DNA of 64,000 nucleotides. Origin: Catenuloplanes indicus. GTDB lineage: Bacteria; Actinomycetota; Actinomycetes; Mycobacteriales; Micromonosporaceae. Shown piece by piece: positions 1 to 64,000 of this stretch. Position 1 is the first letter of the stretch. Every line of letters starts with the position of its first letter. Under the pieces are notes generated by a model. That model had not been told where the DNA came from and did not search any database. It worked only from the letters and a program-made list of their open reading frames with translations. Position numbers and translations under genes: made by a program. The stretch is taken from NCBI RefSeq assembly GCF_030813715.1, contig NZ_JAUSUZ010000001.1, forward strand, positions 5,890,001 to 5,954,000. Direction: 5' to 3'.

Positions 1-294
1 GCGCTCGCCGCTCCGGACGTACCGGTCCTCGCCGTCGTCGGCTCCGGCCCCGGCGGCGCCTCCATGTCCGAGGTCCTCGGCCGCCTCACCGACCGCCGCG
101 CCGACGTGGTCGCCATCGGCTCCGCCGACGTCCCCGGCGCCTCCGCCCGGATCACCATCCCGTCCCTCGACGAACGCTACGCCCCACTCCTCGACATTCT
201 CCCGGCCCAGCAACTGGCCCTCGCCCTCGCGGTCGCCCGCGGCGAGGACCCGGACGCACCTCGCGGCCTGAAGAAGGTCACCGCCACGCTCTGA
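1..294 (+). CDS. SIS-domain sugar isomerase/aminotransferase-like protein (C-terminal part)
   Basis: The reading frame is open from base 1, so the start lies outside the window. The visible 97 residues hold the end of a SIS (sugar isomerase) domain: a VVGSGPGGAS turn that resembles the phosphosugar-binding loop, followed by the closing segment DPDAPRGLKKVTATL. That ending is typical of SIS proteins related to the isomerase half of GlmS, which bind a phosphosugar. Whether an N-terminal glutaminase domain exists cannot be seen. The gene is followed about 20 bp later by a copy of a dispersed repeat. SIS-family assignment is good; the substrate is unknown. Confidence 0.75.
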   Translation, partial: ALAAPDVPVLAVVGSGPGGASMSEVLGRLTDRRADVVAIGSADVPGASARITIPSLDERYAPLLDILPAQQLALALAVARGEDPDAPRGLKKVTATL

Positions 295-315
295 CCCGGA
301 TCAGAATTCGGTCTG

Positions 316-436
316 CCCGCTTCCGGCGTGGTGGCGTTTCGCATGCTCCCGCGGGCAAACCTCGCCGAGGGCTCCGACTCCGCTGGCTCCGCTCCGCCCG
401 CGGCGTCGGAGCCGGTCCCGCCGTGGGCCGGGAACG
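316..436 (+). repeat. Dispersed intergenic repeat, copy 1
   Basis: This stretch matches two other places in the window (25835-25985 on + and 28768-28920 on -). Shared blocks are CGCTTCCGGCG at the left end, CTCCGACTCCGC in the middle and GGAGCCGGTCCC at the right. In this copy GGCTCCGAC (370-378) pairs exactly with GTCGGAGCC (405-413), so an RNA copy would form a stem-loop. It sits just downstream of the SIS gene and points the same way. The rest of the 295-693 interval shows no convincing gene. Confidence 0.7.
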
Positions 437-693
437 AACACGCGATTCCCGCCGCTCACGCCGCGCCACGCGGCCCGGGTTCCACCGCACCGCATCTCGG
501 TGCCCTCGCCGCTCCGCGCCCGCGCCGAGGCCCGCCGGGATGTGCGCGATCTGTGCGGTCCGCGCGACCTGCGACGTGCGACGTGCGCGCCGAAGTTGCT
601 GCCGCGGCCGTGGGATGCCGGGCTGCTGAGGTTCGGTGATGTGACGGTGTGACTGAGGCCGGAGTGGAAACGTGGCTGTGAAAGGCTAGCGGC

Positions 694-2268
694 GTGTCCA
701 CGCTGCGCGACCTCGTCGAGGAGCACACCAAGCTCTCCTCCGCTGACATCGATCATCTGCACCGGCTGGCCGGCGACTGGCAGCTGCTGTCCGATCTGTC
801 GTTCGCCGATCTGTTGCTCTGGGTGCCGGTGGGGGACCGGAGCGCGGTGCGGTCGTTCCTCTGTGTGGCGCAGGTGCGCCCGACGACCGGGCCGACGGCG
901 TATCTGGATGATCAAGTAGGGCGGATCATCGGTGGGGCCGAGGTGGCGCACCTGGTGATAGCTCATCACCAGGGGCGGATCTGGCGGGAGGGCGATCCGG
1001 TCTGGTACGGCGAGACGCCCGCCCGGCACGAGGCGATTCCGGTGCGGACGCGGGACGACGACGGTGAGCCGGGGGACGTCATCGCGATCATCGGGCGGGA
1101 CACGAACCTGTCCACCGCGCGGACGCCGAGTCAGCTGGAGCTGAACTATCTGACCACGGCGGACGACCTGGCGCAGATGGTGGCGGACGGGACGTTCCCG
1201 CCGCCGCGGCATCCGGGGGAGACCACGTCCGCGCCGCGGGTCGGTGACGGGCTGATCCGGCTCGCGGCGAGTGGCCGGGTCACCTACGCCAGCCCGAACG
1301 CGCAGTCCGCGTACCGCCGGCTGGGGTTCTCCTCGCATCTGGTCGGTGAGGATCTGCCGGCGCTGACCGGCCGCCTGGCCCGGGACCCGCTGGACGGCAC
1401 GGACATCACCGCGAAGATGCTGTCCGCGCTGCGCGGGGAGGCGCCGGCCCGGCGGGAGATGGAGGCGCGCGGTGCGACCGTGCTGCTGCGCGCGCTGCCG
1501 CTGATGCCGGCCGGTGTGCCGATCGGCGCGCTGGTGCTGGTCCGGGACGTGACCGAGGTGCGCCGGCGAGATCGTGCGCTGGTCACCAAGGACGCCACGA
1601 TCCGGGAGATTCACCACCGGGTGAAGAACAACCTGCAGACCGTGGCCGCGCTGCTGCGGTTGCAGGCACGCCGGGTGGACAGCGCGTCCGCGAAGTCGGC
1701 GCTGGAGGAGTCGGTGCGCCGGGTCGCGTCGATCGCGCTGGTGCACGAGACGCTGTCGATGACCGGGAACGGCAACGAGACCGTGGAGTTCGACGGCATC
1801 CTGGACCGGGTCGCGACCGCGGCCACCGAGGTCGCGGCCACCGATTTCACGGTCGCGATCCGGCGCGAGGGCAGTTTCGGCGTGCTCGCCGCGGAGACCG
1901 CCACCAGCCTGGTCATGGTGCTGAACGAGCTGCTGATCAACGCGGTCGAGCACGGCTTCCCGGCGCGCGAGGAGGACGGGCCGGAGCTGGACGAGCTGAC
2001 CGTGCCGGCGGGGAGCGCGGAGCCGGTCGGCGAGGTGGTGGTCACCGTCGTGCGGCAGCGCAAGCAGCTGCTGGTCACCGTGGCGGACAACGGACAGGGT
2101 CTGCCGGACGGGTTCGTGGACGGGCGGGACGGCCGGCTCGGCCTGCAGATCGTGCGCTCGCTGGCCACCGGGGAACTGCGCGGCACGATCGAGCTGCGCA
2201 ACCGGGCCGGCGGCGGTACCGAGGCGGTGCTGACCGTGCCGCTCGGCAAGCCGGGCACGACGCTGTAG
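694..2268 (+). CDS. pdtaS: Sensor histidine kinase PdtaS-like
   Basis: A 524-residue soluble sensor kinase. Residues 1-130 match the N-terminal GAF-like histidine-kinase domain of the PdtaS family (start STLRDLVEEHTKLSSADI), followed by a PAS-like region (about 185-290). The HisKA_2 segment EIHHRVKNNLQTVAALLRLQ has the phospho-acceptor His at 307 or 308. The ATPase domain shows an N box (MVLNELLINAVEHGF) and a G box (VADNGQGLPDG). In mycobacteria PdtaS phosphorylates PdtaR, an RNA-binding antiterminator; no pdtaR is visible here. No membrane segment is present. The GTG start at 694 gives the full N-terminal domain. The gene ends at a shared terminator facing the type VII locus. Confidence 0.88.
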   Translation: MSTLRDLVEEHTKLSSADIDHLHRLAGDWQLLSDLSFADLLLWVPVGDRSAVRSFLCVAQVRPTTGPTAYLDDQVGRIIGGAEVAHLVIAHHQGRIWREGDPVWYGETPARHEAIPVRTRDDDGEPGDVIAIIGRDTNLSTARTPSQLELNYLTTADDLAQMVADGTFPPPRHPGETTSAPRVGDGLIRLAASGRVTYASPNAQSAYRRLGFSSHLVGEDLPALTGRLARDPLDGTDITAKMLSALRGEAPARREMEARGATVLLRALPLMPAGVPIGALVLVRDVTEVRRRDRALVTKDATIREIHHRVKNNLQTVAALLRLQARRVDSASAKSALEESVRRVASIALVHETLSMTGNGNETVEFDGILDRVATAATEVAATDFTVAIRREGSFGVLAAETATSLVMVLNELLINAVEHGFPAREEDGPELDELTVPAGSAEPVGEVVVTVVRQRKQLLVTVADNGQGLPDGFVDGRDGRLGLQIVRSLATGELRGTIELRNRAGGGTEAVLTVPLGKPGTTL

Positions 2269-2275
2269 AGACGGT

Positions 2276-2305
2276 TGATCGGGGCGTCCACGGACGCCCC
2301 GATCA
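2276..2305. terminator. Bidirectional terminator hairpin
   Basis: A near-perfect inverted repeat with arms TGATCGGGGCGTCC and GGACGCCCCGATCA lies between the convergent ends of the kinase gene and the Gly-rich WXG100-like gene. It has no T tract, which is common in high-GC actinomycetes. Confidence 0.7.
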
Positions 2306-2316
2306 CGGGTGGTCGA

Positions 2317-3600
2317 TCAGCGGCCGCCGAGGACCGGCGGGGGAGCGGAGCCGTCCTGGCCCCAGACCATGTCGTCCTCGGTCAGCCAGGTGGTGCGCTC
2401 GTCCGCGTCGTCGTCCTCGCCGGCCAGGCCACGGCCGCCGGCCGCGCTCTTGGCTCCGGCCGCGGTGCGGTTCTGCAGGCCGTGGTGACCGTCCAGGCCG
2501 CCGACGCCCTGCCGGGGCACGCCGAGCCGGTCCTTGCCGCCGGCCGGGCCGGTGCCCTTGCCCGCACCCGCGCCGGTGGTCGTGCCGCCGCCCGGCTTCA
2601 TGGCCGAGGAGCCGAGACCGCCCGGCCGGGCCGCGGACTGAGCGCTGTTGCCGAGACCCAGCGCGCCCGCGGCGAGACCGCCCGCTCCCGCGGCGAGACC
2701 GCCGAGCGCGAGGCCGCCACCGCCGAGGTTGTCGCCGATCCCGCCACCGCCACCGCCACCGCCGCCGGTGCCGAGGCCCGGGGTGGCGGTGCTGAGACCG
2801 GTGCCGTTGCCGCCGGTGCCGTTGCCGCCGGTGACGCCGGAGAGGGAGGTGGACGGGCCGACCCCGGTGGTGTCGCCACCGTCGCCCGCGGTGCCGGTGT
2901 CCGCGACGCGGGACGGGCTGTCCGGCGCGTCGGCCCGGGCGGTGCCGATGCCCGAGCCGGTGCCGGTGCCGGCCAGGCCGCTGACGTTCCGCGCACCCGG
3001 GCCGCTCGTGGTGCCGGGGCCGTCGTTGTGGACCGAGCCGGGCAGGTCCGCCGGGGCGACCGGCGGGTTGACACCGCCCTGGGACCAGGACAGCTGGTAG
3101 TCGCCGGCGAGGTTGGAGATGAGCTCGACGGTGCGCGCCTTGGCCTTTTCCCGCTGCTCCTCGTCGCGGTTGTGGCCCCAGACCGCGCCGACCACCGCGC
3201 CGGGCACACCGGCCACGGCGCCGCCGGTGAGCGCGCCGCCCCAGGTGCTGGTGTTGTCGTCGGTGTCGGCCGGGTCGTCCACCTTGGCCTGCGCGGTCTT
3301 CAGGTCGGCCGCGAACGACGTGAGCGCGAGCTTGACCTGACCGGCCCGGTCCGCGTTGGCCGCGGCGAAGTCGGCGATCACGGTCACCCGACGGCTGAAC
3401 TCGTCGCCGGAGTCGCTGCTCCACTTCTCGTTCAGCGAGGCGAGGTCGCGGGTCAGCGCGGCGGAGATGTCGTCGAGCGTGCCGGCGACCGTGCTCCAGT
3501 CCGCGCCGGCGGCCTCGACCGAGGCCGGGTCACCGTTCTGCAGCTGGTTGTAGAGAGTCTCGTGGCTCTCGTTCTCGTAGTACGACCTCAGGTCAGACAT
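2317..3600 (-). CDS. WXG100/PPE-like ESX-associated protein with Gly-rich tail
   Basis: A 427-residue protein. Residues 1-100 are helical and resemble the WXG100/PPE helical hairpin, with a KWSSDSG turn in the place of W-x-G. Residues 115-145 hold a Gly/Ala segment that could insert in a membrane (GALTGGAVAGVPGAVVGAVWG). The remainder is a low-complexity Gly/Ala/Pro/Thr tail ending in a WGQDG-containing segment. The frame is open further upstream, but the ATG at 3600 is chosen because it overlaps the stop of the preceding gene (ATGTCTGA) and begins a normal helical sequence. It is probably a secreted substrate or accessory of the adjacent type VII system. The function is inferred from shape and location. 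Confidence 0.7.
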   Translation of the reverse strand: MSDLRSYYENESHETLYNQLQNGDPASVEAAGADWSTVAGTLDDISAALTRDLASLNEKWSSDSGDEFSRRVTVIADFAAANADRAGQVKLALTSFAADLKTAQAKVDDPADTDDNTSTWGGALTGGAVAGVPGAVVGAVWGHNRDEEQREKAKARTVELISNLAGDYQLSWSQGGVNPPVAPADLPGSVHNDGPGTTSGPGARNVSGLAGTGTGSGIGTARADAPDSPSRVADTGTAGDGGDTTGVGPSTSLSGVTGGNGTGGNGTGLSTATPGLGTGGGGGGGGGIGDNLGGGGLALGGLAAGAGGLAAGALGLGNSAQSAARPGGLGSSAMKPGGGTTTGAGAGKGTGPAGGKDRLGVPRQGVGGLDGHHGLQNRTAAGAKSAAGGRGLAGEDDDADERTTWLTEDDMVWGQDGSAPPPVLGGR

Positions 3601-3967
3601 TGCCCGTTCCTCGCAGCGGTGCGGCCAGGTCGCCAACGGTCGACGCGATCTCGTCGGCGCTGACCCGGTTGAGCTCCTCGGTCGTGGTGTAGTTACGCAA
3701 AATCTCGGCGGTGGCGGTCTGTGCCGCGACGATCGCGGTGCGCAGTCGGCGTGCGTTCGCCAGGTGCTGGGCGTGCCGGGTCGCGTAGTTCGCGCTGATC
3801 GTCGCCGCGTGGTGGAACGTGCCGACCGCCAGCGGTGCGCTGAGCCGGTTGCTGAGCACATTGATCACGTGGTCGGCCTCGCTGAGCCGCTGTGTGAGCT
3901 GATCCTGGAACTCTTGCAGTGAATCGACGTCTACAGTGGTGTTTCCACCGCGAGCAGCCGGGCTCAT
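3593..3967 (-). CDS. Small WXG100-like helical protein of the type VII locus
   Basis: A 124-residue, mostly helical protein (SLQEFQDQLTQRLSEADHVI, then long helices rich in Ala) without membrane segments or a signal peptide. It lies directly upstream of, and overlaps by 8 bp, the Gly-rich WXG100-like gene, so the two are translationally coupled. The ATG at 3967 has a GGGAGG ribosome site 9 bp ahead. Its size, helical content and position suggest a partner or chaperone for the downstream putative substrate, like Esx heterodimers. No canonical W-x-G is seen. Confidence 0.65.
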   Translation of the reverse strand: MSPAARGGNTTVDVDSLQEFQDQLTQRLSEADHVINVLSNRLSAPLAVGTFHHAATISANYATRHAQHLANARRLRTAIVAAQTATAEILRNYTTTEELNRVSADEIASTVGDLAAPLRGTGNV

Positions 3968-4139
3968 GACCGTTCGCCTCCCCGTCCATAGCGAAATTCG
4001 ATTCGGCTGGCCTGCAACGGGCCGACGGCGATCCAGCCGTCAACGCATCAGGCATCGACGAACCGCCGCGGTAACCCCGAAGTGCCAGCGTAACCAATGG
4101 ATGCACGCCGTTGCAGGGGCCGCCCGTCCGCTGTCCGAA

Positions 4140-5555
4140 CTATCCGGTTGTCGCCGTGCTCGTCACGCTTCGGCGCGCGAGCGCGATGTCCAGCGTCGGT
4201 CCGGCCGGGATCAGATCGATCAGACTGGCCGGAACCGGCGAGGGGGACGACCCTCCGTAACCGAGTGCGGCCTTCGCGTCACCGTCGTTCGTGCCGAGCG
4301 CGTACATCCGGCCCAGGTCGGTCAGCAGGAAGACGGTGGAGCCCGGTGCGGCCGTGCCGTCCGGCAGCACCGGCTGGATCAGCGCGCCGGTGCCGCCGGT
4401 CACCAGCACCCGGTCCACGGTGGCGGTCGCGCTGCGGGCCGCCGAGTCGGTGCCGTCCTCCAGGCCCACGGCCAGCTCGGCCGGGCGCGTCGCGTACACC
4501 TCCACGGTGTTGCGGTTGGTGCCGGCGTCGTAGAAGTCGCAGATCGCGCTGTTGCTGGCGGTGGTGACGGTCTGGCTCAGCCGCGGCATGTCGGCCGGGA
4601 AGCCGTCCGGCTCCACCCGGGTCGTCGCCTGCCGCCGGTCCGCCTCCTGCGCGGTGGTGTTCCGCAGCTCGGCGCCGCCGTCCTGGAGCAGCCGGGCCAT
4701 CAGGTTCCCCACCGGGGCGAGGCCGGACTCGGCCAGCACGTAGAACCGTTCACCGACCTTGAACACGGTGCCGATCGCCGCGGACCGGCCGTCCACCGGC
4801 TCGTCGGCCGGGGTGCCCTGGCCGGGCAGTTGGGCCGGCTTCAGGTCCGGGCCGGCCGGGATCGCGTTGACCAGCTCCGCGGCCACCGCGATCGAGTCGC
4901 CGGCGTCCAGGCCGACCAGCGTGGGGCTCGGCACGGCCAGCCGGGTGTTGTTCCACACCAGGTAGTACACCGCGTCGTCGGCGCCCGGGTCGCCGACGTG
5001 CACCAGCAGCGCCTCGTCGCCGGCCAGCGTGCCCGCGCCGCTCAGCGACCGGCCCACCACCAGGCTGCTTACCGGTGAGCTGCCCTCGGACGAGGTCAGG
5101 TTCGAGCAGACCCGCCAGATCGCGCCGGAGAGGCTCTTCGGGTCCGGCAGCGCGTCCGGCGCGTTCATGATCCCGACGGTACGGCCGCGGGGCAGGTCCT
5201 TCAGCGAGCCGGCCGACACACGGCGGATCTCCGGCGCGTCCTTGGCGAGGATCAGGCGGGCGGACGAGTAGTTCGCCACCGGGTACAGCTTGTTCGCGGT
5301 GTACACGTACGTCGCGCCGGACTCCTTGTCGATGACCAGCGTGTCGTTCGCCAGCGGCGCCTTGTTCTCGGTCAGCAGCCCGTACGCGCCGAACACGCCC
5401 AGCACGATCGCACCCACCAGCACGCTGCCCACCAGCGCCAGCCCGAGCCGCCGCATCGGCAGGTCGTTCGTCTCGGGCTCGCCGGAGACCATCGCCGATA
5501 CGATGCGGCGGGTGACGAAGCGGTACGCCTGGACCTGATCACGGCGGGTACGCAT
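4140..5555 (-). CDS. eccB: Type VII secretion protein EccB
   Basis: EccB is a core component of the ESX membrane complex with a large periplasmic domain. This 471-residue protein starts with the family signature MRTRRDQVQAYRFVTRRIV. One membrane helix follows at about 43-65 (LGLALVGSVLVGAIVLGVFG), then the repeat-containing extracytoplasmic domain with a conserved Cys pair (WRVCSNL and AICDFYD) that is likely disulfide-bonded. The frame remains open far upstream, but the ATG at 5555 has an AGGAGG site about 7 bp ahead and gives the family N-terminus. It is transcribed away from eccE across a short divergent promoter region. Confidence 0.93.
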   Translation of the reverse strand: MRTRRDQVQAYRFVTRRIVSAMVSGEPETNDLPMRRLGLALVGSVLVGAIVLGVFGAYGLLTENKAPLANDTLVIDKESGATYVYTANKLYPVANYSSARLILAKDAPEIRRVSAGSLKDLPRGRTVGIMNAPDALPDPKSLSGAIWRVCSNLTSSEGSSPVSSLVVGRSLSGAGTLAGDEALLVHVGDPGADDAVYYLVWNNTRLAVPSPTLVGLDAGDSIAVAAELVNAIPAGPDLKPAQLPGQGTPADEPVDGRSAAIGTVFKVGERFYVLAESGLAPVGNLMARLLQDGGAELRNTTAQEADRRQATTRVEPDGFPADMPRLSQTVTTASNSAICDFYDAGTNRNTVEVYATRPAELAVGLEDGTDSAARSATATVDRVLVTGGTGALIQPVLPDGTAAPGSTVFLLTDLGRMYALGTNDGDAKAALGYGGSSPSPVPASLIDLIPAGPTLDIALARRSVTSTATTG

Positions 5556-5694
5556 GCACAATCCTCCTGAAACGGTGCCGCGCCCGCCACGGGTTCCTGC
5601 GGTGTCGCGCGCGTCCCTACGATAAGGGTCCGCCGGTAGGGCCGGGGGACCTGCGGTGCACCGCAGGACCGCGAGGCGAGAAGGGCACACGGGG

Positions 5695-6885
5695 ATGACA
5701 GTTACCGACACGAGGCGGCGGGGCGCGCCACCGCTGCCGGCCGAACGCCAGCGCGGCCACCTGGGCGGGCTGTCCGTCGCCCAGCTGGTCTGCGTCGAGG
5801 TGGCCGTCGTGGCCGTGCTCGCGTCGCTCGGCGGCCCGGCCTGGGCGCTGCCGGTGGCCGGTGTGCTCGCGGTGGTGCTGCTGGTCCTGGCGTTCGCCCG
5901 GCGGAAGAGCCGCTGGTGGTTCGAGCACCGCGTGATCAGCCGCCGGTTCCGGGAGCGGGCCCGCGCGGCCGCCGCCAACCCCGGCCGGGAACTGGCCGCG
6001 CTCGCACCCGGCCTGGCCGTCATCGAGATCCGTGAGCGGGGCACGCCGATCGGTATCGGGCGCGACGACATGGGCTGGTTCGTTGCGCTCTCCGTGACCG
6101 CCGGTGACGACGCCGCCATCGCCGACGTCGGGCTCGGCGTCGACCGGATCGGCCGGATCCTCGCCGAGTCCGCGCTGCCGGTCTCCGCGCTGCAGGTGGT
6201 CACGCATCTCGTACCGGCGCCGACGTCGTTCCTCGACCACGCGGCACCGGCCGTCCAGTCGTACCGGGAGCTGCTCGGCGGCCTGCCGATCCCGGCCGAC
6301 TCGCGCGTCTGGGTCGCGGCCCGGCTGCGGCCCGCCGACGCGCTCTCGGCCAGCGCCAGCCGCGGCGGCGGTCCGGACGGGGTGCACCGCGCGCTCGCCG
6401 CGCTGCTCGGGCGGATCGGCAAGACGCTGGACAGCGCCGGGTTCGTCGCCACGCCGCTGACCGCCACCGAGCTGACCGCGGCGGTCGCCACCGTGGCCGG
6501 TCTCACCGGCGCCGCCGTCACCGGGGACGGTGCCGCACCGGCGTCCCCGCGGGAGAACTGGGCCGGCTGGCAGGGCACCGAGGCGGTGCACGTGGGCTAC
6601 CTCGCCACCCGGCTCTCGCCGTCCGGCCTGTCCGTGGCCGCCCGCCGGCTGCCCGAGGTCGGTGCGCTGGCCGCCACCGTCGCGGTCGTCCTGAACCGGC
6701 AGCCGGACGGCGACTTGCGCATGCAGGCCATAGTCGATGTCGCCGTGCGCGCCACCACCGCGGCGGAGACGCTGTCCGCGGTCGTCGGGATCTTCACCCA
6801 GTGCGGCATCCAGCTGCGCCGGCTCGACGGACAGCATGCCGCGGCGATCTACGCGACCGCGCCGACCGGAGGAGCGATCGGATGA
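5695..6885 (+). CDS. eccE: Type VII secretion protein EccE
   Basis: A 396-residue protein with two closely spaced N-terminal membrane helices (about residues 26-65) followed by a soluble domain, the usual EccE layout. A conserved segment (ARRKSRWWFEHRVISRRFRE) follows the second helix. The start at 5695 is chosen over an upstream in-frame one because the protein then begins MTVTDTRRRG shortly before the first helix. Its stop overlaps the next start (ATGA), so both are co-translated. In other ESX systems EccE borders the EccB/C/D channel and binds the mycosin. Confidence 0.88.
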   Translation: MTVTDTRRRGAPPLPAERQRGHLGGLSVAQLVCVEVAVVAVLASLGGPAWALPVAGVLAVVLLVLAFARRKSRWWFEHRVISRRFRERARAAAANPGRELAALAPGLAVIEIRERGTPIGIGRDDMGWFVALSVTAGDDAAIADVGLGVDRIGRILAESALPVSALQVVTHLVPAPTSFLDHAAPAVQSYRELLGGLPIPADSRVWVAARLRPADALSASASRGGGPDGVHRALAALLGRIGKTLDSAGFVATPLTATELTAAVATVAGLTGAAVTGDGAAPASPRENWAGWQGTEAVHVGYLATRLSPSGLSVAARRLPEVGALAATVAVVLNRQPDGDLRMQAIVDVAVRATTAAETLSAVVGIFTQCGIQLRRLDGQHAAAIYATAPTGGAIG

Positions 6886-7583
6886 CCCAGCTGCACGCCG
6901 TCACCGGCCGGTTCACCACCGAACCGGACGGGCTCGCCGCGCTCACCACCCCGGTGCCCCGCGGTGGCCTGTTGCTCGGCCGCGACCGCAACGGCAAGCC
7001 GGTACCGCTGGAGGTCTTCGGCCCGTCCGGTGCCGACGTCGCACTGGTCGGCAACTGGTGGGCCGCCCGCCTGGTGGTCTTTCGCGCGCTCGCGCTGGGC
7101 GCGCGGGTGGTGGTCAGCTCGCACGCGCCGGAGCAGTGGCAGAACCTGGGCCAGTGGGCCACCGGCCGGCCGGACCGGCTGATGCTGGTGCACGGCCTGG
7201 CGAACCCCGGCTCCATCCCGTCCGGCACCGCGATCCAGCCGATCCTGCACGTGGTCGACGTGCACCCGGAGGCCGCGGAGGCGGCGCTGACCGAGCCGTT
7301 GCAGCCGTGGCAGGCCCGGCTTACCGTGGTGCAGCAGCTCGTACCGGCCGCCGCGACCGTGCTGCGCGCCGCGAACTACGCGATCGTCCAGCGGCTCAAC
7401 GCCACCGAGGCCACGGTGGGTGCGGCGCCGCTCCGGCTCACCGGGCGGGACGTCAAGCTGTTCCAGCGGCTCAACGTGGACATGGCGGTGCTGCTGGGGA
7501 CCGGGCCGGAGGCGCAGTATTTCTGGTTCACGCCGACCAGCATCGAGAAGCAGAGCCTGGGTACGGCCCCGCGCCGGACCTGA
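6882..7583 (+). CDS. Conserved type VII secretion accessory protein, function unknown
   Basis: A 233-residue soluble protein with no signal peptide or membrane helix, translationally coupled to eccE by an ATGA overlap. It has an N-terminal beta-rich part (RGGLLLGRDRNGKPVPLEVFG) resembling a P-loop-less nucleotide-binding-like fold, and a mixed alpha/beta C-terminus. Similar small proteins accompany EccE in actinomycete ESX loci outside mycobacteria. I do not recognise a catalytic motif. A structural or regulatory role near the cytoplasmic face of EccC/EccE is only inference. Confidence 0.75.
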   Translation: MTQLHAVTGRFTTEPDGLAALTTPVPRGGLLLGRDRNGKPVPLEVFGPSGADVALVGNWWAARLVVFRALALGARVVVSSHAPEQWQNLGQWATGRPDRLMLVHGLANPGSIPSGTAIQPILHVVDVHPEAAEAALTEPLQPWQARLTVVQQLVPAAATVLRAANYAIVQRLNATEATVGAAPLRLTGRDVKLFQRLNVDMAVLLGTGPEAQYFWFTPTSIEKQSLGTAPRRT

Positions 7584-7630
7584 CCGGCTGGCCGGGGTGG
7601 GCCACCGGGCCCACCCCACCTCCACCGGCC

Positions 7631-9022
7631 TCAGGCCGTGATCGTGGTGATCCAGCTGTAGAGCCCGCACACCCACGCGGCCAGCGGCACCACCGCGAGG
7701 ATCAGCAGGATCTCCGCGATGTCGAGCAGACGCCCCCAGATCGGTGCGATCCGCTTGCCGGCCACCGACAGCCCGTAGATCAGCGAGATCGCCGCCACCA
7801 GGATCAGCCCGCCGAGGACCAGGCCCAGCCGGGTGGCCCAGCCGCCCCAGCCGAAGACGGCGAAGGCGGTCAGGATCAGGCCGGCGCCGCCCGCGAGCAG
7901 CGAGGGCAGGCGTTCCCGGCGGCTCGGGTACGGCCGCGCGCGCAGCAGCAGGAGCAGCGCGAGCACCAGGCAGAGCAGCACGGCGCCGAGACGGCCGTCC
8001 ACCGCGAGCGCGATCTCCGCGCCGAGCACGATGGCGGACACGGTCCAGATCAGCGCGGTCAGGAACTCGTCGGCGCGCTCGCTGAGCCGCAGGACGTGGC
8101 GGCCGTCAACGGACTCGTCGTCGGCCTTGAGATCGTCGGGTCCGGTCGGGATGGACGGCACCGGCACCCGGGCCAGGCGGTACGACATCATCGGCAGTGC
8201 CGGGTGGAACGCGAAGACGACCGCTGCCACGATCGCGGCCGCGGAGGCGCCGGACAGACCGGCCAGGACGGAGACGGCGGCGCCGAGGGCGAGCGCGACA
8301 CCGGCCGCGGCGGACCCGAGGAAGAGGGGTGTCGCATACCCGACCGCGAGCGTGGCGATCACGCCGAGGATGAGCAGCACGGCCGCGCCGAGCAGCACGT
8401 GCGCCGCGCCGAGCCCGGTGAGCGGGGTGTCACCGGCGAGCAGCAGCAGGCCGCCGATCGTGCCGAAGACCAGACTGACGCCGGCCACCATGGCGCCGCT
8501 GCGCCCGTCGCCGGCCGCGCGGGACAGCAGCGTCGCGGTGAGCATGAGCAGCGCGGCGACAGCGAGCGCGGCGACGCCGCCGGGCAGGTGCGGCGGGCCG
8601 CTGAAGAGCACGCCGATCGCGCCGGCGAGCAGCGCGGCGGCCGCGAAGCCGACCGAGAAACGCCTGGTCATGGCCGTGTCCCAGCGGCCCTCGCGGTTCT
8701 GGGTGGCGGTGGCCACCGCGTCCACGATGTCGTCGAAGACGACCTCCGGACGGGCCGCGGCGCGCGGCGTGAAGTAGAGCATCTCGCCGTCGCGGATCTC
8801 CAGCTCGACCGCGGTGCGGGAGCTGTCGAGGGGCTTGCCGCCGAGCCGGGCCAGCGCCCAGCCGCCCTGTGCGGCTCCCTGGTCGGCGACGTCCTCGCCG
8901 GCGTGCCGGAGCACGGTCGGCAACAGGTCGGCCAACGGCACGTCCGAGGGCAGCGCGAGATCGAGCCGCGTCCTGGGCGCGACGATGGTCACCCTGCTGC
9001 TTCCGCTGGCTGTGGCTGCCAA
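7631..9022 (-). CDS. eccD: Type VII secretion integral membrane protein EccD
   Basis: EccD forms the membrane vestibule of the ESX channel. The 463-residue protein begins with a ubiquitin-like cytoplasmic domain (about residues 8-90, TIVAPRTRLDLALPSDVPLA) followed by about eleven hydrophobic helices from residue 120 to the C-terminus. The TTG at 9022 is preferred because GGGGAGG lies 5 bp upstream and the protein then begins just before the ubiquitin fold; an in-frame GTG at 9049 lacks a clear ribosome site. The gene runs divergently from eccC. Confidence 0.9.
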   Translation of the reverse strand: MAATASGSSRVTIVAPRTRLDLALPSDVPLADLLPTVLRHAGEDVADQGAAQGGWALARLGGKPLDSSRTAVELEIRDGEMLYFTPRAAARPEVVFDDIVDAVATATQNREGRWDTAMTRRFSVGFAAAALLAGAIGVLFSGPPHLPGGVAALAVAALLMLTATLLSRAAGDGRSGAMVAGVSLVFGTIGGLLLLAGDTPLTGLGAAHVLLGAAVLLILGVIATLAVGYATPLFLGSAAAGVALALGAAVSVLAGLSGASAAAIVAAVVFAFHPALPMMSYRLARVPVPSIPTGPDDLKADDESVDGRHVLRLSERADEFLTALIWTVSAIVLGAEIALAVDGRLGAVLLCLVLALLLLLRARPYPSRRERLPSLLAGGAGLILTAFAVFGWGGWATRLGLVLGGLILVAAISLIYGLSVAGKRIAPIWGRLLDIAEILLILAVVPLAAWVCGLYSWITTITA

Positions 9023-9160
9023 GGTTGCCTCCCCGTGGATCCAAGGCACTCACGATTCGTGAGGAGCGTACCTACGATGACGAACGCTAGGATGCCCACC
9101 CGACGCCAGCCTCGCTGAGGGCTGCCGTCCGACGGGGGAATTCGGGGAGGCGAGACGCGG

Positions 9161-12100
9161 ATGAGTACGGTGCTGTTCCGGCGGCCACCGCGGCGGCAGG
9201 GGCCACAGCTGCCCCGGGGCGAGGTGCTCCTGGAGTCACCGCCCGAGCTGCCGGAGGAACTGCCCAAGGGCCTTGGCCAGCTGATGATGATCCTGCCGAT
9301 GCTGTGCGGCGTGGGTGCGATGGCGTTCCTCTACGCCGGGCGCGGCGGCGGGACCATGATGTGGGTGGCCGGCGGCCTGTTCGGCGTCTCGATGCTCGGC
9401 ATGGCGGTCGGCCAGCTCGGTGGTGGTGGCAACGACAAGGCCGAGCTGAACGCGGACCGCCGGGACTACATGCGGTACCTGGCGCAGGTGCGCAAGCGGA
9501 CCCGGCGCGCGGCCGAGCAGCAGCGCGCCGCGACCACGTGGAAGCACCCGGAGGCGGACGCACTGTTCTCGTTCGCGGCGTCCCGGCGGATGTGGGAGCG
9601 GCGGATCACCGAGGACGACTTCGGCGAGGTCCGGGTCGCGCTCGGCCCGCAGCAGCTCGCGGTGCAGATCGTCACGCCGGAGACGAAGCCGGTCGAGGAC
9701 CTGGAGCCGATGTCCGCGATCGCGCTGCGCCGGTTCGTCCGCTCCCACTCGGTGGTGCCGGACCTGCCGATCGCGCTCTCCATCCGCGCGTTCAGCCGGA
9801 TCGTGCTGCGCGGCGACCGGGAGCCGACGCTGAGCCTGGCCCGCGCGATGCTCGGCCAGCTGACCACGTTCCAGGCGCCGGACGACCTGATGATCGCCGT
9901 GGTGGCCGCGCCGGACCGGGCGGCCGGCTGGGACTGGACCAAGTGGCTGCCGCACGCGCAGCACCCGCGCCGCAACGACGCCGCCGGTTCCCGGCGGATG
10001 GTGTTCAGCACGCTGCTCGCGGCCGAGCAGATGCTGGCCGAGGAGCTGGCCAGCCGGCCCCGGTTCAGCCCGGACGCGAAGCCGCTGACCTCGATGCCGC
10101 ACGTGCTGATCGTGCTGGACGGCGGCGAGGTCTCGGCGAACTGCCAGCTGTACGGCCAGGGCCTGCTCGGCACCACCGTGGTCGACCTGTCCGGCGCGGT
10201 ACCCCGGGACGCCGGCCGCTGGCTGCTCTGCCTGGACGTGACGGCCGACTCGGTCGAGGTGTTCCGCGGCAAGTCCAGCACGCACCTGGGCAAGCCGGAC
10301 CGGCTGAGCACGGTGCAGGCGGAGGCGCTGGCCCGGCAGCTGTCGCCGTACCGGCTGTCGCAGCAGAGCGCGGCCGCGTCGGAGGAGCCGCTGGCCCGCA
10401 GCATGGAGCTGCCGGACCTGCTCGGCATCGGCGACGCCGCGGGCGTGGACGTGAACCAGACGTGGCGCGAGCGCCCGCACCGGGACCGGCTGCGCATCCC
10501 GCTGGGTCTCGGCCCGGACGGCAACGTGGTGGAGCTGGACTTCAAGGAGTCCGCGCACGAGGGCATGGGCCCGCACGGCCTGATCATCGGTGCGACCGGT
10601 TCCGGTAAGTCGGAACTGCTGCGCACGATCGTGGGCGCGCTCGCGGTCACCCACTCCTCGGCGGAGCTGAACTTCGTACTGGTCGACTTCAAGGGTGGTG
10701 CGACGTTCGCGTCGCTGGACGCGCTGCCGCACACCTCCGCGGTGATCACCAACCTGGAGGACGAGCTTCCCCTGGTCGACCGCATGAAGGACGCGCTGGC
10801 CGGTGAGATGACGCGGCGCCAGGAGGTGCTGCGCGCGGCCGGCAACTACGTGTCCCGGTTCGACTACGAGAAGGCACGGGCGGCCGGCGAGGAGCTGGAT
10901 CCGATGCCCAGCCTCCTGATCATCTGTGACGAGTTCAGCGAGCTGTTGCAGCAGAAGCCGGACTTCATCGACCTGTTCGTCATGATCGGCCGGCTCGGCC
11001 GGTCGCTCGGCGTGCATCTGCTGCTCGCGTCGCAGCGCCTGGAGGAGGGCAAGCTGCGCGGTCTGGACACGCACCTGTCGTACCGGATCGGTCTGCGCAC
11101 GTTCTCCGCGGTGGAGTCCCGGATCGTGCTGGGCGTGCCGGACGCGTACGAGCTGCCCAGCGCGCCCGGTCACGGCTACCTGAAGTCGGACACGTCCACC
11201 ATGCTGCGGTTCCGCGCCGCGTACGTGTCCGGCCCGTACAAGCCGCCGGGCCGCGCGGTGCGCTCGCAGGCCGTGGTGCAGCGCCAGATCCTCGAGTACG
11301 GCACCGAGTTCGTCCCGGTGCCGGAGATCTCCGAACAGGTGATCATGGTCGAGGAGGAGGAAGAGGGCATCGGCCGTCAGCAGAGCATGCTGGACGTGCT
11401 GATCGAGCAGCTGCAGGGCCGCGGTCCGGAGGCGCACAAGGTCTGGCTGGAGCCGCTCGGCGTGCCGCCGACGATCGACGCGATGCTGCCGCCGCTCACG
11501 CCGGACCCGGTCTTCGGCCTGTCACCGGCCGCCTGGCGGAACGCGGCGAAGCTGATGGTCCCGGTCGGCATCGTGGACCGGCCGTACGAGCAGCGCCGCG
11601 ACCCGCTGGTGGCGGACCTGTCCGGCGCGGGCGGCAACGTGGTCATCGTGGGCGGCCCGCGGTCCGGCAAGAGCACGATCCTGCGCTCGCTGCTGATGTC
11701 GCTGGCCGTCACCCACTCGCCACGCGAGGTGCAGTTCATGTGCCTGGACTTCGGCGGCGGCGCGCTGCGGGCGCTGGACGGCCTGCCGCACCTCTCCGGC
11801 GTGGCGGGCCGTCGCGACGGCGAGGCGGTACGCCGGACCGTGGCCGAGGTGATGTCGCTGATCGACGAGCGCGAGGCCCGGTTCACCGCGATGGGCATCG
11901 ACTCGATCAGCACGTACCGGCGGCGGCAGGCGAACGGCGAGGTGCCGGACGACCTGTTCGGCGACCTGTTCCTGGTGGTGGACGGCTGGGGCACGCTCCG
12001 CGAGGACTTCGAGGAGCTGGAACAGACGATCATGATGCTGGCCCAGCGCGGTCTGGGCTACGGCGTGCACGTGGTGCTGACCGCGGCCCGCTGGTCCGAG

Positions 12101-13114
12101 GTCCGGATCAAGATGCGCGACCTGCTGGGTACGCGACTGGAGCTGCGCCTCGGCGACGCGAACGAGTCCGAGATCGACCGCAAGGCCGCGGCGAACGTGC
12201 CGGAGCGCGCGCCCGGCCGCGGTCTGACCCGGGACAAGCTGCACTTCCTGGCCGCGATCTCCCGGCTGGACGGCAAGTCGCAACTGGACGACCTGGCCGA
12301 GGCGACCGCGTCCGCGGTGGAGCAGATCCGGGCCGCCTGGCCGCATGCGCCGGCGCCGAAGGTGCGCCTGCTGCCGCGCCTGCTCCAGGTGACCGAGCTG
12401 AACCGGATGGTCGACCCGGCCGCGCCCGGCCTGCCGCTCGGCGTCAACGAGGCCAGCCTGGCCCCGGTGCTGCTGGACACGGCCGGCGACCCGCACCTGG
12501 TGATCTACGGCGACGCGGAGTGCGGCAAGACCAACCTGCTGCGGCTGATCGGGCGGCAGATCACCGAGCGGTTCACGCCGGCCCAGGCGCGGATCGTGAT
12601 CGGCGACTACCGCCGTGGCCTGCTCGGCGCGATCGAGGGTGACCACCTGCTCGACTACTCGCCGTCCGGTGAGGTGTTCGCCACGAACATGAAGCAGATC
12701 CGGAGCGCGCTGCAGGCTCGCATCCCCGGCCCGGACGTGACGCCGCAACAGCTGCGGGACCGGTCCTGGTGGCGCGGCCCGGACCTGTACGTGCTGGTCG
12801 ACGATTACGACCTGGTGGCCACCGGCGGCAGCAACCCGCTCAGCGCGATCACCGACCTGCTGCCGCAGGCGCGGGACATCGGCCTGCACCTGATCCTGGC
12901 ACGCCGGGTGGGCGGCGCCGCGCGGGCCGGCTACGAGCAGGTGCTGCAGCGTCTCCGTGAGCTGGACTCGCCGACGCTGCTGATGTCCGGCAACAAGGAG
13001 GAGGGCCAGATCGTCGGCAATCTGCGACCCAGCCCACAGCCGCCGGGCCGGGGCACGCTGGTCCGCCGGCGGGACGGGCAGAACTTGATCCAAACTGCCT
13101 GGACAGAGCCTTAG
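9161..13114 (+). CDS. eccC: Type VII secretion ATPase EccC
   Basis: The ESX motor, as a single 1317-residue chain. Two membrane helices lie at about residues 38-85, after an Arg/Pro-rich start. Three FtsK/SpoIIIE ATPase domains follow, with Walker A motifs GATGSGKSE (about 477), GGPRSGKST (about 830) and GDAECGKTN (about 1116). The first domain has a Walker B-like [12 protein letters not shown]. The protein is not split into EccCa/EccCb as in ESX-1. A ribosome site GGGGAGG lies about 9 bp before the ATG. The C-terminal domain normally binds the secretion signal of an Esx substrate; the esx pair follows about 200 bp downstream. Confidence 0.95.
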
Positions 13115-13315
13115 AAAGACATTTTGCCCCGATGGCGAAGTCCGATAAAAACGTCTGAATTAGACATATCGTCATCGGGGCTTCGGCCGAGGCTGTAAGC
13201 ACTGGACCTGGTGCGTTACCGTCAAGGCCAAGTGTCCGTCGGTGGGGTTTCAGACGCCGCCGCGGGGGAGGCGCAGCGACTGGCTGCACTAACGATGACG
13301 AAGGGGTGAGTGACC

Positions 13316-13630
13316 ATGGCGGGCCCGTTCGAGGTCGATCACGCGACACTGCATACCGCTGCGAACGACGTGCGGTCCACGCGGAGTGAGGTCGACGGCG
13401 AGCTGAAGAAGCTCTGGAATGTGGTGGACGACCTGGCCATCGCCTGGCAGGGTTCGGCGTCCACCGGCTTCCAGCAGCTGATGAATCGCTGGTCGGAGGA
13501 CACCAACAAGCTCCAGGAGGCGCTGACCAACATCGCTGACCTGCTGGACAAGTCGGGCACCACGCACCAGGTGAACGACGAGGAGCAGCAGCAGATGCTG
13601 AACAAGTTCCACTCGGCTCTCAACGGCTGA
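13316..13630 (+). CDS. WXG100 family Esx substrate (first of pair)
   Basis: A 104-residue helical-hairpin protein with the W-x-G turn in DLAIAWQGSASTGF at about residue 44, and no signal peptide, as expected for type VII substrates. Helices flank the turn, and the C-terminal tail ends HSALNG. The ATG at 13316 is preferred over a GTG 6 bp upstream because AAGGGG then sits about 9 bp ahead. It is followed 26 bp later by the second Esx gene; the two products probably fold as a heterodimer secreted by the EccBCDE complex. Confidence 0.9.
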   Translation: MAGPFEVDHATLHTAANDVRSTRSEVDGELKKLWNVVDDLAIAWQGSASTGFQQLMNRWSEDTNKLQEALTNIADLLDKSGTTHQVNDEEQQQMLNKFHSALNG

Positions 13631-13656
13631 ATCAGCGCGAAGGTAGGAGTGACGTC

Positions 13657-13938
13657 ATGAGCGTTGTGAAAGTTGACTACGCGGTTCTTGAGAGCTCGAC
13701 CCAGCAGATCAACTCGATCTCGAAGAGCATCGACGAGAAGCTGGACACGCTGCGGCAGATGCTGCAGAAGCTCCAGTGGGACGGTGAGGACCGGGTCGCC
13801 TACGAGCAGCACCAGGCCTCCTGGGACGCGGCGATCAAGGACATCAACCAGATCCTGAACGAGATCGGCGGTGCCGTCGGCGTCGCCAAGGACAACTACG
13901 TCTCCACCGAGATGTCGAACGCCCGCATCTGGGGCTGA
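13657..13938 (+). CDS. WXG100 family Esx substrate (second of pair)
   Basis: A 93-residue WXG100 protein, ESAT-6-like in length, with W-x-G in KLQWDGEDRVAYEQ at about residue 45. The ribosome site AGGTAGGAG lies about 8 bp before the ATG. It is the last gene before a strong terminator, so the two esx genes form a bicistronic unit separable from eccC. The C-terminal tail (STEMSNARIWG) may carry the export signal; the YxxxD/E signature is not obvious there. Confidence 0.9.
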   Translation: MSVVKVDYAVLESSTQQINSISKSIDEKLDTLRQMLQKLQWDGEDRVAYEQHQASWDAAIKDINQILNEIGGAVGVAKDNYVSTEMSNARIWG

Positions 13939-13951
13939 CCTCTGCGGAGGT

Positions 13952-13984
13952 GGCCCGGTTCGGTGATCACCGAACCGGGCCTTT
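13952..13984 (+). terminator. Rho-independent terminator after the esx pair
   Basis: A perfect inverted repeat with 15-bp arms (GGCCCGGTTCGGTGA and its complement) is followed by CTTTCTGTCT. It is one of the few hairpins in the window with a T-rich tail, and should end the esx transcript before mycP. Confidence 0.85.
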
Positions 13985-14046
13985 CTGTCTGTGCGGATGA
14001 CGCGCCCGCTCGTCGCCGGCGCGTGGAACGACGGGGAAAGGGCTCG

Positions 14047-15399
14047 ATGAGGTTCGCGTCGGCACTGGCCACCGCGGTGGTCCTGAGCGGCACCGTCCTG
14101 CTGCCGCCGTCAGCGGCGCAGGCCGCGGCGCCGCAGACCATCGGTGAGTACCAGAAGTGGTACTACGACGACTATCTGAAGATGCCGGAGGTGTACAAGG
14201 CCGCCGGCAGCAAGGGCAAGGGCGTCACGATCGCGCTGATCGACAGCGGGGTGGACACCACCCGGCCTGATCTGAAGGGTGCCGACCTCAGGGACGGCGG
14301 CGGCTACGGCAACTCCGGCGCGGGTAAGAGCGGGCTGGCCGACGAGGGTTACCACGGCACCGCGATGGCCAGCATCATCGCCGGTCAGGGCACGGACGAC
14401 AACCATCTCAAGGGCATCGCGCCGGAGGCCACGGTGCTGTCCATCTCGATCGGCATCGAGAGCCAGGGCAAGACCACCCTGTCGGAGGCGATCCGGGCCG
14501 CGGCGGACCAGGGCGCCGACGTGATCAACATGTCGCTCGCCCGGTACAACAACACCGGCGACCTCACGTACATCAACCCGCTCGACCGGGAGGCCGTGGC
14601 GTACGCGCTCGGCAAGGGCGCGATCATCGTGGCCGGTGCGGGGAACACCGAGCAGACCGGCCCGGTGATCAGCCCACCGGCCAACATCCCGGGCGTGCTC
14701 GCGGTCACCGGCCTCGACCGGAACGGCGAGTTCTGGACCGGCAGCGCGACCGGCCCGGAGGCCGGCATCGCGGCGCCCGCCACGGACATCTTCATGGCCC
14801 AGCCCGAGACGCAGGTCCTCAGCGGGTACGGCACCAGCAGCGGCACCAGCGCGGCGACCGCGATGGTGTCCGGCATCGCCGCGCTGGTGAAGGCGAAGCA
14901 CCCGGACCTGGACGCGATCAATCTGATCAACAGGCTGACCGCGACCGCGCGCGACGCGGGCACGCCGGGCCGCGACGCGCAGTACGGCTTCGGCGCCATG
15001 GACGCGCTCGCCGCCGTGAGCGCGGACGTGCCGGCCGTGACCGCCAACCCGGTCGGTGACCCGATGGACGGCGCCGCCGGTGACGCCACACCGGCGGAGG
15101 AGGAGGGCTCGCCGCTCGCCGGTTACCTGTGGATCGCGGTGGCGGTCGCGGTCGTGGTGGTCCTGCTGATCGTGGTGGTCGCGGTGGTCGCGAGCCGCCG
15201 CAAGCGCCCGGCCGCATCCGTCCCTGGCTACCAGCCGCCCGGGCCCGGCTTCCCGCAGCCCGGCGCCGGCTATCCGCCGCCGGGCCCCGGCTATCCGCCG
15301 CCGGGCCCCGGCTATCAGCCGCCGGGACCCGGCTATCAGCAGCCCGGTCAGCAGCCGCCCGGCTATCAGCAACAGCCACCACCGCCGGGCTACCGCTGA
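14047..15399 (+). CDS. mycP: Mycosin-type subtilisin-like serine protease (MycP)
   Basis: A 450-residue membrane-anchored S8 peptidase. It has a signal peptide with AQAAA cleavage region (residues 1-28), catalytic Asp66 (ALIDSGVD), His103 (GYHGTAMA) and Ser268 (GTSAATAMVSG), oxyanion Asn200 region (AGAGN), a C-terminal membrane helix (about 357-380), and a cytoplasmic tail made of PPGPGY repeats. Mycosins hold the ESX complex together and can process substrates. The proline-rich repeat tail is longer than in mycobacterial mycosins. The ATG at 14047 follows a GGGGAAAGGG ribosome site. Confidence 0.92.
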   Translation: MRFASALATAVVLSGTVLLPPSAAQAAAPQTIGEYQKWYYDDYLKMPEVYKAAGSKGKGVTIALIDSGVDTTRPDLKGADLRDGGGYGNSGAGKSGLADEGYHGTAMASIIAGQGTDDNHLKGIAPEATVLSISIGIESQGKTTLSEAIRAAADQGADVINMSLARYNNTGDLTYINPLDREAVAYALGKGAIIVAGAGNTEQTGPVISPPANIPGVLAVTGLDRNGEFWTGSATGPEAGIAAPATDIFMAQPETQVLSGYGTSSGTSAATAMVSGIAALVKAKHPDLDAINLINRLTATARDAGTPGRDAQYGFGAMDALAAVSADVPAVTANPVGDPMDGAAGDATPAEEEGSPLAGYLWIAVAVAVVVVLLIVVVAVVASRRKRPAASVPGYQPPGPGFPQPGAGYPPPGPGYPPPGPGYQPPGPGYQQPGQQPPGYQQQPPPPGYR

Positions 15400-15415
15400 C
15401 AGATCAGACCCGTCG

Positions 15416-15440
15416 GGGGGTACGGGTCACCCGTACCCCC
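15416..15440. terminator. Bidirectional terminator between the two mycosin genes
   Basis: A perfect 11-bp stem (GGGGGTACGGG and complement) with a 3-base loop TCA lies between the convergent stop codons of the two protease genes, and ends exactly at the second gene's stop codon. Confidence 0.8.
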
Positions 15441-16631
15441 TCAGGCGTTGTTGTGGTCCGGGCGCCAGCCGTTGCGGCGGCCGCGGCGGACGAGCGGCGC
15501 ACCGGCCAGCAGCGCGATCGCGAGCACCAGCACGACCGCGATCGTCCACAGCGCCACCACCCGGGCCGTGGCCGCCGGGTCCACCGGATCGCCGGCCGGC
15601 GTGACACCGGCCGCCGGCCGCGCGGACCGCTCGCTGAACACCGCCGTGATCGCCCGGTACGGGTTGACCACGCCGGCGCCGACCTCCTCGTCCCGGCCGA
15701 GCGGCGGCGCGTCCGTGGTGGCCAGCAGCCGTTCCCGAACCTCCGTCGCCCTCATGTCCGGGTAGTACGACCGGAGCAGCGCGACCGCGCCGGAGACGTA
15801 CGCCGCGGCGAAGCTGGTACCGCCCTCGTTCTGGAAGAAGTACTTGTCACCGGTCGGCGCCGGGCCGAACAGGTTGTAACCGGGCGCGGCGACGTCCACG
15901 AACGGGCCCCGTACGGACGAGCCCACGTGCTTGCCGGCCTCGTCGACACCGGCCACGGCCACCACCGTCTCGTACGCCGCCGGGAAGACCGCGCCGCTGT
16001 CGTTCTGCCCCTCCTGGAGGTTGCCGGCCGCCGCGACCACCACCACGTCGCGCTGCTCCGCGTACGCGATCGCGGCCCGCATCGCCGCGGTGTCCTCGGT
16101 CTGCAGCGACAGGTTGATCACGTCCACGTCCTGGTCCACCGCGAACTCGATGGCCTGCGCGATCCGGCCCGGCGCGGACTCGTCCTGGGTGATCCCGAGC
16201 TCGTCGAGCACACGCAGCGGCAGAACCGTGGCGTCCGGCGCGATGCCGGCGAACGACGCGTCCACGCCGTCCCGGCCCGCGATGATCCCGGCGACCACCG
16301 TGCCGTGGCCGGGGATGTCGCACTGGCCGTCGAAGTCCGGGAAGCCGAAGTCACGCCCGGCGACGACCTTGCCGGCCAGCACCGGGTGGTCGCCGTGCAC
16401 GCCGGAGTCGATCACCGCGACCGTGATGCCGGCGCCGCGGCTGAGCGGCCAGGCAGCCTCCGGCGCGAGCCGGTTCAGCGCCCAGCTGCGCTGCGCGGGC
16501 GGATCGCTGCCCTCGCCGCCACCGCACGGCACGGCGGCGTGGGCGGCACCGGGCAGCACGAGCGGCACCGGCGCGACGAGCAGCGCGGCCAGTGTGAGCC
16601 GCGCGAGACGACGGGGGAACGTGAAACTCAC
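15441..16631 (-). CDS. Second mycosin-type subtilisin-like serine protease
   Basis: A 396-residue S8 peptidase with a signal peptide (LVLPGAAHAA), catalytic Asp75 (AVIDSGVHG), His109 (DIPGHGTVVAG) and Ser273 (GGTSFAAAYVSG), a C-terminal membrane helix (about 353-378) and a short basic tail. Cys36 and Cys104 could form the disulfide seen in mycosins. It differs strongly from the neighbouring MycP, so it is not a recent duplicate. The start is GTG. Many non-mycobacterial ESX loci carry more than one mycosin; which one stabilises the complex cannot be told from sequence. Confidence 0.9.
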   Translation of the reverse strand: MSFTFPRRLARLTLAALLVAPVPLVLPGAAHAAVPCGGGEGSDPPAQRSWALNRLAPEAAWPLSRGAGITVAVIDSGVHGDHPVLAGKVVAGRDFGFPDFDGQCDIPGHGTVVAGIIAGRDGVDASFAGIAPDATVLPLRVLDELGITQDESAPGRIAQAIEFAVDQDVDVINLSLQTEDTAAMRAAIAYAEQRDVVVVAAAGNLQEGQNDSGAVFPAAYETVVAVAGVDEAGKHVGSSVRGPFVDVAAPGYNLFGPAPTGDKYFFQNEGGTSFAAAYVSGAVALLRSYYPDMRATEVRERLLATTDAPPLGRDEEVGAGVVNPYRAITAVFSERSARPAAGVTPAGDPVDPAATARVVALWTIAVVLVLAIALLAGAPLVRRGRRNGWRPDHNNA

Positions 16632-16769
16632 GGCCCGAGACTAACGGCTGGTCGCCAGCGCGCACCGCCGTGGATGAACACGGTGTTACCACGTGACGGT
16701 AACCACAGCGTAACCGGCATCTGGGACGGCGGGCTCCGGCCCTGGCCGGAGGCCGGGTGATGTGGCAGC

Positions 16770-16877
16770 ATGATGGTCGTGACTACCGCCGCGAACCGTG
16801 CCGTGACGCTGGGGCTGACGTCCCGCCGTCACGTCGACTACGGCCGCGTGCGCAGCGCCATCTGTCCGGCCTGCTGA
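16770..16877 (+). CDS. Cysteine-type leader peptide of the sulfite reductase operon
   Basis: A 35-codon frame beginning ATGATG (an internal GTG start at 16779 is possible) and ending in LTSRRHVDYGRVRSAICPAC. The block SRRHVD-x-x-RV-x-SAIC matches short leader peptides upstream of sulfur-assimilation genes in actinomycetes. The two cysteine codons at the very end fit a sensor of cysteine supply: ribosome stalling there would change expression of the sulfite reductase 130 bp downstream. Cysteine-responsive attenuation is established for mycobacterial sulfur operons; its action here is inference. It was too short to be an obvious gene. Confidence 0.8.
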   Translation: MMVVTTAANRAVTLGLTSRRHVDYGRVRSAICPAC

Positions 16878-17009
16878 CCTCGCCCCGCACCTTTCTGCCT
16901 GGGCGTGCATGCGCCGGCCCCTGACGATGACGTCGCTGGCCCTGGAGGATCCGGGGTGGCCGCCGTGCCTGTGCGTCCTTCCACACGAGTTACACCGGAG
17001 GACGCCGCG

Positions 17010-18710
17010 ATGGCGGTTAGCACCACACCCACGACCGGCGGCAACGCCCGCCCCGCCCGCCGCCCGCGCGGTGAGGGCCAATGGGCGCTGGGCCACCGTG
17101 AGCCGCTGAACCCCAACGAGCGCAGCAAGAAGGACGACAACCCGCTCAACGTCCGCGCCCGGATCGAGAACATCTACGCCCACCGCGGTTTCGACTCGAT
17201 CGACCCGGCCGACCTGCGCGGCCGGTTCCGCTGGTGGGGGCTCTACACGCAGCGCAAGGCCGGGATCGACGGCGGGCGCACCGCCGTGCTGGAGCCGGAG
17301 GAGCTCGAGGACAAGTACTTCATGCTCCGCGTCCGGGTGGACGGCGGCCAGCTCAGCCTGGCCCAGCTGCGGGTGATCGCGGACATCTCCGAGCGGTACG
17401 CGCGGGGCAGCGCGGACATCACCGACCGGCAGAACATCCAGCTGCACTGGATCCGGGTGGAGGACGTACCGGCGATCTGGAAGGCGCTGGAGGACGTCGG
17501 CCTCTACACCACCGAGGCGTGCGGCGACTGCCCGCGCGTGGTGATGGGCAGCCCGGTCGCCGGCGTCTCGGCGGACGAGGTGATCGACCCGACGCCCGCG
17601 ATCGACGAGATCGTGGAGCGGTTCATCGGTGACCCGGCCTACTCGAACCTGCCGCGCAAGTTCAAGTCGTCGATCTCCTGGCTGGCCGACATGCCGTACG
17701 AGGTGAACGACATCTCGTTCCTCGGCGTGGTCCACCCGGAGCACGGCCCCGGCTTCGACCTCTGGGTCGGCGGCGGCCTCTCCACGAACCCGATGCTGGC
17801 GCAGCGGCTCGGCGTCTGGGTGCCGATGGCCGAGCTGGCCGACGTCTGGGAGGGCGTGGTCGGCATCTTCCGCGACTACGGCTACCGCCGGCTGCGGCAC
17901 CGCGCGCGGCTGAAGTTCCTGGTCAACGACTGGGGCGTGGAGAAGTTCCGCGAGGTCCTGGAGAAGGAGTACCTGGGTCGGGCGCTGATCGACGGGCCCG
18001 CGCCGGAGCTGCCGGAGAAGCCGATCGACCACATCGGCGTGCACACCCAGGCGGACGGCAACCGGTACGTCGGCGCCGCGCCGGTCGTCGGGCGGACCTC
18101 GGGCGAGCAGTTGCGGAAGCTGGCCGACGTGGTCGAGGCGCACGGCAGCGACCGGGTGCGGCTCACCGCGTACCAGAAGCTGCTGGTCCTGGACATCGCG
18201 CCGGAGAAGGTCGACTCGCTGGTCGGCGGACTGCGCGAGATCGGCCTGGAGTCGTTCCCGTCGGTCTGGCGCCGCTCGACCATGGCCTGCACCGGCATCG
18301 AGTACTGCAAGCTCGCGATCGTCGAGACCAAGGCGCGCGGCCAGCAGCTGGTCGAGCGGCTGGAGCAGCGGATCGGCGACCTCGGCGGCGAGGACATCTC
18401 GATTCACATCAACGGCTGCCCGAACGCGTGCGCCCGCACCCAGATCGCGGACATCGGGCTCAAGGGGCAGCTGGTGATGGGCCCGGAGGGCAAGCAGGTG
18501 GAGGGCTTCCAGATCCACCTCGGCGGCGGGCTGGGCATGGCCGAGGGACAGAAGGCCGGCTTCGGCCGCAAGCTGCGGGGCCTGAAGACCACGGCGGACG
18601 AGCTTCCCGAGTACGTGGAGCGGCTGACCCGGCGCTACCTGGCCGGCCGCACGGAGGGCGAGCGGTTCGCCGACTGGGTCGTGCGGGTCGAGGAGGACGA
18701 GCTGCGATGA
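17010..18710 (+). CDS. sirA: Assimilatory sulfite (nitrite/sulfite) reductase, ferredoxin type
   Basis: A 566-residue siroheme and 4Fe-4S enzyme reducing sulfite to sulfide with electrons from ferredoxin. Two repeats each carry a ferredoxin-like half-domain and a siroheme domain. The cluster ligands are in TMACTGIEYC and NGCPNACAR. WGLYTQRK and EACGDCPR supply the Tyr and Cys that are crosslinked in the mycobacterial SirA. The ATG at 17010 follows CCGGAGG; frame extends upstream but without family sequence. The sulfur neighbours (CysH, siroheme chelatase, leader peptide) make sulfite rather than nitrite the likely substrate. Confidence 0.93.
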   Translation: MAVSTTPTTGGNARPARRPRGEGQWALGHREPLNPNERSKKDDNPLNVRARIENIYAHRGFDSIDPADLRGRFRWWGLYTQRKAGIDGGRTAVLEPEELEDKYFMLRVRVDGGQLSLAQLRVIADISERYARGSADITDRQNIQLHWIRVEDVPAIWKALEDVGLYTTEACGDCPRVVMGSPVAGVSADEVIDPTPAIDEIVERFIGDPAYSNLPRKFKSSISWLADMPYEVNDISFLGVVHPEHGPGFDLWVGGGLSTNPMLAQRLGVWVPMAELADVWEGVVGIFRDYGYRRLRHRARLKFLVNDWGVEKFREVLEKEYLGRALIDGPAPELPEKPIDHIGVHTQADGNRYVGAAPVVGRTSGEQLRKLADVVEAHGSDRVRLTAYQKLLVLDIAPEKVDSLVGGLREIGLESFPSVWRRSTMACTGIEYCKLAIVETKARGQQLVERLEQRIGDLGGEDISIHINGCPNACARTQIADIGLKGQLVMGPEGKQVEGFQIHLGGGLGMAEGQKAGFGRKLRGLKTTADELPEYVERLTRRYLAGRTEGERFADWVVRVEEDELR

Positions 18711-18784
18711 GCGAGCTTGCGAGCGAATCATCGGCTCAGTGCCGGCCACCACGCGACCGCGGCCTGGAAGGGAGTCCGGCATGA
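18707..18784 (+). CDS. Possible coupled 25-residue ORF between sirA and the zinc-ribbon gene
   Basis: An ATG overlaps the sirA stop (ATGA), and the 25-codon frame (MSELASESSAQ at its start) ends on a TGA overlapping the next gene's ATG. Its first bases, GAGCGAGCTTGCGAGCGAATC, look like a short repeated motif I associate with related actinomycete genomes, so it may be repeat-derived. Whether it is a real peptide or only a coupling device is open. Confidence 0.35.
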   Translation: MSELASESSAQCRPPRDRGLEGSPA

Positions 18785-18939
18785 GCGAACGTGCCGCACC
18801 CCTGTACTGCCCGTACTGCGGCGACGAGGACCTTCGCCCGCACGCGGAGTCGCACGGCGCCTGGGAGTGCCGTTCCTGCGTGCGCGTATTTTCCATCAAG
18901 TTCATCGGAATACTCCGAGAGGCGGTGGAGACCCGATGA
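18781..18939 (+). CDS. Small zinc-ribbon protein of the sulfur operon
   Basis: A 52-residue protein with two Cys pairs, LYCPYCGDEDLRPH and WECRSCVRVF, that would bind one zinc ion or an iron-sulfur centre. Homologues sit between sulfite reductase and cysH in many actinomycetes, but no function is established. The ATG at 18781 has GGGAG ahead and the stop overlaps the cysH start (ATGA), so it is co-translated with cysH. A role in metal or cluster delivery to SirA or CysH is only a guess. Confidence 0.82.
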   Translation: MSERAAPLYCPYCGDEDLRPHAESHGAWECRSCVRVFSIKFIGILREAVETR

Positions 18940-19751
18940 GCCCGATATCCGCGGCCGGTCTCAACCTGATCAAGACCGATGTGGCACCCACGCTGTCCGC
19001 GACCATGTCCGCGCTGGTGCAGCCGCTCCCGGAGGCGGCGCCCGTGGAGGAGGAGCGGCGCCGCACGCCGGAGGAGCTCAAGGCGCTCGCGGCCGAGGGC
19101 AACAAGCTGCTGGACGGCGCGCCCGCGGAAGAGATCGCGCGCTGGGCCGCCGAGACGTTCGGCGACCGGTTCTGCGTGACCAGTTCGATGGCGGATGCGG
19201 TCCTCGCGCACCTGGTGTCCCGCGTGAAACCCGGGGTCGACGTCGTCTTCCTCGACACCGGCCTGCACTTCCCCGAGACGCTCAAGGTGCGCGACATCGT
19301 GGCCGCGACGCTGCCGGTGAACGTGCGCTCGATCCGCCCTCGGCTCACGGTCGGCCAGCAGGACGGCGAGTACGGCCCGCGGCTGTTCAACCGTGCGCCG
19401 GACGAGTGCTGCTTCCTGCGCAAGGTGGAGCCGCTCAACCGCGCGCTCGCCGGCTACGACGCGTGGGCGGCCGGCCTGCGCCGCGACGAGTCGCCGACCC
19501 GGGCGAACACGCCGGTCGTCGGCTTCGACCCGAAGAAGGGCAAGGTGAAGGTCAACCCGATCGCCGCCTGGTCCCAGGCCGACGTGGACCGGTACATCGC
19601 CCGCTGGAACGTGCCGGTCAACGAGCTGTTCCGGAAGGGCTACACGTCGATCGGCTGCTGGCCGTGCACCCGGCGCACCAAGGCGGGCGAGGACCCGCGC
19701 GCCGGCCGCTGGGCGATGTTCGAGAAGACCGAATGCGGACTTCACCTCTGA
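18936..19751 (+). CDS. cysH: Adenylyl-sulfate (APS) reductase CysH
   Basis: A 271-residue thioredoxin-dependent reductase turning activated sulfate into sulfite. The nucleotide-binding loop is VTSSMADAVLAH and the substrate region includes VFLDTGLHFPET. The paired cysteines of the 4Fe-4S cluster, DECCFLRKVEP and CWPCTRR, mark the APS-using class rather than the PAPS class. The catalytic Cys is in the C-terminal KTECGLHL. An extra 40 residues precede the core domain. It starts on an ATGA overlap. The ATP sulfurylase genes cysD/cysN are not in the window. Confidence 0.92.
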   Translation: MSPISAAGLNLIKTDVAPTLSATMSALVQPLPEAAPVEEERRRTPEELKALAAEGNKLLDGAPAEEIARWAAETFGDRFCVTSSMADAVLAHLVSRVKPGVDVVFLDTGLHFPETLKVRDIVAATLPVNVRSIRPRLTVGQQDGEYGPRLFNRAPDECCFLRKVEPLNRALAGYDAWAAGLRRDESPTRANTPVVGFDPKKGKVKVNPIAAWSQADVDRYIARWNVPVNELFRKGYTSIGCWPCTRRTKAGEDPRAGRWAMFEKTECGLHL

Positions 19752-20596
19752 CCGGCGGCGCCGCGCTGGTCCTGGTCGCCCACGGCAGCCGGGACCCGCG
19801 CGCCGCCAACGCCACCCGCGCGCTCGTCCGCGCGGTCGCGGCGCTGCGCCCCGGCGCGGACGTGCGCGCGTCCTATCTGGACCATGCGGGCCCGCGCCCG
19901 GGCGAGGTGCTGACCGCGCTGGAGGCCGCCGGGTGCGAGCGGGCGGTCCTGGTGCCGCTGCTGCTCACCGCGGCCTACCACGGCCGGGTGGACATCCCCG
20001 AGGTGCTGCGCACCGCGCGCGCCGAGGGCCTGCGGATGCCGGTCGCGATCAGCGAGGTGATCGGCCCGTTCGACGGCGTGGTCCCGGATCTCCTGCTGGC
20101 CGGCCTGGTGCGCCGCCTCAGCGAGGTCACCGACGTCCGGCCCGTCCCCTCCGCCGCGGCGGAGACCGGGGTGCCGGCGGCCGGGGAGCGTGGGCCGGCG
20201 GAGGCCGGCATCGGTGTACCGGATCCCGGCTTCGACGCGGTCGTGCTGGCCGCCGCGGGCACGAACGACGCGACCGCGCGCGGCACCGTGGCGCAGGCCG
20301 CGGTCGCACTGGGCGATCAGCTGGGCGTGCCGTGCACGGTCGCCTACGCGTCCGCCTCCGCGCCGACCGGGGCGGAGGCCGTGACCGCGCTGCGCGCCGC
20401 GGGTGCCCGCCGGATCGCGATCGCCGGCTACTTCCTGGCGCCTGGCCTGCTCTACGACACCGTGGTGGAGTCGGCACGGTCGGCCGGGGGAGTGGTGGCG
20501 GTCGCCCCGCCGCTGACGGACGCCCGGGACATCGCCCGGCTGGTGCTCTCCCGCGCCGATGCGGTCATTGTGTCCAGCACGGCCCTGGCGGCGTGA
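19733..20596 (+). CDS. Sirohydrochlorin chelatase (CbiX/SirB type)
   Basis: A 287-residue protein with two CbiX half-domains: the first contains LVAHGSRDPRAANA, with the metal-binding His, and the second VVLAAAGTNDATARG. It inserts iron into sirohydrochlorin to make siroheme, the cofactor of the sulfite reductase encoded upstream. A Pro/Ala/Glu-rich linker separates the halves. The ATG at 19733 lies inside the end of cysH (19-bp overlap in another frame). It is the last gene of the operon. Iron rather than cobalt is inferred from the operon. Confidence 0.88.
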   Translation: MRTSPLTGGAALVLVAHGSRDPRAANATRALVRAVAALRPGADVRASYLDHAGPRPGEVLTALEAAGCERAVLVPLLLTAAYHGRVDIPEVLRTARAEGLRMPVAISEVIGPFDGVVPDLLLAGLVRRLSEVTDVRPVPSAAAETGVPAAGERGPAEAGIGVPDPGFDAVVLAAAGTNDATARGTVAQAAVALGDQLGVPCTVAYASASAPTGAEAVTALRAAGARRIAIAGYFLAPGLLYDTVVESARSAGGVVAVAPPLTDARDIARLVLSRADAVIVSSTALAA

Positions 20597-20770
20597 CGGG
20601 CCGCGGCGCTCGTGACCGAGTGACGTGACCACCGGCGGGTAGTCGCCTCGTGCGGGTCGTGTGCGCCGCATCCGTACCATATGGTGATTTTTGGGGTTTT
20701 AGCGTTTCGCGCGACCCGATGCGGGGCACTCCGGCCGCGATGAACCGCGCCACCGCCCTCGCACAGCAGA

Positions 20771-20799
20771 ACGCCCCGGGAGGGGTGCTCCCGGGGCGT
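20771..20799 (-). terminator. Terminator of whiB1
   Basis: A perfect 12-bp stem (ACGCCCCGGGAG and complement) with a 5-base loop lies about 20 bp beyond the whiB1 stop codon on the minus strand. It may also stop read-through from the sulfur operon. Confidence 0.75.
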
Positions 20800-20817
20800 G
20801 CAGCGTGTGTGGGTGGT

Positions 20818-21072
20818 TCAGGCGGAGTGAGCGCGGACCCGCAGGCCGCCGCGGCGCTTGACGGCACGCCGCTCCTCTTCACTCATTCCGCCCCAGACGC
20901 CCGCGTCCTGACCCGACTCGAGCGCCCAGGCAAGGCACTCCTCGGTCACGGGGCAGCGCCGGCAGACCGACTTGGCCTGCTCGACCTGCAGGAGCGCCGG
21001 GCCGGACGTCCCGATCGGGAAGAACAGCTCAGGGTCCTCGTCGCGGCAGACAGAATCGTGGCGCCAGTCCAT
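20818..21072 (-). CDS. whiB1: WhiB1-type iron-sulfur transcription factor
   Basis: An 84-residue WhiB protein. The four cluster-binding cysteines appear in SVCRDEDPELFF, SVCRRCPVTEEC (spacing C-x2-C-x5-C), the turn motif is GVWGGMSEEERR, and a basic C-terminal DNA-binding tail follows. The start MDWRHDSVCRDEDPELFF is the WhiB1/WhmE signature. WhiB1 is an essential nitric-oxide-sensitive regulator in mycobacteria, where it acts with the primary sigma factor. AAGGAG precedes the ATG. A long upstream region with CRP-like sites suggests cAMP control. Confidence 0.93.
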   Translation of the reverse strand: MDWRHDSVCRDEDPELFFPIGTSGPALLQVEQAKSVCRRCPVTEECLAWALESGQDAGVWGGMSEEERRAVKRRGGLRVRAHSA

Positions 21073-21115
21073 GGCGGCAACACTCCTTGTTCTTCGGATC
21101 GGCTTCAGTGAATGC

Positions 21116-21129
21116 GTAATACCTATTAC
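21116..21129 (-). promoter_or_regulatory. Palindrome in the whiB1 proximal promoter
   Basis: A perfect 14-bp palindrome GTAATACCTATTAC lies 44-57 bp upstream of the whiB1 ATG in a conspicuously AT-rich patch. On the minus strand it contains a TAGGTA-like -10 element, so a bound protein would cover the core promoter. Confidence 0.45.
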
Positions 21130-21271
21130 TTATGCGCGCGCGGCGTTGATCGCGACGGTGTGCAGCCATCGGTCAACAGTGCGTGAGCAGGCGTTTGGGG
21201 AGCCCTCGGGTGTGGCGGAGTGGTCGCACTGCGTGCGCCTACCGGCAACATCCGCGTAACTCTTTTCGCTT

Positions 21272-21285
21272 GTGAATGCTTTCAC
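21272..21285. promoter_or_regulatory. CRP/FNR-type site 1 upstream of whiB1
   Basis: The sequence GTGAATGCTTTCAC has the GTGA-N6-TCAC form of CRP-family operators, flanked by T on the left and G on the right. It lies 200 bp upstream of the whiB1 start codon. Confidence 0.55.
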
Positions 21286-21331
21286 GAACTCCGGCAAAGT
21301 CAAGAGGCGCGCTCCGAAAAAGTTGGGAGCG

Positions 21332-21345
21332 GTGAGCTAGCTCAC
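21332..21345. promoter_or_regulatory. CRP/FNR-type site 2 upstream of whiB1
   Basis: A perfect palindrome GTGAGCTAGCTCAC, again GTGA-N6-TCAC, with its centre exactly 60 bp from that of site 1. The helical phasing puts both sites on nearly the same face of the DNA. Confidence 0.55.
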
Positions 21346-21976
21346 GACCTCTTTGTCCGAATTTCGGTCTTCCTCCGACACCCGGCACGCGACAGTCAAA
21401 AGTCAATGTAGTACGGTCCCCGCCGCATTGCCGTCATTTCCGGCCCGGTTTCTTGTGCTGGCTGCCACGACCGCGATCTGTTGGATCTAGGTCTCTCAAC
21501 CTGATATTGGGCGGGTACCCGCTTCCTAGCAGATTACACGCGTCGCGTCCGGGACTTCGCGAAACTGTACTTTCCGTTGCATGCCAAGATACTCACCGTC
21601 AAGCTGGTACGGTCGCGGCCGCTCGCCGCCAAGCCGTGTTCGGGCAGGTCATGCAAGCTAAACGCGGGATGGGCCCCGCCGGTCGCGTGCTCCCGGAAAA
21701 TCTGCCACCAAAGTGCATGCGTGGCCGGAAGCGCGTAACCGGACGATCACCAGTCCCGCGCTATCGCCGAGATCAAATGGCGCATGTGGACTCACGGAAA
21801 CCGGACGATCACCGTAATGGGCTTGCGCGCACACGATCGACGCGATCCACGCGGCGATGCATCCGGTGGTCGTTCCCTCTCGGACGCGTCCCTAACCGCC
21901 GAAGAAGGCGCCGATCATCGGTACGCCGGAGTAGTCGCCCGACTACGCACTCGGCGTCCTTCTCGACCGGTTGCCC
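21346..21976. other. Long intergenic region without a gene; contains a 15-bp direct repeat
   Basis: No open frame here has a plausible protein sequence. Base composition is more mixed than in the flanking genes. The 15-mer AACCGGACGATCACC occurs twice, at 21737-21751 and 21799-21813, 62 bp apart. The region is downstream of the oxidoreductase terminator and far upstream of whiB1, so an unannotated small RNA or a long whiB1 leader is possible. Confidence 0.4.
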
Positions 21977-22002
21977 ACCGGAGAGTCGCGTGACTCTCCG
22001 GT
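21977..22002 (-). terminator. Terminator of the oxidoreductase gene
   Basis: An 11-bp perfect stem (ACCGGAGAGTC and complement) with loop GCGT lies about 44 bp beyond the stop codon of the minus-strand oxidoreductase gene, followed by a poor T tract. Confidence 0.65.
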
Positions 22003-22045
22003 TAACTGCCGATTACGCCGCGCGGTTGCGCTCGATCACCGTGCG

Positions 22046-22999
22046 TCAGCGCGTGTGGTCCAGGACGATCTTGCCGAACGCGACGCCGGACGCCAGCCGC
22101 GCGAACGCGGCAGCCGCCTCGCCGAAGCCGAACACCGAGTCGACCACCGGCCGGACGCCGGACTCCACGCAGAGGTCCAGCAGCGCGGCCAGCTCGTCCG
22201 GCGTGCCCATCGACGTGCCGAGGATCTCCAGGCTCATCGCGAACACCCGGCGCAGGTTGACCCGGGGCAGATGGCCCGCGGTCGCGCCGGAGACCACGAT
22301 CCGCGCGCCGAAGCCCGCGCACTTGAGCGAGTGGTCGAACGTGGCCTCGCCGACCGTCTCGATGACCACACCGACCCGCTCGGGCAGCCGGGCGCCGGGC
22401 TCCACCGCGGTCGCGCCGAGCGCGGCGATCCGCTCGCGCTTGCCCGGGTCCCGGCTGGTCGCGTAGACCCGCTTGCCCATGGCCGCCGCGAGCACCACGG
22501 CCGCGGTCGCCACGCCGCCGCCGGCGCCCTGCACCAGCACCGCGTCCGCCTCCGCGACCCGGCCGCGCGAGGTGAGCATCCGGTACGCGGTCAGCCACGC
22601 GGTCGGCAGGCAGGCCACATCCTCGAACGTGAGCGCGGCCGGCTTCGGGATCAGGTTGGCCGCCGGGACCGCCACCCGGTCCGCCAGCGTGCCCTGGTGG
22701 TGCTCGGAGAGGATGGAGAGGCCGCGCGGGTCGGCCGGCGTCGGGACGACCGGGTAGACGACCACCTCGCGGCCGTCCGGCGCGATCCCGGCCGCGTCGC
22801 AGCCGAGGATCATCGGCAGCTGCTTCTCGGCGAGACCGACGCCGCGCAGCGACCAGAGATCGTGGTGATTGAGCGAGCTGGCCCGCACCTCCACGGTCAC
22901 CCAGTCGTCGCCGGCGGGCGCGGGCTCGGGGCGCTCGCCGACCGTCAGCGCGGAGAGTGGGTCGGTCTCGTCGATCCTGGACGCGAAGGCAGCACGCAT
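22046..22999 (-). CDS. Zinc-less quinone-oxidoreductase-like dehydrogenase (MDR family)
   Basis: A 317-residue medium-chain dehydrogenase/reductase. The GroES-like domain (residues 20-115) includes SSLNHHDLWSLRGVG and ILGCDAAG. The Rossmann domain has the NADPH loop VQGAGGGVATAAVVLA. The structural-zinc cysteine cluster of alcohol dehydrogenases is absent, which fits quinone oxidoreductase-like enzymes. The ATG at 22999 is preferred to a GTG 9 bp upstream, as MRAAF is a usual start of the family. The substrate is not predictable. Confidence 0.85.
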   Translation of the reverse strand: MRAAFASRIDETDPLSALTVGERPEPAPAGDDWVTVEVRASSLNHHDLWSLRGVGLAEKQLPMILGCDAAGIAPDGREVVVYPVVPTPADPRGLSILSEHHQGTLADRVAVPAANLIPKPAALTFEDVACLPTAWLTAYRMLTSRGRVAEADAVLVQGAGGGVATAAVVLAAAMGKRVYATSRDPGKRERIAALGATAVEPGARLPERVGVVIETVGEATFDHSLKCAGFGARIVVSGATAGHLPRVNLRRVFAMSLEILGTSMGTPDELAALLDLCVESGVRPVVDSVFGFGEAAAAFARLASGVAFGKIVLDHTR

Positions 23000-23096
23000 G
23001 AAACGCACGTTAGCGCCTTTGCCGACGCGCGGCCGGGCCTCGTGGCCAGGGCGCCGTGCGGCGGTGCGGGCCGGCGGCGCCGCACCGCCACCGGGC

Positions 23097-24236
23097 TCAG
23101 GCTGCCGCCGCCACGGCCGCCGCGACCGCCGGGGCGACCCGCGGGTCCAGTGCGGACGGCACGATCGCGTCCGCGGTGAGCGACGACGCCACCACGCCCG
23201 CGATCGCGTCCGCGGCCGCCACCTTCATCGCGTCCGTGATCGTGCGCGCCCGCGCCGCCAGTGCGCCACGGAACACGCCCGGGAACGCCAGCACGTTGTT
23301 GATCTGATTCGGATAGTCGGACCGCCCGGTCGCCACCACGGCCGCGTACCGCGCCGCGACGTCCGGGTGCACCTCTGGCGTCGGGTTGGCGAGCGCGAAC
23401 ACGATGCCGCCCGGCGTCATCCGGGCCACCGCCGACTCGTCGATCGTGCCGCCGGACACACCGATCAGCACGTCCGCACCGGCCAGCGCGTTCTCGATCC
23501 CGCCGGTCAGCCGGACCCGGTTGGTCAGCGCGGCCAGCTCGTCCTTGGCACCGCCCAGCCCGGACCGGCCCCGGTGCAGGATGCCCTTGGAGTCGCAGAC
23601 CACCACGCGCTCTGCGCACACGCCGCCGGCGATCAGCATCTTGGTGACCGCGACCCCGGCCGCACCCGCGCCGCTGATCACCACGCGCAGGTCGCCGAGG
23701 TGGCGGCCGAGCAGCGTGGCCGCGTTGCGCAGCGCCGCGAGCGTGACGATCGCGGTGCCGTGCTGGTCGTCGTGGAAGACCGGGATCGGCAGCGCCTCGT
23801 CCAGCCGGCGCTCGATCTCGAAGCAACGCGGCGCACTGATGTCCTCCAGGTTGATGCCGCCGAACGACGGCGCCAGCGCGGTCACCACCCGGACGATCTC
23901 GTCGACGTCCTGGGTGTCCAGACAGATCGGCACCGCGTCCACACCGCCGAACTGTTTGAACAGGACAGCCTTGCCCTCCATCACCGGCATGGCGGCGCGC
24001 GGCCCGATGTTGCCGAGCCCGAGCACGGCGGAACCGTCGGTGACCACCGCGACCGCGTTGCCGGTCCAGGTGTACTCGACGGCCAGCTCGGGCCGCTCCG
24101 CGATGGCCTCGCACACGCGGGCCACGCCGGGGGTGTACGCGAGCGACAGGTCCTCGCGGCTGGTGAGCGGCACCGTCGACGCGACGGCCATCTTGCCGCC
24201 ACGGTGCAACGCGAAGACAGGATCAGCGGATGTCAT
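23097..24236 (-). CDS. NAD(P)-dependent malic enzyme
   Basis: A 379-residue short-form malic enzyme that converts malate to pyruvate and CO2. Seen are the catalytic region [13 protein letters not shown], the metal-binding block [13 protein letters not shown] and [16 protein letters not shown], and the cofactor-binding fold [14 protein letters not shown]. It is the small bacterial type without the C-terminal phosphotransacetylase-like domain. The ATG at 24236 has GGAG 7 bp ahead; upstream residues in the same frame are not family-like. The C-terminus is a run of Ala/Val residues. NAD versus NADP preference is unclear. Confidence 0.9.
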
Positions 24237-24322
24237 TGGGGACTCCACTCCGTGACTGAGAACGCCCGGCGCGCGCAAGCAGCCGAGCAGGAAAAAGACA
24301 TGCTCAGCCGGAAGCAGGCCGT

Positions 24323-24336
24323 GGTCAGCGCTGACC
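24323..24336. promoter_or_regulatory. Palindromic operator candidate upstream of malic enzyme
   Basis: A perfect 14-bp palindrome GGTCAGCGCTGACC lies about 90 bp upstream of the malic enzyme start, in the spacer between it and the end of sodX. It would suit a dimeric regulator; no regulator can be named. Confidence 0.35.
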
Positions 24337-24429
24337 GGCGGAGTGCACGGGGGTCACCCGGTGTAGCGGCCGAGCATAGTGCCCGGCGTGCACCCCACGG
24401 GTGAGTGGGGTCGAACTCGACAGTAACGG

Positions 24430-24753
24430 TCAGCGCCGGAAAAACGAGGGCTTCGGCCAGTATCGAAATGTCACACGACCGCGCACATCGGCCACACCGA
24501 ACGCCCGGGAGTCGTCCGTGATCAGGGCATTGTCGCCCTCCAGCCACCAGCCTCCGTCCTGCTCCCGCACGGCCCGCTTGACGACCAGCAGCCCGGGCCG
24601 GGACCGGAACTCGCCCACCACCACGTCGCCGGGCCGGATGCGGGCACGCTCCCACACCAGCACCGCGTCGCCGTGACGCAGCGTCGGCACCATCGACGGC
24701 CCGTGCACCAGAACCGGCAGAATCACGCGTTTCACCTCTCTCGGTCGGGGCAC
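24430..24753 (-). CDS. sodX: Nickel superoxide dismutase maturation protease (S26 family)
   Basis: A 107-residue signal-peptidase-like protein without the usual membrane anchor. The catalytic Ser is in VHGPSMVPTLRHGD and the Lys in LLVVKRAV, followed by the GDNA motif (WLEGDNALITDD). Its position, divergent and only 60 bp from sodN, identifies it as the protease that removes the SodN propeptide so that the N-terminal His can bind nickel. Start choice is uncertain: GTG codons at 24753, 24735 and 24726 are all possible. Confidence 0.88.
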   Translation of the reverse strand: MPRPREVKRVILPVLVHGPSMVPTLRHGDAVLVWERARIRPGDVVVGEFRSRPGLLVVKRAVREQDGGWWLEGDNALITDDSRAFGVADVRGRVTFRYWPKPSFFRR

Positions 24754-24813
24754 GAATGCCAGGAGTAGTGTTCCCGCTGAGGATCATCGCAACTGCTCAC
24801 CGGAGGATTCCTG

Positions 24814-25218
24814 ATGCGACTCCCGCGCATGTTTACTCCTCGCACCGTTGCCAGCGCCCACTGCGATCTGCCGTGTGGCATCTACGACCCGGCTCAGGCC
24901 CGTATCGAGGCCGAGTCGGTCAAGGCGATCTGCGAGAAGTACCAGGCCAACCAGGACCCGGAGTTCCGCACCCGGGCCCTGATCATCAAGGAGCAGCGCT
25001 CCGAGCTGGTCAAGCACCACCTGTGGGTGCTGTGGACCGACTACTTCAAGCCGCCGCACTTCGAGAAGTACCCGCAGCTGCACAGCCTCTTCAACGAGGC
25101 CACCAAGCTCGCGGGTGCCGCCGGTGCCAAGGGCTCGGCCGACCCGGCCAAGGCCGAGGAGCTGCTCGGCAAGATCGAGGAGATCTCGAAGATCTTCTGG
25201 GAGACCAAGCAGGCCTGA
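24814..25218 (+). CDS. sodN: Nickel superoxide dismutase
   Basis: A 134-residue Ni-SOD precursor. Residues 1-16 (RLPRMFTPRTVASA) are a short propeptide, then the nickel hook begins HCDLPCGIYD, supplying His1, Cys2 and Cys6 after cleavage. The rest is the four-helix bundle (QARIEAESVKAICEKYQ onward). CGGAGG lies 8 bp before the ATG. The enzyme detoxifies superoxide in the cytoplasm. Streptomyces represses iron SOD and controls nickel genes via Nur; no Nur box could be recognised in the 60-bp divergent spacer. Confidence 0.96.
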   Translation: MRLPRMFTPRTVASAHCDLPCGIYDPAQARIEAESVKAICEKYQANQDPEFRTRALIIKEQRSELVKHHLWVLWTDYFKPPHFEKYPQLHSLFNEATKLAGAAGAKGSADPAKAEELLGKIEEISKIFWETKQA

Positions 25219-25361
25219 ACCGGCTCGCGTTGCCGGCCGGTGCACCCGTTCCGCGGTGCGCCGGCCGGTTTGCCGCATCGACCCGCTGGAAATACCACAC
25301 CGACACGTTGCACCTCACGGGCGGCGGAAGCGGTAGAGTCGCCGATCGGGGGGATGGCCCG

Positions 25362-25766
25362 GTGACTGATCTGACGATGGAGCCCACGACGGACGACGAC
25401 GTCGTGCTGCTCACGGTGCCCGCCGACGGCGGCTACCTCAGCGTGCTCCGCACCGCGACGGCCGGCCTCGCGGCCCGCCTGCACTTCGCACTCGACGAGA
25501 TCGAGGACCTGCGCATCGCCGTCGACGAGGCCTGCGCCATGCTCCTCGCCATCGCGCCACGCGGCGCCGACCTCGAGTGCCGCTTCTCGGTCACCGACGA
25601 CGCGCTCACGGTCCAGGTCAGCGTCCCCACGGTCCGCGGTGCCAAGCTGCCGTCCGAGTCCAGCTTCGCCTGGAAGGTCCTGACCGCGCTGACCACCGCC
25701 GCCTCCGCCGGCGCCGCCAACGGCAAGGCCACCATCACGCTGCTCACCCGCCGCACCGGCTTCTGA
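25362..25766 (+). CDS. Anti-sigma factor-like ATP-binding protein (RsbW type)
   Basis: A 134-residue GHKL-type protein like the serine kinase/anti-sigma RsbW family. The N box is ALDEIEDLRIAVDEACAMLL, with the Asp/Glu expected for ATP and Mg binding; the G-box region is weak. It has no membrane segment. The GTG at 25362 is chosen because GGGGGGA lies about 8 bp ahead, with an ATG at 25377 as alternative. No partner sigma factor or anti-anti-sigma gene is adjacent, so its target is unknown. A copy of the dispersed repeat follows about 70 bp later. Confidence 0.8.
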   Translation: MTDLTMEPTTDDDVVLLTVPADGGYLSVLRTATAGLAARLHFALDEIEDLRIAVDEACAMLLAIAPRGADLECRFSVTDDALTVQVSVPTVRGAKLPSESSFAWKVLTALTTAASAGAANGKATITLLTRRTGF

Positions 25767-25834
25767 TCCTCACCGGTTTCTGACCCCGGCTGGCTTCTGA
25801 CCCCGGCCGGCCAAAAGGGCAACGGCTTCATTTT

Positions 25835-25985
25835 CCCGCTTCCGGCGTGGTGCGGCCCGCATGCTCGGAGCGGGCCAACCGCGCGGAGGCCTCCGACTCC
25901 GCTGGCTTCGCTCCGGCCGCCGCGGTGGAGCCGGTCCCCGAGTGGTCACCGAGACCCCGCGAGAACCGTGGCCGGTCGCCGTCCG
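25835..25985 (+). repeat. Dispersed intergenic repeat, copy 2
   Basis: This copy is closest to copy 3: they share the left end TTCCCGCTTCCGGCG, the block GGAGCGGGCCAACCGCGCGG, CTCCGACTCCGC, CTCCGGCCGCCGCG, GGAGCCGGTCCCC and a right end in GGTCGCC. It lies downstream of the anti-sigma-like gene in the same orientation, and upstream of the first lipoprotein hydrolase. The preceding spacer has a short tandem duplication of TTCTGACCCCGGC. Confidence 0.8.
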
Positions 25986-26055
25986 GCGTCGCGGCCGGAC
26001 TCCCCGGGTGGCGGTGCGGTAGCCGATCGCGGGGTCGCGCGGGCACAATCGGGCG

Positions 26056-26976
26056 GTGCGCCGCCGTCGTGATGTGCTTGCTCTCGTCGTACCGTTGCTG
26101 CTGTTGCTCGCGGGTTGTGGGGTCGACCTGGGCGGCGGGAGCCCGGCGCGGCCGGCCGTGGCCGAGCCGACGCCGGAGGATGCCGGGCCACCGCCGCCCG
26201 GTGTCGCGCCCGCGGAGTCGTTCGAGGTCGGGCAGCGCACGCTCGATCTGGCGCGCGGCGAGCGGGAACTCCCGACCACGGTGTGGTATCCCGAGTCGGA
26301 GACCGGCGAGTTCCCGGTCGTAATCTTCAGCCATGGGCTCGGCGGCAAGCCGGCCGACTACCGCCAGCTGCTGTCGAGCTGGGCGGCGGCCGGGTTCGTG
26401 GTCGCCGCGCCGGCCTACCCGAACACGACCGCCGGCAGTCAGCAGAACGCGCTGGACGTGCTCAACCAGCCGGCCGACGCCGCGCACGTGCTGACCGCGG
26501 TGCTGGCGCTGAACGACGAGGCCGGCGACCGGTTCGCCGGCCGGCTGCTCACCGACCGCGTGGCCGCGGCCGGGCACTCCGCCGGTGGGATCACCACGAT
26601 CGGCCAATTCACCCGCGGGCGGGACACCCGCCTGGACGCCGGCATCGTGCTGGCCGGGAGCACGCTCGGCGTCGGCACCGGCTTCTCCGGCAAGGAGACG
26701 CCGATGCTGATCGTGCACGGCGAGCTGGACCAGGTCGTGCCGTACTCGTCGGGCAAATCAGCCTACGACGCGGTGCCGTGGCCGAAGGCGATGCTCACGC
26801 TGCCGGAAGGGGACCACGTCGGCGTGCTCTCCCGCGGCGACGCCTTCGAGCTGCTGGCCGCCACCACGACCGAGTTCCTCCGCTGGTCGCTCTACGGCGA
26901 CGAGGACGCCCGTGAGCGCATCGCCGACGCGGCCACGTCCGGCGGCGACATCGCCGAGTTCGACGATCAGCTCTAG
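26056..26976 (+). CDS. Lipoprotein alpha/beta hydrolase (dienelactone hydrolase/PAF-acetylhydrolase-like), paralogue A
   Basis: A 306-residue secreted lipoprotein with a signal peptide and lipobox LLLAGC, so it is anchored by Cys20 or so. A Pro-rich spacer precedes the hydrolase fold. The oxyanion region is VVIFSHGLGG, the nucleophile Ser lies in AAGHSAGGITT, a catalytic Asp probably lies in VHGELDQVV and the His in PEGDHVGVL. It is similar throughout to the protein at 28931-29857. Substrate is unknown; esters or polyester-like compounds outside the cell are plausible. The start is GTG. Confidence 0.85.
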   Translation: MRRRRDVLALVVPLLLLLAGCGVDLGGGSPARPAVAEPTPEDAGPPPPGVAPAESFEVGQRTLDLARGERELPTTVWYPESETGEFPVVIFSHGLGGKPADYRQLLSSWAAAGFVVAAPAYPNTTAGSQQNALDVLNQPADAAHVLTAVLALNDEAGDRFAGRLLTDRVAAAGHSAGGITTIGQFTRGRDTRLDAGIVLAGSTLGVGTGFSGKETPMLIVHGELDQVVPYSSGKSAYDAVPWPKAMLTLPEGDHVGVLSRGDAFELLAATTTEFLRWSLYGDEDARERIADAATSGGDIAEFDDQL

Positions 26977-26987
26977 CGAGGCATGTT

Positions 26988-27320
26988 CTAGCAGGGCACG
27001 CGGGCGAGCGGGGTCAGGTCGAGGGACCGGAACGCGTCGCTGATGGAGCACGCACGACGGAAGCTGTCCCCGATCGAGGCGAGCGTGTCGAGGGTGCCCG
27101 CGTCCAGAGCGAAACGCTCGCCGATCGCCGCGACCGGCCACTCCCGATGGGGGCGGAGGACCTCGATGCCGAGCGGACGGCCCGCGGCGTCCACGTCGAC
27201 GAGCGTGCCCGGGCCGAAGTCCACGGTGCGCACCGACGCGCCGGCCGCCAGGGTCACGTAGACCGCGTCGGCCTCCGTGTCGTGCATGGTGCTGATCGCC
27301 ATCCTGCCCGCCTCCCTCAT
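26988..27320 (-). CDS. DUF2283-like protein, putative antitoxin
   Basis: About 110 residues. The DUF2283 core is residues 10-60: DTEADAVYVTLAAG, then a beta hairpin ending GRPLGIEVLRP. Such proteins often follow DUF4258 proteins and are treated as putative toxin-antitoxin partners. The start at 27320 overlaps the stop of the preceding gene (ATGA) with GGGAG 5 bp ahead; an ATG at 27302 with GGGAGG is an alternative. The C-terminal 45 residues after the core are unusual in length. Antitoxin function is inferred from pairing. Confidence 0.72.
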   Translation of the reverse strand: MREAGRMAISTMHDTEADAVYVTLAAGASVRTVDFGPGTLVDVDAAGRPLGIEVLRPHREWPVAAIGERFALDAGTLDTLASIGDSFRRACSISDAFRSLDLTPLARVPC

Positions 27321-27538
27321 CGGTTCTCCCATGCGGCCGTGATCACGAATTCCTCCTCGCCCGCCCGTACGCACACCTTCAGCTTCCCCTCCATGGCCGC
27401 GTGGCCCCAGATCCAGATCGTGCCGGGCTCCCCGGCCGCCCGCCGGGTCGGGTTCCGGAGCGCCTTCTCGACATCCTCGATCAGGATGTTCCGTTTCCAC
27501 ATCTGCCACAGCGCGTGCCCGGTGAACTTGAGTGGCAC
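27317..27538 (-). CDS. DUF4258-like protein, putative RelE-like toxin
   Basis: A 73-residue protein starting GTG, with the family pattern FTGHALWQMWKRNI, IEDVEKALRNP and a C-terminal beta segment KVCVRAGEEEFVITAAW. The family is predicted to have a RelE/BrnT-like fold. It begins only 4 bp after the DUF6941-like gene and is coupled to the DUF2283 gene. The compact basic fold is consistent with an mRNA interferase, but no activity can be claimed. Confidence 0.75.
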   Translation of the reverse strand: MPLKFTGHALWQMWKRNILIEDVEKALRNPTRRAAGEPGTIWIWGHAAMEGKLKVCVRAGEEEFVITAAWENR

Positions 27539-27542
27539 AGCC

Positions 27543-27962
27543 TCACGCCCTTTCCGGCGGCTGATCGACGACCACGAACGGAACGGTTTTGAGCAGGACG
27601 CCGCCGACGAGGAACCGCAATCGGTGCCGTCCGAAGTCCTGCAGCGGTAGCGCGATGTTGGCGGCCAGGATTGCCCGCAGCAGATCGGGATGCGCGTCCG
27701 CACCGACGTCACGGGCCGAGGACACCCCGCGGAAGCTGACGATCGTGCGGTCGTCCGGCCCCTGGAAGTCCAGCTCCGCGCGGGGCAGGCCGTCCACCGG
27801 CACCGCCGCGTCGGCGAAGGTGACCCGGGCCGCGATCCCGATCGGCACGACGCCGGGCAGCTGCTCGACATAGATCCGATCGATGCCGGCGGCGACCAGG
27901 TGCACGATGGCTCCTTCGGCGCGCACGTGGTCGCAGAGCATCAGGAAGTCAAGTTCCGGCAC
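27543..27962 (-). CDS. DUF6941-like protein, first gene of the small operon
   Basis: A 139-residue soluble protein beginning with GTG CCG GAA (PELDFLMLCDHVRAEGAIVH). Beta-rich repeats include GIAARVTFADA and AELDFQGPDDRTIV. I associate it with the DUF6941 family, which has no known activity. It has a GGAAAGGG ribosome site 6 bp ahead of the GTG, and lies 4 bp upstream of the DUF4258 gene, so the three genes form one operon. Family name is tentative. Confidence 0.65.
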   Translation of the reverse strand: MPELDFLMLCDHVRAEGAIVHLVAAGIDRIYVEQLPGVVPIGIAARVTFADAAVPVDGLPRAELDFQGPDDRTIVSFRGVSSARDVGADAHPDLLRAILAANIALPLQDFGRHRLRFLVGGVLLKTVPFVVVDQPPERA

Positions 27963-28153
27963 GGTAGGCCCTTTCCGTCGTCCGGCCGGCCACAGCACCG
28001 GCTATTCGCCGACAACATAGTCGATTATGTGTGATCGCGGAACGGCGGTACCGAAAGTGATGCCCGGCCGTGGACTCACGCGGCGACCGGGCCCACCATA
28101 ATCGATCAAGTGTGCACGCGGGGGCGGGCCGGTGGGGCCGGTATCGTAAGGGG

Positions 28154-28585
28154 GTGAGCACTGAGTCCGCTTCCCCCGCGGCCCTGCCGGTCGTTTCGCC
28201 GCTGACCCTGAAGGCCGCGGTGTTGCTGCTGAAGGCGCAAGCGGTGGTGGTCGGCGCGATCGCGATCTTCCTGGTCTTCAAGGACCTGACGTCGACGCCG
28301 ACGGATCTCGGGGTGGCGCTGAGCCTGACGGTGTTCACGGTGCTGGCGTCCGCGGTCATCTATGCGATCGCCCGGGCGCTGGGCAACCACCGGGGCGGCG
28401 CGCGGGCACCGGGGATCGTGGTGCAACTGATGCTGCTCGCCATCGGCTACTACATGATCGAGGGCGGCCTGGCGTGGCTGGGGATCGCGCTGATCGTGCT
28501 GGGAGTCGCGGTGATCGGCCTGATCCTGGCGCCGCCGTCCACGCGAGCCCTGGGTTACGGCCCACAGGAGAACGACGCGGCCTGA
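28154..28585 (+). CDS. Small integral membrane protein, unknown function
   Basis: A 143-residue protein with four predicted membrane helices (about residues 17-40, 50-72, 83-103 and 107-130) and a short polar tail. No motif is recognised. The GTG at 28154 follows TATCGTAAGGGG, which looks like a -10 element very close to the start, so the mRNA may be leaderless. It is transcribed divergently from the DUF6941-DUF4258-DUF2283 operon, with about 190 bp between. Confidence 0.75.
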   Translation: MSTESASPAALPVVSPLTLKAAVLLLKAQAVVVGAIAIFLVFKDLTSTPTDLGVALSLTVFTVLASAVIYAIARALGNHRGGARAPGIVVQLMLLAIGYYMIEGGLAWLGIALIVLGVAVIGLILAPPSTRALGYGPQENDAA

Positions 28586-28649
28586 GCCCCAGCCGCGGCA
28601 TCTGAAGCCGCCGCAACCACGGAAAATGGCACCGCGTCGCAGGAACCCC

Positions 28650-28744
28650 GCGGTATCCCGGACGCCGGCGCCGGCGGGCGCGGCGCGGCGTCCCGGGCGC
28701 GGTACTCGCGGATGTGGCCCCGGGGAAAGGCGCGGTATCCCGGA
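28650..28744. repeat. Local duplication downstream of the membrane protein gene
   Basis: The 13-mer GCGGTATCCCGGA occurs at 28650-28662 and 28732-28744, each followed by similar GC-rich bases, with a weaker relative (GCGGTACTCGCGGA) between them near 28699. No gene is seen in 28586-28930. Confidence 0.45.
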
Positions 28745-28767
28745 TACGGCGCAGGTGGGCGCGGCAG

Positions 28768-28920
28768 GGATGGCGACCGGGCACGGATCTCGGGGGGTTT
28801 CGGTGGCCGCCCGGGGACCGGCTCCGACGCGGCGGCCGGAGCCGAGCGCCGGCGGAGTCGGAGGGCTCCGCGCGGTTGGCCCGCTCCGGACATGCGGGGC
28901 GGGCCGCGCCGGAAGCGGGA
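28768..28920 (-). repeat. Dispersed intergenic repeat, copy 3
   Basis: Read on the minus strand this begins TCCCGCTTCCGGCG about 10 bp beyond the stop codon of the second lipoprotein hydrolase, and runs through the same blocks as copy 2, including CTCCGAC and GTCGGAG arms that can pair. It is therefore downstream of a gene in that gene's own orientation, as are the other two copies. Confidence 0.8.
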
Positions 28921-28930
28921 AGACCGGTTT

Positions 28931-29857
28931 TCAGATCTTGCCGGTGATGGTGGAGACGCCGGCCAGCGTGGCGTCGATCGGGAGGCGGGCGCGGGCGTTG
29001 CGGTCGCCGTAGAGCGTCCAGCGGAGGAAGTCGGTCATCGTGTTGTTCGCCTCGGAGAAGCCGCGGTTGCCGGGCGTCAGGTATTCGCCGTGGCCCTGGC
29101 CGGCGAGCGTGACGAACGCCTTCGGCCAGGGCACGCGGTCGTAGGCGGCGCGCGCCACGTAGGGGGCGACCACCGGGTCGGCGCCGCCGTGCACGAACAG
29201 CAATGAGGCCTCCGGGCCGGCGAACGTGCCGGGGAGGCCGCCGCCCGCGATCACGATGCCGGCCCGCAGGCGCGGGTCGTGGCCCTCGATGAACAGACCC
29301 GCGGTGGTGAAGCCGCCGGCGGAGTGGCCCGCGGCCGCGACGTGCGCGACGTCGAGGCGGCCCTTGAACATGTCGCCGCCCAGCGAGTTGCGCGCCACCA
29401 GGTCCTGGATCACCAGCTCCGCGTCGCCGGGCTGGTTGCGGACGTCCCAGCGCTGGAAGTGCGCGGTGCGGGCGTGAGTGAACGGGTAGGCCGGGGCCGC
29501 GACCACGAAGCCGGCGGCGGCCCAGCGGGTGAGCAGCGCGGTGAAGTGCTGCGGCGAGCCCTTGAGGCCGTGGCTGAACAGGACGATCGGGAAACGGCCG
29601 GCGGCCGGGCGGGCGTCCTTGCGGATGCGCTGCTCACCCGGGCGGCCGTCGGCCGGGTACCAGACCGTGGTGGGCAGCGGGCGGTCCGGGCCGCGAGTCA
29701 GGTCGAGCGTGCGGACGCCCACCGGGTACGGTGTGACGGGTGCCACGCCCGCGGCCCGGCCAAGCACTTCCGGCGCGGCGGCCTGCGCGGCCTGGCACGC
29801 GGCGAGCGCGATCAGCAGGGCGGCGGCGAGCAGTACACGCGCGCCCCGCATCGTCAT
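28931..29857 (-). CDS. Lipoprotein alpha/beta hydrolase, paralogue B
   Basis: A 308-residue protein with signal peptide and lipobox ALAAC. The hydrolase core has VLFSHGLKGSP, the nucleophile motif AAGHSAGGFTT, VHGGADPVV for the acid and GQGHGEYL for the His. It matches paralogue A in order and spacing of all motifs (also LRWTLYGD versus LRWSLYGD near the end), so the two derive from an old duplication. The start at 29857 is chosen so that a normal signal peptide results; an upstream in-frame start at 29917 would add 20 non-typical residues. Confidence 0.85.
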   Translation of the reverse strand: MTMRGARVLLAAALLIALAACQAAQAAAPEVLGRAAGVAPVTPYPVGVRTLDLTRGPDRPLPTTVWYPADGRPGEQRIRKDARPAAGRFPIVLFSHGLKGSPQHFTALLTRWAAAGFVVAAPAYPFTHARTAHFQRWDVRNQPGDAELVIQDLVARNSLGGDMFKGRLDVAHVAAAGHSAGGFTTAGLFIEGHDPRLRAGIVIAGGGLPGTFAGPEASLLFVHGGADPVVAPYVARAAYDRVPWPKAFVTLAGQGHGEYLTPGNRGFSEANNTMTDFLRWTLYGDRNARARLPIDATLAGVSTITGKI

Positions 29858-29933
29858 GTCAGGAACGGTAGGTGCGCGGCCGGTCATCGACCCTGGCCGA
29901 ACGGTTGGTTCTGACAAGGCCGCGTAGATACAT

Positions 29934-29972
29934 TACCTTGAGTATCTAAATCACTACTTTGAGTGCCTAAAT
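29934..29972. promoter_or_regulatory. Direct-repeat operator candidate
   Basis: Two 18-mers, TACCTTGAGTATCTAAAT (29934-29951) and TACTTTGAGTGCCTAAAT (29955-29972), start exactly 21 bp apart, two helical turns. The patch is far more AT-rich than its surroundings and lies in the divergent spacer between hydrolase B and the small tail-anchored protein gene. Confidence 0.5.
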
Positions 29973-30080
29973 GTGACGTAACTCGATGGAAATGTGCCCC
30001 ATGGAGTGCTTTTTCCGACCACGTGTCGGCTAGGCGTACGGCTGTGCGTGAATGTCGTAGCGCTTCGCTATCGTCGGGGC

Positions 30081-30263
30081 ATGGCAGATGAGTACGAGGA
30101 CCCGAGCGGCAGCACCATGGCGTTCCGGGCCTACATGAACCGTCAGGAGCAGGAGCAGCAGGCCGAGGCGGCTCCCGCCACGTCCAGCAACCTTCCGCTG
30201 ATCATCGGCGGGGTGGTGGCGGCGGTCGCCGTCGTGGCGGTCGTGCTCTTCTTCGTTCTGTAG
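30081..30263 (+). CDS. Small C-terminally anchored membrane protein
   Basis: A 60-residue protein: acidic N-terminal half (ADEYEDPSGSTMAF, then a Gln/Glu stretch RQEQEQQAEAA) and one C-terminal membrane helix (about 37-60). No catalytic motif. TATCGTCGGGGC immediately before the ATG resembles a -10 element, suggesting a leaderless mRNA. It ends 10 bp from the end of the convergent ackA gene. Confidence 0.7.
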   Translation: MADEYEDPSGSTMAFRAYMNRQEQEQQAEAAPATSSNLPLIIGGVVAAVAVVAVVLFFVL

Positions 30264-30272
30264 GTTCCCCGG

Positions 30273-31370
30273 TCAGCCGCCGAGAACGGCGCGGGCCTGC
30301 GTGGCGATCTCGAGTTCCTCGTCGGTCGGCACCACGCACACCACGACCCGTGACGCCTCGGTCGAGACGATCCGTTCGCCGCGCTCCGGCGCGGCGTTCC
30401 GGTCCGCGTCCACCTCGATGCCGAGCCCGGTCAGTCCGGCCAGCGCGGCCGCCCGCACCGTCGCCGAGTTCTCGCCGACGCCCGCGGTGAACGTGATCGC
30501 GTCCACCCGGCCCAGCACCGCGTAGTACGCGCCCACCATCTCCTTGATCCGTCGCGTGTAGACGTCGAACGCGAGCGTGGCCGCCTCGTCACCGCCCGCC
30601 CGGCGTGCCTCGACCTCCCGCATGTCGCTGACGCCGGCCAGGCCGCGCATGCCGCTCCGCTTGTTCAGCAGCTCGTCGATCTCGTCCAGCGACATGCCGC
30701 CGACCCGGTGCAGGTGGAAGATGATCGCGGGGTCCAGGCTGCCGCTGCGCGTGCCCATCACCAGACCTTCCAACGGGGAGAGTCCCATCGAGGTGGCGAC
30801 GCTGCGGCCGCCCTCGACCGCGGCCGCGCTTGCGCCGTTGCCGAGATGCAGCGTGATCACGTTGGTGCTCTCCGGGGTCCGGCCGAGCAGCGCGGCGGTG
30901 CGGCGTGAGACGTACGCGTGCGATGTGCCGTGAAAGCCGTACCGGCGGATCCGGTGCTGCCGCGCGGTCTCCGCGTCGATCGCGTAGGTCGCGGCCGCCG
31001 GTGGCAGCGTGCTGTGGAACGCGGTGTCGAACACCGCAACCTGCGGTACGTCCGGCAGCAGCTTGCGCGCGGTCTCGATGCCGGTCAGGTTCGCCGGGTT
31101 GTGCAGCGGCGCCAGCGGGATCAGCCGCTCGATCGCGCGGACCACGTCGTCGTCGATCAGCGTGGGCGCGGTGAAGTCCGGGCCGCCGTGCACCACGCGG
31201 TGGCCGACCGCGTCGAGGTGCCCGAGTTCGTCGCTCCGGAACACGTCCTGCAGCGCCGTCCGGTGATCATCGATCTCCTCCACGAGCCCCTTGGCGACCG
31301 TGGTGCCGCCGTCGAAGAGTCGGTACTTCAGCGAGGAGGATCCGGTGTTGAGCACGAGTACGCGGGTCAC
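30273..31370 (-). CDS. ackA: Acetate kinase
   Basis: A 365-residue ASKHA-family kinase that interconverts acetyl phosphate + ADP and acetate + ATP. Motifs in order: VLVLNTGSSSLK (start), GHRVVHGG, FHGTSHAYVSRR, HLGNGASAAAV, MGLSPLEGLVMGTRSG, FTAGVGENSATVR. It is somewhat shorter than the usual 390-400 residues. It starts on a GTG overlapping the pta stop (GTGA), so the two enzymes are co-translated in the order pta-ackA. Confidence 0.94.
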   Translation of the reverse strand: MTRVLVLNTGSSSLKYRLFDGGTTVAKGLVEEIDDHRTALQDVFRSDELGHLDAVGHRVVHGGPDFTAPTLIDDDVVRAIERLIPLAPLHNPANLTGIETARKLLPDVPQVAVFDTAFHSTLPPAAATYAIDAETARQHRIRRYGFHGTSHAYVSRRTAALLGRTPESTNVITLHLGNGASAAAVEGGRSVATSMGLSPLEGLVMGTRSGSLDPAIIFHLHRVGGMSLDEIDELLNKRSGMRGLAGVSDMREVEARRAGGDEAATLAFDVYTRRIKEMVGAYYAVLGRVDAITFTAGVGENSATVRAAALAGLTGLGIEVDADRNAAPERGERIVSTEASRVVVCVVPTDEELEIATQARAVLGG

Positions 31371-33445
31371 TTCGACTCTCCGGCGGCCTGGATCGCGGTG
31401 ATCGCGACCGTGTTGACGATGTCCTTGACGGTGGCGCCCCGGGAGAGGTCGTTCACCGGGCGGCGCAGCGCCTGCATGACCGGGCCGACCGCGACCGCGT
31501 TCGCCGAGCGCTGAACCGCCTTGTACGTGTTGTTGCCGGTGTTCAGGTCCGGGAAGACGAAGACCGTGGCCTTGCCCGCGACCGTGCTGTCCGGCAGCTT
31601 CGTGGCCGCCACGCCCGGGTCGATCGCGGCGTCGTACTGGATCGGCCCCTCCACCGGCAGGTCCGGTCGGCGCTCGCGGACGATCCGGGTGGCGGCCGCG
31701 ACCTTCTCCACGTCCGCACCGGCCCCGGACGTGCCGGTCGAGTAGGACAGCATCGCCACCCGCGGCTCGATGCCGAACCGGGCCGCGGTCTCCGCGGAGG
31801 AGAGCGCGATGTCGGCCAGCTGTTCCGCGTTCGGGTCCGGGTTGACCGCGCAGTCGCCGTAGACCAGCACCCGGTCGGCCAGCAGCATGAAGAACACGCT
31901 GGACGCCACGGAGACGCCCGGAACGGTCTTGATGATCTCGAACGCCGGGCGGATCGTGGCCGCGGTGGTGTGCGTGGCGCCGGAGACCATGCCGTCCGCA
32001 CGCCCGGTGTGCACCATCATCGTGCCGAAGTAGCTGACGTCCCGGACCACGTCGCGGGCCAGCTCCAGCGTCATCGCGCGGTGCTTGCGGATCTCCGCGT
32101 ACGTCTCGGCGAACTCTTCGGCCCACTCGCTGGTCGCGGGGTTGTGCAGTTCGGCTCGGCCGATGTCGAGCCCGAGCTCACGGGCCTTGCGGGTGATCTC
32201 GTCCGGGTCGCCGAGCAGCGTCAGGTCGGCCACGCCACGGCGCAGCAGGATCTCGGTCGCGCGCAGGATCCGCTCCTCGGTGCCCTCCGGGAGCACCAGC
32301 CGCCGCCGGTCCGCGCGGGCGCGGTCGATCAGGTCGTACTCGAACATCATCGGCGTGACCCGGGCGCTGCGCGTGACGTCCAGCCGGCGGAGCAGTTCCT
32401 CGGTGTCCACCGTGGACTCGAACGCGCCGATCGCGGCCTGCACCTTGCGCGGGTTGCGGCCGTTCAGGCCCGCCTCGATCCGGCTGGCGGCCGCGATCGT
32501 GTGGAAGCTGTCGGTCTTCACGGACAGCACCGCCAGGCCGCTGTGCAGGCTCTCGATCAACCGCGCGACCCGGGCGTCCGGGCGCTCACCCAGCGTCAGC
32601 ACCAGGCCGGCCACCGACACCTCCCCTGCCGCGTGCGCCGCGGCTGCGGCCACCAGCAGGTCGGCCCGATCCCCAGGAGTGATCATCAGACAGCCGTCGG
32701 TCAAATGATCAAGCAGCACCGGTACGTGAGCCGCGCCGACCACCAGGTCCAGCACGTCCCGGTCGAGCGCCTTCGCGTCACCGCTGAGCACCTCCGCGCC
32801 GAGCGCCTCGGCCAGCTCGGCCACGGTCGGCGCGGAGATCGTCGGCACCTCGGGAATGACGTACGTCGGGACGGTCTGGTCCTCGGGCGCGGCGGTGCCG
32901 GCCGGCACCCGGTTCGCGATCACCGCGAGCACGGTGGCGCCCAGGTCCTGCACGCTGTGGTACGCGCCGCGGGCCGCGGAGGCGACCTCGACGGCATCCG
33001 CGTCCCGGCCGTCGACGACCGGGATCACCACGCTGCCGAACTCGGTCGCCAGCCGCACGTTGAACGCGAACTCGCGGGGCAGCCCCGGACCCGGCTCGCC
33101 GCTGTCGTCGAAGTCACTGCCGATCACCACGACCGCGTCGAAGTGCCGCTCCAGCGCGCGGTAGCGGTCGACCACGCGCGAGATCAGCTCCTCGCGGTGG
33201 CCGGCCGCCACCATCGCCGAGGCCTCCGCGAACGTGGTGCCGAACAGCTCCTCGTACGGCCGGTCTATCCGGTACCGCTCACGCAGCAGCGCGAGCATCG
33301 GGTCGGCCTCGCCCCGGGTCGCCACCAGCGGCCGGAACACGCCGACCCGCGGCGTCTGCCGGGAGAGGAGCTCGGCCAGGCCGAGCGCGATCGTTGACTT
33401 TCCGCCGCCGGGTCCGAGCCCGGCAATGTAGACGCTTCGCCCCAC
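31367..33445 (-). CDS. pta: Phosphate acetyltransferase, long form
   Basis: A 692-residue enzyme converting acetyl-CoA and phosphate to acetyl phosphate. The N-terminal third is a BioD-like P-loop domain (GLGPGGGKSTIALGLAELL), then a DRTGG domain (about 215-325) and the catalytic PTA_PTB domain (about 370-690) with SVFFMLLADRVLVYGDCAVNP and GPIQYDAA. The long form is often allosterically regulated. The start is GTG at 33445 with little sequence upstream for a ribosome site, so it may be leaderless. It forms an operon with ackA. Confidence 0.93.
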   Translation of the reverse strand: MGRSVYIAGLGPGGGKSTIALGLAELLSRQTPRVGVFRPLVATRGEADPMLALLRERYRIDRPYEELFGTTFAEASAMVAAGHREELISRVVDRYRALERHFDAVVVIGSDFDDSGEPGPGLPREFAFNVRLATEFGSVVIPVVDGRDADAVEVASAARGAYHSVQDLGATVLAVIANRVPAGTAAPEDQTVPTYVIPEVPTISAPTVAELAEALGAEVLSGDAKALDRDVLDLVVGAAHVPVLLDHLTDGCLMITPGDRADLLVAAAAAHAAGEVSVAGLVLTLGERPDARVARLIESLHSGLAVLSVKTDSFHTIAAASRIEAGLNGRNPRKVQAAIGAFESTVDTEELLRRLDVTRSARVTPMMFEYDLIDRARADRRRLVLPEGTEERILRATEILLRRGVADLTLLGDPDEITRKARELGLDIGRAELHNPATSEWAEEFAETYAEIRKHRAMTLELARDVVRDVSYFGTMMVHTGRADGMVSGATHTTAATIRPAFEIIKTVPGVSVASSVFFMLLADRVLVYGDCAVNPDPNAEQLADIALSSAETAARFGIEPRVAMLSYSTGTSGAGADVEKVAAATRIVRERRPDLPVEGPIQYDAAIDPGVAATKLPDSTVAGKATVFVFPDLNTGNNTYKAVQRSANAVAVGPVMQALRRPVNDLSRGATVKDIVNTVAITAIQAAGESK

Positions 33446-33587
33446 GGGCTCAACCTACCCGTGGTGAGCCGGGGAACACCCAGGTCTTTGTACCTTGATC
33501 AACGTCACGGGGGACGTTGATCACCTGGGGTTCGGGTCAGCTCGCCGGCCGGTGTGCTCGTCGCCGGGTGTGCTCTTTGCCGGTGTG

Positions 33588-33643
33588 CTCGTCGTCCGGT
33601 TACTCGGCGTCCGGTTACTCGTCGTCCGGTTACTCGTCGTCCG
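33588..33643 (-). repeat. 15-bp tandem repeat spanning a stop codon
   Basis: On the minus strand the unit CCGGACGACGAGTAA is tandemly repeated (one unit has GCC in place of GAC), with a last unit ending in CAC instead of TAA. The first unit encodes the last residues of the DUF6104 protein, so three TAA stops occur in frame at 15-bp intervals (33630, 33615 and 33600). Confidence 0.75.
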
Positions 33644-33809
33644 GGTCGTCCAGGCGGGCGAGCCAGGTGGCGAGGCGCTCGATCGGGGTCTCGAACTCGG
33701 GGTTGAGGTCGACGAAATCGCGCATGCGCTCGGCGACCCACTCGATCGTGACCTGCTCCTCGCCACGGCGTTCGGTCAGCTCCTCGATGCCGCGATCGGT
33801 GAAGTACAT
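33630..33809 (-). CDS. DUF6104-like small protein
   Basis: A 59-residue protein starting MYFTDRGIEELTERRGEEQ, highly charged, helical, with WVAERMRDFVDLNPEFETP in the middle and an acidic end. I recognise it as the small actinobacterial DUF6104 family of unknown function. The ATG at 33809 is chosen over one at 33827 because it gives the family start, with AGGA ahead. Its 3' end lies in a tandem repeat that duplicates the stop codon. Confidence 0.75.
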   Translation of the reverse strand: MYFTDRGIEELTERRGEEQVTIEWVAERMRDFVDLNPEFETPIERLATWLARLDDPDDE

Positions 33810-33832
33810 GCTCTTCCTGCTCCTCATGCGGT

Positions 33833-33864
33833 GCTCCCCGCCGCCGGGGCGGGTGGCGGGGAGC
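33833..33864 (-). terminator. Hairpin between kgd and the DUF6104 gene
   Basis: Arms GCTCCCCGCC and GGCGGGGAGC enclose a 12-base GC-rich loop. It lies 280 bp beyond the kgd stop and 24 bp upstream of the DUF6104 start, so it may end the kgd transcript or attenuate the small gene. Confidence 0.5.
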
Positions 33865-34011
33865 GGTGTTCGTAACCGTGGCGGCTTTGATGGTGCTGGG
33901 CCTCGAGGTCTTGCGGGTGTGCGGTCTTACGGCCTTGCGGCTTTGCGGTTGTGGAGCTTTCGGACTGAGGCCCGCGGACTTGCGTTCTTTCAGGCCGTGC
34001 CGGACTTTGCG

Positions 34012-34112
34012 GTCCCACGAGCCTCGCGCCCTGCGAGCCTTAGGGTCCTGCGAGCCTTGCGGTCCTGCGAGCTTCGCGGCCCTGTGAACCTCGCGCCCTG
34101 CGAGCCTGGAGC
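34012..34112. repeat. 17-bp minisatellite downstream of kgd
   Basis: Six imperfect units of GTCCTGCGAGCCTTGCG type lie in tandem; the units starting at 34028, 34045, 34062, 34079 and 34096 keep an exact 17-bp period. Shorter GCGGTCTTACGG/CTTTGCGG-like units continue to the left to about 33905. No gene is seen between 33865 and 34143. Confidence 0.75.
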
Positions 34113-34143
34113 TTGCGCTCCTAGGCCCGCAGGGCTTGCGGTC

Positions 34144-37100
34144 TTACGGGCGGGGCAGGGACGCCTCGATGAGCGCGGTCTGCTCGGCCTCGTGCAGCTT
34201 CGCCGAACCGACCGCCGGTGCGGCCGCGGCCGGGCGGGAGATGCGGCGCAGGCGCAGGCCGTCGAGGTGCTCCAGCAGGTTCAGTGCGATGAAGCTCCAC
34301 GCGCCCTGGTTGGCCGGCTCCTCCTGGACCCAGGCGAAGTCCTCCGCGTTCGGGTACTTCGCCAGCTCCGCCTTCAGCTCCTCGACCGGCAGCGGGTAGA
34401 GCTGCTCCATCCGGACGATGGCCGTGTCGGTGATCTTCCGCTCCGCCCGCGCCTGGACCAGGTCGTAGTAGACCTTGCCGCTGCAGAACAGCACGCGCTT
34501 CACGGCCGACGCGTCCGCGATTCCGGCGTCGCCGATCACGGTCTGGAACGTGCCGCTGGTGAAGTCCGCGACGGACGACACGCACAGCTTGTGGCGCAGC
34601 AGCGACTTGGGCGTGAAGACGATCAGCGGCTTCCGCTTCGGCGACAGCGCCTGGCGGCGCAGCAGGTGGAAGTGGTTCGCCGGAGTGGTCGGGTTCGCCA
34701 CCCGGATGTTGTCCTCCGCGGCCAGCTGCAGCCAGCGCTCCGGGCGGCCGGACGTGTGGTCCGGCCCCTGGCCCTCGTGGCCGTGCGGCAGCAGCAGCGT
34801 CACCGCGGACTGCTGGCCCCACTTGACCTCGCCGGACGAGATGAACTCGTCCGCGATCGACTGGGCACCGTTCGCGAAGTCGCCGAACTGCGCCTCCCAG
34901 AGCACCAGCGCCTCGGTGTTCTCGACCGAGTAGCCGTACTCGAAGCCCATCGCCGCGTACTCGCTGAGCAGCGAATCGTGCGCGAAGAACCGGGCCTGGC
35001 CGGCGGCGAGCTGGCTGATCGGCAGGAAGTCCGCGCCGGTGCGGCCGTCCACCACGGCGGCGTGCCGCTGCACGAACGTGCCGCGCCGCGAGTCCTGTCC
35101 GGACAGACGGACCGTCACGCCCTGGGTGAGCAGTGAACCGAACGCGATGATCTCGCCGAAGCCCCAGTCGATGTTGCCCTCGCGGGCCATCTTGGCGCGC
35201 CGGTCGAGCAGCTGCTGGACCCGCTTGTGCGGCGTGAAGCCCTCGGGCAGGTCGATGTGTGCCTGACCGATCCGGGCCACGGTCTCCGCGTCGATCGCGG
35301 TCTCCACCACCGGCTCCGGCTCCTGCACGGCGACGCGCGCCCGCCGGCCGGACGACGACGTGTTCGCGTCGCGGGTGGCCTTGAAGACCTGCTCCAGCTG
35401 GCCCTGGTAGTCGCGCAGCTGCTCCTCCGCGTCCGCGACCGTGATGTCGCCGCGGCCGATCAGCTCCTCGGTGTACGCCTTCCGGACGCTGCGCTTGTTG
35501 TCGATGATCGCGTACATCAGCGGGTTGGTCATCGACGGGTCGTCGCCCTCGTTGTGACCGCGGCGCCGGTAGCAGACCAGGTCGATCACCACGTCCTTGT
35601 TGAACGTCTGGCGGTACTCGAACGCCAGCCGCGCGACCCGGACCACGGCCTCGGGGTCGTCGCCGTTCACGTGGAAGATCGGGGCCTGGATCATCCGGGC
35701 CACGTCCGTGCTGTAGAGCGAGGACCGGCTGTACTCCGGCGCGGTGGTGAAGCCGACCTGGTTGTTGACGACCACGTGCACGGTGCCACCGGTACGGTAA
35801 CCGCGCAGCTGGGAGAGGTTCAGCGTCTCCGCCACCACGCCCTGGCCGGCGAACGCGGCGTCACCGTGCACCATCAGCGGCAGAACCGTGTAGCCCTCCA
35901 GGCCGAGGTTGAGCCGGTCCTGCTTGGCGCGGACGATGCCCTCCAGCACCGGGTCCACGGCCTCCAGGTGCGACGGGTTCGCCGTGACACTGACCGTGGT
36001 GCCGTACTCACCGTCCGGCGTGGTGAACTTGCCGGTCATGCCCAGGTGGTACTTCACGTCGCCGGAGCCGTGCGCCGACTTCGGGTCCAGGTGGCCCTCG
36101 AACTCGGAGAAGATCTTCTCGTACGGCTTGCCGACGATGTTGGCCAGCACGTTCAGCCGGCCACGGTGCGCCATGCCGATCACGACCTCGTCCAGCTGGC
36201 TCTCCGCGGAGGCCTGCAGGACCTCGTCGAGCAGCGGGATCAGCGACTCGCCGCCCTCCAGCGAGAACCGCTTCTGACCGACGAACTTCGTCTGCAGGAA
36301 CGTCTCGAACGCCTCGGCCGCGTTCAGCCGGTTGAGGATGTGCTTCTGCTCCTCCGGCGACGGCTTCTCGTACTTGATCTCGATGCGGTCCTGGATCCAG
36401 CGGCGCTCCTCCGGGTCCATGATGTGCATGTACTCGATGCCGACGCGGCGGCAGTACGAGTCGCGCAGCACACCGAGCACGTCGCGGAGCTTCATCTTCT
36501 GTTTGCCGGCGAAGCCGCCGACCGGGAACGTCCGGTCCAGGTCCCACAGCGTCAGGCCGTGCTCGAGTACGTCGAGGTCCGGGTGCCGGCGGATCTCGAA
36601 CTCCAGCGGGTCGGTGTCCGCCATCAGGTGACCGCGCACCCGGTACGCGTGGATCAGCTCGACGACGCGCGCCGCCTTGTCGATCTGGCCCTCGGACGTA
36701 CGGGCGACGTCGCGCACCCAGCGGACCGGCTCGTACGGCACGCGCAGCGCCGTGAAGATCTCGTCGTAGAAGCCGTGCTCACCGAGCAGCAGCTCGTGCA
36801 TGACCTTCAGGAACTCGCCGGACTGCGCACCCTGGATAATCCGGTGGTCATAGGTGCTGGTCAGCGTGATGACCTTGCTGACGCCCAGGTCAGTGAGGGT
36901 CTCATCGGACATTCCGGCGTACGGCGCGGGGTACTCCATCGCGCCGACACCGATGATCGCGCCCTGGCCGACCGTGAGGCGCGGCATGGAGTGCACGGTG
37001 CCGATGCCGCCCGGGTTGGTCAGCGAGACGGTGGCGCCGGAGTGGTCTTCCATCGTCAGCTCGTTGCGGCGCGCGCGGCGGACGATCTCCTCGTACGCCT

Positions 37101-37857
37101 GCCAGAAACCGCGGAAGTCGAGGTTCTCGCAGCCCTTGACGCTCGGTACGACCAGTGAGCGGGACCCGTCCGGCTTGGCCAGGTCGATCGCGATGCCGAG
37201 GTTGACGTGCTCCGGCGTGACGATCGTGGGCTTGCCGTTGGTCTCGACGTAGTTGTTGTTCATCTCCGGGTGCAGCGCCAGCGCCTTGACCAGTGCATAG
37301 CCGATCAGATGCGTGAAGCTGACCTTGCCGCCCCGGCCGCGCGCGAGGTGGTTGTTGATCACGATGCGGTTGTCCACCAGCAGCTTCGCCGGGACCGCGC
37401 GGACGCTGGTGGCGGTCGGGACCGCCAGTGACGCCTCCATGTTCTGCACGATCTTGGCGGCGATGCCGCGCAGCGGTGCGGTGCCGGGGGTGACCTTGAC
37501 CGGCTCCTTCTTCGGCTTCGCCTTGGCCGCGGGCGCGGCGGCCTTGGCCTGCGGCGCCGGCTGGGGCTGCGGCTTCGCGGCCGGCGTGGCGGCGGCCTTG
37601 GCAGCGTCCTTCGCGGCCGCGGGTGCGTCGGTGCCCACGCGGGCGGCCGACGAGGCTCCGGCGGCCGCGGTGGCCTCCGTCGGCGTCGCGATCGAACCAG
37701 CATCCGCCGCCGGCTTGTAATCAGCGAAGAAGTCGTGCCATGCGGAATCCACGCTCGTCGGATCGGCGAGGTACCGCTGGTACATCTCTTCGACGATCCA
37801 CTCGTTGGGGCCGAAGCCCGCCAGGGGATTGTCCTGCGAAGTTTGCTGGGTCGACAC
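34144..37857 (-). CDS. kgd: Multifunctional 2-oxoglutarate metabolism enzyme Kgd (E1-E2 fusion)
   Basis: A 1237-residue fusion characteristic of actinobacteria that serves the TCA cycle as the 2-oxoglutarate decarboxylase/dehydrogenase component. Order: N-terminal E1 segment ([18 protein letters not shown]), Ala/Pro/Lys-rich linker (about 55-120), succinyltransferase-type E2 core (about 120-350, active-site [15 protein letters not shown]), then the ThDP-dependent E1 domain with [24 protein letters not shown] and the [12 protein letters not shown] loop. No lipoyl domain is present, as expected; it relies on another E2. GarA-type FHA proteins regulate Kgd in relatives, not seen here. The start is GTG. 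Confidence 0.95.
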
Positions 37858-38266
37858 GGCCGGTATCGCCTCTTTCAGAGCGGTTTGTCTGTGTCGCGGT
37901 AGGTGACAGGCATTCGTTGACTGCCGCGAGCTGACGTGGGGTCAGACTTCGGTTTCCAGGCTACGCCGTGTGATTCGGCACCTTGTCGTCGACGTCCGTC
38001 CGTGTCGAGATTCACAGCATTGGGGTCTTTCGGCCCTGCGTGCACGTTACGTTGCGGCCGGGCGATTCATGTGCCTGCAGGTGCTGCTCAGCATGGTTTT
38101 CCGGTCGCCGAGCGGTTTGCCCGGCAGTCTTCCCGCCCGCCTCCTGAGCGATGACACAGAGTCACACCCGTGAGTGATCTTGCCTGCATGCATCGTTCAC
38201 GTGCTTGACATCGGGATCCGGGGCTCCCGACACGCCGCTGAGGCATCACCCCCTTACACAGTGAAC
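37858..38266. other. Divergent intergenic region between kgd and the acyltransferase gene
   Basis: About 410 bp with no credible coding frame. It must hold the kgd promoter on the minus strand and that of the acyltransferase on the plus strand. A TTGACA box at 38203-38208 (GTGCTTGACATCGG) is a fair -35 for the plus strand. No other clear element was seen. Confidence 0.4.
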
Positions 38267-39334
38267 ATGGACACCGTTGACCCGTCGGGCGTCCTTCCCG
38301 GACCGGCCGTCGTGCCGCCCTGGCGCCCGTCGCTGCCCGCCCCGCTCGCTCAGCCCCGGTCCAACTGCGACAGCGGCTGTCTGCCCGTCCGAGGCTTCCA
38401 CCGGCGCGTCTCCGTCCCGCGTCAGGCCGTCCGTGCCGTGACGCTGGCCGGCGCGCTGATCGGTGGTCTCGCACTCCTGCCCCTCCTCCCGTTCCTGACC
38501 GGCACCGGCCGGCAGGCCGCCGGCCGCTGGTGGGCCCGCGCCGTGCTCGCCGCCGCCGGCGTCCGCCTCGTCATCCGCGGCGCCGGCTTCGTGCCCCGCC
38601 GCCGTGCACTCCTGGTCGCCAACCACAACTCCTGGCTGGACACGGTTGCACTGCTGGCCGTCTCCCCGGCCCGGATGACCGCCAAGCACGACATCCGCCA
38701 CTGGCCGGTGATCGGCGTGCTGGCCACCCTGGCCGGCACCATCTTCATCGACCGTCGGCACCCCCGGACGCTGCCCACCACCGTCGCCCGGATCACCGAC
38801 GCACTGCGCAAGGACGACCTCGTCGCCGTCTTCCCGGCCGGCACCACCGGCTGCGGCCGCTCCACCGGCCCCGGCCACCGCGCCGACAACTCCCTCACCG
38901 GACGCTGGCGCCCCGCGGTGTTCCAGGCCGCCGTCGACGCCCACGCCGCCGTCGTCCCGATCCGCCTCGGCTACCGCGAGGGCCGAACCGGCCCGGACAG
39001 CACCATCGCCACCTTCCTCTCCGCCGAAAGCCTCTTCGCGTGCGCCATCCGCGTGATCGCAATCCGCGACCTGACCGCCGTGGTCACGATCGAACCGGCT
39101 CTGCACCCCGACCTCGACGCAAACCGCCGTGTCCTGGCCCGCGCCGCCGAGGGCGTCGTCCGCCCCTACCGCCGCCCAACCTCGGTTCCGGCCCCTGCCC
39201 CGGCCCCGGCCTCGGCCCCGGTTCCGGCCCCGATGCCGGATCCGGCTTCGGCCTTGGCTCCGTCCTCGCTTCCCGCGTCGAGCGCGGCATCCGCGCCTGC
39301 GCCGGTACATGGCCGCTTGGACCTCGCCGCCTGA
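38267..39334 (+). CDS. 1-acyl-sn-glycerol-3-phosphate acyltransferase-like protein (PlsC family)
   Basis: A 355-residue membrane-associated acyltransferase. The catalytic NHxxxxD box is VANHNSWLDTVALL, and the substrate-binding block is VFPAGTTGCGRST, with Ala where most members have Glu (FPEGT). A hydrophobic segment lies near 47-70. The C-terminal 60 residues are Pro/Ala repeats. The ATG at 38267 is uncertain: the frame opens upstream and no ribosome site is seen. Expected role is phospholipid or ornithine/glycolipid acylation. Confidence 0.8.
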   Translation: MDTVDPSGVLPGPAVVPPWRPSLPAPLAQPRSNCDSGCLPVRGFHRRVSVPRQAVRAVTLAGALIGGLALLPLLPFLTGTGRQAAGRWWARAVLAAAGVRLVIRGAGFVPRRRALLVANHNSWLDTVALLAVSPARMTAKHDIRHWPVIGVLATLAGTIFIDRRHPRTLPTTVARITDALRKDDLVAVFPAGTTGCGRSTGPGHRADNSLTGRWRPAVFQAAVDAHAAVVPIRLGYREGRTGPDSTIATFLSAESLFACAIRVIAIRDLTAVVTIEPALHPDLDANRRVLARAAEGVVRPYRRPTSVPAPAPAPASAPVPAPMPDPASALAPSSLPASSAASAPAPVHGRLDLAA

Positions 39335-39486
39335 TTTCACCCGACCAAGCCTCCGGCGCCGCACCGATGCGGCCCGGAGGTTTGCCGCATCCGGCCGCGC
39401 TGCCCGGCGCGGGCCGGGTGGCTGCGATACGCGGGTATGCGCCAGCGGCCGGGCGCGGATATATGAAGCAGGTTCCCGTTTGCGGT

Positions 39487-40239
39487 TCAGGCGATGTTGT
39501 CGTGGAGGCCGGACGGAGGGCTCCAGATCGGGTTGCGGCCCAGATAGCGAAGTACGGAAGAAGCGTCGTCGTCGGCCAGCTCGCCGGTGTAGGCGCTGCC
39601 GAGCGCGCGGGCCTCCTCGATCGGGTCGAAGGGTGATGCGAATGCGCCGTAGGGGCGGAGCGGCTCGACGAGCTCGGTCGAGACCAGGAGCAGTGAATAG
39701 GCGATCTCGGGGGTGAGTGGTGACGACTGCCGGGTGGCGACCGCGATGTCCCACGCATGAATCGCGGCGTCGAGCGCGCAGGCCCCGGCGGCCAGCCAGG
39801 GAGGCAGCGGACCGGCCGGCAGTGGCGTCGGCACCGCCGGCACGGAGTCGGGCACGGTCGTGAACGCGGCGCGAGCCAGCGCGATCACCTCCATGGTTGC
39901 CCCCAGTGGGTCGGTCAGCGGTGCTTCGCTCGGCGCGTAGGGATCCTCAGGCGGCCAGAGGCCCCCACTGATGGTGGCGGCGAACCGTGCCTGGTTGCCC
40001 AGCGTGTGCCGCAGGACCTGCCCGACGGTCCACTCCGCGCACGGCGTCGGCAGACTCCAGCCGCCCACCGGCACGCCTTTGACCGCGAACCGGAGTGCGG
40101 AATGCGCGTCCGCCAGCACCTCCCGCCAGCGGACCGGCGCCCGCACCGACGCCGCTTCGGGCGGTATCTCCTCCGGAGGAGGCTCGCTCGGCAGCCCGGC
40201 GGCGCTCCGTGCGGATGTGCTCAGCTTCAGGTCGCTCAT
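39487..40239 (-). CDS. Mycothiol-dependent maleylpyruvate isomerase/DinB-like protein (TIGR03086 type)
   Basis: A 250-residue four-helix-bundle protein. Typical features: LPTPCAEWTVGQVLRHTLGNQ, with the metal-ligand His (His80 region), and the later DAAIHAWDIAVATRQ with the second His; these form the DinB/MDMPI metal site. An unusual 35-residue Pro/Ala/Ser extension precedes the domain. GGGGAG lies 5 bp ahead of the ATG. Such enzymes use mycothiol or carry out unknown transfers. A divergent TetR gene suggests inducible control. Confidence 0.82.
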   Translation of the reverse strand: MSDLKLSTSARSAAGLPSEPPPEEIPPEAASVRAPVRWREVLADAHSALRFAVKGVPVGGWSLPTPCAEWTVGQVLRHTLGNQARFAATISGGLWPPEDPYAPSEAPLTDPLGATMEVIALARAAFTTVPDSVPAVPTPLPAGPLPPWLAAGACALDAAIHAWDIAVATRQSSPLTPEIAYSLLLVSTELVEPLRPYGAFASPFDPIEEARALGSAYTGELADDDASSVLRYLGRNPIWSPPSGLHDNIA

Positions 40240-40320
40240 CGTCTCCCCTTCTGTGCTGGCGCAGTGAAGCTTCGTAACTGGCGTGTCCAGGGTTCGTGCT
40301 GGCGCGACACCGAACCGCGC

Positions 40321-40375
40321 TGGAACGGAATCCTTTGTTCCGCCCGAGCATAGCGGAGCGGAATGATCCGTTCCA
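40321..40375. promoter_or_regulatory. TetR operator candidate with paired inverted 9-mers
   Basis: TGGAACGGA (40321-40329) recurs inverted as TCCGTTCCA (40367-40375); between them lie further related half-sites (TTGTTCCGC and GCGGAGCGGAA). The element fills the divergent promoter between the MDMPI-like gene and the tetR gene, with TAGAGT as probable -10 for tetR. Confidence 0.6.
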
Positions 40376-40391
40376 GTGCTAGAGTGATGTC

Positions 40392-41030
40392 GTGACGGAA
40401 GAATCCAGCCGTGGCCTTTCCGGTCGGCGGGGGCACGCCAAGCGCAACGACGAGGTGATCCTCACCGCGGCGCGGGACGTGTTCGTGAACGACCCGAGCG
40501 CCCCCATCTCCGCGGTCGCCGGCCGTGCGGGTGTCGGCATCAGCGCGCTCTACCGGCGCTATGCGGGCAAGGAGGACCTACTGCGGCAGCTGTGCCTGAG
40601 CGGCCTGCACCGCTTCATCCTCGAGGCTGAGGAGGCCGAGGCGGAGCCGGATGGCTGGGCTGCCCTGGTCGCCTTCCTGGGTCGGGTGGTCGACGCCGAC
40701 GTGCATTCGCTGACGGAGCGTCTGGCCGGCGCCTTCACGCCCACCGCCGAGCTGCGGGAGGCTGCTGCGAGGGCCGGCGAGCTGGCCGCGCGGCTCGTGC
40801 AGCGCGCGCAGGCGGGTGGGCGGCTCCGGGCGGACGTGACGCCGGAGGACCTGGCATTGGTGCTGGAGGGCTGTGCCGCGATCCGTGTGGCCGACGCCGT
40901 CCGGACCGTTCAGCTCCGGCGCCGGCACCTTGCGCTGCTGATCCAGGGCTTGGCCGGCCCGGGCGACCCGTCCCTGCCCGGCCCCGCCCCGCAGCCCGGC
41001 GAGCTGAGCCGCTGGCGGCCGGAGGGTTGA
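40392..41030 (+). CDS. TetR-family transcriptional regulator
   Basis: A 212-residue repressor. The N-terminal helix-turn-helix spans about residues 20-65 (ILTAARDVFVNDPSAPISAV, then GVGISALYRRYAGKEDLLRQ). The ligand domain follows, with a Pro-rich end. The start is GTG close to a -10-like TAGAGT, so the mRNA may be leaderless. It is divergent from the MDMPI-like gene and is expected to repress that gene and itself through the inverted 9-mers. Confidence 0.9.
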   Translation: MTEESSRGLSGRRGHAKRNDEVILTAARDVFVNDPSAPISAVAGRAGVGISALYRRYAGKEDLLRQLCLSGLHRFILEAEEAEAEPDGWAALVAFLGRVVDADVHSLTERLAGAFTPTAELREAAARAGELAARLVQRAQAGGRLRADVTPEDLALVLEGCAAIRVADAVRTVQLRRRHLALLIQGLAGPGDPSLPGPAPQPGELSRWRPEG

Positions 41031-41073
41031 AGATCGCCAACGGCCGTGCACCGTCGACTCGTGGCGCCCTAGT

Positions 41074-41094
41074 TATATCGCGATGTATCGCGTA
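41074..41094 (+). promoter_or_regulatory. TATCGCG-repeat operator upstream of the DUF4097-PadR operon
   Basis: The string TATATCGCGATGTATCGCG contains a tandem of TATCGCG 10 bp apart, overlapping the palindrome ATCGCGAT. It lies 40-60 bp upstream of the DUF4097 gene start; PadR regulators bind AT-flanked palindromes of this sort, so autoregulation by the downstream PadR is likely. Confidence 0.5.
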
Positions 41095-41133
41095 GGCTGG
41101 CGACACGAAGCCGAGCACGCACTGGGGGCCGAC

Positions 41134-42021
41134 ATGGCGAGCTGGACGATCCACGAACCCTCGAAGATCACCTGTGCGGCGGACGTGCGTCGGCTGGAGG
41201 TCAGCCTGCTGGTGGGGCGGCTAACCGTGATCGGCGCGGACGGCCCCGCCCGAATCGAGGTGTCGAAGGTCGGCGGCCGTGCGGTCCAGGTCGAGCTGGA
41301 GGGCGGGGTGCTTCGCGTGCGTCAGGAGGGGGGCAGCGCGTGGCTGGGGCTGCTCTCGTGGATCATGCAGCTGGCCAAGCGGATTGCGGTCGACGTGTCG
41401 ATTGCCGTGCCGCCCGCGTCCCGCGTAACGCTCGGGTTGATCTCCGGTCGGGTGATCGCGTCCGGGCTGCGTGAACGCACCGACGTCGACGTGACCGCCG
41501 GGAGCATCACGCTGATGGGTGTCGGCGGGCTGACCCGGGCGAACCTAGTCTCCGGGCCGGTCGAGGCGGTCGGCGTGGCCGGAGAATTGATCATGGATAC
41601 GGTCTCCGGCGAGCTGATCCTGGCGGACAGCCCGGTGACCACGGTGCGCGGCACCACCGTCTCCGGCAGCATCACCTGCGATCTGGACGGTGCGGCGGAC
41701 AGCGACATCCGGCTGGACACCACGTCCGGCAGCATCACCGCGCGCGTGCCGGAGGACAGTGATCTCGCGATCGAGCTGCGTGCCTTGGCGGGCCAGGTGA
41801 CCAGCTCGTTCCCGGAGGAGCTGGCGGAGCGAACCACGCTCAGCGGCAGCACGGTGAACGGCTGGCTCGGCCAGGGCACGGGGCGGCTCAGCGCCTCCGC
41901 GATCTCCGGCAGCATCGCGCTGCTGTCCCGTCCCGCCGTGGCGGCCGAGGACGCCGATCCGAATGATGAGCCCGCCGTTGCCGGGCCGGTGCGCCGTGAT
42001 CCTGCGGAGGGGTCGGCATGA
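41134..42021 (+). CDS. DUF4097-family beta-helix protein
   Basis: A 295-residue protein built of short beta repeats with Ser/Gly turns (GSITLMGVGGL, TVSGELILADS, TTSGSITARVP, TLSGSTVNGW), typical of DUF4097/bactofilin-like right-handed helices. No signal peptide or membrane helix. The first 60 residues are a distinct beta domain. It is coupled to the PadR gene (ATGA). The pairing of DUF4097 protein and PadR regulator is common in actinomycetes and related to cell-envelope stress operons; exact function is unknown. Confidence 0.85.
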   Translation: MASWTIHEPSKITCAADVRRLEVSLLVGRLTVIGADGPARIEVSKVGGRAVQVELEGGVLRVRQEGGSAWLGLLSWIMQLAKRIAVDVSIAVPPASRVTLGLISGRVIASGLRERTDVDVTAGSITLMGVGGLTRANLVSGPVEAVGVAGELIMDTVSGELILADSPVTTVRGTTVSGSITCDLDGAADSDIRLDTTSGSITARVPEDSDLAIELRALAGQVTSSFPEELAERTTLSGSTVNGWLGQGTGRLSASAISGSIALLSRPAVAAEDADPNDEPAVAGPVRRDPAEGSA

Positions 42022-43160
42022 CGGCCGTTTTCAGCCATGGGCGCCTTCGCCTCTACCTGCTCAAACTGCTCGATGACGGGCCCAAGCACGGGTACGAGTT
42101 CATTCGGCTGCTGGAGAATCGCTTCCTCGGGCTCTACGCGCCGAGCGCCGGCACGATCTATCCGCGGCTGGCGCGTCTGGAGGCCGAAGGGCTGGTGACG
42201 CACGTAGCGGCGGGTGCGCGCAAGACCTACGAGATCACCGAGGCGGGTCGGGAGGAGCTGCGCGGGCGGGCCGAGGAGCTGCAGGCGCTGGAGGCGGAGA
42301 TCTCCGCGTCGATCAGCGACCTGAGCAGCCTGGCCGGTCAGATCCAGTCGCAGGTGCAGGGCTCGGTTCGTGACCTCAAGCGAGAGCTGCGCGACGCGAC
42401 CCGGCAGTTCCGCCGGCCCCAGCAGCCCGCCGCCCGCTGGACCCCGCCCGCGCCGCCGCCCCCGGCCGGCTACGAACAGCCACCGCCCGGCACGGCAGGC
42501 CCCCCTGTCGAGCCTGGGTCTCCGGGTGCCCCCGGCTACCCGAGCGAGGGCAAACCTCCCAGTGCGCCCGGGGCTGCCGGTGCCGCCGGGGCTGCCGGTG
42601 CTTCCGGGGCTGCCGGTGCTTCCCGGGCTGCCGGTGCACCCGGGGCTTCCGGTGCCCCCGGTGAATCGGGTGGCGGTCGGTCCGGCTTCAGCATGCCCGG
42701 CGGCGGGGGAGCCCGAACGCCGCCGCTGACCATGCCGAGCGGCATCCGGATCTTCTTCGACAACGGCTTCCCGGAGCCGCCCACGCCGGACACGGTTCCC
42801 GGTAGATCCTCCACGGACGCAGGTCCAGCCCGCGCCGAAGACCCGGCCGGTGCGCAAGAAGCACCGGGCGGGCAGGAAGCACCGGGCGGGCAGGAGGCAC
42901 CGGGCGGGCAGGAGGCACCGGGCGGGCAGGAAGCACCGGGCGGGCAGGAAACACCGGGCGGGCAGGAGGCGTCCGGCGGGAAGTCTGGCCGCGGGACCGA
43001 GGAGCGGGAGCTCAGCGAACTGGAGAAGGCGTTGGGTCTCTTCGTCGACGATGCGCAGGCCATGATCGATGGAGTGCGGGCGACCGAGGACCAGGTCCGG
43101 GAGATCGGCGAGGTGCTGGACGCGACGCTGACCCGGATCCGCCGCCTCCTTTGTAACTGA
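42018..43160 (+). CDS. PadR-family regulator with collagen-like and QEAPGG repeats
   Basis: A 380-residue protein. Residues 1-75 are a PadR winged helix (LLKLLDDGPKHGYEFIRLLE and SAGTIYPRLARLEAEGLV). A coiled-coil segment (about 75-135) is followed by a long Pro/Gly/Ala region with GAAGAAGAS collagen-like triplets, seven 6-residue QEAPGG units, and a C-terminal helix (LEKALGLFVDDAQAMIDGVR). Ordinary PadR proteins have 100-200 residues, so the insertion is unusual. It is co-translated with the DUF4097 gene. Confidence 0.85.
   Translation: MTAVFSHGRLRLYLLKLLDDGPKHGYEFIRLLENRFLGLYAPSAGTIYPRLARLEAEGLVTHVAAGARKTYEITEAGREELRGRAEELQALEAEISASISDLSSLAGQIQSQVQGSVRDLKRELRDATRQFRRPQQPAARWTPPAPPPPAGYEQPPPGTAGPPVEPGSPGAPGYPSEGKPPSAPGAAGAAGAAGASGAAGASRAAGAPGASGAPGESGGGRSGFSMPGGGGARTPPLTMPSGIRIFFDNGFPEPPTPDTVPGRSSTDAGPARAEDPAGAQEAPGGQEAPGGQEAPGGQEAPGGQEAPGGQETPGGQEASGGKSGRGTEERELSELEKALGLFVDDAQAMIDGVRATEDQVREIGEVLDATLTRIRRLLCN
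42855..42980 (+). repeat. Seven 18-bp tandem repeats inside the PadR gene
   Basis: Units of CAGGAAGCACCGGGCGGG type code for QEAPGG seven times (the last two read QETPGG and QEASGG). Units are nearly identical at nucleotide level, so copy number probably varies between strains. Confidence 0.8.
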
Positions 43161-43194
43161 GGCCGGAGCGCTCCCGGCCGAGGGGGCCGCTGGC

Positions 43195-43480
43195 CGGTAG
43201 CGCTGCCGGAAAGCAGCGCCACCGGCTGATAGCGCCGCGGGAACCGGCCCATAGCACCGCGGGGAAGCAGCGCGCCGGCCGGTGATGCTGCCGGAAAGCA
43301 GCGCCATGAGAAAAGCAGCGTCGCCGGAAAGCGGCGCGGCCGGCCGGAAGCGCGGCCCGGCCGGAAGCGCGGCCCGCCGGAAGCGCGGTCGGCTGGGAGT
43401 GCGGTCGGCTGGGAGTGCGGTCGGCTGGGGGCGCGGTCGGCTGGGAGTGCGGTCGCCCGGGAGCGGGCGGTCGTCGTTGG
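43195..43480. repeat. Intergenic tandem repeats between padR and the response regulator gene
   Basis: The first half repeats GCYGGAAAGCAGCGCC-like units (43206, 43290 and later), the second half repeats GGAAGCGCGGCCCGGCC and then GGTCGGCTGGGAGTGC four times at about 16-bp steps (about 43387-43455). No credible ORF is present in 43161-43584. Confidence 0.65.
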
Positions 43481-43522
43481 GTGGCTTTGGCCGTACCATC
43501 GGAGGCTCTGGGGGTTTGGGTT

Positions 43523-43562
43523 TTCACAGACTGTTCTCAGTGGGTCTCCAGAAACCCTCCAG
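43523..43562 (+). promoter_or_regulatory. Four 11-bp-phased heptamers upstream of the response regulator
   Basis: TTCACAG (43523), TTCTCAG (43534), TCTCCAG (43545) and CCTCCAG (43556) start at exact 11-bp intervals and end 22 bp before the ATG. OmpR-family regulators bind tandem direct repeats at this spacing. The same arrangement stands before htrA. Confidence 0.7.
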
Positions 43563-43584
43563 AACAGCGCGTAATGATGGCGGC

Positions 43585-44286
43585 ATGGCCGCAACACAGA
43601 CTGAGGCGCGACTGCTCGTCGTCGAGGACGACCCGAACATCCTGGAGCTGCTGTCGGCCAGCCTGCGTTTCGCGGGCTTTGACGTCGCGACCGCGGTGAG
43701 TGGTAGCGCGGCGGTGGCGGCAGCCCGGGATCGGCGGCCGGACCTGGTCGTGCTCGATGTGATGTTGCCGGATCTGGATGGCTTCGAGGTCATCAAGCTG
43801 ATGCGGGAGGGCGGCACGCGGACGCCGGTGGTCTTCCTGACGGCGCGGGACGCGACCGATGACAAGATCCGTGGGCTGACGCTGGGTGGCGACGACTACG
43901 TGACGAAGCCGTTCAGCCTGGAGGAGCTGACCGCGCGGATCCGGGCGGTGCTGCGCCGGACCAGCGCGACGGCCGAGGAAAGTTCCCGCCTGACCTTCGC
44001 GGACCTGGAGCTGGACGAGGAGACGCACGAGGTCTACCGGGCAGGGAGCCGGGTGCAGCTGTCGCCGACCGAGTTCAAGCTGCTGCGCTACCTGATGCTG
44101 AACGCGAACCGGGTGCTCTCCAAGGCGCAGATCCTGGACCACGTGTGGAACTACGACTTCCGCGGTGACGACAACATCGTCGAGTCGTACATCTCCTACC
44201 TGCGGCGCAAGGTCGACACCACGCAGCCGCGGCTGATCCACACGCTGCGCGGGGTCGGCTACGTGCTCCGCAAGCCCGCGCAGTAG
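43585..44286 (+). CDS. OmpR-family response regulator
   Basis: A 233-residue regulator. The receiver domain has the acidic pair in VVEDDPN, the phosphorylated Asp58 in LVVLDVMLPD, and the Lys in YVTKPFS. The winged-helix DNA-binding domain follows (TPTEFKLL-like LSPTEFKLLRYLMLN, then FRGDDNIVESYISYLRRK). It is 7 bp from the histidine kinase gene. The order regulator-kinase-HtrA protease equals that of the mycobacterial MprA-MprB-PepD envelope stress system, an analogy from gene order. Confidence 0.92.
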   Translation: MAATQTEARLLVVEDDPNILELLSASLRFAGFDVATAVSGSAAVAAARDRRPDLVVLDVMLPDLDGFEVIKLMREGGTRTPVVFLTARDATDDKIRGLTLGGDDYVTKPFSLEELTARIRAVLRRTSATAEESSRLTFADLELDEETHEVYRAGSRVQLSPTEFKLLRYLMLNANRVLSKAQILDHVWNYDFRGDDNIVESYISYLRRKVDTTQPRLIHTLRGVGYVLRKPAQ

Positions 44287-44292
44287 GCGACG

Positions 44293-45915
44293 GTGAAGGC
44301 CCGCCTGCGCAGCACGCCGCTGCGGCTCAAGCTGGTCGCGAGCGTGCTGGTGCTGGTCGGCGTGGCGCTCATCGTGATCAGCGTCAGTAGTGCGTACTTC
44401 CTGCGGTCCTACCTGGTCCGGCTGGTCGACGACCAGTTGCACCAGATCGCGAACGACGCGAACGCGGCCGCGATGTTCGTCAACGGCGGCGAGGTAACGG
44501 TCCCGACCGACTACTACGGCCGGGTCACCGCGATGAACGGTGTCGGCAAGGACCCGGTCTACGACGCCCATCTCGGGCAGGGCGATCTTCCGCCGCAGGT
44601 CGAGGGCCGGGAGGAGATAGCCGCGGTGGCCGGCACCGCGTACACGGTGAAGTCGGAGAACGGCAAGATTCGCTGGCGCATGCTGGTCACGGTGCTGCCG
44701 AACAACGAGGTCCTGCACATCGGGGAGAACCTGGAGCAGGTCGATCTCGCGGTCAAGCGGCTGATCTGGATCGACGGGCTGGTCGGCGGCGCGGTGCTGA
44801 TCATGCTGGCGTCGATCGGCGCCGGCATGGTGCGCACCAGCCTGCGGCCGCTGGATCAGATAGAGCAGACCGCGGGCGCGATCGCGGCCGGTGACCTGAG
44901 CCGCCGCGTGCCCGACCCGGAACCCGGCATCGACGAGCCGCAGAGCGAACTGGGCCGGCTGTCCCGCGCGCTGAACGGCATGCTCACCCAGATCGAGGCC
45001 GGGTTCGCGGCGCGTGCCGCGTCCGAGGCGGCGGCCCGGTCCGCAGAGAGCGTCGCGCGGGACGCGGCGCTGCGCGCGCAGGCGTCCGAGGCCCGGGCGC
45101 GCAACTCGGAGCAGCGCATGCGGCAGTTCGTGGCGGACGCGTCGCACGAGCTGCGCACGCCGTTGACCACGATCCGCGGCTTTGCGGAGCTGTACCGGCA
45201 GGGTGCGGCCACCGACCCGCCCAAGCTGGTCCGCCGGATCGAGGACGAGGCCGCGCGGATGGGCCTGCTGGTCGAGGACCTGCTGCTGCTGGCCCGGCTG
45301 GACCGGGAGCGCCCGCTGGACCTGAGCCCGGTGGAGCTGCCGGTGCTGGCCGCGGACGCGGTGCAGGCCGCGCGCGCGATCGCGCCGGACCGGAAGATCA
45401 CGCTGGAGATCGCACCCGGGTCCGGGCCGCTGGTGGTGACCGGCGACGAGTCCCGGCTGCGGCAGGTCTTCGGCAACCTGATGACGAACGCGCTCACCCA
45501 CACGCCGGCGGACGCGTCCGTCACGCTGCGGCTGCGCGCGGAGGCGGACGCGGACGGGCGGCGCGTCGCCGGCGTGGTCGAGGTGATCGACACCGGCGGC
45601 GGGCTGACCCAGGAGCAGATCGACCGGGTGTTCGAGCGGTTCTACCGGGCGGACGCGGCCCGCACCCGCACCGCGGCCGGCACCATCAGCACCGGGCTCG
45701 GCCTGGCGATCGTGGCGGCCATCGTCTCCTCGCACGAGGGGGTCGTCGAGGTGGAGAGCACGCCGGGTAACGGCGCCACATTCCGGGTAAGACTGCCGCT
45801 GGTGCCGACCGAACTCGACGCGGACTCGGACGACGCTGACGAAGAGCTGGAAGACTTCCCGGAGGATGAGGGTGCTGACGCGGTCGCGTCGGATATCCGC
45901 CCTGATAAGCCCTGA
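44293..45915 (+). CDS. Membrane sensor histidine kinase
   Basis: A 540-residue kinase: membrane helix 1 (about 12-35), extracytoplasmic sensor domain (35-155), membrane helix 2 (about 157-180), HAMP (180-235), coiled coil rich in Ala/Arg, HisKA with His285 in DASHELRTPLTTIRG, and the ATPase domain with NLMTNALTHTP (N box), VIDTGGGLTQEQ (G1) and GLGLAIV (G2). An acidic tail (DSDDADEELEDFPEDE) follows, which is unusual. The start is GTG. It should signal to the regulator encoded immediately upstream. Confidence 0.92.
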   Translation: MKARLRSTPLRLKLVASVLVLVGVALIVISVSSAYFLRSYLVRLVDDQLHQIANDANAAAMFVNGGEVTVPTDYYGRVTAMNGVGKDPVYDAHLGQGDLPPQVEGREEIAAVAGTAYTVKSENGKIRWRMLVTVLPNNEVLHIGENLEQVDLAVKRLIWIDGLVGGAVLIMLASIGAGMVRTSLRPLDQIEQTAGAIAAGDLSRRVPDPEPGIDEPQSELGRLSRALNGMLTQIEAGFAARAASEAAARSAESVARDAALRAQASEARARNSEQRMRQFVADASHELRTPLTTIRGFAELYRQGAATDPPKLVRRIEDEAARMGLLVEDLLLLARLDRERPLDLSPVELPVLAADAVQAARAIAPDRKITLEIAPGSGPLVVTGDESRLRQVFGNLMTNALTHTPADASVTLRLRAEADADGRRVAGVVEVIDTGGGLTQEQIDRVFERFYRADAARTRTAAGTISTGLGLAIVAAIVSSHEGVVEVESTPGNGATFRVRLPLVPTELDADSDDADEELEDFPEDEGADAVASDIRPDKP

Positions 45916-45933
45916 TATATCCCCCGTTTTGGA

Positions 45934-45973
45934 TTCACAGTTAACCTTCAGGGCGATTTCAGGGCCGTCGCAG
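45934..45973 (+). promoter_or_regulatory. Four 11-bp-phased heptamers upstream of htrA
   Basis: TTCACAG (45934), CCTTCAG (45945), ATTTCAG (45956) and GTCGCAG (45967) start at exact 11-bp steps. The first is 63 bp before the htrA ATG; the equivalent distance for the regulator gene is 62 bp and the first heptamer is identical. Confidence 0.7.
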
Positions 45974-45996
45974 ATGTCGGCGGGAAGGTGGGAGAC

Positions 45997-47553
45997 ATGA
46001 ACGAGCACGAGACCACCCCCGAGGGGCAGCAGGCCCCCGCCGGAGAGGCGCAGGGGACCCCCGCCGAGGGCTACCGGCACCCGGCCGAAGGGCTGCGGGG
46101 GCCGTCCGGCTCGAGTGACGAGGCGAACCGGCCCCTCACGTCCGAGCCCGTCACCCAGCCGGTGCCGACCAACCTCGTCCCGCCCGCGGCCACGAGCGAG
46201 GCCGGCCGGCCGAATTACGGGCAGTACCCGCCGAGCCCGTGGGCCGCACCGGCCGCCGGCCAGACGTCGCACCTGCCGCCGGCCGCGGCGCCGGCCAGCG
46301 CGCAGCCGATGTCGCAGTGGGCGCAGCCGGTCCCGGCCGGTGCCTACCAGCCCGCCGGCTACCCCGGCCAGAGCCACCCCGGCGCGCACCCCGGCCAGAA
46401 CCACCCCGGTCAGCCGCCGGTGCCGCCGTGGGCCGGTGGGCCGGTGGGACCCGTGCCGCCGCCGCAGTCGTCGCCGGGTGACCGCCGGTTCGGCCGGTTC
46501 GCCGCGACCGCCGCCGCGGCCGTGGTGCTCGCGCTCGGTGCCGGCACGGTCGGCGCGGTCACCGCCAACGCGATGGACGACGACACCCCGGGCGTCAACA
46601 CCACGAACACCGCGAACGGCGAGCCCGCCCCGGTGATCGACCGCTCGTCGCTCGCCTCGATCGCGGCCGCGGTGCAGGACAGTGTGGTCTCCATCACCAC
46701 GGATACCGGCGAGGGCTCCGGCGTGGTGCTCACCGAGGACGGCTACATCCTCTCCAACAACCACGTTGTCGGCGGCGCGCAGGGCGGCCGGGTCACCGTT
46801 GTCTTCGCCGACGGCACGAAGGCAGAGGCCCAGGTCGTGGGTACGGACGCGCGTACCGACCTCGGTGTGGTCAAGGCGGAGGGCGTCTCCAACCTGACCG
46901 CCGCGAAGTTCGGCGACAGCGCGGCCGTCAAGGTCGGCGACACGGTGCTCGCGCTCGGCAGCCCGCTCGGCCTTCAGGGCTCGGTCACCGCCGGCATCAT
47001 CTCGGCCAAGGACCGGACCATCCAGGTCGCCGGCGAGGAGGAGCAGAGCCCGTTCGGCGGTGGCCAGCAGCAGGCCGGCCAGTCCATCGCGGGGCTGCTG
47101 CAGACCGACGCGCCGATCAACCCGGGCAACTCCGGCGGTGCGCTGGTCAACACGAACGGTGAGGTGATCGGCATCAACACCGCGATCGCCACCTCCGGTC
47201 AGGGCAGCGGCTCGATCGGCCTCGGCTTCGCGATCCCGAGCAACAAGGCCAAGGAGGTCTCCGAGGCGCTGAAGACCGGGCAGAAGGTCAGCCACCCGTT
47301 CCTCGGCGTCAGCCTGACCGAGGCGGAGGGCGGCGGCGCGCTGGTCAGCAGCGTCAGCGAGGACAGCCCGGCGCAGAAGGCCGGCATCCAGCGCGGTGAC
47401 GTTATCACCCAGATCGACGGCAAGGCCGTGAACAGCTCGGACGACGTGATCACCGCGGTGCAGGCGGGCAAGGTCGGCCAGCAGATGACGGTCACCTACA
47501 AGCGCAGTGGCGCGGAGAAGACCGCGACCGCGACGCTCGCCGAGGCCTCCTGA
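45997..47553 (+). CDS. HtrA/DegP-like S1C serine protease with PDZ domain
   Basis: A 518-residue envelope protease. Residues 1-165 are a cytoplasmic Pro/Gln/Gly-rich tail, then one membrane helix (about 168-190), the trypsin-like domain with His256 (SNNHVVGG), Asp288 (TDLGVVK) and Ser379 (NPGNSGGAL), and a C-terminal PDZ domain (about 425-515, FLGVSLTEAEGGGAL). It degrades or refolds damaged proteins outside the membrane. It has its own set of regulator boxes, so it can be induced separately from the two-component genes. Confidence 0.92.
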   Translation: MNEHETTPEGQQAPAGEAQGTPAEGYRHPAEGLRGPSGSSDEANRPLTSEPVTQPVPTNLVPPAATSEAGRPNYGQYPPSPWAAPAAGQTSHLPPAAAPASAQPMSQWAQPVPAGAYQPAGYPGQSHPGAHPGQNHPGQPPVPPWAGGPVGPVPPPQSSPGDRRFGRFAATAAAAVVLALGAGTVGAVTANAMDDDTPGVNTTNTANGEPAPVIDRSSLASIAAAVQDSVVSITTDTGEGSGVVLTEDGYILSNNHVVGGAQGGRVTVVFADGTKAEAQVVGTDARTDLGVVKAEGVSNLTAAKFGDSAAVKVGDTVLALGSPLGLQGSVTAGIISAKDRTIQVAGEEEQSPFGGGQQQAGQSIAGLLQTDAPINPGNSGGALVNTNGEVIGINTAIATSGQGSGSIGLGFAIPSNKAKEVSEALKTGQKVSHPFLGVSLTEAEGGGALVSSVSEDSPAQKAGIQRGDVITQIDGKAVNSSDDVITAVQAGKVGQQMTVTYKRSGAEKTATATLAEAS

Positions 47554-47576
47554 CGCACCACTCACAGCCGCACCAG

Positions 47577-47594
47577 GGCGGGGTTCGCCCCGCC
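47577..47594 (+). terminator. TTCG-loop hairpin after htrA
   Basis: Arms GGCGGGG and CCCCGCC close a very stable TTCG tetraloop 24 bp after the htrA stop codon. No T tract follows, but this is usual for terminators in this genome. Confidence 0.65.
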
Positions 47595-47604
47595 TGCTCC
47601 CCAC

Positions 47605-47649
47605 GTGGCGGGCGACATGACCGAGGGGGTTGGTCATGTCGCCCGCCAC
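47605..47649. repeat. Long perfect inverted repeat
   Basis: Arms of 18 bp (from GTGGCGGGCGACATGACC, inverted at 47632-47649) with a 9-base loop, without a mismatch. It follows directly on the htrA terminator hairpin, so the two stems are stacked in one 3' region. It may be a second terminator, an RNA stability element or a protein-binding site for the next operon. Confidence 0.7.
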
Positions 47650-47769
47650 ACCCGTGTGCGCTGGTCAGCACTCGCCTCTATCGGTCATGGCGCCTGGTCG
47701 ATACTCTTCCTGGCGGGGCGGCGGGCCCCGGGTGACGGGGGGTCACCAGGCGAAAACGGAGATCATGCA

Positions 47770-50700
47770 GTGTCGATCGTTGAAACACGGCTGAGCGTCT
47801 GGGAGGCCCTTGCCGGACGCGCTCCCGGCCAGCCGATCGGGCCCTCCGACACCGACGTGTGGTCCGCGGTGATCGACCGGATCAACCCGGCCCGGGCCCG
47901 GCCGGAGCTGCGGTCCGGCATCGAGACCGCCGAGCTGACCAGCGTCCGCGGCGTGCCTTATGTGATGCTCCGCTCGCCCGACGACGCCGGTCCGTCGAGC
48001 TACCTGCGGCTGAGCCCGGAGGAGTGGCAGCTCGCCGAGCTGATGGACGGTTCCCGCACGGTCGCGCGGCTGGTCGCGGAGTTCGCCCACATATCCGGCC
48101 GGCTCGCACCCGACCAGGTCCGCCGGCTCGTCGCCGACCTGGCCGCGAACCGCATGCTCGGCGAGCTGCCGGTGGACGCGTTCGGGCCGCTGGAGCAGGT
48201 GCGCCGCCGCCCGCTCGCGCTGCGCGTGGGCGCCGGGCTGCTGGCCGCCGCGCGAGGCCGCCGGATGGCCGTGGCGAACGTGGACCCGATCATCGACGTG
48301 CTCTACCGGTTCGGCGGCCGGTTCTTCTTCACGCCGGTCGCGGCCGTGCTGTTCGGCATCGTCGCGCTGGCCGGCTTCGGCCTCTTCGCCTGGACCTGGT
48401 GGCGCGGCGACCAGTCCGTCTTCGTGTCGAACGGCTCGTTCCTGGTCGGCGCGATCGTGTTGCTGGCGCTCAACGTGGTGGCGCTCGCCGCGCACGAGCT
48501 CGGCCACGCACTGGCCACCAAGCACATGGGCCGGCGCGTCCCGGCCGCCGGCTTCCTGGTCTACTTCGGCATCCCGTCCGTCTTCGTGGACACCAGCGAC
48601 GTGTGGATGGCCGGCCGTCGCGCGCGGCTGCGCACCACGCTCGCCGGACCGGCCGCCGGCCTGGTGCTGGCCGGCTCCGCGCAGATCGTCGGGCTGATCT
48701 TCCCGGCTGTCGCGCCGCTCGCGTTCAAGCTGGCCTTCGCGTGGTACCTGAACGCGCTGTTCAACCTGAACCCGCTGCTCGCGCTGGACGGCTACTACCT
48801 GCTGATGGACTGGCTGGAGATCCCGAACCTGCGGGCACGCGGGCTCGCGTTCGTCGCCGGCCGGCTGCGCCGCCGTCCGCCGCGCTGGCGCGAGCTGGAC
48901 GCGGAGGGCCGGCTGATCGCGCTCTACGGCACGCTCGCGGTGCTGTGGCTGGTGATCGCGGCGAACGTGTTCTACCGCGTCTGGGCCGACCGGGTGCAGG
49001 GACTGGTCTCCGGTCTCTGGCACGGCGGGTTCGGCCCCCGGCTGCTGTTGCTGCTGATCATCGGCGGACTGTGCGCGCCCCTGGCGTACCTCCTGGTGGG
49101 TTGGCTCTCCCGCCGCCTGCGGCGGTTCCGTGCGATGCGCCGGGAGCGGAAGCGGGCCGAGGACACGCCACACCGGCAGCACGCGCTCAACCGTTCGATG
49201 CTGGGCCGGCTGCCCGCGGAGGTGCTGACCCGGCTCGCCCGGCAGGCGCACTGGGAGCGTCCCGGCGACGGCCGCCAGCTGATCGCCGCCGGTGGCGCGC
49301 AGCCCACGGTGTACGTGGTGATCGAGGGCGCGCTGCAGGGCCGGCGCCCCGGCGACCCGGGCGGCATCCTGCGCCAGCACGCCGGCCCCGGCTCCACGGT
49401 CGGGCTGGACGCCGCGCTCGCCGGTGCCCCGGCCGCCCTGGACTGGTACGTGTCCGGCGACGCCGTGCTGCTCGCGATCCCGTCGACCGCGGTGGCGACC
49501 GCGATCGGCCCGCTGCCCGGACCACCGCCCACCGACCGGGCGTACGCGGAAGCGCTCTTCGACGACACACCGGCGCTGACCGGGCTCTCGCCCGAGGGCC
49601 GGATGGGCATGCTCGCGGCCGCGCGCTCCTCCGCGGTCAACCCCGGCGACGCGATCCGGCTCGACGGGCCGACCGACGCGGTGATCATCGAGTCCGGCGC
49701 GATCGTCCTGCCGGACGGCGGTGAGCTGCGGCGCGGCACCATGATCGGCCCGGTCGGCGAGGGCTACCCCGGCCCGGTCGCGGTCGCGCGCACACCGGTC
49801 CGGCTGTGGACCATCCCGGCGATGGCCGGTGCCGCGGCCACGTTCGCCGGCAGCTCCTCGTTCGAGGGTGCGGACCGGCCACCGCTGCGCCCGTCGACCG
49901 GCGTGCACTCCGGCGGCGACTACCCGCCGCTGGCCGCGCCGCCCGGTATGCCGCCCGGTGGCGTCGACTACGGGCTGGACGGCCGGTTCGAGCGCAGGCT
50001 CTGGTGGCTGGTGCTGCTGGTCCTGCTGCTCGCGCTCGGGCTCACCGCCGCGCAGCTGAGGCCCGCGCCCGCGTGGGCCGAGATGCCCGGCGACCGGGCG
50101 CTGCTGACCGCGGAGACCGGCACCGTCGACGTCGGCGTGGCCGGGCGGATGGTCCGGCTCGACGAGGGCAGCCGCTACCAGCTGCCGATCGGTGCGGAGG
50201 TCTGGGTCGGCACGGAGTCGCGGGCATCGCTGACGTTCCGCGGCGGTGCGTTCTCCGTGCTGTGCGCGGGCAGCACCGCCGAGATCCGCGACCTGCGCAC
50301 CGAGGGTGACCGGACCCGCACGCCGTACGCCGGTCTGGAGCTCGAGGACGGGCGGATCCTGTCCGACACGGCGTCGACCAGCGGTGCGTTCCGGCCGCTG
50401 TCGCTGGAGATCTCCAGTGCGCGGATCGCGGTCAGCAGCACCGGGGCCGCGTGGTACGCGGTGGAGAACGGGCAGGCCGTGGTGTCCCGGGGCGAGGTGC
50501 TGGCGGACCGGGTGAACCAGCCGGAGACGCGCCGCGACCTGGACTGCGCCGACGGCCTGCCGGACCCGCTCCCGACGCCGTCCGGTTCGCCGTCGCCGTC
50601 GCCGACGCCGTCGGACTCGCCGTCGCCGTCGCCGTCGCCGTCCCCGTCGCCGTCGAGTTCGCCGTCTCCGACGCCGTCCGTGCCCGGCAACGTGGTGCCG

Positions 50701-50973
50701 ACCGACGACGATGACGACGACAACGGTGGTGGAGTGGTGGTGCCGCCGCCTCCGGTGACGCGTTCGCCGAACCCGCCGCGTCCGACCACCCAGGCGCCGC
50801 CGCCTCCGTCGCCCACGACCAACCCGCCGACGACTGAGCCGAGCCCGGACCCGGAACCGACCAACACCGGCGAACCGACCATTTCCAGCGGTACGTTCAC
50901 CCCGTCCGTACCCGCGGAGCAGTCCTCGGTGCCGGCCGTCCCGTCGGTCTCCGAGACCGTGATCCTGTTCTGA
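47770..50973 (+). CDS. PqqD-like/M50 metallopeptidase/FecR-like membrane protein
   Basis: A 1067-residue multidomain protein. Residues 40-140 resemble a PqqD-type recognition domain (YLRLSPEEWQLAELMDGSRT). Next come several membrane helices with the zinc site HELGH at 242-246 and the third-ligand region LLALDGYYLL near 338, as in YydH-like peptide zinc metalloproteases. Residues about 465-680 look like cyclic-nucleotide-binding-fold repeats. A further membrane helix (about 743-765) leads to an extracellular FecR-like beta domain (about 775-905) and a Ser/Pro/Thr-rich tail. It heads a three-gene operon. Processing of a secreted peptide or protein is inferred. The GTG start is supported by GGAG 10 bp ahead. 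Confidence 0.8.
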   Translation: MSIVETRLSVWEALAGRAPGQPIGPSDTDVWSAVIDRINPARARPELRSGIETAELTSVRGVPYVMLRSPDDAGPSSYLRLSPEEWQLAELMDGSRTVARLVAEFAHISGRLAPDQVRRLVADLAANRMLGELPVDAFGPLEQVRRRPLALRVGAGLLAAARGRRMAVANVDPIIDVLYRFGGRFFFTPVAAVLFGIVALAGFGLFAWTWWRGDQSVFVSNGSFLVGAIVLLALNVVALAAHELGHALATKHMGRRVPAAGFLVYFGIPSVFVDTSDVWMAGRRARLRTTLAGPAAGLVLAGSAQIVGLIFPAVAPLAFKLAFAWYLNALFNLNPLLALDGYYLLMDWLEIPNLRARGLAFVAGRLRRRPPRWRELDAEGRLIALYGTLAVLWLVIAANVFYRVWADRVQGLVSGLWHGGFGPRLLLLLIIGGLCAPLAYLLVGWLSRRLRRFRAMRRERKRAEDTPHRQHALNRSMLGRLPAEVLTRLARQAHWERPGDGRQLIAAGGAQPTVYVVIEGALQGRRPGDPGGILRQHAGPGSTVGLDAALAGAPAALDWYVSGDAVLLAIPSTAVATAIGPLPGPPPTDRAYAEALFDDTPALTGLSPEGRMGMLAAARSSAVNPGDAIRLDGPTDAVIIESGAIVLPDGGELRRGTMIGPVGEGYPGPVAVARTPVRLWTIPAMAGAAATFAGSSSFEGADRPPLRPSTGVHSGGDYPPLAAPPGMPPGGVDYGLDGRFERRLWWLVLLVLLLALGLTAAQLRPAPAWAEMPGDRALLTAETGTVDVGVAGRMVRLDEGSRYQLPIGAEVWVGTESRASLTFRGGAFSVLCAGSTAEIRDLRTEGDRTRTPYAGLELEDGRILSDTASTSGAFRPLSLEISSARIAVSSTGAAWYAVENGQAVVSRGEVLADRVNQPETRRDLDCADGLPDPLPTPSGSPSPSPTPSDSPSPSPSPSPSPSSSPSPTPSVPGNVVPTDDDDDDNGGGVVVPPPPVTRSPNPPRPTTQAPPPPSPTTNPPTTEPSPDPEPTNTGEPTISSGTFTPSVPAEQSSVPAVPSVSETVILF

Positions 50974-50996
50974 TGTCGGTGTCCTGAGGAGGTCAC

Positions 50997-51212
50997 GTGC
51001 TCTGCTGGTTCTGCGCCAAGGCCGCGCGCGGCTCATGCCGGTTCTGCGGCCGTGGCGTGTGCGAGGATCACGCGCGCTTCGGCCCGTACCTGCTGGAGGT
51101 GCACCGCTCCGACTCGCGCCGCCGCGCCGAGGGCCTGGTCGTCGACGACGCGCTGCAGTGCGGGGCCTGCCACCCCCGCCCGCAGCCCGTCCCGATGCCG
51201 GAGCTGGACTGA
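50997..51212 (+). CDS. Small cysteine-rich (B-box/zinc-finger-like) protein
   Basis: A 71-residue protein with CWFC, SCRFCGRGVCEDH and QCGACH, seven or eight Cys plus His ligands enough for two zinc sites. It has no signal peptide. GAGGAGG precedes the GTG start, and its stop overlaps the next start (TGATG). It may be an adaptor binding the M50 protein or the following substrate-like protein; no function is known. Confidence 0.75.
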   Translation: MLCWFCAKAARGSCRFCGRGVCEDHARFGPYLLEVHRSDSRRRAEGLVVDDALQCGACHPRPQPVPMPELD

Positions 51213-51913
51213 TGCCCGGATTCGACGACGCCCTGGAACGCCTGGTCACCGACCCGGCGTTCGGCACCGCGCTGTCCACCGACCCGGACCGCGCACTGGC
51301 CGGCTACACGCTCACCGCCGACGAGGCGGCGCTGCTGCGCAGCCAGGTCTTCACCGGCACCGGCGACACCGGCCACAGCACGGTCGAGTCCCGCACCAAC
51401 CAGTCGAGCATGTTCGGCCTGCTCGGCGACATCTTCCCGGCCGATGCCGCCCCGGCCGGCCCGTACACCGCCGGGTTCGGCCCCACCGGCGGCTCCTCGA
51501 CGTCCCTGCACGCCACCGGCCCCGGCGCCCCGGCGGCCGGTTTCGGCACCGGGCCCGGCGTGCCCACAGCCGGGTTCGGTGCCGCGCCCCTCCCCGCTCA
51601 GGGCTTCGGCGACGCCACCACGCAGTCCTTCGGCGACGCTCCACCGCCGGTCCCGGACGGCTACGCCACCCGCGTCGACGCGGACGGCGACGGCACCTGG
51701 GACCCGCACGGCGTCCGCGGCCGCACCGGCGGCGGCGTCGAGATCCTGGTCGACCGCGACAACGACGGCGGCACCGACTTCACCGGCCACGACGTCGACG
51801 CCGACGGCCTCATCGACCACGCCGACTACGACACCGACCACGACGGCACCCCCGACACCCGCCTCACCGACACCGACGACAACGGCTGGCTCGACACCCG
51901 GACCCGCCCCTGA
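51212..51913 (+). CDS. LigA-like leader protein with thrombospondin type 3-like calcium repeats
   Basis: A 233-residue protein. Residues 1-45 (FDDALERLVTDPAFGTALST, then LTADEAALLRSQV) match the short LigA/Os1348-like helical leaders present in some RiPP precursors. The middle is Gly/Pro/Thr-rich with repeated AGFG. From residue 156 it holds tandem calcium-loop motifs: DADGDGTWD, DRDNDGGTDF, DVDADGLID, DTDHDGTPD and DTDDNGWLD. No signal peptide is present, so export would need the leader-like part. It is coupled to the Cys-rich gene and is the probable substrate of the locus. Confidence 0.75.
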   Translation: MPGFDDALERLVTDPAFGTALSTDPDRALAGYTLTADEAALLRSQVFTGTGDTGHSTVESRTNQSSMFGLLGDIFPADAAPAGPYTAGFGPTGGSSTSLHATGPGAPAAGFGTGPGVPTAGFGAAPLPAQGFGDATTQSFGDAPPPVPDGYATRVDADGDGTWDPHGVRGRTGGGVEILVDRDNDGGTDFTGHDVDADGLIDHADYDTDHDGTPDTRLTDTDDNGWLDTRTRP

Positions 51914-52026
51914 CGTTCCGGTCCGCCGCGGGCACGAGCCGTCGCGCGGAACCGCTCGGCGCGGAGAGAGTGCCGTCCGTCGATGTGGGGTGGCGGGGTG
52001 GTGGGGGAGCGCCTCACCATGTCGGC

Positions 52027-53307
52027 ATGACGGCCGTGGGGCTCGACCACCTGGGGAAGGTGTTCGATGACGGGACCGTGGCCGTGAACGACCTGTCGCT
52101 GGACATAGCGGACGGTGAGCTCGTCGTCCTGCTCGGACCGTCCGGCTGCGGCAAGTCCACCGTGCTCAGGCTGGTCGCCGGCCTGGAGGCCCCGACCACG
52201 GGGCACGTGCGGTTCGGCGGGCAGATCGTCGACCGGCTGCCCACCCGGGACCGGAACGTGGCCATGGTCTTCCAGCACTACGCGCTCTACCCGCACCTCA
52301 CGGTCGCGCAGAACATCGGGTTTCCGTTGCGGTCCGCGCCCGGCGTGGCCGAGCTGGTGGCGAACGCGGCGGCGCGCCTCGGGCTGACCGACGTGCTGGA
52401 CCGGCGGCCCGCGCAACTGTCCGGCGGGGAACGGCAGCTGGTGGCGATGGCCCGCGCGCTGGTCCGGCAGCCGCGCGTGTTCCTGCTCGACGAACCGCTG
52501 GCCCATCTGGACGCCGGCCTGCGGGCCGAGCTGCGCGGCGAGGTGGCCGCGACCGCGCGCCGGGTCGGCGTGACCACGCTCTACGTCACGCACGACCAGG
52601 CGGAGGCGCTGTCCGTGGCGGACCGGGTGGCCGTGCTCCGCGACGGCGTACTCCAGCAGGTCGGCACGCCCGCCGAGGTCTACGACGACCCGGCCACCGT
52701 GTTCGTCGCCGCGTTCCTCGGCACGCCGCGGGCGAATCTGTTCGAGGGAGCGGTCTATCCGGTCGACGGCCGGGTGGCGGTCGACCTGGGCAGCCAGGTG
52801 CTGATGTTGCCGGCCGGCGACGCGCGCACGGCGGCGCTGCTCCGGCACGAACGGGTCACGATCGGCCTGCGCCCGGACGCGCTGCGCGCCACCGTGCCCG
52901 CACCGGCCGACGGCGCAAGCCTGCACGGTCAGGTCCGGCACGTCGAGAACCACGGTTTCGAGGGCATCGTCCACCTGGACGCGGGCGGCCTGCCGACACC
53001 ACCCGCCCACACCATGATCGAAACCGCGGACCCCGCCCACCTCGCCGGCCTGCTGGCCGACCCACCCGACCCCGAACCTCGCCGCGGCGTCATCGGCCGC
53101 CTGCTGCCACGCACCGAGCCCCCGCGCCGCTACGGCCTCTACCCCGCCTACGAACCACCCGCGGACGCCCGCGACATCGGCGACGGCGACCTGGTGCTCC
53201 GCATCCCGGCCGCCGGCGGCCTCCCTCGCCCCGGCGAGTCCCTCACCGTCGCCGTCGATCCGGCCCGCCTGCTCCTCTTCGACTCCACCGGCGCCCGCAT
53301 CCGCTGA
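52027..53307 (+). CDS. Orphan ABC transporter ATP-binding protein (MalK/UgpC-like)
   Basis: A 426-residue ATPase with Walker A GPSGCGKST, Q loop (VFQHYALYP), signature LSGGERQ, Walker B VFLLDEPLAHLD and switch VTHDQAEAL. The C-terminal OB/TOBE region (about 240-425) carries an insertion around 335-375 (Pro/Arg-rich). Such ATPases can serve several sugar permeases; none is nearby. The ATG at 52027 is chosen; an ATG 8 bp upstream is out of frame. A strong terminator follows. Confidence 0.88.
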   Translation: MTAVGLDHLGKVFDDGTVAVNDLSLDIADGELVVLLGPSGCGKSTVLRLVAGLEAPTTGHVRFGGQIVDRLPTRDRNVAMVFQHYALYPHLTVAQNIGFPLRSAPGVAELVANAAARLGLTDVLDRRPAQLSGGERQLVAMARALVRQPRVFLLDEPLAHLDAGLRAELRGEVAATARRVGVTTLYVTHDQAEALSVADRVAVLRDGVLQQVGTPAEVYDDPATVFVAAFLGTPRANLFEGAVYPVDGRVAVDLGSQVLMLPAGDARTAALLRHERVTIGLRPDALRATVPAPADGASLHGQVRHVENHGFEGIVHLDAGGLPTPPAHTMIETADPAHLAGLLADPPDPEPRRGVIGRLLPRTEPPRRYGLYPAYEPPADARDIGDGDLVLRIPAAGGLPRPGESLTVAVDPARLLLFDSTGARIR

Positions 53308-53361
53308 ACGTAAGCAGATCATGATCTCGCGCGTCCGGCGCTGCCGGGGCTCGGACAGCCC

Positions 53362-53399
53362 GAAAGGGCTCCCCGGCGCAACCAACGGGGAGCCCTTTC
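53362..53399 (+). terminator. Terminator after the ABC ATPase gene
   Basis: A perfect 14-bp stem (GAAAGGGCTCCCCG and complement) with a 10-base loop, ending in CCCTTTC. It is 55 bp past the stop codon. Confidence 0.8.
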
Positions 53400-53659
53400 A
53401 ACGTGGCGGCAGGGCTACCGTAAGTAACGGGCGGGCTGGGCCGGGGTGGTCATGTCCGCGCCGCGAACCGTGATCTCACGTGTCGTGGGCATGAGGTTTC
53501 TTCCTGTCCGTGGAGCGCGCGCGACCCGGCCGATCGGTCACACGCGGTTGACGGCGTGGCGACATGTGGGCGTTCGCCGCTCGCCACGGAAGGACGTTAG
53601 CGGTCAACATCAACAACGGCGGGAAGTTAAAAGGTACTTAAGGGAAGGATCACGCGCGT
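53400..53659. other. Intergenic region without a gene
   Basis: The 260 bp between the ABC terminator and the end of the convergent kinase gene show no plausible coding frame. A relatively AT-rich patch (GAAGTTAAAAGGTACTTAAG) lies near 53620-53640, next to the kinase gene end. Confidence 0.35.
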
Positions 53660-54997
53660 CTAAACCGCGATCGCCAGCCGGTCCAGCGCGGCGCCCAGCT
53701 CTGTCGCGTACTCGGTGGAGATCGTGCCCTCGCGCAGCCGGTCGCCCACCTTCACGTGCAGGTTCCGCACCTGGGAGGCCAGGTCGTGCGCGCCGCCCGC
53801 GGCCAGGTTCGCCTCCAGGTTCCGCACCAGGTTGCGCAGATCCTGGCCGGCCTCCGCGGTGATCTCGCCGCTCGCCACGCCGTCGTCCAGGATGTGCCCG
53901 AGCGCGGCCATCGCCTCGCGCACCGTCGGCACCGGCGCGGTCGCGCTGGCCGGGGCCGGAACCGGTGCCGGTATGACCGGAGCGGTGGACGGCGAGGCCG
54001 GTGCCGGGACCGGCGTGGTCGCGTCCGCGGACGGCACCGGCGGTGCGGCCAGATGGTCGTCCGGCGGCGGGCGCAGCAGCGTGCCGGCGAACAGCGCGGC
54101 GGAGACGGCCGCGACCGCCACCAGTGCGCCCGTGGCCGGCAGTGCCACCCGGCGCCGCCGCCGTGGCGGGGCCGGCACCGGCAGCAGTCCCCGCAGCGAC
54201 GCGGCCACCTGGTGCGCGGTCGGCCGGGCCCGCGGGTCCCGGTCCAGGCAGCGCAGGCAGATCGCGGCCACGTCGTCCGGCAGCCCGTCGAGCGGCGGAG
54301 CGGCCGTACCGGCCAGCGCCTCGGTCAGGTCGTCCCAGGTCTCCGCCGGGTACGGCACTCGCCCCGTCACGGTCTCGTAGAGCAGCACGCCCAGCGAGTA
54401 CACGTCCGTGGCCGGCTGCGCCGGTGTGCCGTCCAGCCGCTCCGGCGCCACGTAGGCCGGGGTGCCGAACGTGTCGCCGTCCTCGTCCTCGTCCGGCGCG
54501 CCCACGTGGGTGGCGATGCCGAAGTCGAGCACCTTCGCGCCGAGCGCGGTGAGCATGACGTTGGCCGGGGTCACGTCCCGGTGCACGATACCGAGCCGGT
54601 GCGCGGCCGCGAGCGCGTCCGCCACCTCGGCGCAGACCCGCACCGCATGATCCCGATCCAGCGGGCCCTGGACCAGCCGTGCCTCCAGCACCTCACCGTG
54701 CAGCAGCTCCATCACCACGAACGCGGTGACCGTACCGTCCGGATCGATCTCCTCGCCGTAGTCGTGCACCGCGGTGACGTGCGGGTGGACGAACGCGGCC
54801 GCGGCCCGCGCCTCCTGCCGGACCAGCGAGCGGAACCGGGTGTCCGCGGCCAGCGAGGCGGCCAGCACCTTCAGCGCCACCGTGCGGTCGAGAACCTCGT
54901 CGTGCGCGCGCCAGATCACCGACATGCCGCCGGAGCCGATTCGATCGATGATGCGATACCTACGGGCCAGCAGCCCGCCGGGGTGCAGCGAGGGCAT
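53660..54997 (-). CDS. Membrane Ser/Thr protein kinase (PknB-like)
   Basis: A 445-residue kinase. Gly loop IGSGGMSVIW, catalytic Lys in VALKVLAA, catalytic loop HRDVTPANVML (where HRDLKPxN is usual: Asp kept, Lys replaced by Thr), DFG in VLDFGIAT and APE in YVAPERL. A membrane helix at about 285-305 is followed by a Pro/Ala stretch and a helical extracellular domain (about 355-445). PASTA repeats are absent. The Lys-to-Thr change in the catalytic loop is atypical but found in some active kinases. The ATG has only a weak ribosome site. Confidence 0.88.
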   Translation of the reverse strand: MPSLHPGGLLARRYRIIDRIGSGGMSVIWRAHDEVLDRTVALKVLAASLAADTRFRSLVRQEARAAAAFVHPHVTAVHDYGEEIDPDGTVTAFVVMELLHGEVLEARLVQGPLDRDHAVRVCAEVADALAAAHRLGIVHRDVTPANVMLTALGAKVLDFGIATHVGAPDEDEDGDTFGTPAYVAPERLDGTPAQPATDVYSLGVLLYETVTGRVPYPAETWDDLTEALAGTAAPPLDGLPDDVAAICLRCLDRDPRARPTAHQVAASLRGLLPVPAPPRRRRRVALPATGALVAVAAVSAALFAGTLLRPPPDDHLAAPPVPSADATTPVPAPASPSTAPVIPAPVPAPASATAPVPTVREAMAALGHILDDGVASGEITAEAGQDLRNLVRNLEANLAAGGAHDLASQVRNLHVKVGDRLREGTISTEYATELGAALDRLAIAV

Positions 54998-55146
54998 CTC
55001 TCACACCTGATCACCTGGTGGGGACAAGCGGATACATCAGGCTGCGCGAATCCGAACGTGTTGTCAACGGGATGTTACGCGGGCGGACGTACCGTGCGAA
55101 ACGGGCGACCCCGGACCGCGAGCGGTGACATGTAAGGATGTTTCCC

Positions 55147-55983
55147 ATGGTCAACGGCCCGGTCGCGTTCGTGCTAGGCGGTGGCGGTGTGCTCGGCGCC
55201 GTCGAGGTGGGCATGCTGCGTGCCCTGTTCCGCGCGGGGTTCACGCCCGACCTGGTGGTGGGCACGTCGATCGGCGCGGTCAACGGCGCGCTGGTCGCGG
55301 CCGACCCCGCCGAGTCGGTCACCGACCGGCTGGTTCGGCTCTGGGCGTCGCCGGAGGCCGGTGAGGTCTACGGCGACTCGCTGGCCCGGCAGCTGCGCCG
55401 GTTCGCGGCCCGCACCCACCTGCACTCGCCGACGCCGCTGCGCCGGCTGCTGGAGCGCGAGCTCGGCGAGCAGACCACGTTCGAGGACCTGCGGGTGCCG
55501 TTCCGGTGCTGCGCGGCCAGCATCGAACGGGCCGCGGAGCACTGGTTCACCACCGGGCCGCTGGTTCGCGCGGTGCTGGCGTCCGCGTCCGTGCCCGGCC
55601 TGCTGCCGCCGTCCGAGATCGACGGTGAGCACTACGTGGACGGCGGCATCGTCAACTCGATCCCGGTCGACGAGGCGGTGCGCTGCGGTGCGAAGCTCAT
55701 CTTCGTGCTCCAGGTCGGCCGGATCGAGCGGGCGCTGGTGGCACCGCGCCGTCCGTGGGAGGTGGCGCAGGTGGCGTTCGAGATCGCCCGGCGGCACCGG
55801 TTCGCGCGCGAGATGGCATCGCTGCCCGATGATGTGGAGGTGCACGTGCTGCCGGCCGGGGGCGGGGAACCCCGGGACGACAGCCCCTGGGCCTACCGTG
55901 ACATGGCCGCGGCCGGCCGCCGGATCAGCCGCGCCTACACCGCGTCCCGCCGCTACCTGCAGGCCAACGTGAAGACGGAGTAG
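55147..55983 (+). CDS. Patatin-like phospholipase
   Basis: A 278-residue lipid hydrolase. The oxyanion loop is VLGGGGVLGAVEVG, the nucleophile lies in VGTSIGAVNG (G-x-S-x-G) and the catalytic Asp in YVDGGIVNSIP; these are the Ser-Asp dyad of patatins. AAGG 9 bp ahead supports the ATG at 55147. It ends 5 bp before an acyltransferase gene, so deacylation and acylation of phospholipids may be coordinated. Confidence 0.92.
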   Translation: MVNGPVAFVLGGGGVLGAVEVGMLRALFRAGFTPDLVVGTSIGAVNGALVAADPAESVTDRLVRLWASPEAGEVYGDSLARQLRRFAARTHLHSPTPLRRLLERELGEQTTFEDLRVPFRCCAASIERAAEHWFTTGPLVRAVLASASVPGLLPPSEIDGEHYVDGGIVNSIPVDEAVRCGAKLIFVLQVGRIERALVAPRRPWEVAQVAFEIARRHRFAREMASLPDDVEVHVLPAGGGEPRDDSPWAYRDMAAAGRRISRAYTASRRYLQANVKTE

Positions 55984-55988
55984 ACCGC

Positions 55989-57035
55989 ATGCCGTTACCC
56001 CCACGCTGGTTCCGCAGGCTCGTGCTCGGTCCGGCGATGGTGGCGCTCGCCGCCGTACTGCTGCTGGGTCTTCCGTTCCTGCTCCTGGTGCCGCTGCTGC
56101 TGGCGCCGGTGCTGCCCGGCCGGCTGCGGCTGCTGCGCGTGGTCTGGGTCGGTGTCGTCTACGTGGTCTGGGACGCCACCGCGCTGCTCGTGCTGCTGGC
56201 GCTGTGGCTCGCGTCCGGCTTCGGGTGGCGGAAGCGGTCGCCGGCGTTCCAGCGCGCCCACTACGTGGTCACCGGCGCGTTCCTGAACACGCTGTACCGG
56301 CTGTGCCGCGCCGCGCTCAATGTGGAGATCGAGATCGTCGGTACGGACCCGGACGTGGCCCTGCCCGGCCGTCCCGAGATCGTGGTCTGCCGGCACGCCG
56401 GGCCGGGCGACTCGTTCATCCTGATCCACTCGCTGGTCAACCGGTTCGACCGCGAGCCGCGGATCGTGCTGAAGAACACGCTGCAGTGGGACCCGGCGAT
56501 CGACGTGCTGCTCAACCGGCTGCCGACCCGGTTCATCGCGCCCGGTGACGTGCCCGGCGCGGACATCGAGAAGCAGATCTTCGACGTCACGGTCGGCCTC
56601 GACCCGAACGACGCGCTGGTGATCTTCCCGGAGGGCGGCAACTTCACGCCGAAGCGCCGGGTCAAGGCGATCAACCGGCTCCGCTCGCTCGGCCTGGAAC
56701 GGATGGCCCGGCGCGCGGAGAACATGCGGCACGTGCTCGCGCCCAAGCCCGGCGGCCTGAACGCGGCGATCGACGCGGCACCGGACGCCGGCGTGATCTT
56801 CGTGGCGCACACCGGGCTGGACAAGATGGTCACGGTCGGCGACGTGTGGCGCGAACTGCCGACCGACAAGACCATCATGATGAGCTTCTGGTCCGTACCG
56901 CCGGAGGAGATCCCGGCCGGCGAGCAGGAGCGGATCGAGTGGCTCTTCGACTGGTGGAAGCGCATCGACGACTGGATCGAGGCCCATCAGCCACAGCCCG
57001 CGCGGCCGATGCGTGCGAGGCGCCGCGAGCGGTAG
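55989..57035 (+). CDS. Membrane 1-acylglycerol-3-phosphate acyltransferase
   Basis: A 348-residue protein with three N-terminal membrane helices (about 10-85), then the acyltransferase domain: VVCRHAGPGDSFIL supplies the catalytic His-x4-Asp, VIFPEGGNFTPKRR the substrate-binding motif, and VIFVAHTGLDK lies further on. It is the LCLAT/AGPAT-like kind with a large N-terminal membrane part. It is cotranscribed with the patatin gene. Arg-rich C-terminus. Confidence 0.88.
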   Translation: MPLPPRWFRRLVLGPAMVALAAVLLLGLPFLLLVPLLLAPVLPGRLRLLRVVWVGVVYVVWDATALLVLLALWLASGFGWRKRSPAFQRAHYVVTGAFLNTLYRLCRAALNVEIEIVGTDPDVALPGRPEIVVCRHAGPGDSFILIHSLVNRFDREPRIVLKNTLQWDPAIDVLLNRLPTRFIAPGDVPGADIEKQIFDVTVGLDPNDALVIFPEGGNFTPKRRVKAINRLRSLGLERMARRAENMRHVLAPKPGGLNAAIDAAPDAGVIFVAHTGLDKMVTVGDVWRELPTDKTIMMSFWSVPPEEIPAGEQERIEWLFDWWKRIDDWIEAHQPQPARPMRARRRER

Positions 57036-57045
57036 CGTGCGCGGC

Positions 57046-57366
57046 GTGGAGCAGACACATCTGGTGACCACCACGGTGGACGCCCGCCCGGCCGCCGACT
57101 CACTCGCCACCTCCGCCGTCCAGGCCCGCCTGGCCGCGTGCGCGCAGGTCGGCGGGCCGATCACCAGCACCTACTGGTGGGAGGGCGCGGTCGAGACCGC
57201 CTCCGAGTGGGTGGTACAGCTCAAGACCACCACGGACCGGCTCGACGCGCTGATCGAACACCTGCGCGCCGTGCATCCGTACGACGTGCCGGAGATCGTG
57301 GCGGTCCCGGTCGGCGCGGGCAACCCCGACTACCTGTCCTGGGTGCACGCCACGATCCACGGCTAG
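57046..57366 (+). CDS. cutA: CutA divalent-cation tolerance-like protein
   Basis: A 106-residue trimeric ferredoxin-fold protein, with family segments ARLAACAQVGGPITSTYWW, VVQLKTTTDRLDALIEHLR and HPYDVPEIVAVPV. CutA proteins bind copper and are widespread, but the physiological role is unclear. The GTG at 57046 is used, giving the normal length; a GTG at 57037 is possible. It starts 10 bp after the acyltransferase stop. Confidence 0.9.
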   Translation: MEQTHLVTTTVDARPAADSLATSAVQARLAACAQVGGPITSTYWWEGAVETASEWVVQLKTTTDRLDALIEHLRAVHPYDVPEIVAVPVGAGNPDYLSWVHATIHG

Positions 57367-57414
57367 GTACGCGAACTCTGTCCGCGCGTTCGTGGAACGC
57401 GACAGGATGCCGGG

Positions 57415-60400
57415 GTGCAGCCTGAACTCGCGCCCGAATATCCGTGCCCCTGGTGCGGTGTGACCGCCACGCTGGACCGTGGATGCCCCGGCTGTGGCCG
57501 TGCGCCGAACCCGGTCGCGGCCGAGGTGATCGCGCTGGACGGGCGGATCGCCGTGCTGACGCCGCTGGTCGAGACCGCGCGGCGGGACCTGGAGACGGCC
57601 CGGCGGGTCTACGACGAGCGCGCGACCGGCCTGCGGGCGATGCAGCAGCGGCGCACCGGGTTGCTGGCGCAGATCCACGCCGCGCGCGTCACGGTCCCCG
57701 CGGCGCCGGTCCATGCGGCGGCTCCCGCTCCGGCGCCGGCCGAGCCGCCCGCGGCCCGGCCGGAGACCACCACCCGGACCGTGCAGAACGTGCTGTTCAT
57801 CCTCGGCGGCCTGCTGCTCGGCACCGCCGCGATCGTCTTCACCACGATCGCCTGGGCCACGTTCGGACTGGCCGGCCGCGCCGCGATCCTGGGCGGTGTC
57901 ACCGCGCTCGCGCTGGCCGCGCCGCTGGTCGCGCTGCGCCGCAATCTGCGGGCGACCGCGGAGACGTTCGCCGCGCTCGGCATGCTGCTGATCCTGCTGG
58001 ACGGCTACGCCGCCTGGTACGTGAACCTGCTCGGCGTCACCGCCCTGGACCCGGCCCGGTACGCGGGCGTGGTCGCGCTGCTCGCCGCGGTGATCGCGGC
58101 CGGCTACGGCTGGGCCACCGGTCTCACCGGGCCGCGGCTGGCCGCGCTGCTGCTGATCCAGCCGGTGCCGTCGATGCTCCTCGGCCGCTCCGGCACCTAC
58201 GCGACCGCGCTCGTGCTGGCCGGTACGGCCGCGATCGATCTGGTCGCGGCCCGCTTCCCGCTTCCGGTCCGCGCCGGGGCGCGTTCCACCGATCCGGGGG
58301 TACGGCACGGACTGCGCGGCCTCGCCTGGCTGCTCTTCGGCGGCTGGCTGTTCGCCGCGTTCGCCGCCTCGCTGCTGGCGCTGATCGCGGACGAGCGGGT
58401 CCCCGGCTACGTCTCGCCGACCGCGCTGCTGGTCACCGGCCTGCTGCTGGTGGCGGCCTCGATCGTGGCCGGCCGGGCGCGGTTCCGGGCGGTCGCGTCC
58501 GGCGTGTTCGTGGTGCTGGTCGCGATCGCGGCGGTCCGGCCGGTGGCCGAGTACGGCGACCGGTTCTGGCTGGTCACCGCGACCGCGGTGCTGGTGGCGA
58601 TCGCGCTGACCGTGTGGGTGGTGCTGCCCCGGCTGCCGGAGGCGGTGCGGCCGGGCCCGCGCGCCGGTGCGCTGGCCGTGCTGTGCGGCACGTACGCGGC
58701 ACTGGCGGCCGCGGCCGCGATCGGGCTGCTGGCCACGATCGCGCAGGCGGGCGAGCGGGACCGGCTGGACGCGATCCTGGACTGGCAGTTCCCGCTCGCG
58801 CTCGCCACACTGCCGCTGGCGATCGCTCCGCTGCTGCCGGCGTACACCCCGAAGATGTTCATCCCCGCGACCGCGGGCGCCTCGACCCCGATGGCCGAGC
58901 CGGTCGCGCCGCGGCACTGGGGTGGTGGCTGGCGCGGCTGGCACGACCCGGTGATCGTCGCGGTGACGCTGGGGATCCTGTCGTTGCCGCTCGGCTTCGG
59001 CATGCCGGTGGCGATGGCCGCCGGGCTCGCCCTGGCCGCCGGCGCGGCGCTGCTGCTCACTGCGGCGCGCGCGGATCTCGCGCGCTCCGTGCTGGTCCGG
59101 GCGCTGGCCGGTACGGCGTCCGTGGTGAGCGCGCTGGCGCTCGCCGCCTGGTGGCCGGGCACGTTCGCGGTCCTGCTGCCGCTGACCGTGGTGCTCGGCG
59201 TGGCGGTGTCGCTGCGCGCCCACGGCCGGAACTCGCTGCTCGGCCGGCCCGCGCTGGGTGCCGCGCTGACCGGCGTGCCGTTCGCCGCGCTCGCGGTGCT
59301 CGACGGCACGGTGCCGGGCGCTGCCTGGAACGGGGCCACCGCGGCCCGGCTGTCCTTGGCCGCGGCCGCGACGGTGCTGCTCGCGGTGGCCGCGGTCCGG
59401 CGCTGGCGCCCCGCCTACCTGGGCCCGGCCGGTGTCGCGTTCGGCCTGGTGATGCTGTTCGCCGGCCTGCCCCTCGACCCGGGCCGCGACCCCCGCCTCG
59501 GCTACGCCGCCGGTGCCCTGCTGCTGACCGCGCTCGCCGCGTACAGCCGGCCCCTGCTCGCCTTCGCCCCGCACTCCACGCCACCGCATCCCGGACCGGT
59601 TCCCGCTGTCTCACCGGCTGCTGCCGCCGCGCCGCGGTCTCCCGCTTCGCCGCTGCCTACGGCGACCGATGCCGCGCCGTCACCGACGGCGTCCGGCGTG
59701 TCGCCATGGGCGGCACCCGGCGTCCCGCCGACGCCGTGGCCGCTCGCGGCCTGGGGGCAGACCCTGCTGGCCCTCGCCGGTCTCCCGCTGTTCATCGCCG
59801 TCCTGCTCGGCGTCGTGGACGCGATCTCCACGGTCGTCCTCGCCCCCTACACCTGGCTCGACCGCGGCTGGTCCGAGGTGCCCACCGGCACCGGTCTCTC
59901 GCCGGGGACGGTCGTGCTGCCGGTGTGGAGCGAGTTCGCCGCCGTCGCGCTGCTGACCCCGGTGGTCTGGCTGGCCGTGCAGGTCGCCGACCGGTCCCGG
60001 CGCCGCTGGGCCACGCTCGCCGCCGCCGCGGCCGCCGCGCTCGCGACCCTGGTCGGGCTGGCCGCCGCCGGTGCACCGTGGCCGGTGATCCCGGCCGTCA
60101 GCGTCACCTTCGGGCTGACCGCGCTGCTCGTCGCGGGGTGGGTGCGGCGGACCGCGGCGCTGCTCGTACCCGCGGGCCTGGTGCTGAAGGGTGCGGCGCT
60201 GGCGGGCGCGTCCCCGCGGCCGGCCACCACGCTGGCCGCGCTGGGCCTGTCCCTGATCGCGGGGGTGGTGATCGGCGCGACCGGTCGTGGGCTGCGCGCC
60301 AGGCTGAGCGGATGGCTGGGCGCGGTGCTGGCCGCGGTCGCGCTGGCCGGCACGACCGGTGCCGCGGCCGACCTGCCGCTGCGGACCACCTCGCTGATCA

Positions 60401-61110
60401 TCCTCGGCGTCGCGGTGGCCACGCTGACGCTCGGCGCGCTGCTGCGCCGTACCCGGCCCGCCGAGGCCGGCCCGGTCGAGGTGGCCGCGCACGCCACCGC
60501 CGTCGTCGCGTTCCTGCTGGTCATCGGCGTGGACCTGCGGTACGCCGCGGCCGTCGCGCTGCTGTGGAGCATCGCGGTCGGCATCCGCGCGATCTTCGGA
60601 CCGTGGCGCTGGCCGCTCGGCCTGACCGCGGCCGGCTGGCTGCTGCTGGCCTGGTGGCTGCTGCTCGGTGCGGTGCGGATCGGCGTCTGGGAGGCGTACA
60701 CGCTGCCGGCCGCGCTGGTCGCCGCCGTGGTCGGCGTGCTCGCCGCGCGCCGGTGGCCCGCGCTGACCAGCTGGCGCGCGTACGCGGTCAGCGTCACCGC
60801 CGCGCTGCTGCCCAGCCTCGCCGCGGTCCTGCTGGGCGACGCGTCCTGGCAGCGCCGCCTGCTGCTCGGCGCCGGCGCGGTCGTCCTGGTGGTGGCCGGT
60901 GCGGTCCGCCGCCGTCAGTCCCCGGTGGTCCTCGGCGGCGGCACGCTCCTGCTGCTCTCCGTGACCGAGGTGGCGCGCGTGTGGGATCTGCTGCCACGCT
61001 GGCTTCCGTTCGCCGTGGGCGGCATCGTGCTGGTCACACTGGCGATCACCTACGAGCGGCGGCGCCGCGATCTGGCCCGGCTGCGTGCCGCCGTCGGCCG
61101 GATGACCTGA
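57415..61110 (+). CDS. Giant polytopic membrane protein with zinc ribbon (SCO7613-like)
   Basis: A 1231-residue protein. The start has two Cys pairs, YPCPWCGV and GCPGCGRAP, forming a zinc ribbon; residues 40-95 are a helical coiled coil; then come roughly 30 hydrophobic helices to the C-terminus, interrupted by a Pro/Ala/Ser loop near 720-760. It resembles the SCO7613 C-terminal-domain family of actinomycetes, which has no known activity. The start is GTG. Substrate transport is possible but not supported by any motif. Confidence 0.82.
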   Translation: MQPELAPEYPCPWCGVTATLDRGCPGCGRAPNPVAAEVIALDGRIAVLTPLVETARRDLETARRVYDERATGLRAMQQRRTGLLAQIHAARVTVPAAPVHAAAPAPAPAEPPAARPETTTRTVQNVLFILGGLLLGTAAIVFTTIAWATFGLAGRAAILGGVTALALAAPLVALRRNLRATAETFAALGMLLILLDGYAAWYVNLLGVTALDPARYAGVVALLAAVIAAGYGWATGLTGPRLAALLLIQPVPSMLLGRSGTYATALVLAGTAAIDLVAARFPLPVRAGARSTDPGVRHGLRGLAWLLFGGWLFAAFAASLLALIADERVPGYVSPTALLVTGLLLVAASIVAGRARFRAVASGVFVVLVAIAAVRPVAEYGDRFWLVTATAVLVAIALTVWVVLPRLPEAVRPGPRAGALAVLCGTYAALAAAAAIGLLATIAQAGERDRLDAILDWQFPLALATLPLAIAPLLPAYTPKMFIPATAGASTPMAEPVAPRHWGGGWRGWHDPVIVAVTLGILSLPLGFGMPVAMAAGLALAAGAALLLTAARADLARSVLVRALAGTASVVSALALAAWWPGTFAVLLPLTVVLGVAVSLRAHGRNSLLGRPALGAALTGVPFAALAVLDGTVPGAAWNGATAARLSLAAAATVLLAVAAVRRWRPAYLGPAGVAFGLVMLFAGLPLDPGRDPRLGYAAGALLLTALAAYSRPLLAFAPHSTPPHPGPVPAVSPAAAAAPRSPASPLPTATDAAPSPTASGVSPWAAPGVPPTPWPLAAWGQTLLALAGLPLFIAVLLGVVDAISTVVLAPYTWLDRGWSEVPTGTGLSPGTVVLPVWSEFAAVALLTPVVWLAVQVADRSRRRWATLAAAAAAALATLVGLAAAGAPWPVIPAVSVTFGLTALLVAGWVRRTAALLVPAGLVLKGAALAGASPRPATTLAALGLSLIAGVVIGATGRGLRARLSGWLGAVLAAVALAGTTGAAADLPLRTTSLIILGVAVATLTLGALLRRTRPAEAGPVEVAAHATAVVAFLLVIGVDLRYAAAVALLWSIAVGIRAIFGPWRWPLGLTAAGWLLLAWWLLLGAVRIGVWEAYTLPAALVAAVVGVLAARRWPALTSWRAYAVSVTAALLPSLAAVLLGDASWQRRLLLGAGAVVLVVAGAVRRRQSPVVLGGGTLLLLSVTEVARVWDLLPRWLPFAVGGIVLVTLAITYERRRRDLARLRAAVGRMT

Positions 61111-61125
61111 GAGGGGTACGTACGC

Positions 61126-61815
61126 ATGGTTCCGACCCGCCTGGTGCTGTGGGACATCGACGGTACGCTGCTGGACGCGGCCGGGTACGGCTGGCGCCTC
61201 GCCGACCGCGCGTTCCGGAGCCTGTACGGTGCGCCGCTGGTGCACCGGGTGCCGATGGCTGGCCGCACCGACCGCGCGATCATGACGGACGTACTGCACG
61301 CGCACGGCGTCACGGCCGCCCCGGACGACCTGATCGCCGAGATGGAGGCGCTCGCACCCGCGGCCGACGACTTCCACACCGGCGGCGGCACCATCCTGGC
61401 CGGCGCGGCCGAGGCGATCCGGGCGCTGGCGGCCGAACCGTCCGTGGTGCAGTCCGTGCTCACCGGCAACCTGGGCCCGGTCGCGCTGGCCAAGCTCTCC
61501 GCGGTCGGCCTCGGCGATCATCTCGACCTGGCCGTCGCCGCCTACGGCCGGGACCATGCGGTCCGCGCGGACCTGGTGACGGTCGCCCGGCGTGCCTTCG
61601 TGGACCGCTACCCGGCACCGGCCGGGTTCGGCACGGTCCTGATCGGTGACACGCCGCTGGACGTGGAGGCGGCGCACGCGGCCGGGGCGACCGTGATCGC
61701 GGTCGCCACCGGGCGCTACCGCGCGGCCGAGCTGACGGCCGCCGGCGCCGCCGTGGTGCTGCCGGACCTGACCGACACCGCACGCCTGGTCGACGCGGTC
61801 CTCGCGGCTCGGTAG
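61126..61815 (+). CDS. HAD-family phosphatase
   Basis: A 229-residue haloacid dehalogenase-like hydrolase. Motif I is VLWDIDGTLLDAAG with both Asp residues, motif II SVLTGNLG (Thr), motif III Lys region VALAKLSAVG, and motif IV LIGDTPLDVEAA. A helical cap (residues 20-90) makes it phosphoglycolate-phosphatase-like. It lies 16 bp after the giant membrane gene and may share its transcript. Substrate unknown. Confidence 0.88.
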   Translation: MVPTRLVLWDIDGTLLDAAGYGWRLADRAFRSLYGAPLVHRVPMAGRTDRAIMTDVLHAHGVTAAPDDLIAEMEALAPAADDFHTGGGTILAGAAEAIRALAAEPSVVQSVLTGNLGPVALAKLSAVGLGDHLDLAVAAYGRDHAVRADLVTVARRAFVDRYPAPAGFGTVLIGDTPLDVEAAHAAGATVIAVATGRYRAAELTAAGAAVVLPDLTDTARLVDAVLAAR

Positions 61816-61828
61816 GCGGGTCGGGACG

Positions 61829-62977
61829 CTACGACCGCGGCACGACCCGCAAGCTCATCGTCGGCGCGTCCGTGAGGACCGAGACCGGGTCGGCGACGCC
61901 GCCGGAGGTCCAGTTGCGGGCGCGGCCGACGTGCACGCCGGGGTAGAGCTCGACCAGGTCGTTCGGCTCCAGGACGCGGGTCTTGCGCTTGATGATGAGG
62001 CGGTCGTCCTCGTCCATGCTGCCGCCGGGCCGGATGCCGGTGCCGTTGGTGCTGACGTCCGTGACGGAGAGTTCACCGCCGCGCAGGTCGAAGCGGACGT
62101 GCGCGCGGCTGATCCACTTGCGGGCCTCGTCGGAGAGCCACTGGCCGAGCATGATGCCGCCGTCCGGCGCGCGGCCGACCTCGAGCGGCTCGTTCTCGAC
62201 GACCACGAAGCGCTGGCGGACCACGCCGCCGACGCGGATCGCGAGCGCCTCCGCGGCCGGGCGCGGACCGGCGTCGGTGAGCCGGGCGCCGTGCCGCGGG
62301 CAGGTCGGGGTGCCGTTGCGCAGCGTGGGCGGTGGCTGAGCGCCGGGGCGGGCCTCCTGCTCGGGCTGGCGGAGGTCGGCGAAGAAGCTGTCACCGCCGC
62401 CGGCCCCGCCGAAGCTGGCGCACGGGTTCTCCGGGCAGCGCCAGAGGCGGCTCATCAGGCGCACGCCGGCCTGTGACGGCGGGCCCGCCGTGGCCTGGCC
62501 GCCGCCGACCCGGGCGACGAGCGCGGCACCGCCGTGGCCGACCACCGGGGCGACCAGCCGGCCGGGGTCGCCGATCCACGGGTACGACCCGCGGAAGCCC
62601 TCGAAGCGGTCGCGGCTGAGCACGGGCAGGCCGAGGATGTCCGCGATCTCCAGGACCCGGTCGTTCATCTGCGGTACCACCTCGACGAGCCCGTCGTCGG
62701 CCCAGCGCCGGGCGACCATGCGCTCGTTCGAGGTCAGGTCGGCGTCGGAGAGCAGCGCGCGGGGGAGCACCACGTAGACCGGCACGTCCTCCTCGGCGAG
62801 CTGGCGGCCGAGCGCGTCGACGACCATGCCGAGGCGCAGCATGCTGGCCGGCCGGCCCTGATCGAGGTCCTGATATCGGACGATCTCCGACAGGTCGAGG
62901 ACGGCACGCGCCATCGCCGGGTCCACGCACAGCCGCCGCTCGATGGCGTCGAGCACCTTGCTGATCTCGAATCTCAC
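61829..62977 (-). CDS. PIN-like nuclease domain fused to zinc-knuckle and FHA domain
   Basis: A 382-residue protein. Residues 50-145 resemble a Zc3h12a/PIN-like RNase half: VPVYVVLPRALLSDADLTSN, then an Asp-rich stretch (PQMNDRVLEIADILGLPVLS) and DRFEGF, giving several acidic residues for metal. A Cys-rich linker (WRCPENPCASF, later PTCPRHGARL) may hold zinc. The FHA domain lies at about 260-345 (VGRAPDG, WISRAHVRF, STNGTGI), which binds phosphothreonine. GGGAGG lies 7 bp before the GTG start. The nuclease call is inferred from pattern; the FHA call is firm. Confidence 0.75.
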   Translation of the reverse strand: MRFEISKVLDAIERRLCVDPAMARAVLDLSEIVRYQDLDQGRPASMLRLGMVVDALGRQLAEEDVPVYVVLPRALLSDADLTSNERMVARRWADDGLVEVVPQMNDRVLEIADILGLPVLSRDRFEGFRGSYPWIGDPGRLVAPVVGHGGAALVARVGGGQATAGPPSQAGVRLMSRLWRCPENPCASFGGAGGGDSFFADLRQPEQEARPGAQPPPTLRNGTPTCPRHGARLTDAGPRPAAEALAIRVGGVVRQRFVVVENEPLEVGRAPDGGIMLGQWLSDEARKWISRAHVRFDLRGGELSVTDVSTNGTGIRPGGSMDEDDRLIIKRKTRVLEPNDLVELYPGVHVGRARNWTSGGVADPVSVLTDAPTMSLRVVPRS

Positions 62978-63016
62978 GCTTCAACCTCCCGCCAGAGCAG
63001 CTACATCATGCCGGAT

Positions 63017-63319
63017 TCAGCCCTGCTCCAGCACGCGGGCCACGATCTCGTCGATGTGGCCCGCCAGCAGCACGTCCCGGTCGGTGACGCCGCCCGCCGA
63101 GTGGGTGGTCAGGCGGAACGTGACCGTGCGCCACCGGATGTCCATGTCGGGATGGTGGTCGAGCTCCTCGGCGATTCTGGCGACGTCGACCACGGCCACG
63201 ATCCCGGCCGGGAAGCTCGGGAACTCGACGGTCCGGACGATCACCTCCTGATCACCGATCCAGCCCGTGAGCTGCGCGAGTGCCTTGCCTACCGCTGCGT
63301 CGTCCAGCAACTGCGCCAT
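63017..63319 (-). CDS. Pterin-4-alpha-carbinolamine dehydratase (PCD/DCoH)
   Basis: A 100-residue protein. The conserved AEELDHHPDMDIRW contains the catalytic His pair, with the preceding FPAGIVAVVDVARI and the later LTTHSAGGVTDRD. It dehydrates 4a-hydroxytetrahydropterin to recycle pterin cofactors. No pterin-dependent hydroxylase is in the window, so its physiological partner is unknown. ATG start at 63319. Confidence 0.9.
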   Translation of the reverse strand: MAQLLDDAAVGKALAQLTGWIGDQEVIVRTVEFPSFPAGIVAVVDVARIAEELDHHPDMDIRWRTVTFRLTTHSAGGVTDRDVLLAGHIDEIVARVLEQG

Positions 63320-63405
63320 GCACCGACCCTAACCCCGCCTGGGATTCGTTTGCTGACCGACGCGGTCGGGGAAAGACATCGACAACGAAGACCGAAGGAG
63401 ACCAG

Positions 63406-64000
63406 ATGGACCGCCGAATTCTGTGGGTGCCGAGCGTGGCCGTCGCGGGCGCGCTCGCGCTGGGTGGCTGCGCGGAGAACGGGGAGCCCACCATCTCCCT
63501 GCCGTCGGTCGGGGTGACGCCGACCGCGGCGACCACCACCGTCCCGCCGAGCGCGGCGGACACCGCGCTGGCCGCGTCGACGCAGGCGCTGGGCACGACC
63601 AGCTTCAAGACCACGATGACGATCGGCGACGCGGTCTCGGTGACCGGCCAGATCGACCCGGTGAAGGAGTCCGGCGACACCACGATGCGGCTGACCGGCG
63701 CGAACGGCGGCGACATCACGCTGCGGACGCTGTTGATCGGCAAGGACGCGTGGGCGAAGGTGACCGGTCTCGGCGAGGCTCTGCCGGCCGGCTGGATGCA
63801 CCTGGACGCGCAGAAGGCGTCCGGCACCGGCAACTTCAGCATCGCGCCCGGTCAGACCGACCCGGCGAAGGCGTCGCAGTTCATCGCGGCCAGCGCGGAC
63901 GTGCAGCAGACCGGCACCAACACCTTCACCGGCACGGTCGACCTGGCCAAGGTCGCGGGCGTGACCGGCCTGGGCAACGTGACGATCGGCGACGGCGCGG
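63406..64000 (+). CDS. Lipoprotein, LppX/LprG-like (cut at the window end)
   Basis: The open frame runs off the right edge after 198 residues. The signal peptide has lipobox LALGGC. The mature part shows repeats of beta strands (KTTMTIGDAVSVTGQI, TTMRLTGANGG, LRTLLIGKDAW) like the LppX/LprAFG fold, which binds lipids between membrane and cell wall. GAAGGAG lies 6 bp before the ATG. Lipid binding is family knowledge, not shown here. Confidence 0.8.
   Translation, partial: MDRRILWVPSVAVAGALALGGCAENGEPTISLPSVGVTPTAATTTVPPSAADTALAASTQALGTTSFKTTMTIGDAVSVTGQIDPVKESGDTTMRLTGANGGDITLRTLLIGKDAWAKVTGLGEALPAGWMHLDAQKASGTGNFSIAPGQTDPAKASQFIAASADVQQTGTNTFTGTVDLAKVAGVTGLGNVTIGDGA

Follow-up and report, generated by a model that had tools for sequence, protein, structure and literature searches.

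Three adjacent genes on the forward strand of a 64,000-nucleotide stretch of the Catenuloplanes indicus genome (hereafter the window) raise the question of what a membrane protein with protease motifs, a 71-residue cysteine-rich protein (Cys71) and a protein carrying calcium-type loops do together. The initial annotation took the genes to be tightly coupled and suggested a protein-maturation pathway. The coordinates were verified, and the ATG of gene 3 overlaps the stop codon of gene 2 (TGATG). Domain assignments for all three genes were made throughout with sequence profiles (Table 1). Between congeners, synonymous substitutions outweighed non-synonymous ones for gene 1, for Cys71 and for the gene 3 leader. 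With moderate confidence, we propose that the three genes form a leader-directed proteolytic maturation system. The computed support for this consists of the gene set, the homologies of the RRE, M50 and leader regions, the co-occurrence of the genes, and the joint decay of protease site and leader.

Table 1. Features of the three-gene module (positions within the window)
Feature	Residues	Position	Strand	Basis or remark
Gene 1	1067 aa	47770..50973	+	GTG start; RRE-like, M50, two cNMP-like repeats, TM, FecR-like, Pro/Ser-rich tail
PqqD/RRE-like domain	52-140	47923..48189	+	hhalign vs PqqD members
M50 intramembrane protease core	165-460	48262..49149	+	profile matches
HELGH zinc motif		48493..48507	+	sequence
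LDG motif, Tyr next		48784..48792	+	sequence
Degenerate cNMP-binding-like repeats	475-690	49192..49839	+	PF00027 21.1 bits, cut-off 27.5, one stretch matched
TM helix ahead of presumed outer domain	744-762	49999..50055	+	hydropathy
FecR-like (or cupin-like) domain	765-925	50062..50544	+	FecR 20.3 bits, cut-off 24
Gene 2 (Cys71)	71 aa	50997..51212	+	GTG start preceded by AGGAGG; Cys/His-rich, CxxC..CxxCx4Cx2H..CxxC
Gene 3	233 aa	51212..51913	+	leader-bearing calcium-loop protein
Os1348/NHLP-type leader	1-72 (conserved)	51212..51427	+	NF038399 likeness, family alignment
Leader end V-E-x-R-x-x-[KQ]-S-x-x-F-G-L-[LF]	58-71 (conserved)	51383..51424	+	candidate cleavage or recognition segment
Hypervariable Gly/Ala/Pro-rich linker	73-148	51428..51655	+	family comparison
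Calcium-type block, five DxDxDGxxD loops	149-233	51656..51910	+	pattern search

Pfam gave no direct PqqD match in the window protein, and direct matches were confined to two scanned proteins of a distant type described below, both under the cut-off. Comparison by hhalign with 12 PqqD members, all over Pfam's cut-off, gave 90.0% for the window type, 95.5% for the distant type and 97.1% for a mixed profile, with controls at or below 0.2%. This upholds the PqqD-like region proposed at the outset and supports homology of the gene 1 N-terminal region to the PqqD/RRE domain. The assignment of an M50 protease was likewise borne out: HELGH and LDG are both present, and a profile of 12 sequences matched SpoIVFB (8vjl, E = 1.9e-5) and 3b4r (E = 1.4e-4), with Pfam PF02163 at 18.6 bits on gene 1 against a cut-off of 27.2. 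The NCBIfam model NF041824, daptide intramembrane metalloprotease, matched residues 76-413 (E = 3.6e-36); because the score of 125.1 bits lies below the equivalog cut-off of 300, we place gene 1 as a distant relative of the daptide proteases.

The remaining parts of gene 1 are less sharply defined. The cNMP-fold-like repeats noted initially retain a weak likeness to PF00027 and lack the canonical phosphate-binding cassette: FGExALLx(2-5)RxA was absent from all 61 reading frames L132-L192, a few of them truncated, and present in 6 of the 17 frames L193-L209, a set that includes a close relative in truncated form (L203). The outward FecR-like domain of the initial annotation fell below the Pfam threshold. 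FecR (PF04773) matched 2 of 15 full-length proteins when E values up to 1 were admitted, and none of 31 genomes at E = 0.001, and among the isolated domains of six members FecR matched in one and Cupin_3 in three. The best match of a PDB sequence search was 3myx, an uncharacterised protein (E = 4e-4), and a cupin-fold entry was also listed. Given the sub-threshold Pfam score and the unhelpful PDB search, a firm FecR identity was not adopted and the domain is kept as FecR-like or cupin-like.

Gene 3 begins with a leader resembling those of RiPP precursors. The model NF038399 (Os1348 family, NHLP clan) scored 37.1 bits on the whole gene 3 protein and 39.9 bits on the leader alone against a cut-off of 40, the match spanning leader residues 7-44; leaders of all 18 relatives matched at E = 0.1 or better, and a more distant precursor in L117 reached 61 bits. 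The top match of the leader profile in the PDB, a weak one, was 6lk7 (85 aa, E = 0.038), which we take to be the Os1348 crystal structure. By this model the RiPP-like character first noted falls just short of the cut-off. The label "LigA" found no support and gives way to the library family Os1348/NHLP. At the leader end, R61 is invariant in 62 distinct leaders, G69 is kept in 60, and V58 and E59 in 58 each. The IniB N-terminal profile NF038175 matched 8 of 18 leaders weakly (best E = 6e-4), and IniB likewise has a Gly-rich remainder beyond its N-terminal domain. Matches to the leader profile were also found in six genomes outside the family.

The final 88 residues of gene 3 hold five DxDxDGxxD loops, as first reported, where 2000 shuffles gave a mean of 0.06 and a maximum of 2; we regard these loops as putative calcium binders. 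Pfam TSP_3 did not match the window's gene 3 and scored 16.6 against 25 bits on the distant-type protein of L094. By hydropathy, no strongly hydrophobic segment occurs in gene 3 (highest mean over 19 residues 0.73, at residues 65-83), in line with the initial view that the protein lacks a signal peptide. Synonymous divergence (pS) of the calcium block was 0.08-0.10 in three of four congener pairs and 0.31 in the fourth; dN/dS is unreadable here because synonymous sites appear constrained. At 233 aa, the protein lies far above the usual length of RiPP precursors, which counts against leader-directed maturation.

Cys71 is strongly conserved among relatives. The initial description as zinc-finger-like fits the Cys/His-rich pattern, and the zinc-finger matches themselves (to DUF2180 and C5HCH, seen in all 16 members) were sub-threshold; a PDB search gave no useful match. 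From its pattern, Cys71 presumably binds a metal, likely zinc.

Joint occurrence of the three genes had been set as a check, and was assessed in 200 genomes of the family, 85 with the protease and 115 without. The leader was found in 59 of the 85 and none of the 115, and all 59 leader genomes carry both protease and Cys71. Cys71 itself was present in 79 of the 85 protease genomes and in one of the others, G009, a 69%-complete genome containing a protease fragment. A second, distant type with 30-32% identity in the protease core repeats the pairing of leader, acidic or TSP3-like cargo and PqqD-M50 protein. Of 16 distant named loci, 9 showed no Cys71 and no leader scoring more than 30 bits in the vicinity of the M50 gene. 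Cys71 scores in this survey were at least 85.7 bits, obtained with a profile slightly contaminated by one row (L111) in the wrong frame; the same profile underlies Cys71 detection in the two-copy and active-site comparisons below. Four short leader peptides are encoded in tandem in an Anaerolineae relative, and a Nitriliruptoraceae relative has three leader proteins; such side-by-side arrangements suggest a RiPP-like ancestry.

The state of the protease site tends to follow that of the leader. HExxH and LDGY are kept in all 49 leader-bearing loci, whereas in the leaderless set of 38, HExxH is gone from 15 loci and the LDGY tyrosine from 33. Four of the five leaderless loci that keep DGY belong to a genome or strain that encodes a leader at another position. 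Two copies each occur in Actinoplanes subtropicus and Actinoplanes sp. KI2, and in both organisms the copy adjoining the leader protein is intact and the copy adjoining a leaderless calcium protein is not. Identity to Catenuloplanes falls in the M50 core from 0.69 with the leader to 0.58 without it and is unchanged at 0.56 in the cNMP-like part, and a separate leaderless trio shows the same core-specific divergence. Where the leader is gone, it is thus the protease core that has diverged, not the cNMP-like part. The independent changes are few (leader 4-6, HExxH 4, LDGY 3), and a single clade holds 29 of the 38 leaderless loci. In five independent pairs differing in the leader, HExxH was the same in 4.5 and DGY in 2.5 on average, so that a sign test has no power; none of the pairs went in the opposite direction. 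As 23 of the 38 leaderless loci retain HExxH, the protease there may have another client. In all nine leaderless loci with a calcium block HExxH is broken, and persistence of the block beside dead proteases argues for a role of the block that is free of processing. From the joint decay, which is the strongest line of evidence here, the leader is probably the client of the M50 protease, as in daptides. The coupling of leader and M50 core first suggested is upheld by the decay, by co-occurrence and by recurrence in the distant type.

Several known systems share parts of this arrangement. The daptide protease MpaP/DapP is described as an RRE-fused site-2 protease that removes the leader of a ribosomal peptide (PMC10036551, PMC12338566), and NF041824 matches gene 1 across both RRE and core. 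In contrast to daptides, the presumed client here is a 233-aa calcium-loop protein, gene 1 has additional cNMP-like, FecR-like and tail regions, Cys71 is a presumed partner, and no daptide enzyme was found among the eight window genes scanned around the module. Epipeptide EpeP/YydH and pearlin TglG/TmoG are described as M50 membrane proteases acting on ribosomal peptides, EpeP being thought, with reservation, to cut and export (PMC10885120); their clients are small peptides, and NF058609 scored 44.9 bits on gene 1 against a cut-off of 225. Os1348, an 85-aa protein that gives its name to the Os1348 family of NHLP clan precursors (PMC7726476), resembles gene 3 in the leader, which in gene 3 heads a long linker and calcium block. 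SpoIVFB, described as acting on a transcription factor precursor, and other S2P proteases share the M50 core, whereas the presumed client of gene 1 has a RiPP-type leader. The initial statement that no such system was described holds for the full combination, which was not found in the literature, consulted mostly as listings; it does not hold for leader removal by an RRE-M50 protease, described for daptides, or for M50 leader proteases, described for epipeptides (PMC10885120).

Gene 1 might instead be mainly an envelope sensor, with an outer FecR-like and an inner cNMP-like part, partnered with the calcium-loop protein; the leader would only dock on the RRE-like domain and proteolysis would be regulatory, as in S2P signalling. 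The nine loci that pair calcium block and gene 1 without leader and zinc site fit this, as does the equal conservation of the cNMP-like part with and without the leader. The operon also has two-component genes and an HtrA protease gene as neighbours; upstream of the protease gene, a response regulator, a kinase and HtrA are encoded in 13 of 15 fetched loci with enough flank. However, two protease genes (L075, L081) and one Cys71-leader pair (L082) are located apart from such genes, and the unbroken retention of HExxH and DGY in leader loci points to catalysis linked to the leader; we consider a sensor unlikely, if worth keeping in mind.

The leader family and the RRE belong to the RiPP world, and the tandem leaders of the Anaerolineae and Nitriliruptoraceae relatives would suit a true RiPP cluster, in which an enzyme encoded elsewhere, guided by the leader, would chemically modify the C-terminal part ahead of cleavage by M50, with the calcium-loop region as core. 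This is improbable: Pfam scans of the eight window genes surrounding the module showed no RiPP-modifying enzyme, and in our judgement a long hypervariable linker with calcium loops is unlike a modified core. The wider region is syntenic among relatives and could hold passengers, so that the genes might share an operon by inertia with no joint function. We give this very little weight, as other loci and other phyla also carry the module, and passengers would not be expected to lose leader and protease site together.

Under leader-directed maturation, the gene 3 product would be made in the cytoplasm, where its helical leader may bind the PqqD/RRE-like domain at the N-terminus of gene 1. Cleavage by the membrane-embedded M50 zinc site would follow, possibly near the conserved segment V-E-x-R-x-[SN]-[KQ]-S-x-x-F-G-L-L, and free the linker and calcium-loop cargo, which we guess ends outside or at the cell surface. 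Cys71 may serve the protease as its own cofactor or adaptor; strongly conserved as it is, it has so far been given no role.

More tentatively, leader-directed intramembrane proteolysis could be widespread (Actinomycetota, Chloroflexota and one Acetothermia assembly) and act on both peptides and entire proteins. As a general zinc cofactor, Cys71 would then have joined up with intramembrane proteases of two unrelated families, M50 in this module and PrsW in actinobacteria with small genomes, while the RiPP-type leader would mark calcium-binding envelope proteins for delivery; we regard this wider picture as possible but doubtful. The lineages in which leader and protease site have decayed together are natural knock-outs, and the protease substrate is a testable prediction. 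Leader-guided proteases are known mainly for small peptides; here the same logic has apparently been recruited for a long calcium-loop protein, which occurs with its leader in many members of a bacterial family.

In the 9.2-Mb genome around the window, three co-oriented genes form a module: gene 1 encodes a membrane protein with an RRE-like (PqqD) domain and an M50 protease core, gene 2 a 71-residue Cys/His-rich protein (Cys71), and gene 3 a protein with an Os1348/NHLP-type leader, a linker and a calcium block. In the window they span 47770-50973 (gene 1), 50997-51212 (gene 2) and 51212-51913 (gene 3). From the shared direction, the 23-base spacing between genes 1 and 2, the AGGAGG preceding gene 2 and the overlap of the gene 2 stop by the gene 3 start, we infer the layout of a coupled operon. 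Upstream lie a response regulator, a histidine kinase and an HtrA-type protease, and the same trio precedes the protease gene in 13 of 15 fetched relatives (L-numbered loci) with enough flank. The window also encodes a 1231-residue protein that has CxxC pairs close to its N-terminus and for which no Pfam match was obtained at E 0.001. A scan of named genomes, keeping the best 80 of 162 relatives, gave 78 loci; of these, Catenuloplanes japonicus (L132) is the nearest named relative, with 90% over its best segment.

Each of 200 family genomes was searched separately for the leader, Cys71 and the protease, with thresholds for this type of E < 1e-26 for the leader and E 1e-60 or better for the protease. 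The leader was present in 59 of the 200, and every one of these carried both Cys71 and the protease; it was absent from all 115 genomes lacking this type of protease. Cys71 was found in 79 of 85 protease genomes as compared with 1 of the 115 others. Within the 26 family genomes with this protease but without this leader, no leader match was found genome-wide at E 0.001. Other leader matches occurred in 22 genomes, 20 of them with a distant M50 type, and all 21 genomes with the distant M50 gave a leader match, the two genes lying 20-32 kb apart in at least two (G455 and G475). Fisher values for these co-occurrences overstate significance because the genomes share ancestry. Both Cys71 and the leader are rare outside the family, being present in 14 and 7, respectively, of a class sample of 394 genomes, with the window's genome counted in both.

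Loss of the leader provides a natural experiment on the protease active site. After 26 duplicates were dropped and six loci with less than 2 kb downstream were set aside, 87 gene 1 relatives of this type were compared. All 49 leader-bearing loci retained both the HExxH zinc motif and LDGY. Of the 38 with no leader at the locus, 23 kept HExxH, 15 had lost it (HELAR, HELSR, REYAR, REWAR, REFAR, YELGH, QEFGH, QECGH) and five kept LDGY. For four of these five, a leader was found elsewhere in the genome or strain (L075/L076, L081/L082, L178/L155, L189/L154); the fifth, L183, is a 7.7-kb contig. The calcium block was kept in nine leaderless loci, all of which have lost the second zinc His and three the first as well; two of the nine belong, as second copies, to strains whose first copy has a leader and an intact site (L171/L139, L181/L152). 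In the fragmentary genome L096, which was left out of the 87-locus table, a 498-residue calcium-block protein adjoins Cys71 and a gene 1 frame that aligns over a short stretch only; the calcium-block protein gave no leader match.

In a gene 1 tree built by a quick method with motif columns blanked, 29 leaderless loci form one clade, three form a separate trio and the rest are scattered. At least six changes are needed for the leader at the locus (four counting leaders elsewhere), four for HExxH and three for LDGY. Among five independent pairs on well-supported branches, a mean of 0.5 (HExxH) and 2.5 (LDGY) differ with the leader and none against it; the remaining pairs do not differ in the motif, so a sign test is uninformative. 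Identities to Catenuloplanes were measured domain by domain, with groups taken from the tree and rows that are not independent. In the leaderless clade (28-29 rows) versus the 14 sister rows that carry the leader, the M50 core stands at 0.576 versus 0.691, the N-terminus at 0.638 versus 0.703, the RRE-like domain at 0.725 versus 0.765, the cNMP-like part at 0.559 versus 0.558 and the outer domain at 0.408 versus 0.435. In the separate trio, core identity is 0.578 and that of the cNMP-like part 0.557. Loci without the leader thus show their largest change in the protease part.

The NCBIfam model for daptide intramembrane metalloproteases matches residues 76-413 of gene 1 (E 3.6e-36, 125 bits; cut-off 300), and the Pfam M50 and cNMP matches are both under cut-off. 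A 12-sequence M50 profile including the window's protein matched SpoIVFB in the PDB at E 1.9e-5; within the profile, HExxH is invariant in its two His and its Glu, and LDG in its Asp. Aligned by hhalign to a reference set of 12 PqqD family members, each above the Pfam cut-off, the N-terminal region of this type scored a probability of 90.0%; the distant type scored 95.5% and a mixed profile 97.1%, and no control (Cys71, FecR-like, cNMP-like) exceeded 0.2%. The outer domain is FecR-like, with a match below threshold. Among the best 80 of 162 relatives, the phosphate cassette is absent from the cNMP-like repeats in all 61 frames of L132-L192, a few of them truncated, and is present in 6 of 17 frames of L193-L209; its absence makes nucleotide binding by the gene 1 repeats unlikely.

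In gene 3, the leader (residues 1-72) is conserved across both types, in 62 distinct leader proteins (73 if repeats are counted). It ends in V-E-x-R-x-x-[KQ]-S-x-x-F-G-L-[LF], and Arg61 is present in all 62. The linker varies greatly in length and sequence among relatives, and the calcium block contains five calcium-type loops, well beyond chance. Of 37 calcium-block proteins among the best 80 of 162 relatives, 21 have five loops, 15 four and one three, and 31 carry the leader; leader proteins without a calcium block also exist (L085, L087, L090). The IniB N-terminal domain model weakly matched 8 of 18 leaders in the leader alignment, a hint of a possible relationship between the IniB domain and NHLP-type leaders.

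Fourteen of the 15 other Cys71 proteins in a 16-protein alignment share 77% identity or more with the window's copy, and the remaining one, from another family, shares 55%. The alignment has seven invariant Cys and one invariant His, and no family model scored above cut-off against Cys71. Three of four congener comparisons showed no amino-acid change at 11-20% synonymous difference. Of the class-sample genomes with Cys71, 13 belong to other families; an M50 gene adjoins Cys71 in four of them, and nine have no M50 match in the fetched stretch. A PrsW-type protease apparently adjoins Cys71 in all eight of these nine that were read (all except L115), and its identity was confirmed by Pfam in both loci tested. 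A weakly winged-helix-like small protein of one kind is visible beside the pair in six of the eight; by eye, the same type also adjoins Cys71 in L205.

In a second type of module (L092, L094, L095), a leader protein is followed by an M50 protein that shares 30-32% identity with gene 1 in its core. This M50 protein has a CxxC-rich start in all three loci, and an FHA domain with a sub-threshold PqqD match in both scanned (L092, L094). A Ser/Thr kinase gene follows, identified by Pfam in L094 and by similarity or eye in L092 and L095. The cargo has TSP3-like repeats in L094 (Pfam, sub-threshold) and L095 (by eye) and a His/Asp-rich stretch in L092, and each of the three leader proteins carries a hydrophobic, Gly-rich segment close to its C-terminus. 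Across 16 distant loci among the best 80 of 162 relatives (L193-L209 minus L203), some on short contigs, Cys71 was found in seven, a leader above 30 bits in three and neither in nine. Leader, protease and Cys71 share one contig in L201 (Chloroflexi assembly) and L205 (Acetothermia assembly), and L190 (Nitriliruptoraceae assembly) has three leader proteins with the protease and Cys71. In L209 (Anaerolineae assembly), Cys71 and an M50-cNMP protein accompany a tandem array of four short leader peptides of Os1348 type whose tails vary, and the whole looks like a RiPP-type cluster. The leader peptide tail in L201 is a run of Ala-Arg-Asn-Thr repeats. In L116 and L117, an M50-cNMP protein with a fused AhpC/TSA-like domain (the fusion checked in L116) lies together with Cys71 and a precursor of Os1348 type, which scores 61 bits in L117.

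Coordinates of features in the window and in related loci, with the loci set aside from the active-site comparison
Feature	Locus	Position	Remarks
Response regulator, histidine kinase, HtrA-type protease	window	43582-47553	upstream of module
ABC-transporter ATPase gene	window	52027-53307	after module
1231-residue protein	window	57415-61110	
Second-type module (leader protein, FHA-PqqD-M50, kinase)	L092	5857-10272	
Second-type module	L094	6522-10394	
Second-type module	L095	6426-12074	
Cys71 homologue and PrsW-like intramembrane protease	L113	8488-10118	small-genome actinobacteria
Cys71 homologue and PrsW-like intramembrane protease	L114	1058-2714	small-genome actinobacteria
Cys71 homologue and PrsW-like intramembrane protease	L118-L123		small-genome actinobacteria
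Calcium-block protein, Cys71, gene 1 frame	L096	3315-6616	
Precursor, M50-cNMP-AhpC/TSA-like fusion, Cys71	L116	1300-6237	
Precursor, M50-cNMP-AhpC/TSA-like fusion, Cys71	L117	4039-8949	
Leader peptide with repeat tail	L201	3630-3938	
Leader-peptide array, Cys71, M50-cNMP protein	L209	8160-9594	
Locus set aside	L074		leader, site intact
Loci set aside	L079, L088, L142		contig ends, site intact
Locus set aside	L089		contig end, HEAGR, LALDGT
Locus set aside	L230		contig end, HELGH, LPRDGS

Published reports describe removal of the leader by an RRE-fused M50 protease in daptides (PMC10036551), M50 leader cleavage with possible export in epipeptides (PMC10885120), and an Os1348-type precursor whose cellular level rises when a downstream gene for a predicted peptidase is disrupted (PMC7726476). 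Taken together with the co-occurrence and the natural experiment of leader and active site, these precedents suggest as the simplest account that gene 1 would bind the gene 3 leader and cut gene 3 near residues 58-75; export of the product is a guess. Searches of the open-access literature listed no paper on a calcium-loop protein that has an Os1348/NHLP leader and is paired with Cys71 and an RRE-M50 protease. Survival of the calcium block after both the leader and the protease site are gone indicates a further role for it that does not depend on cutting.
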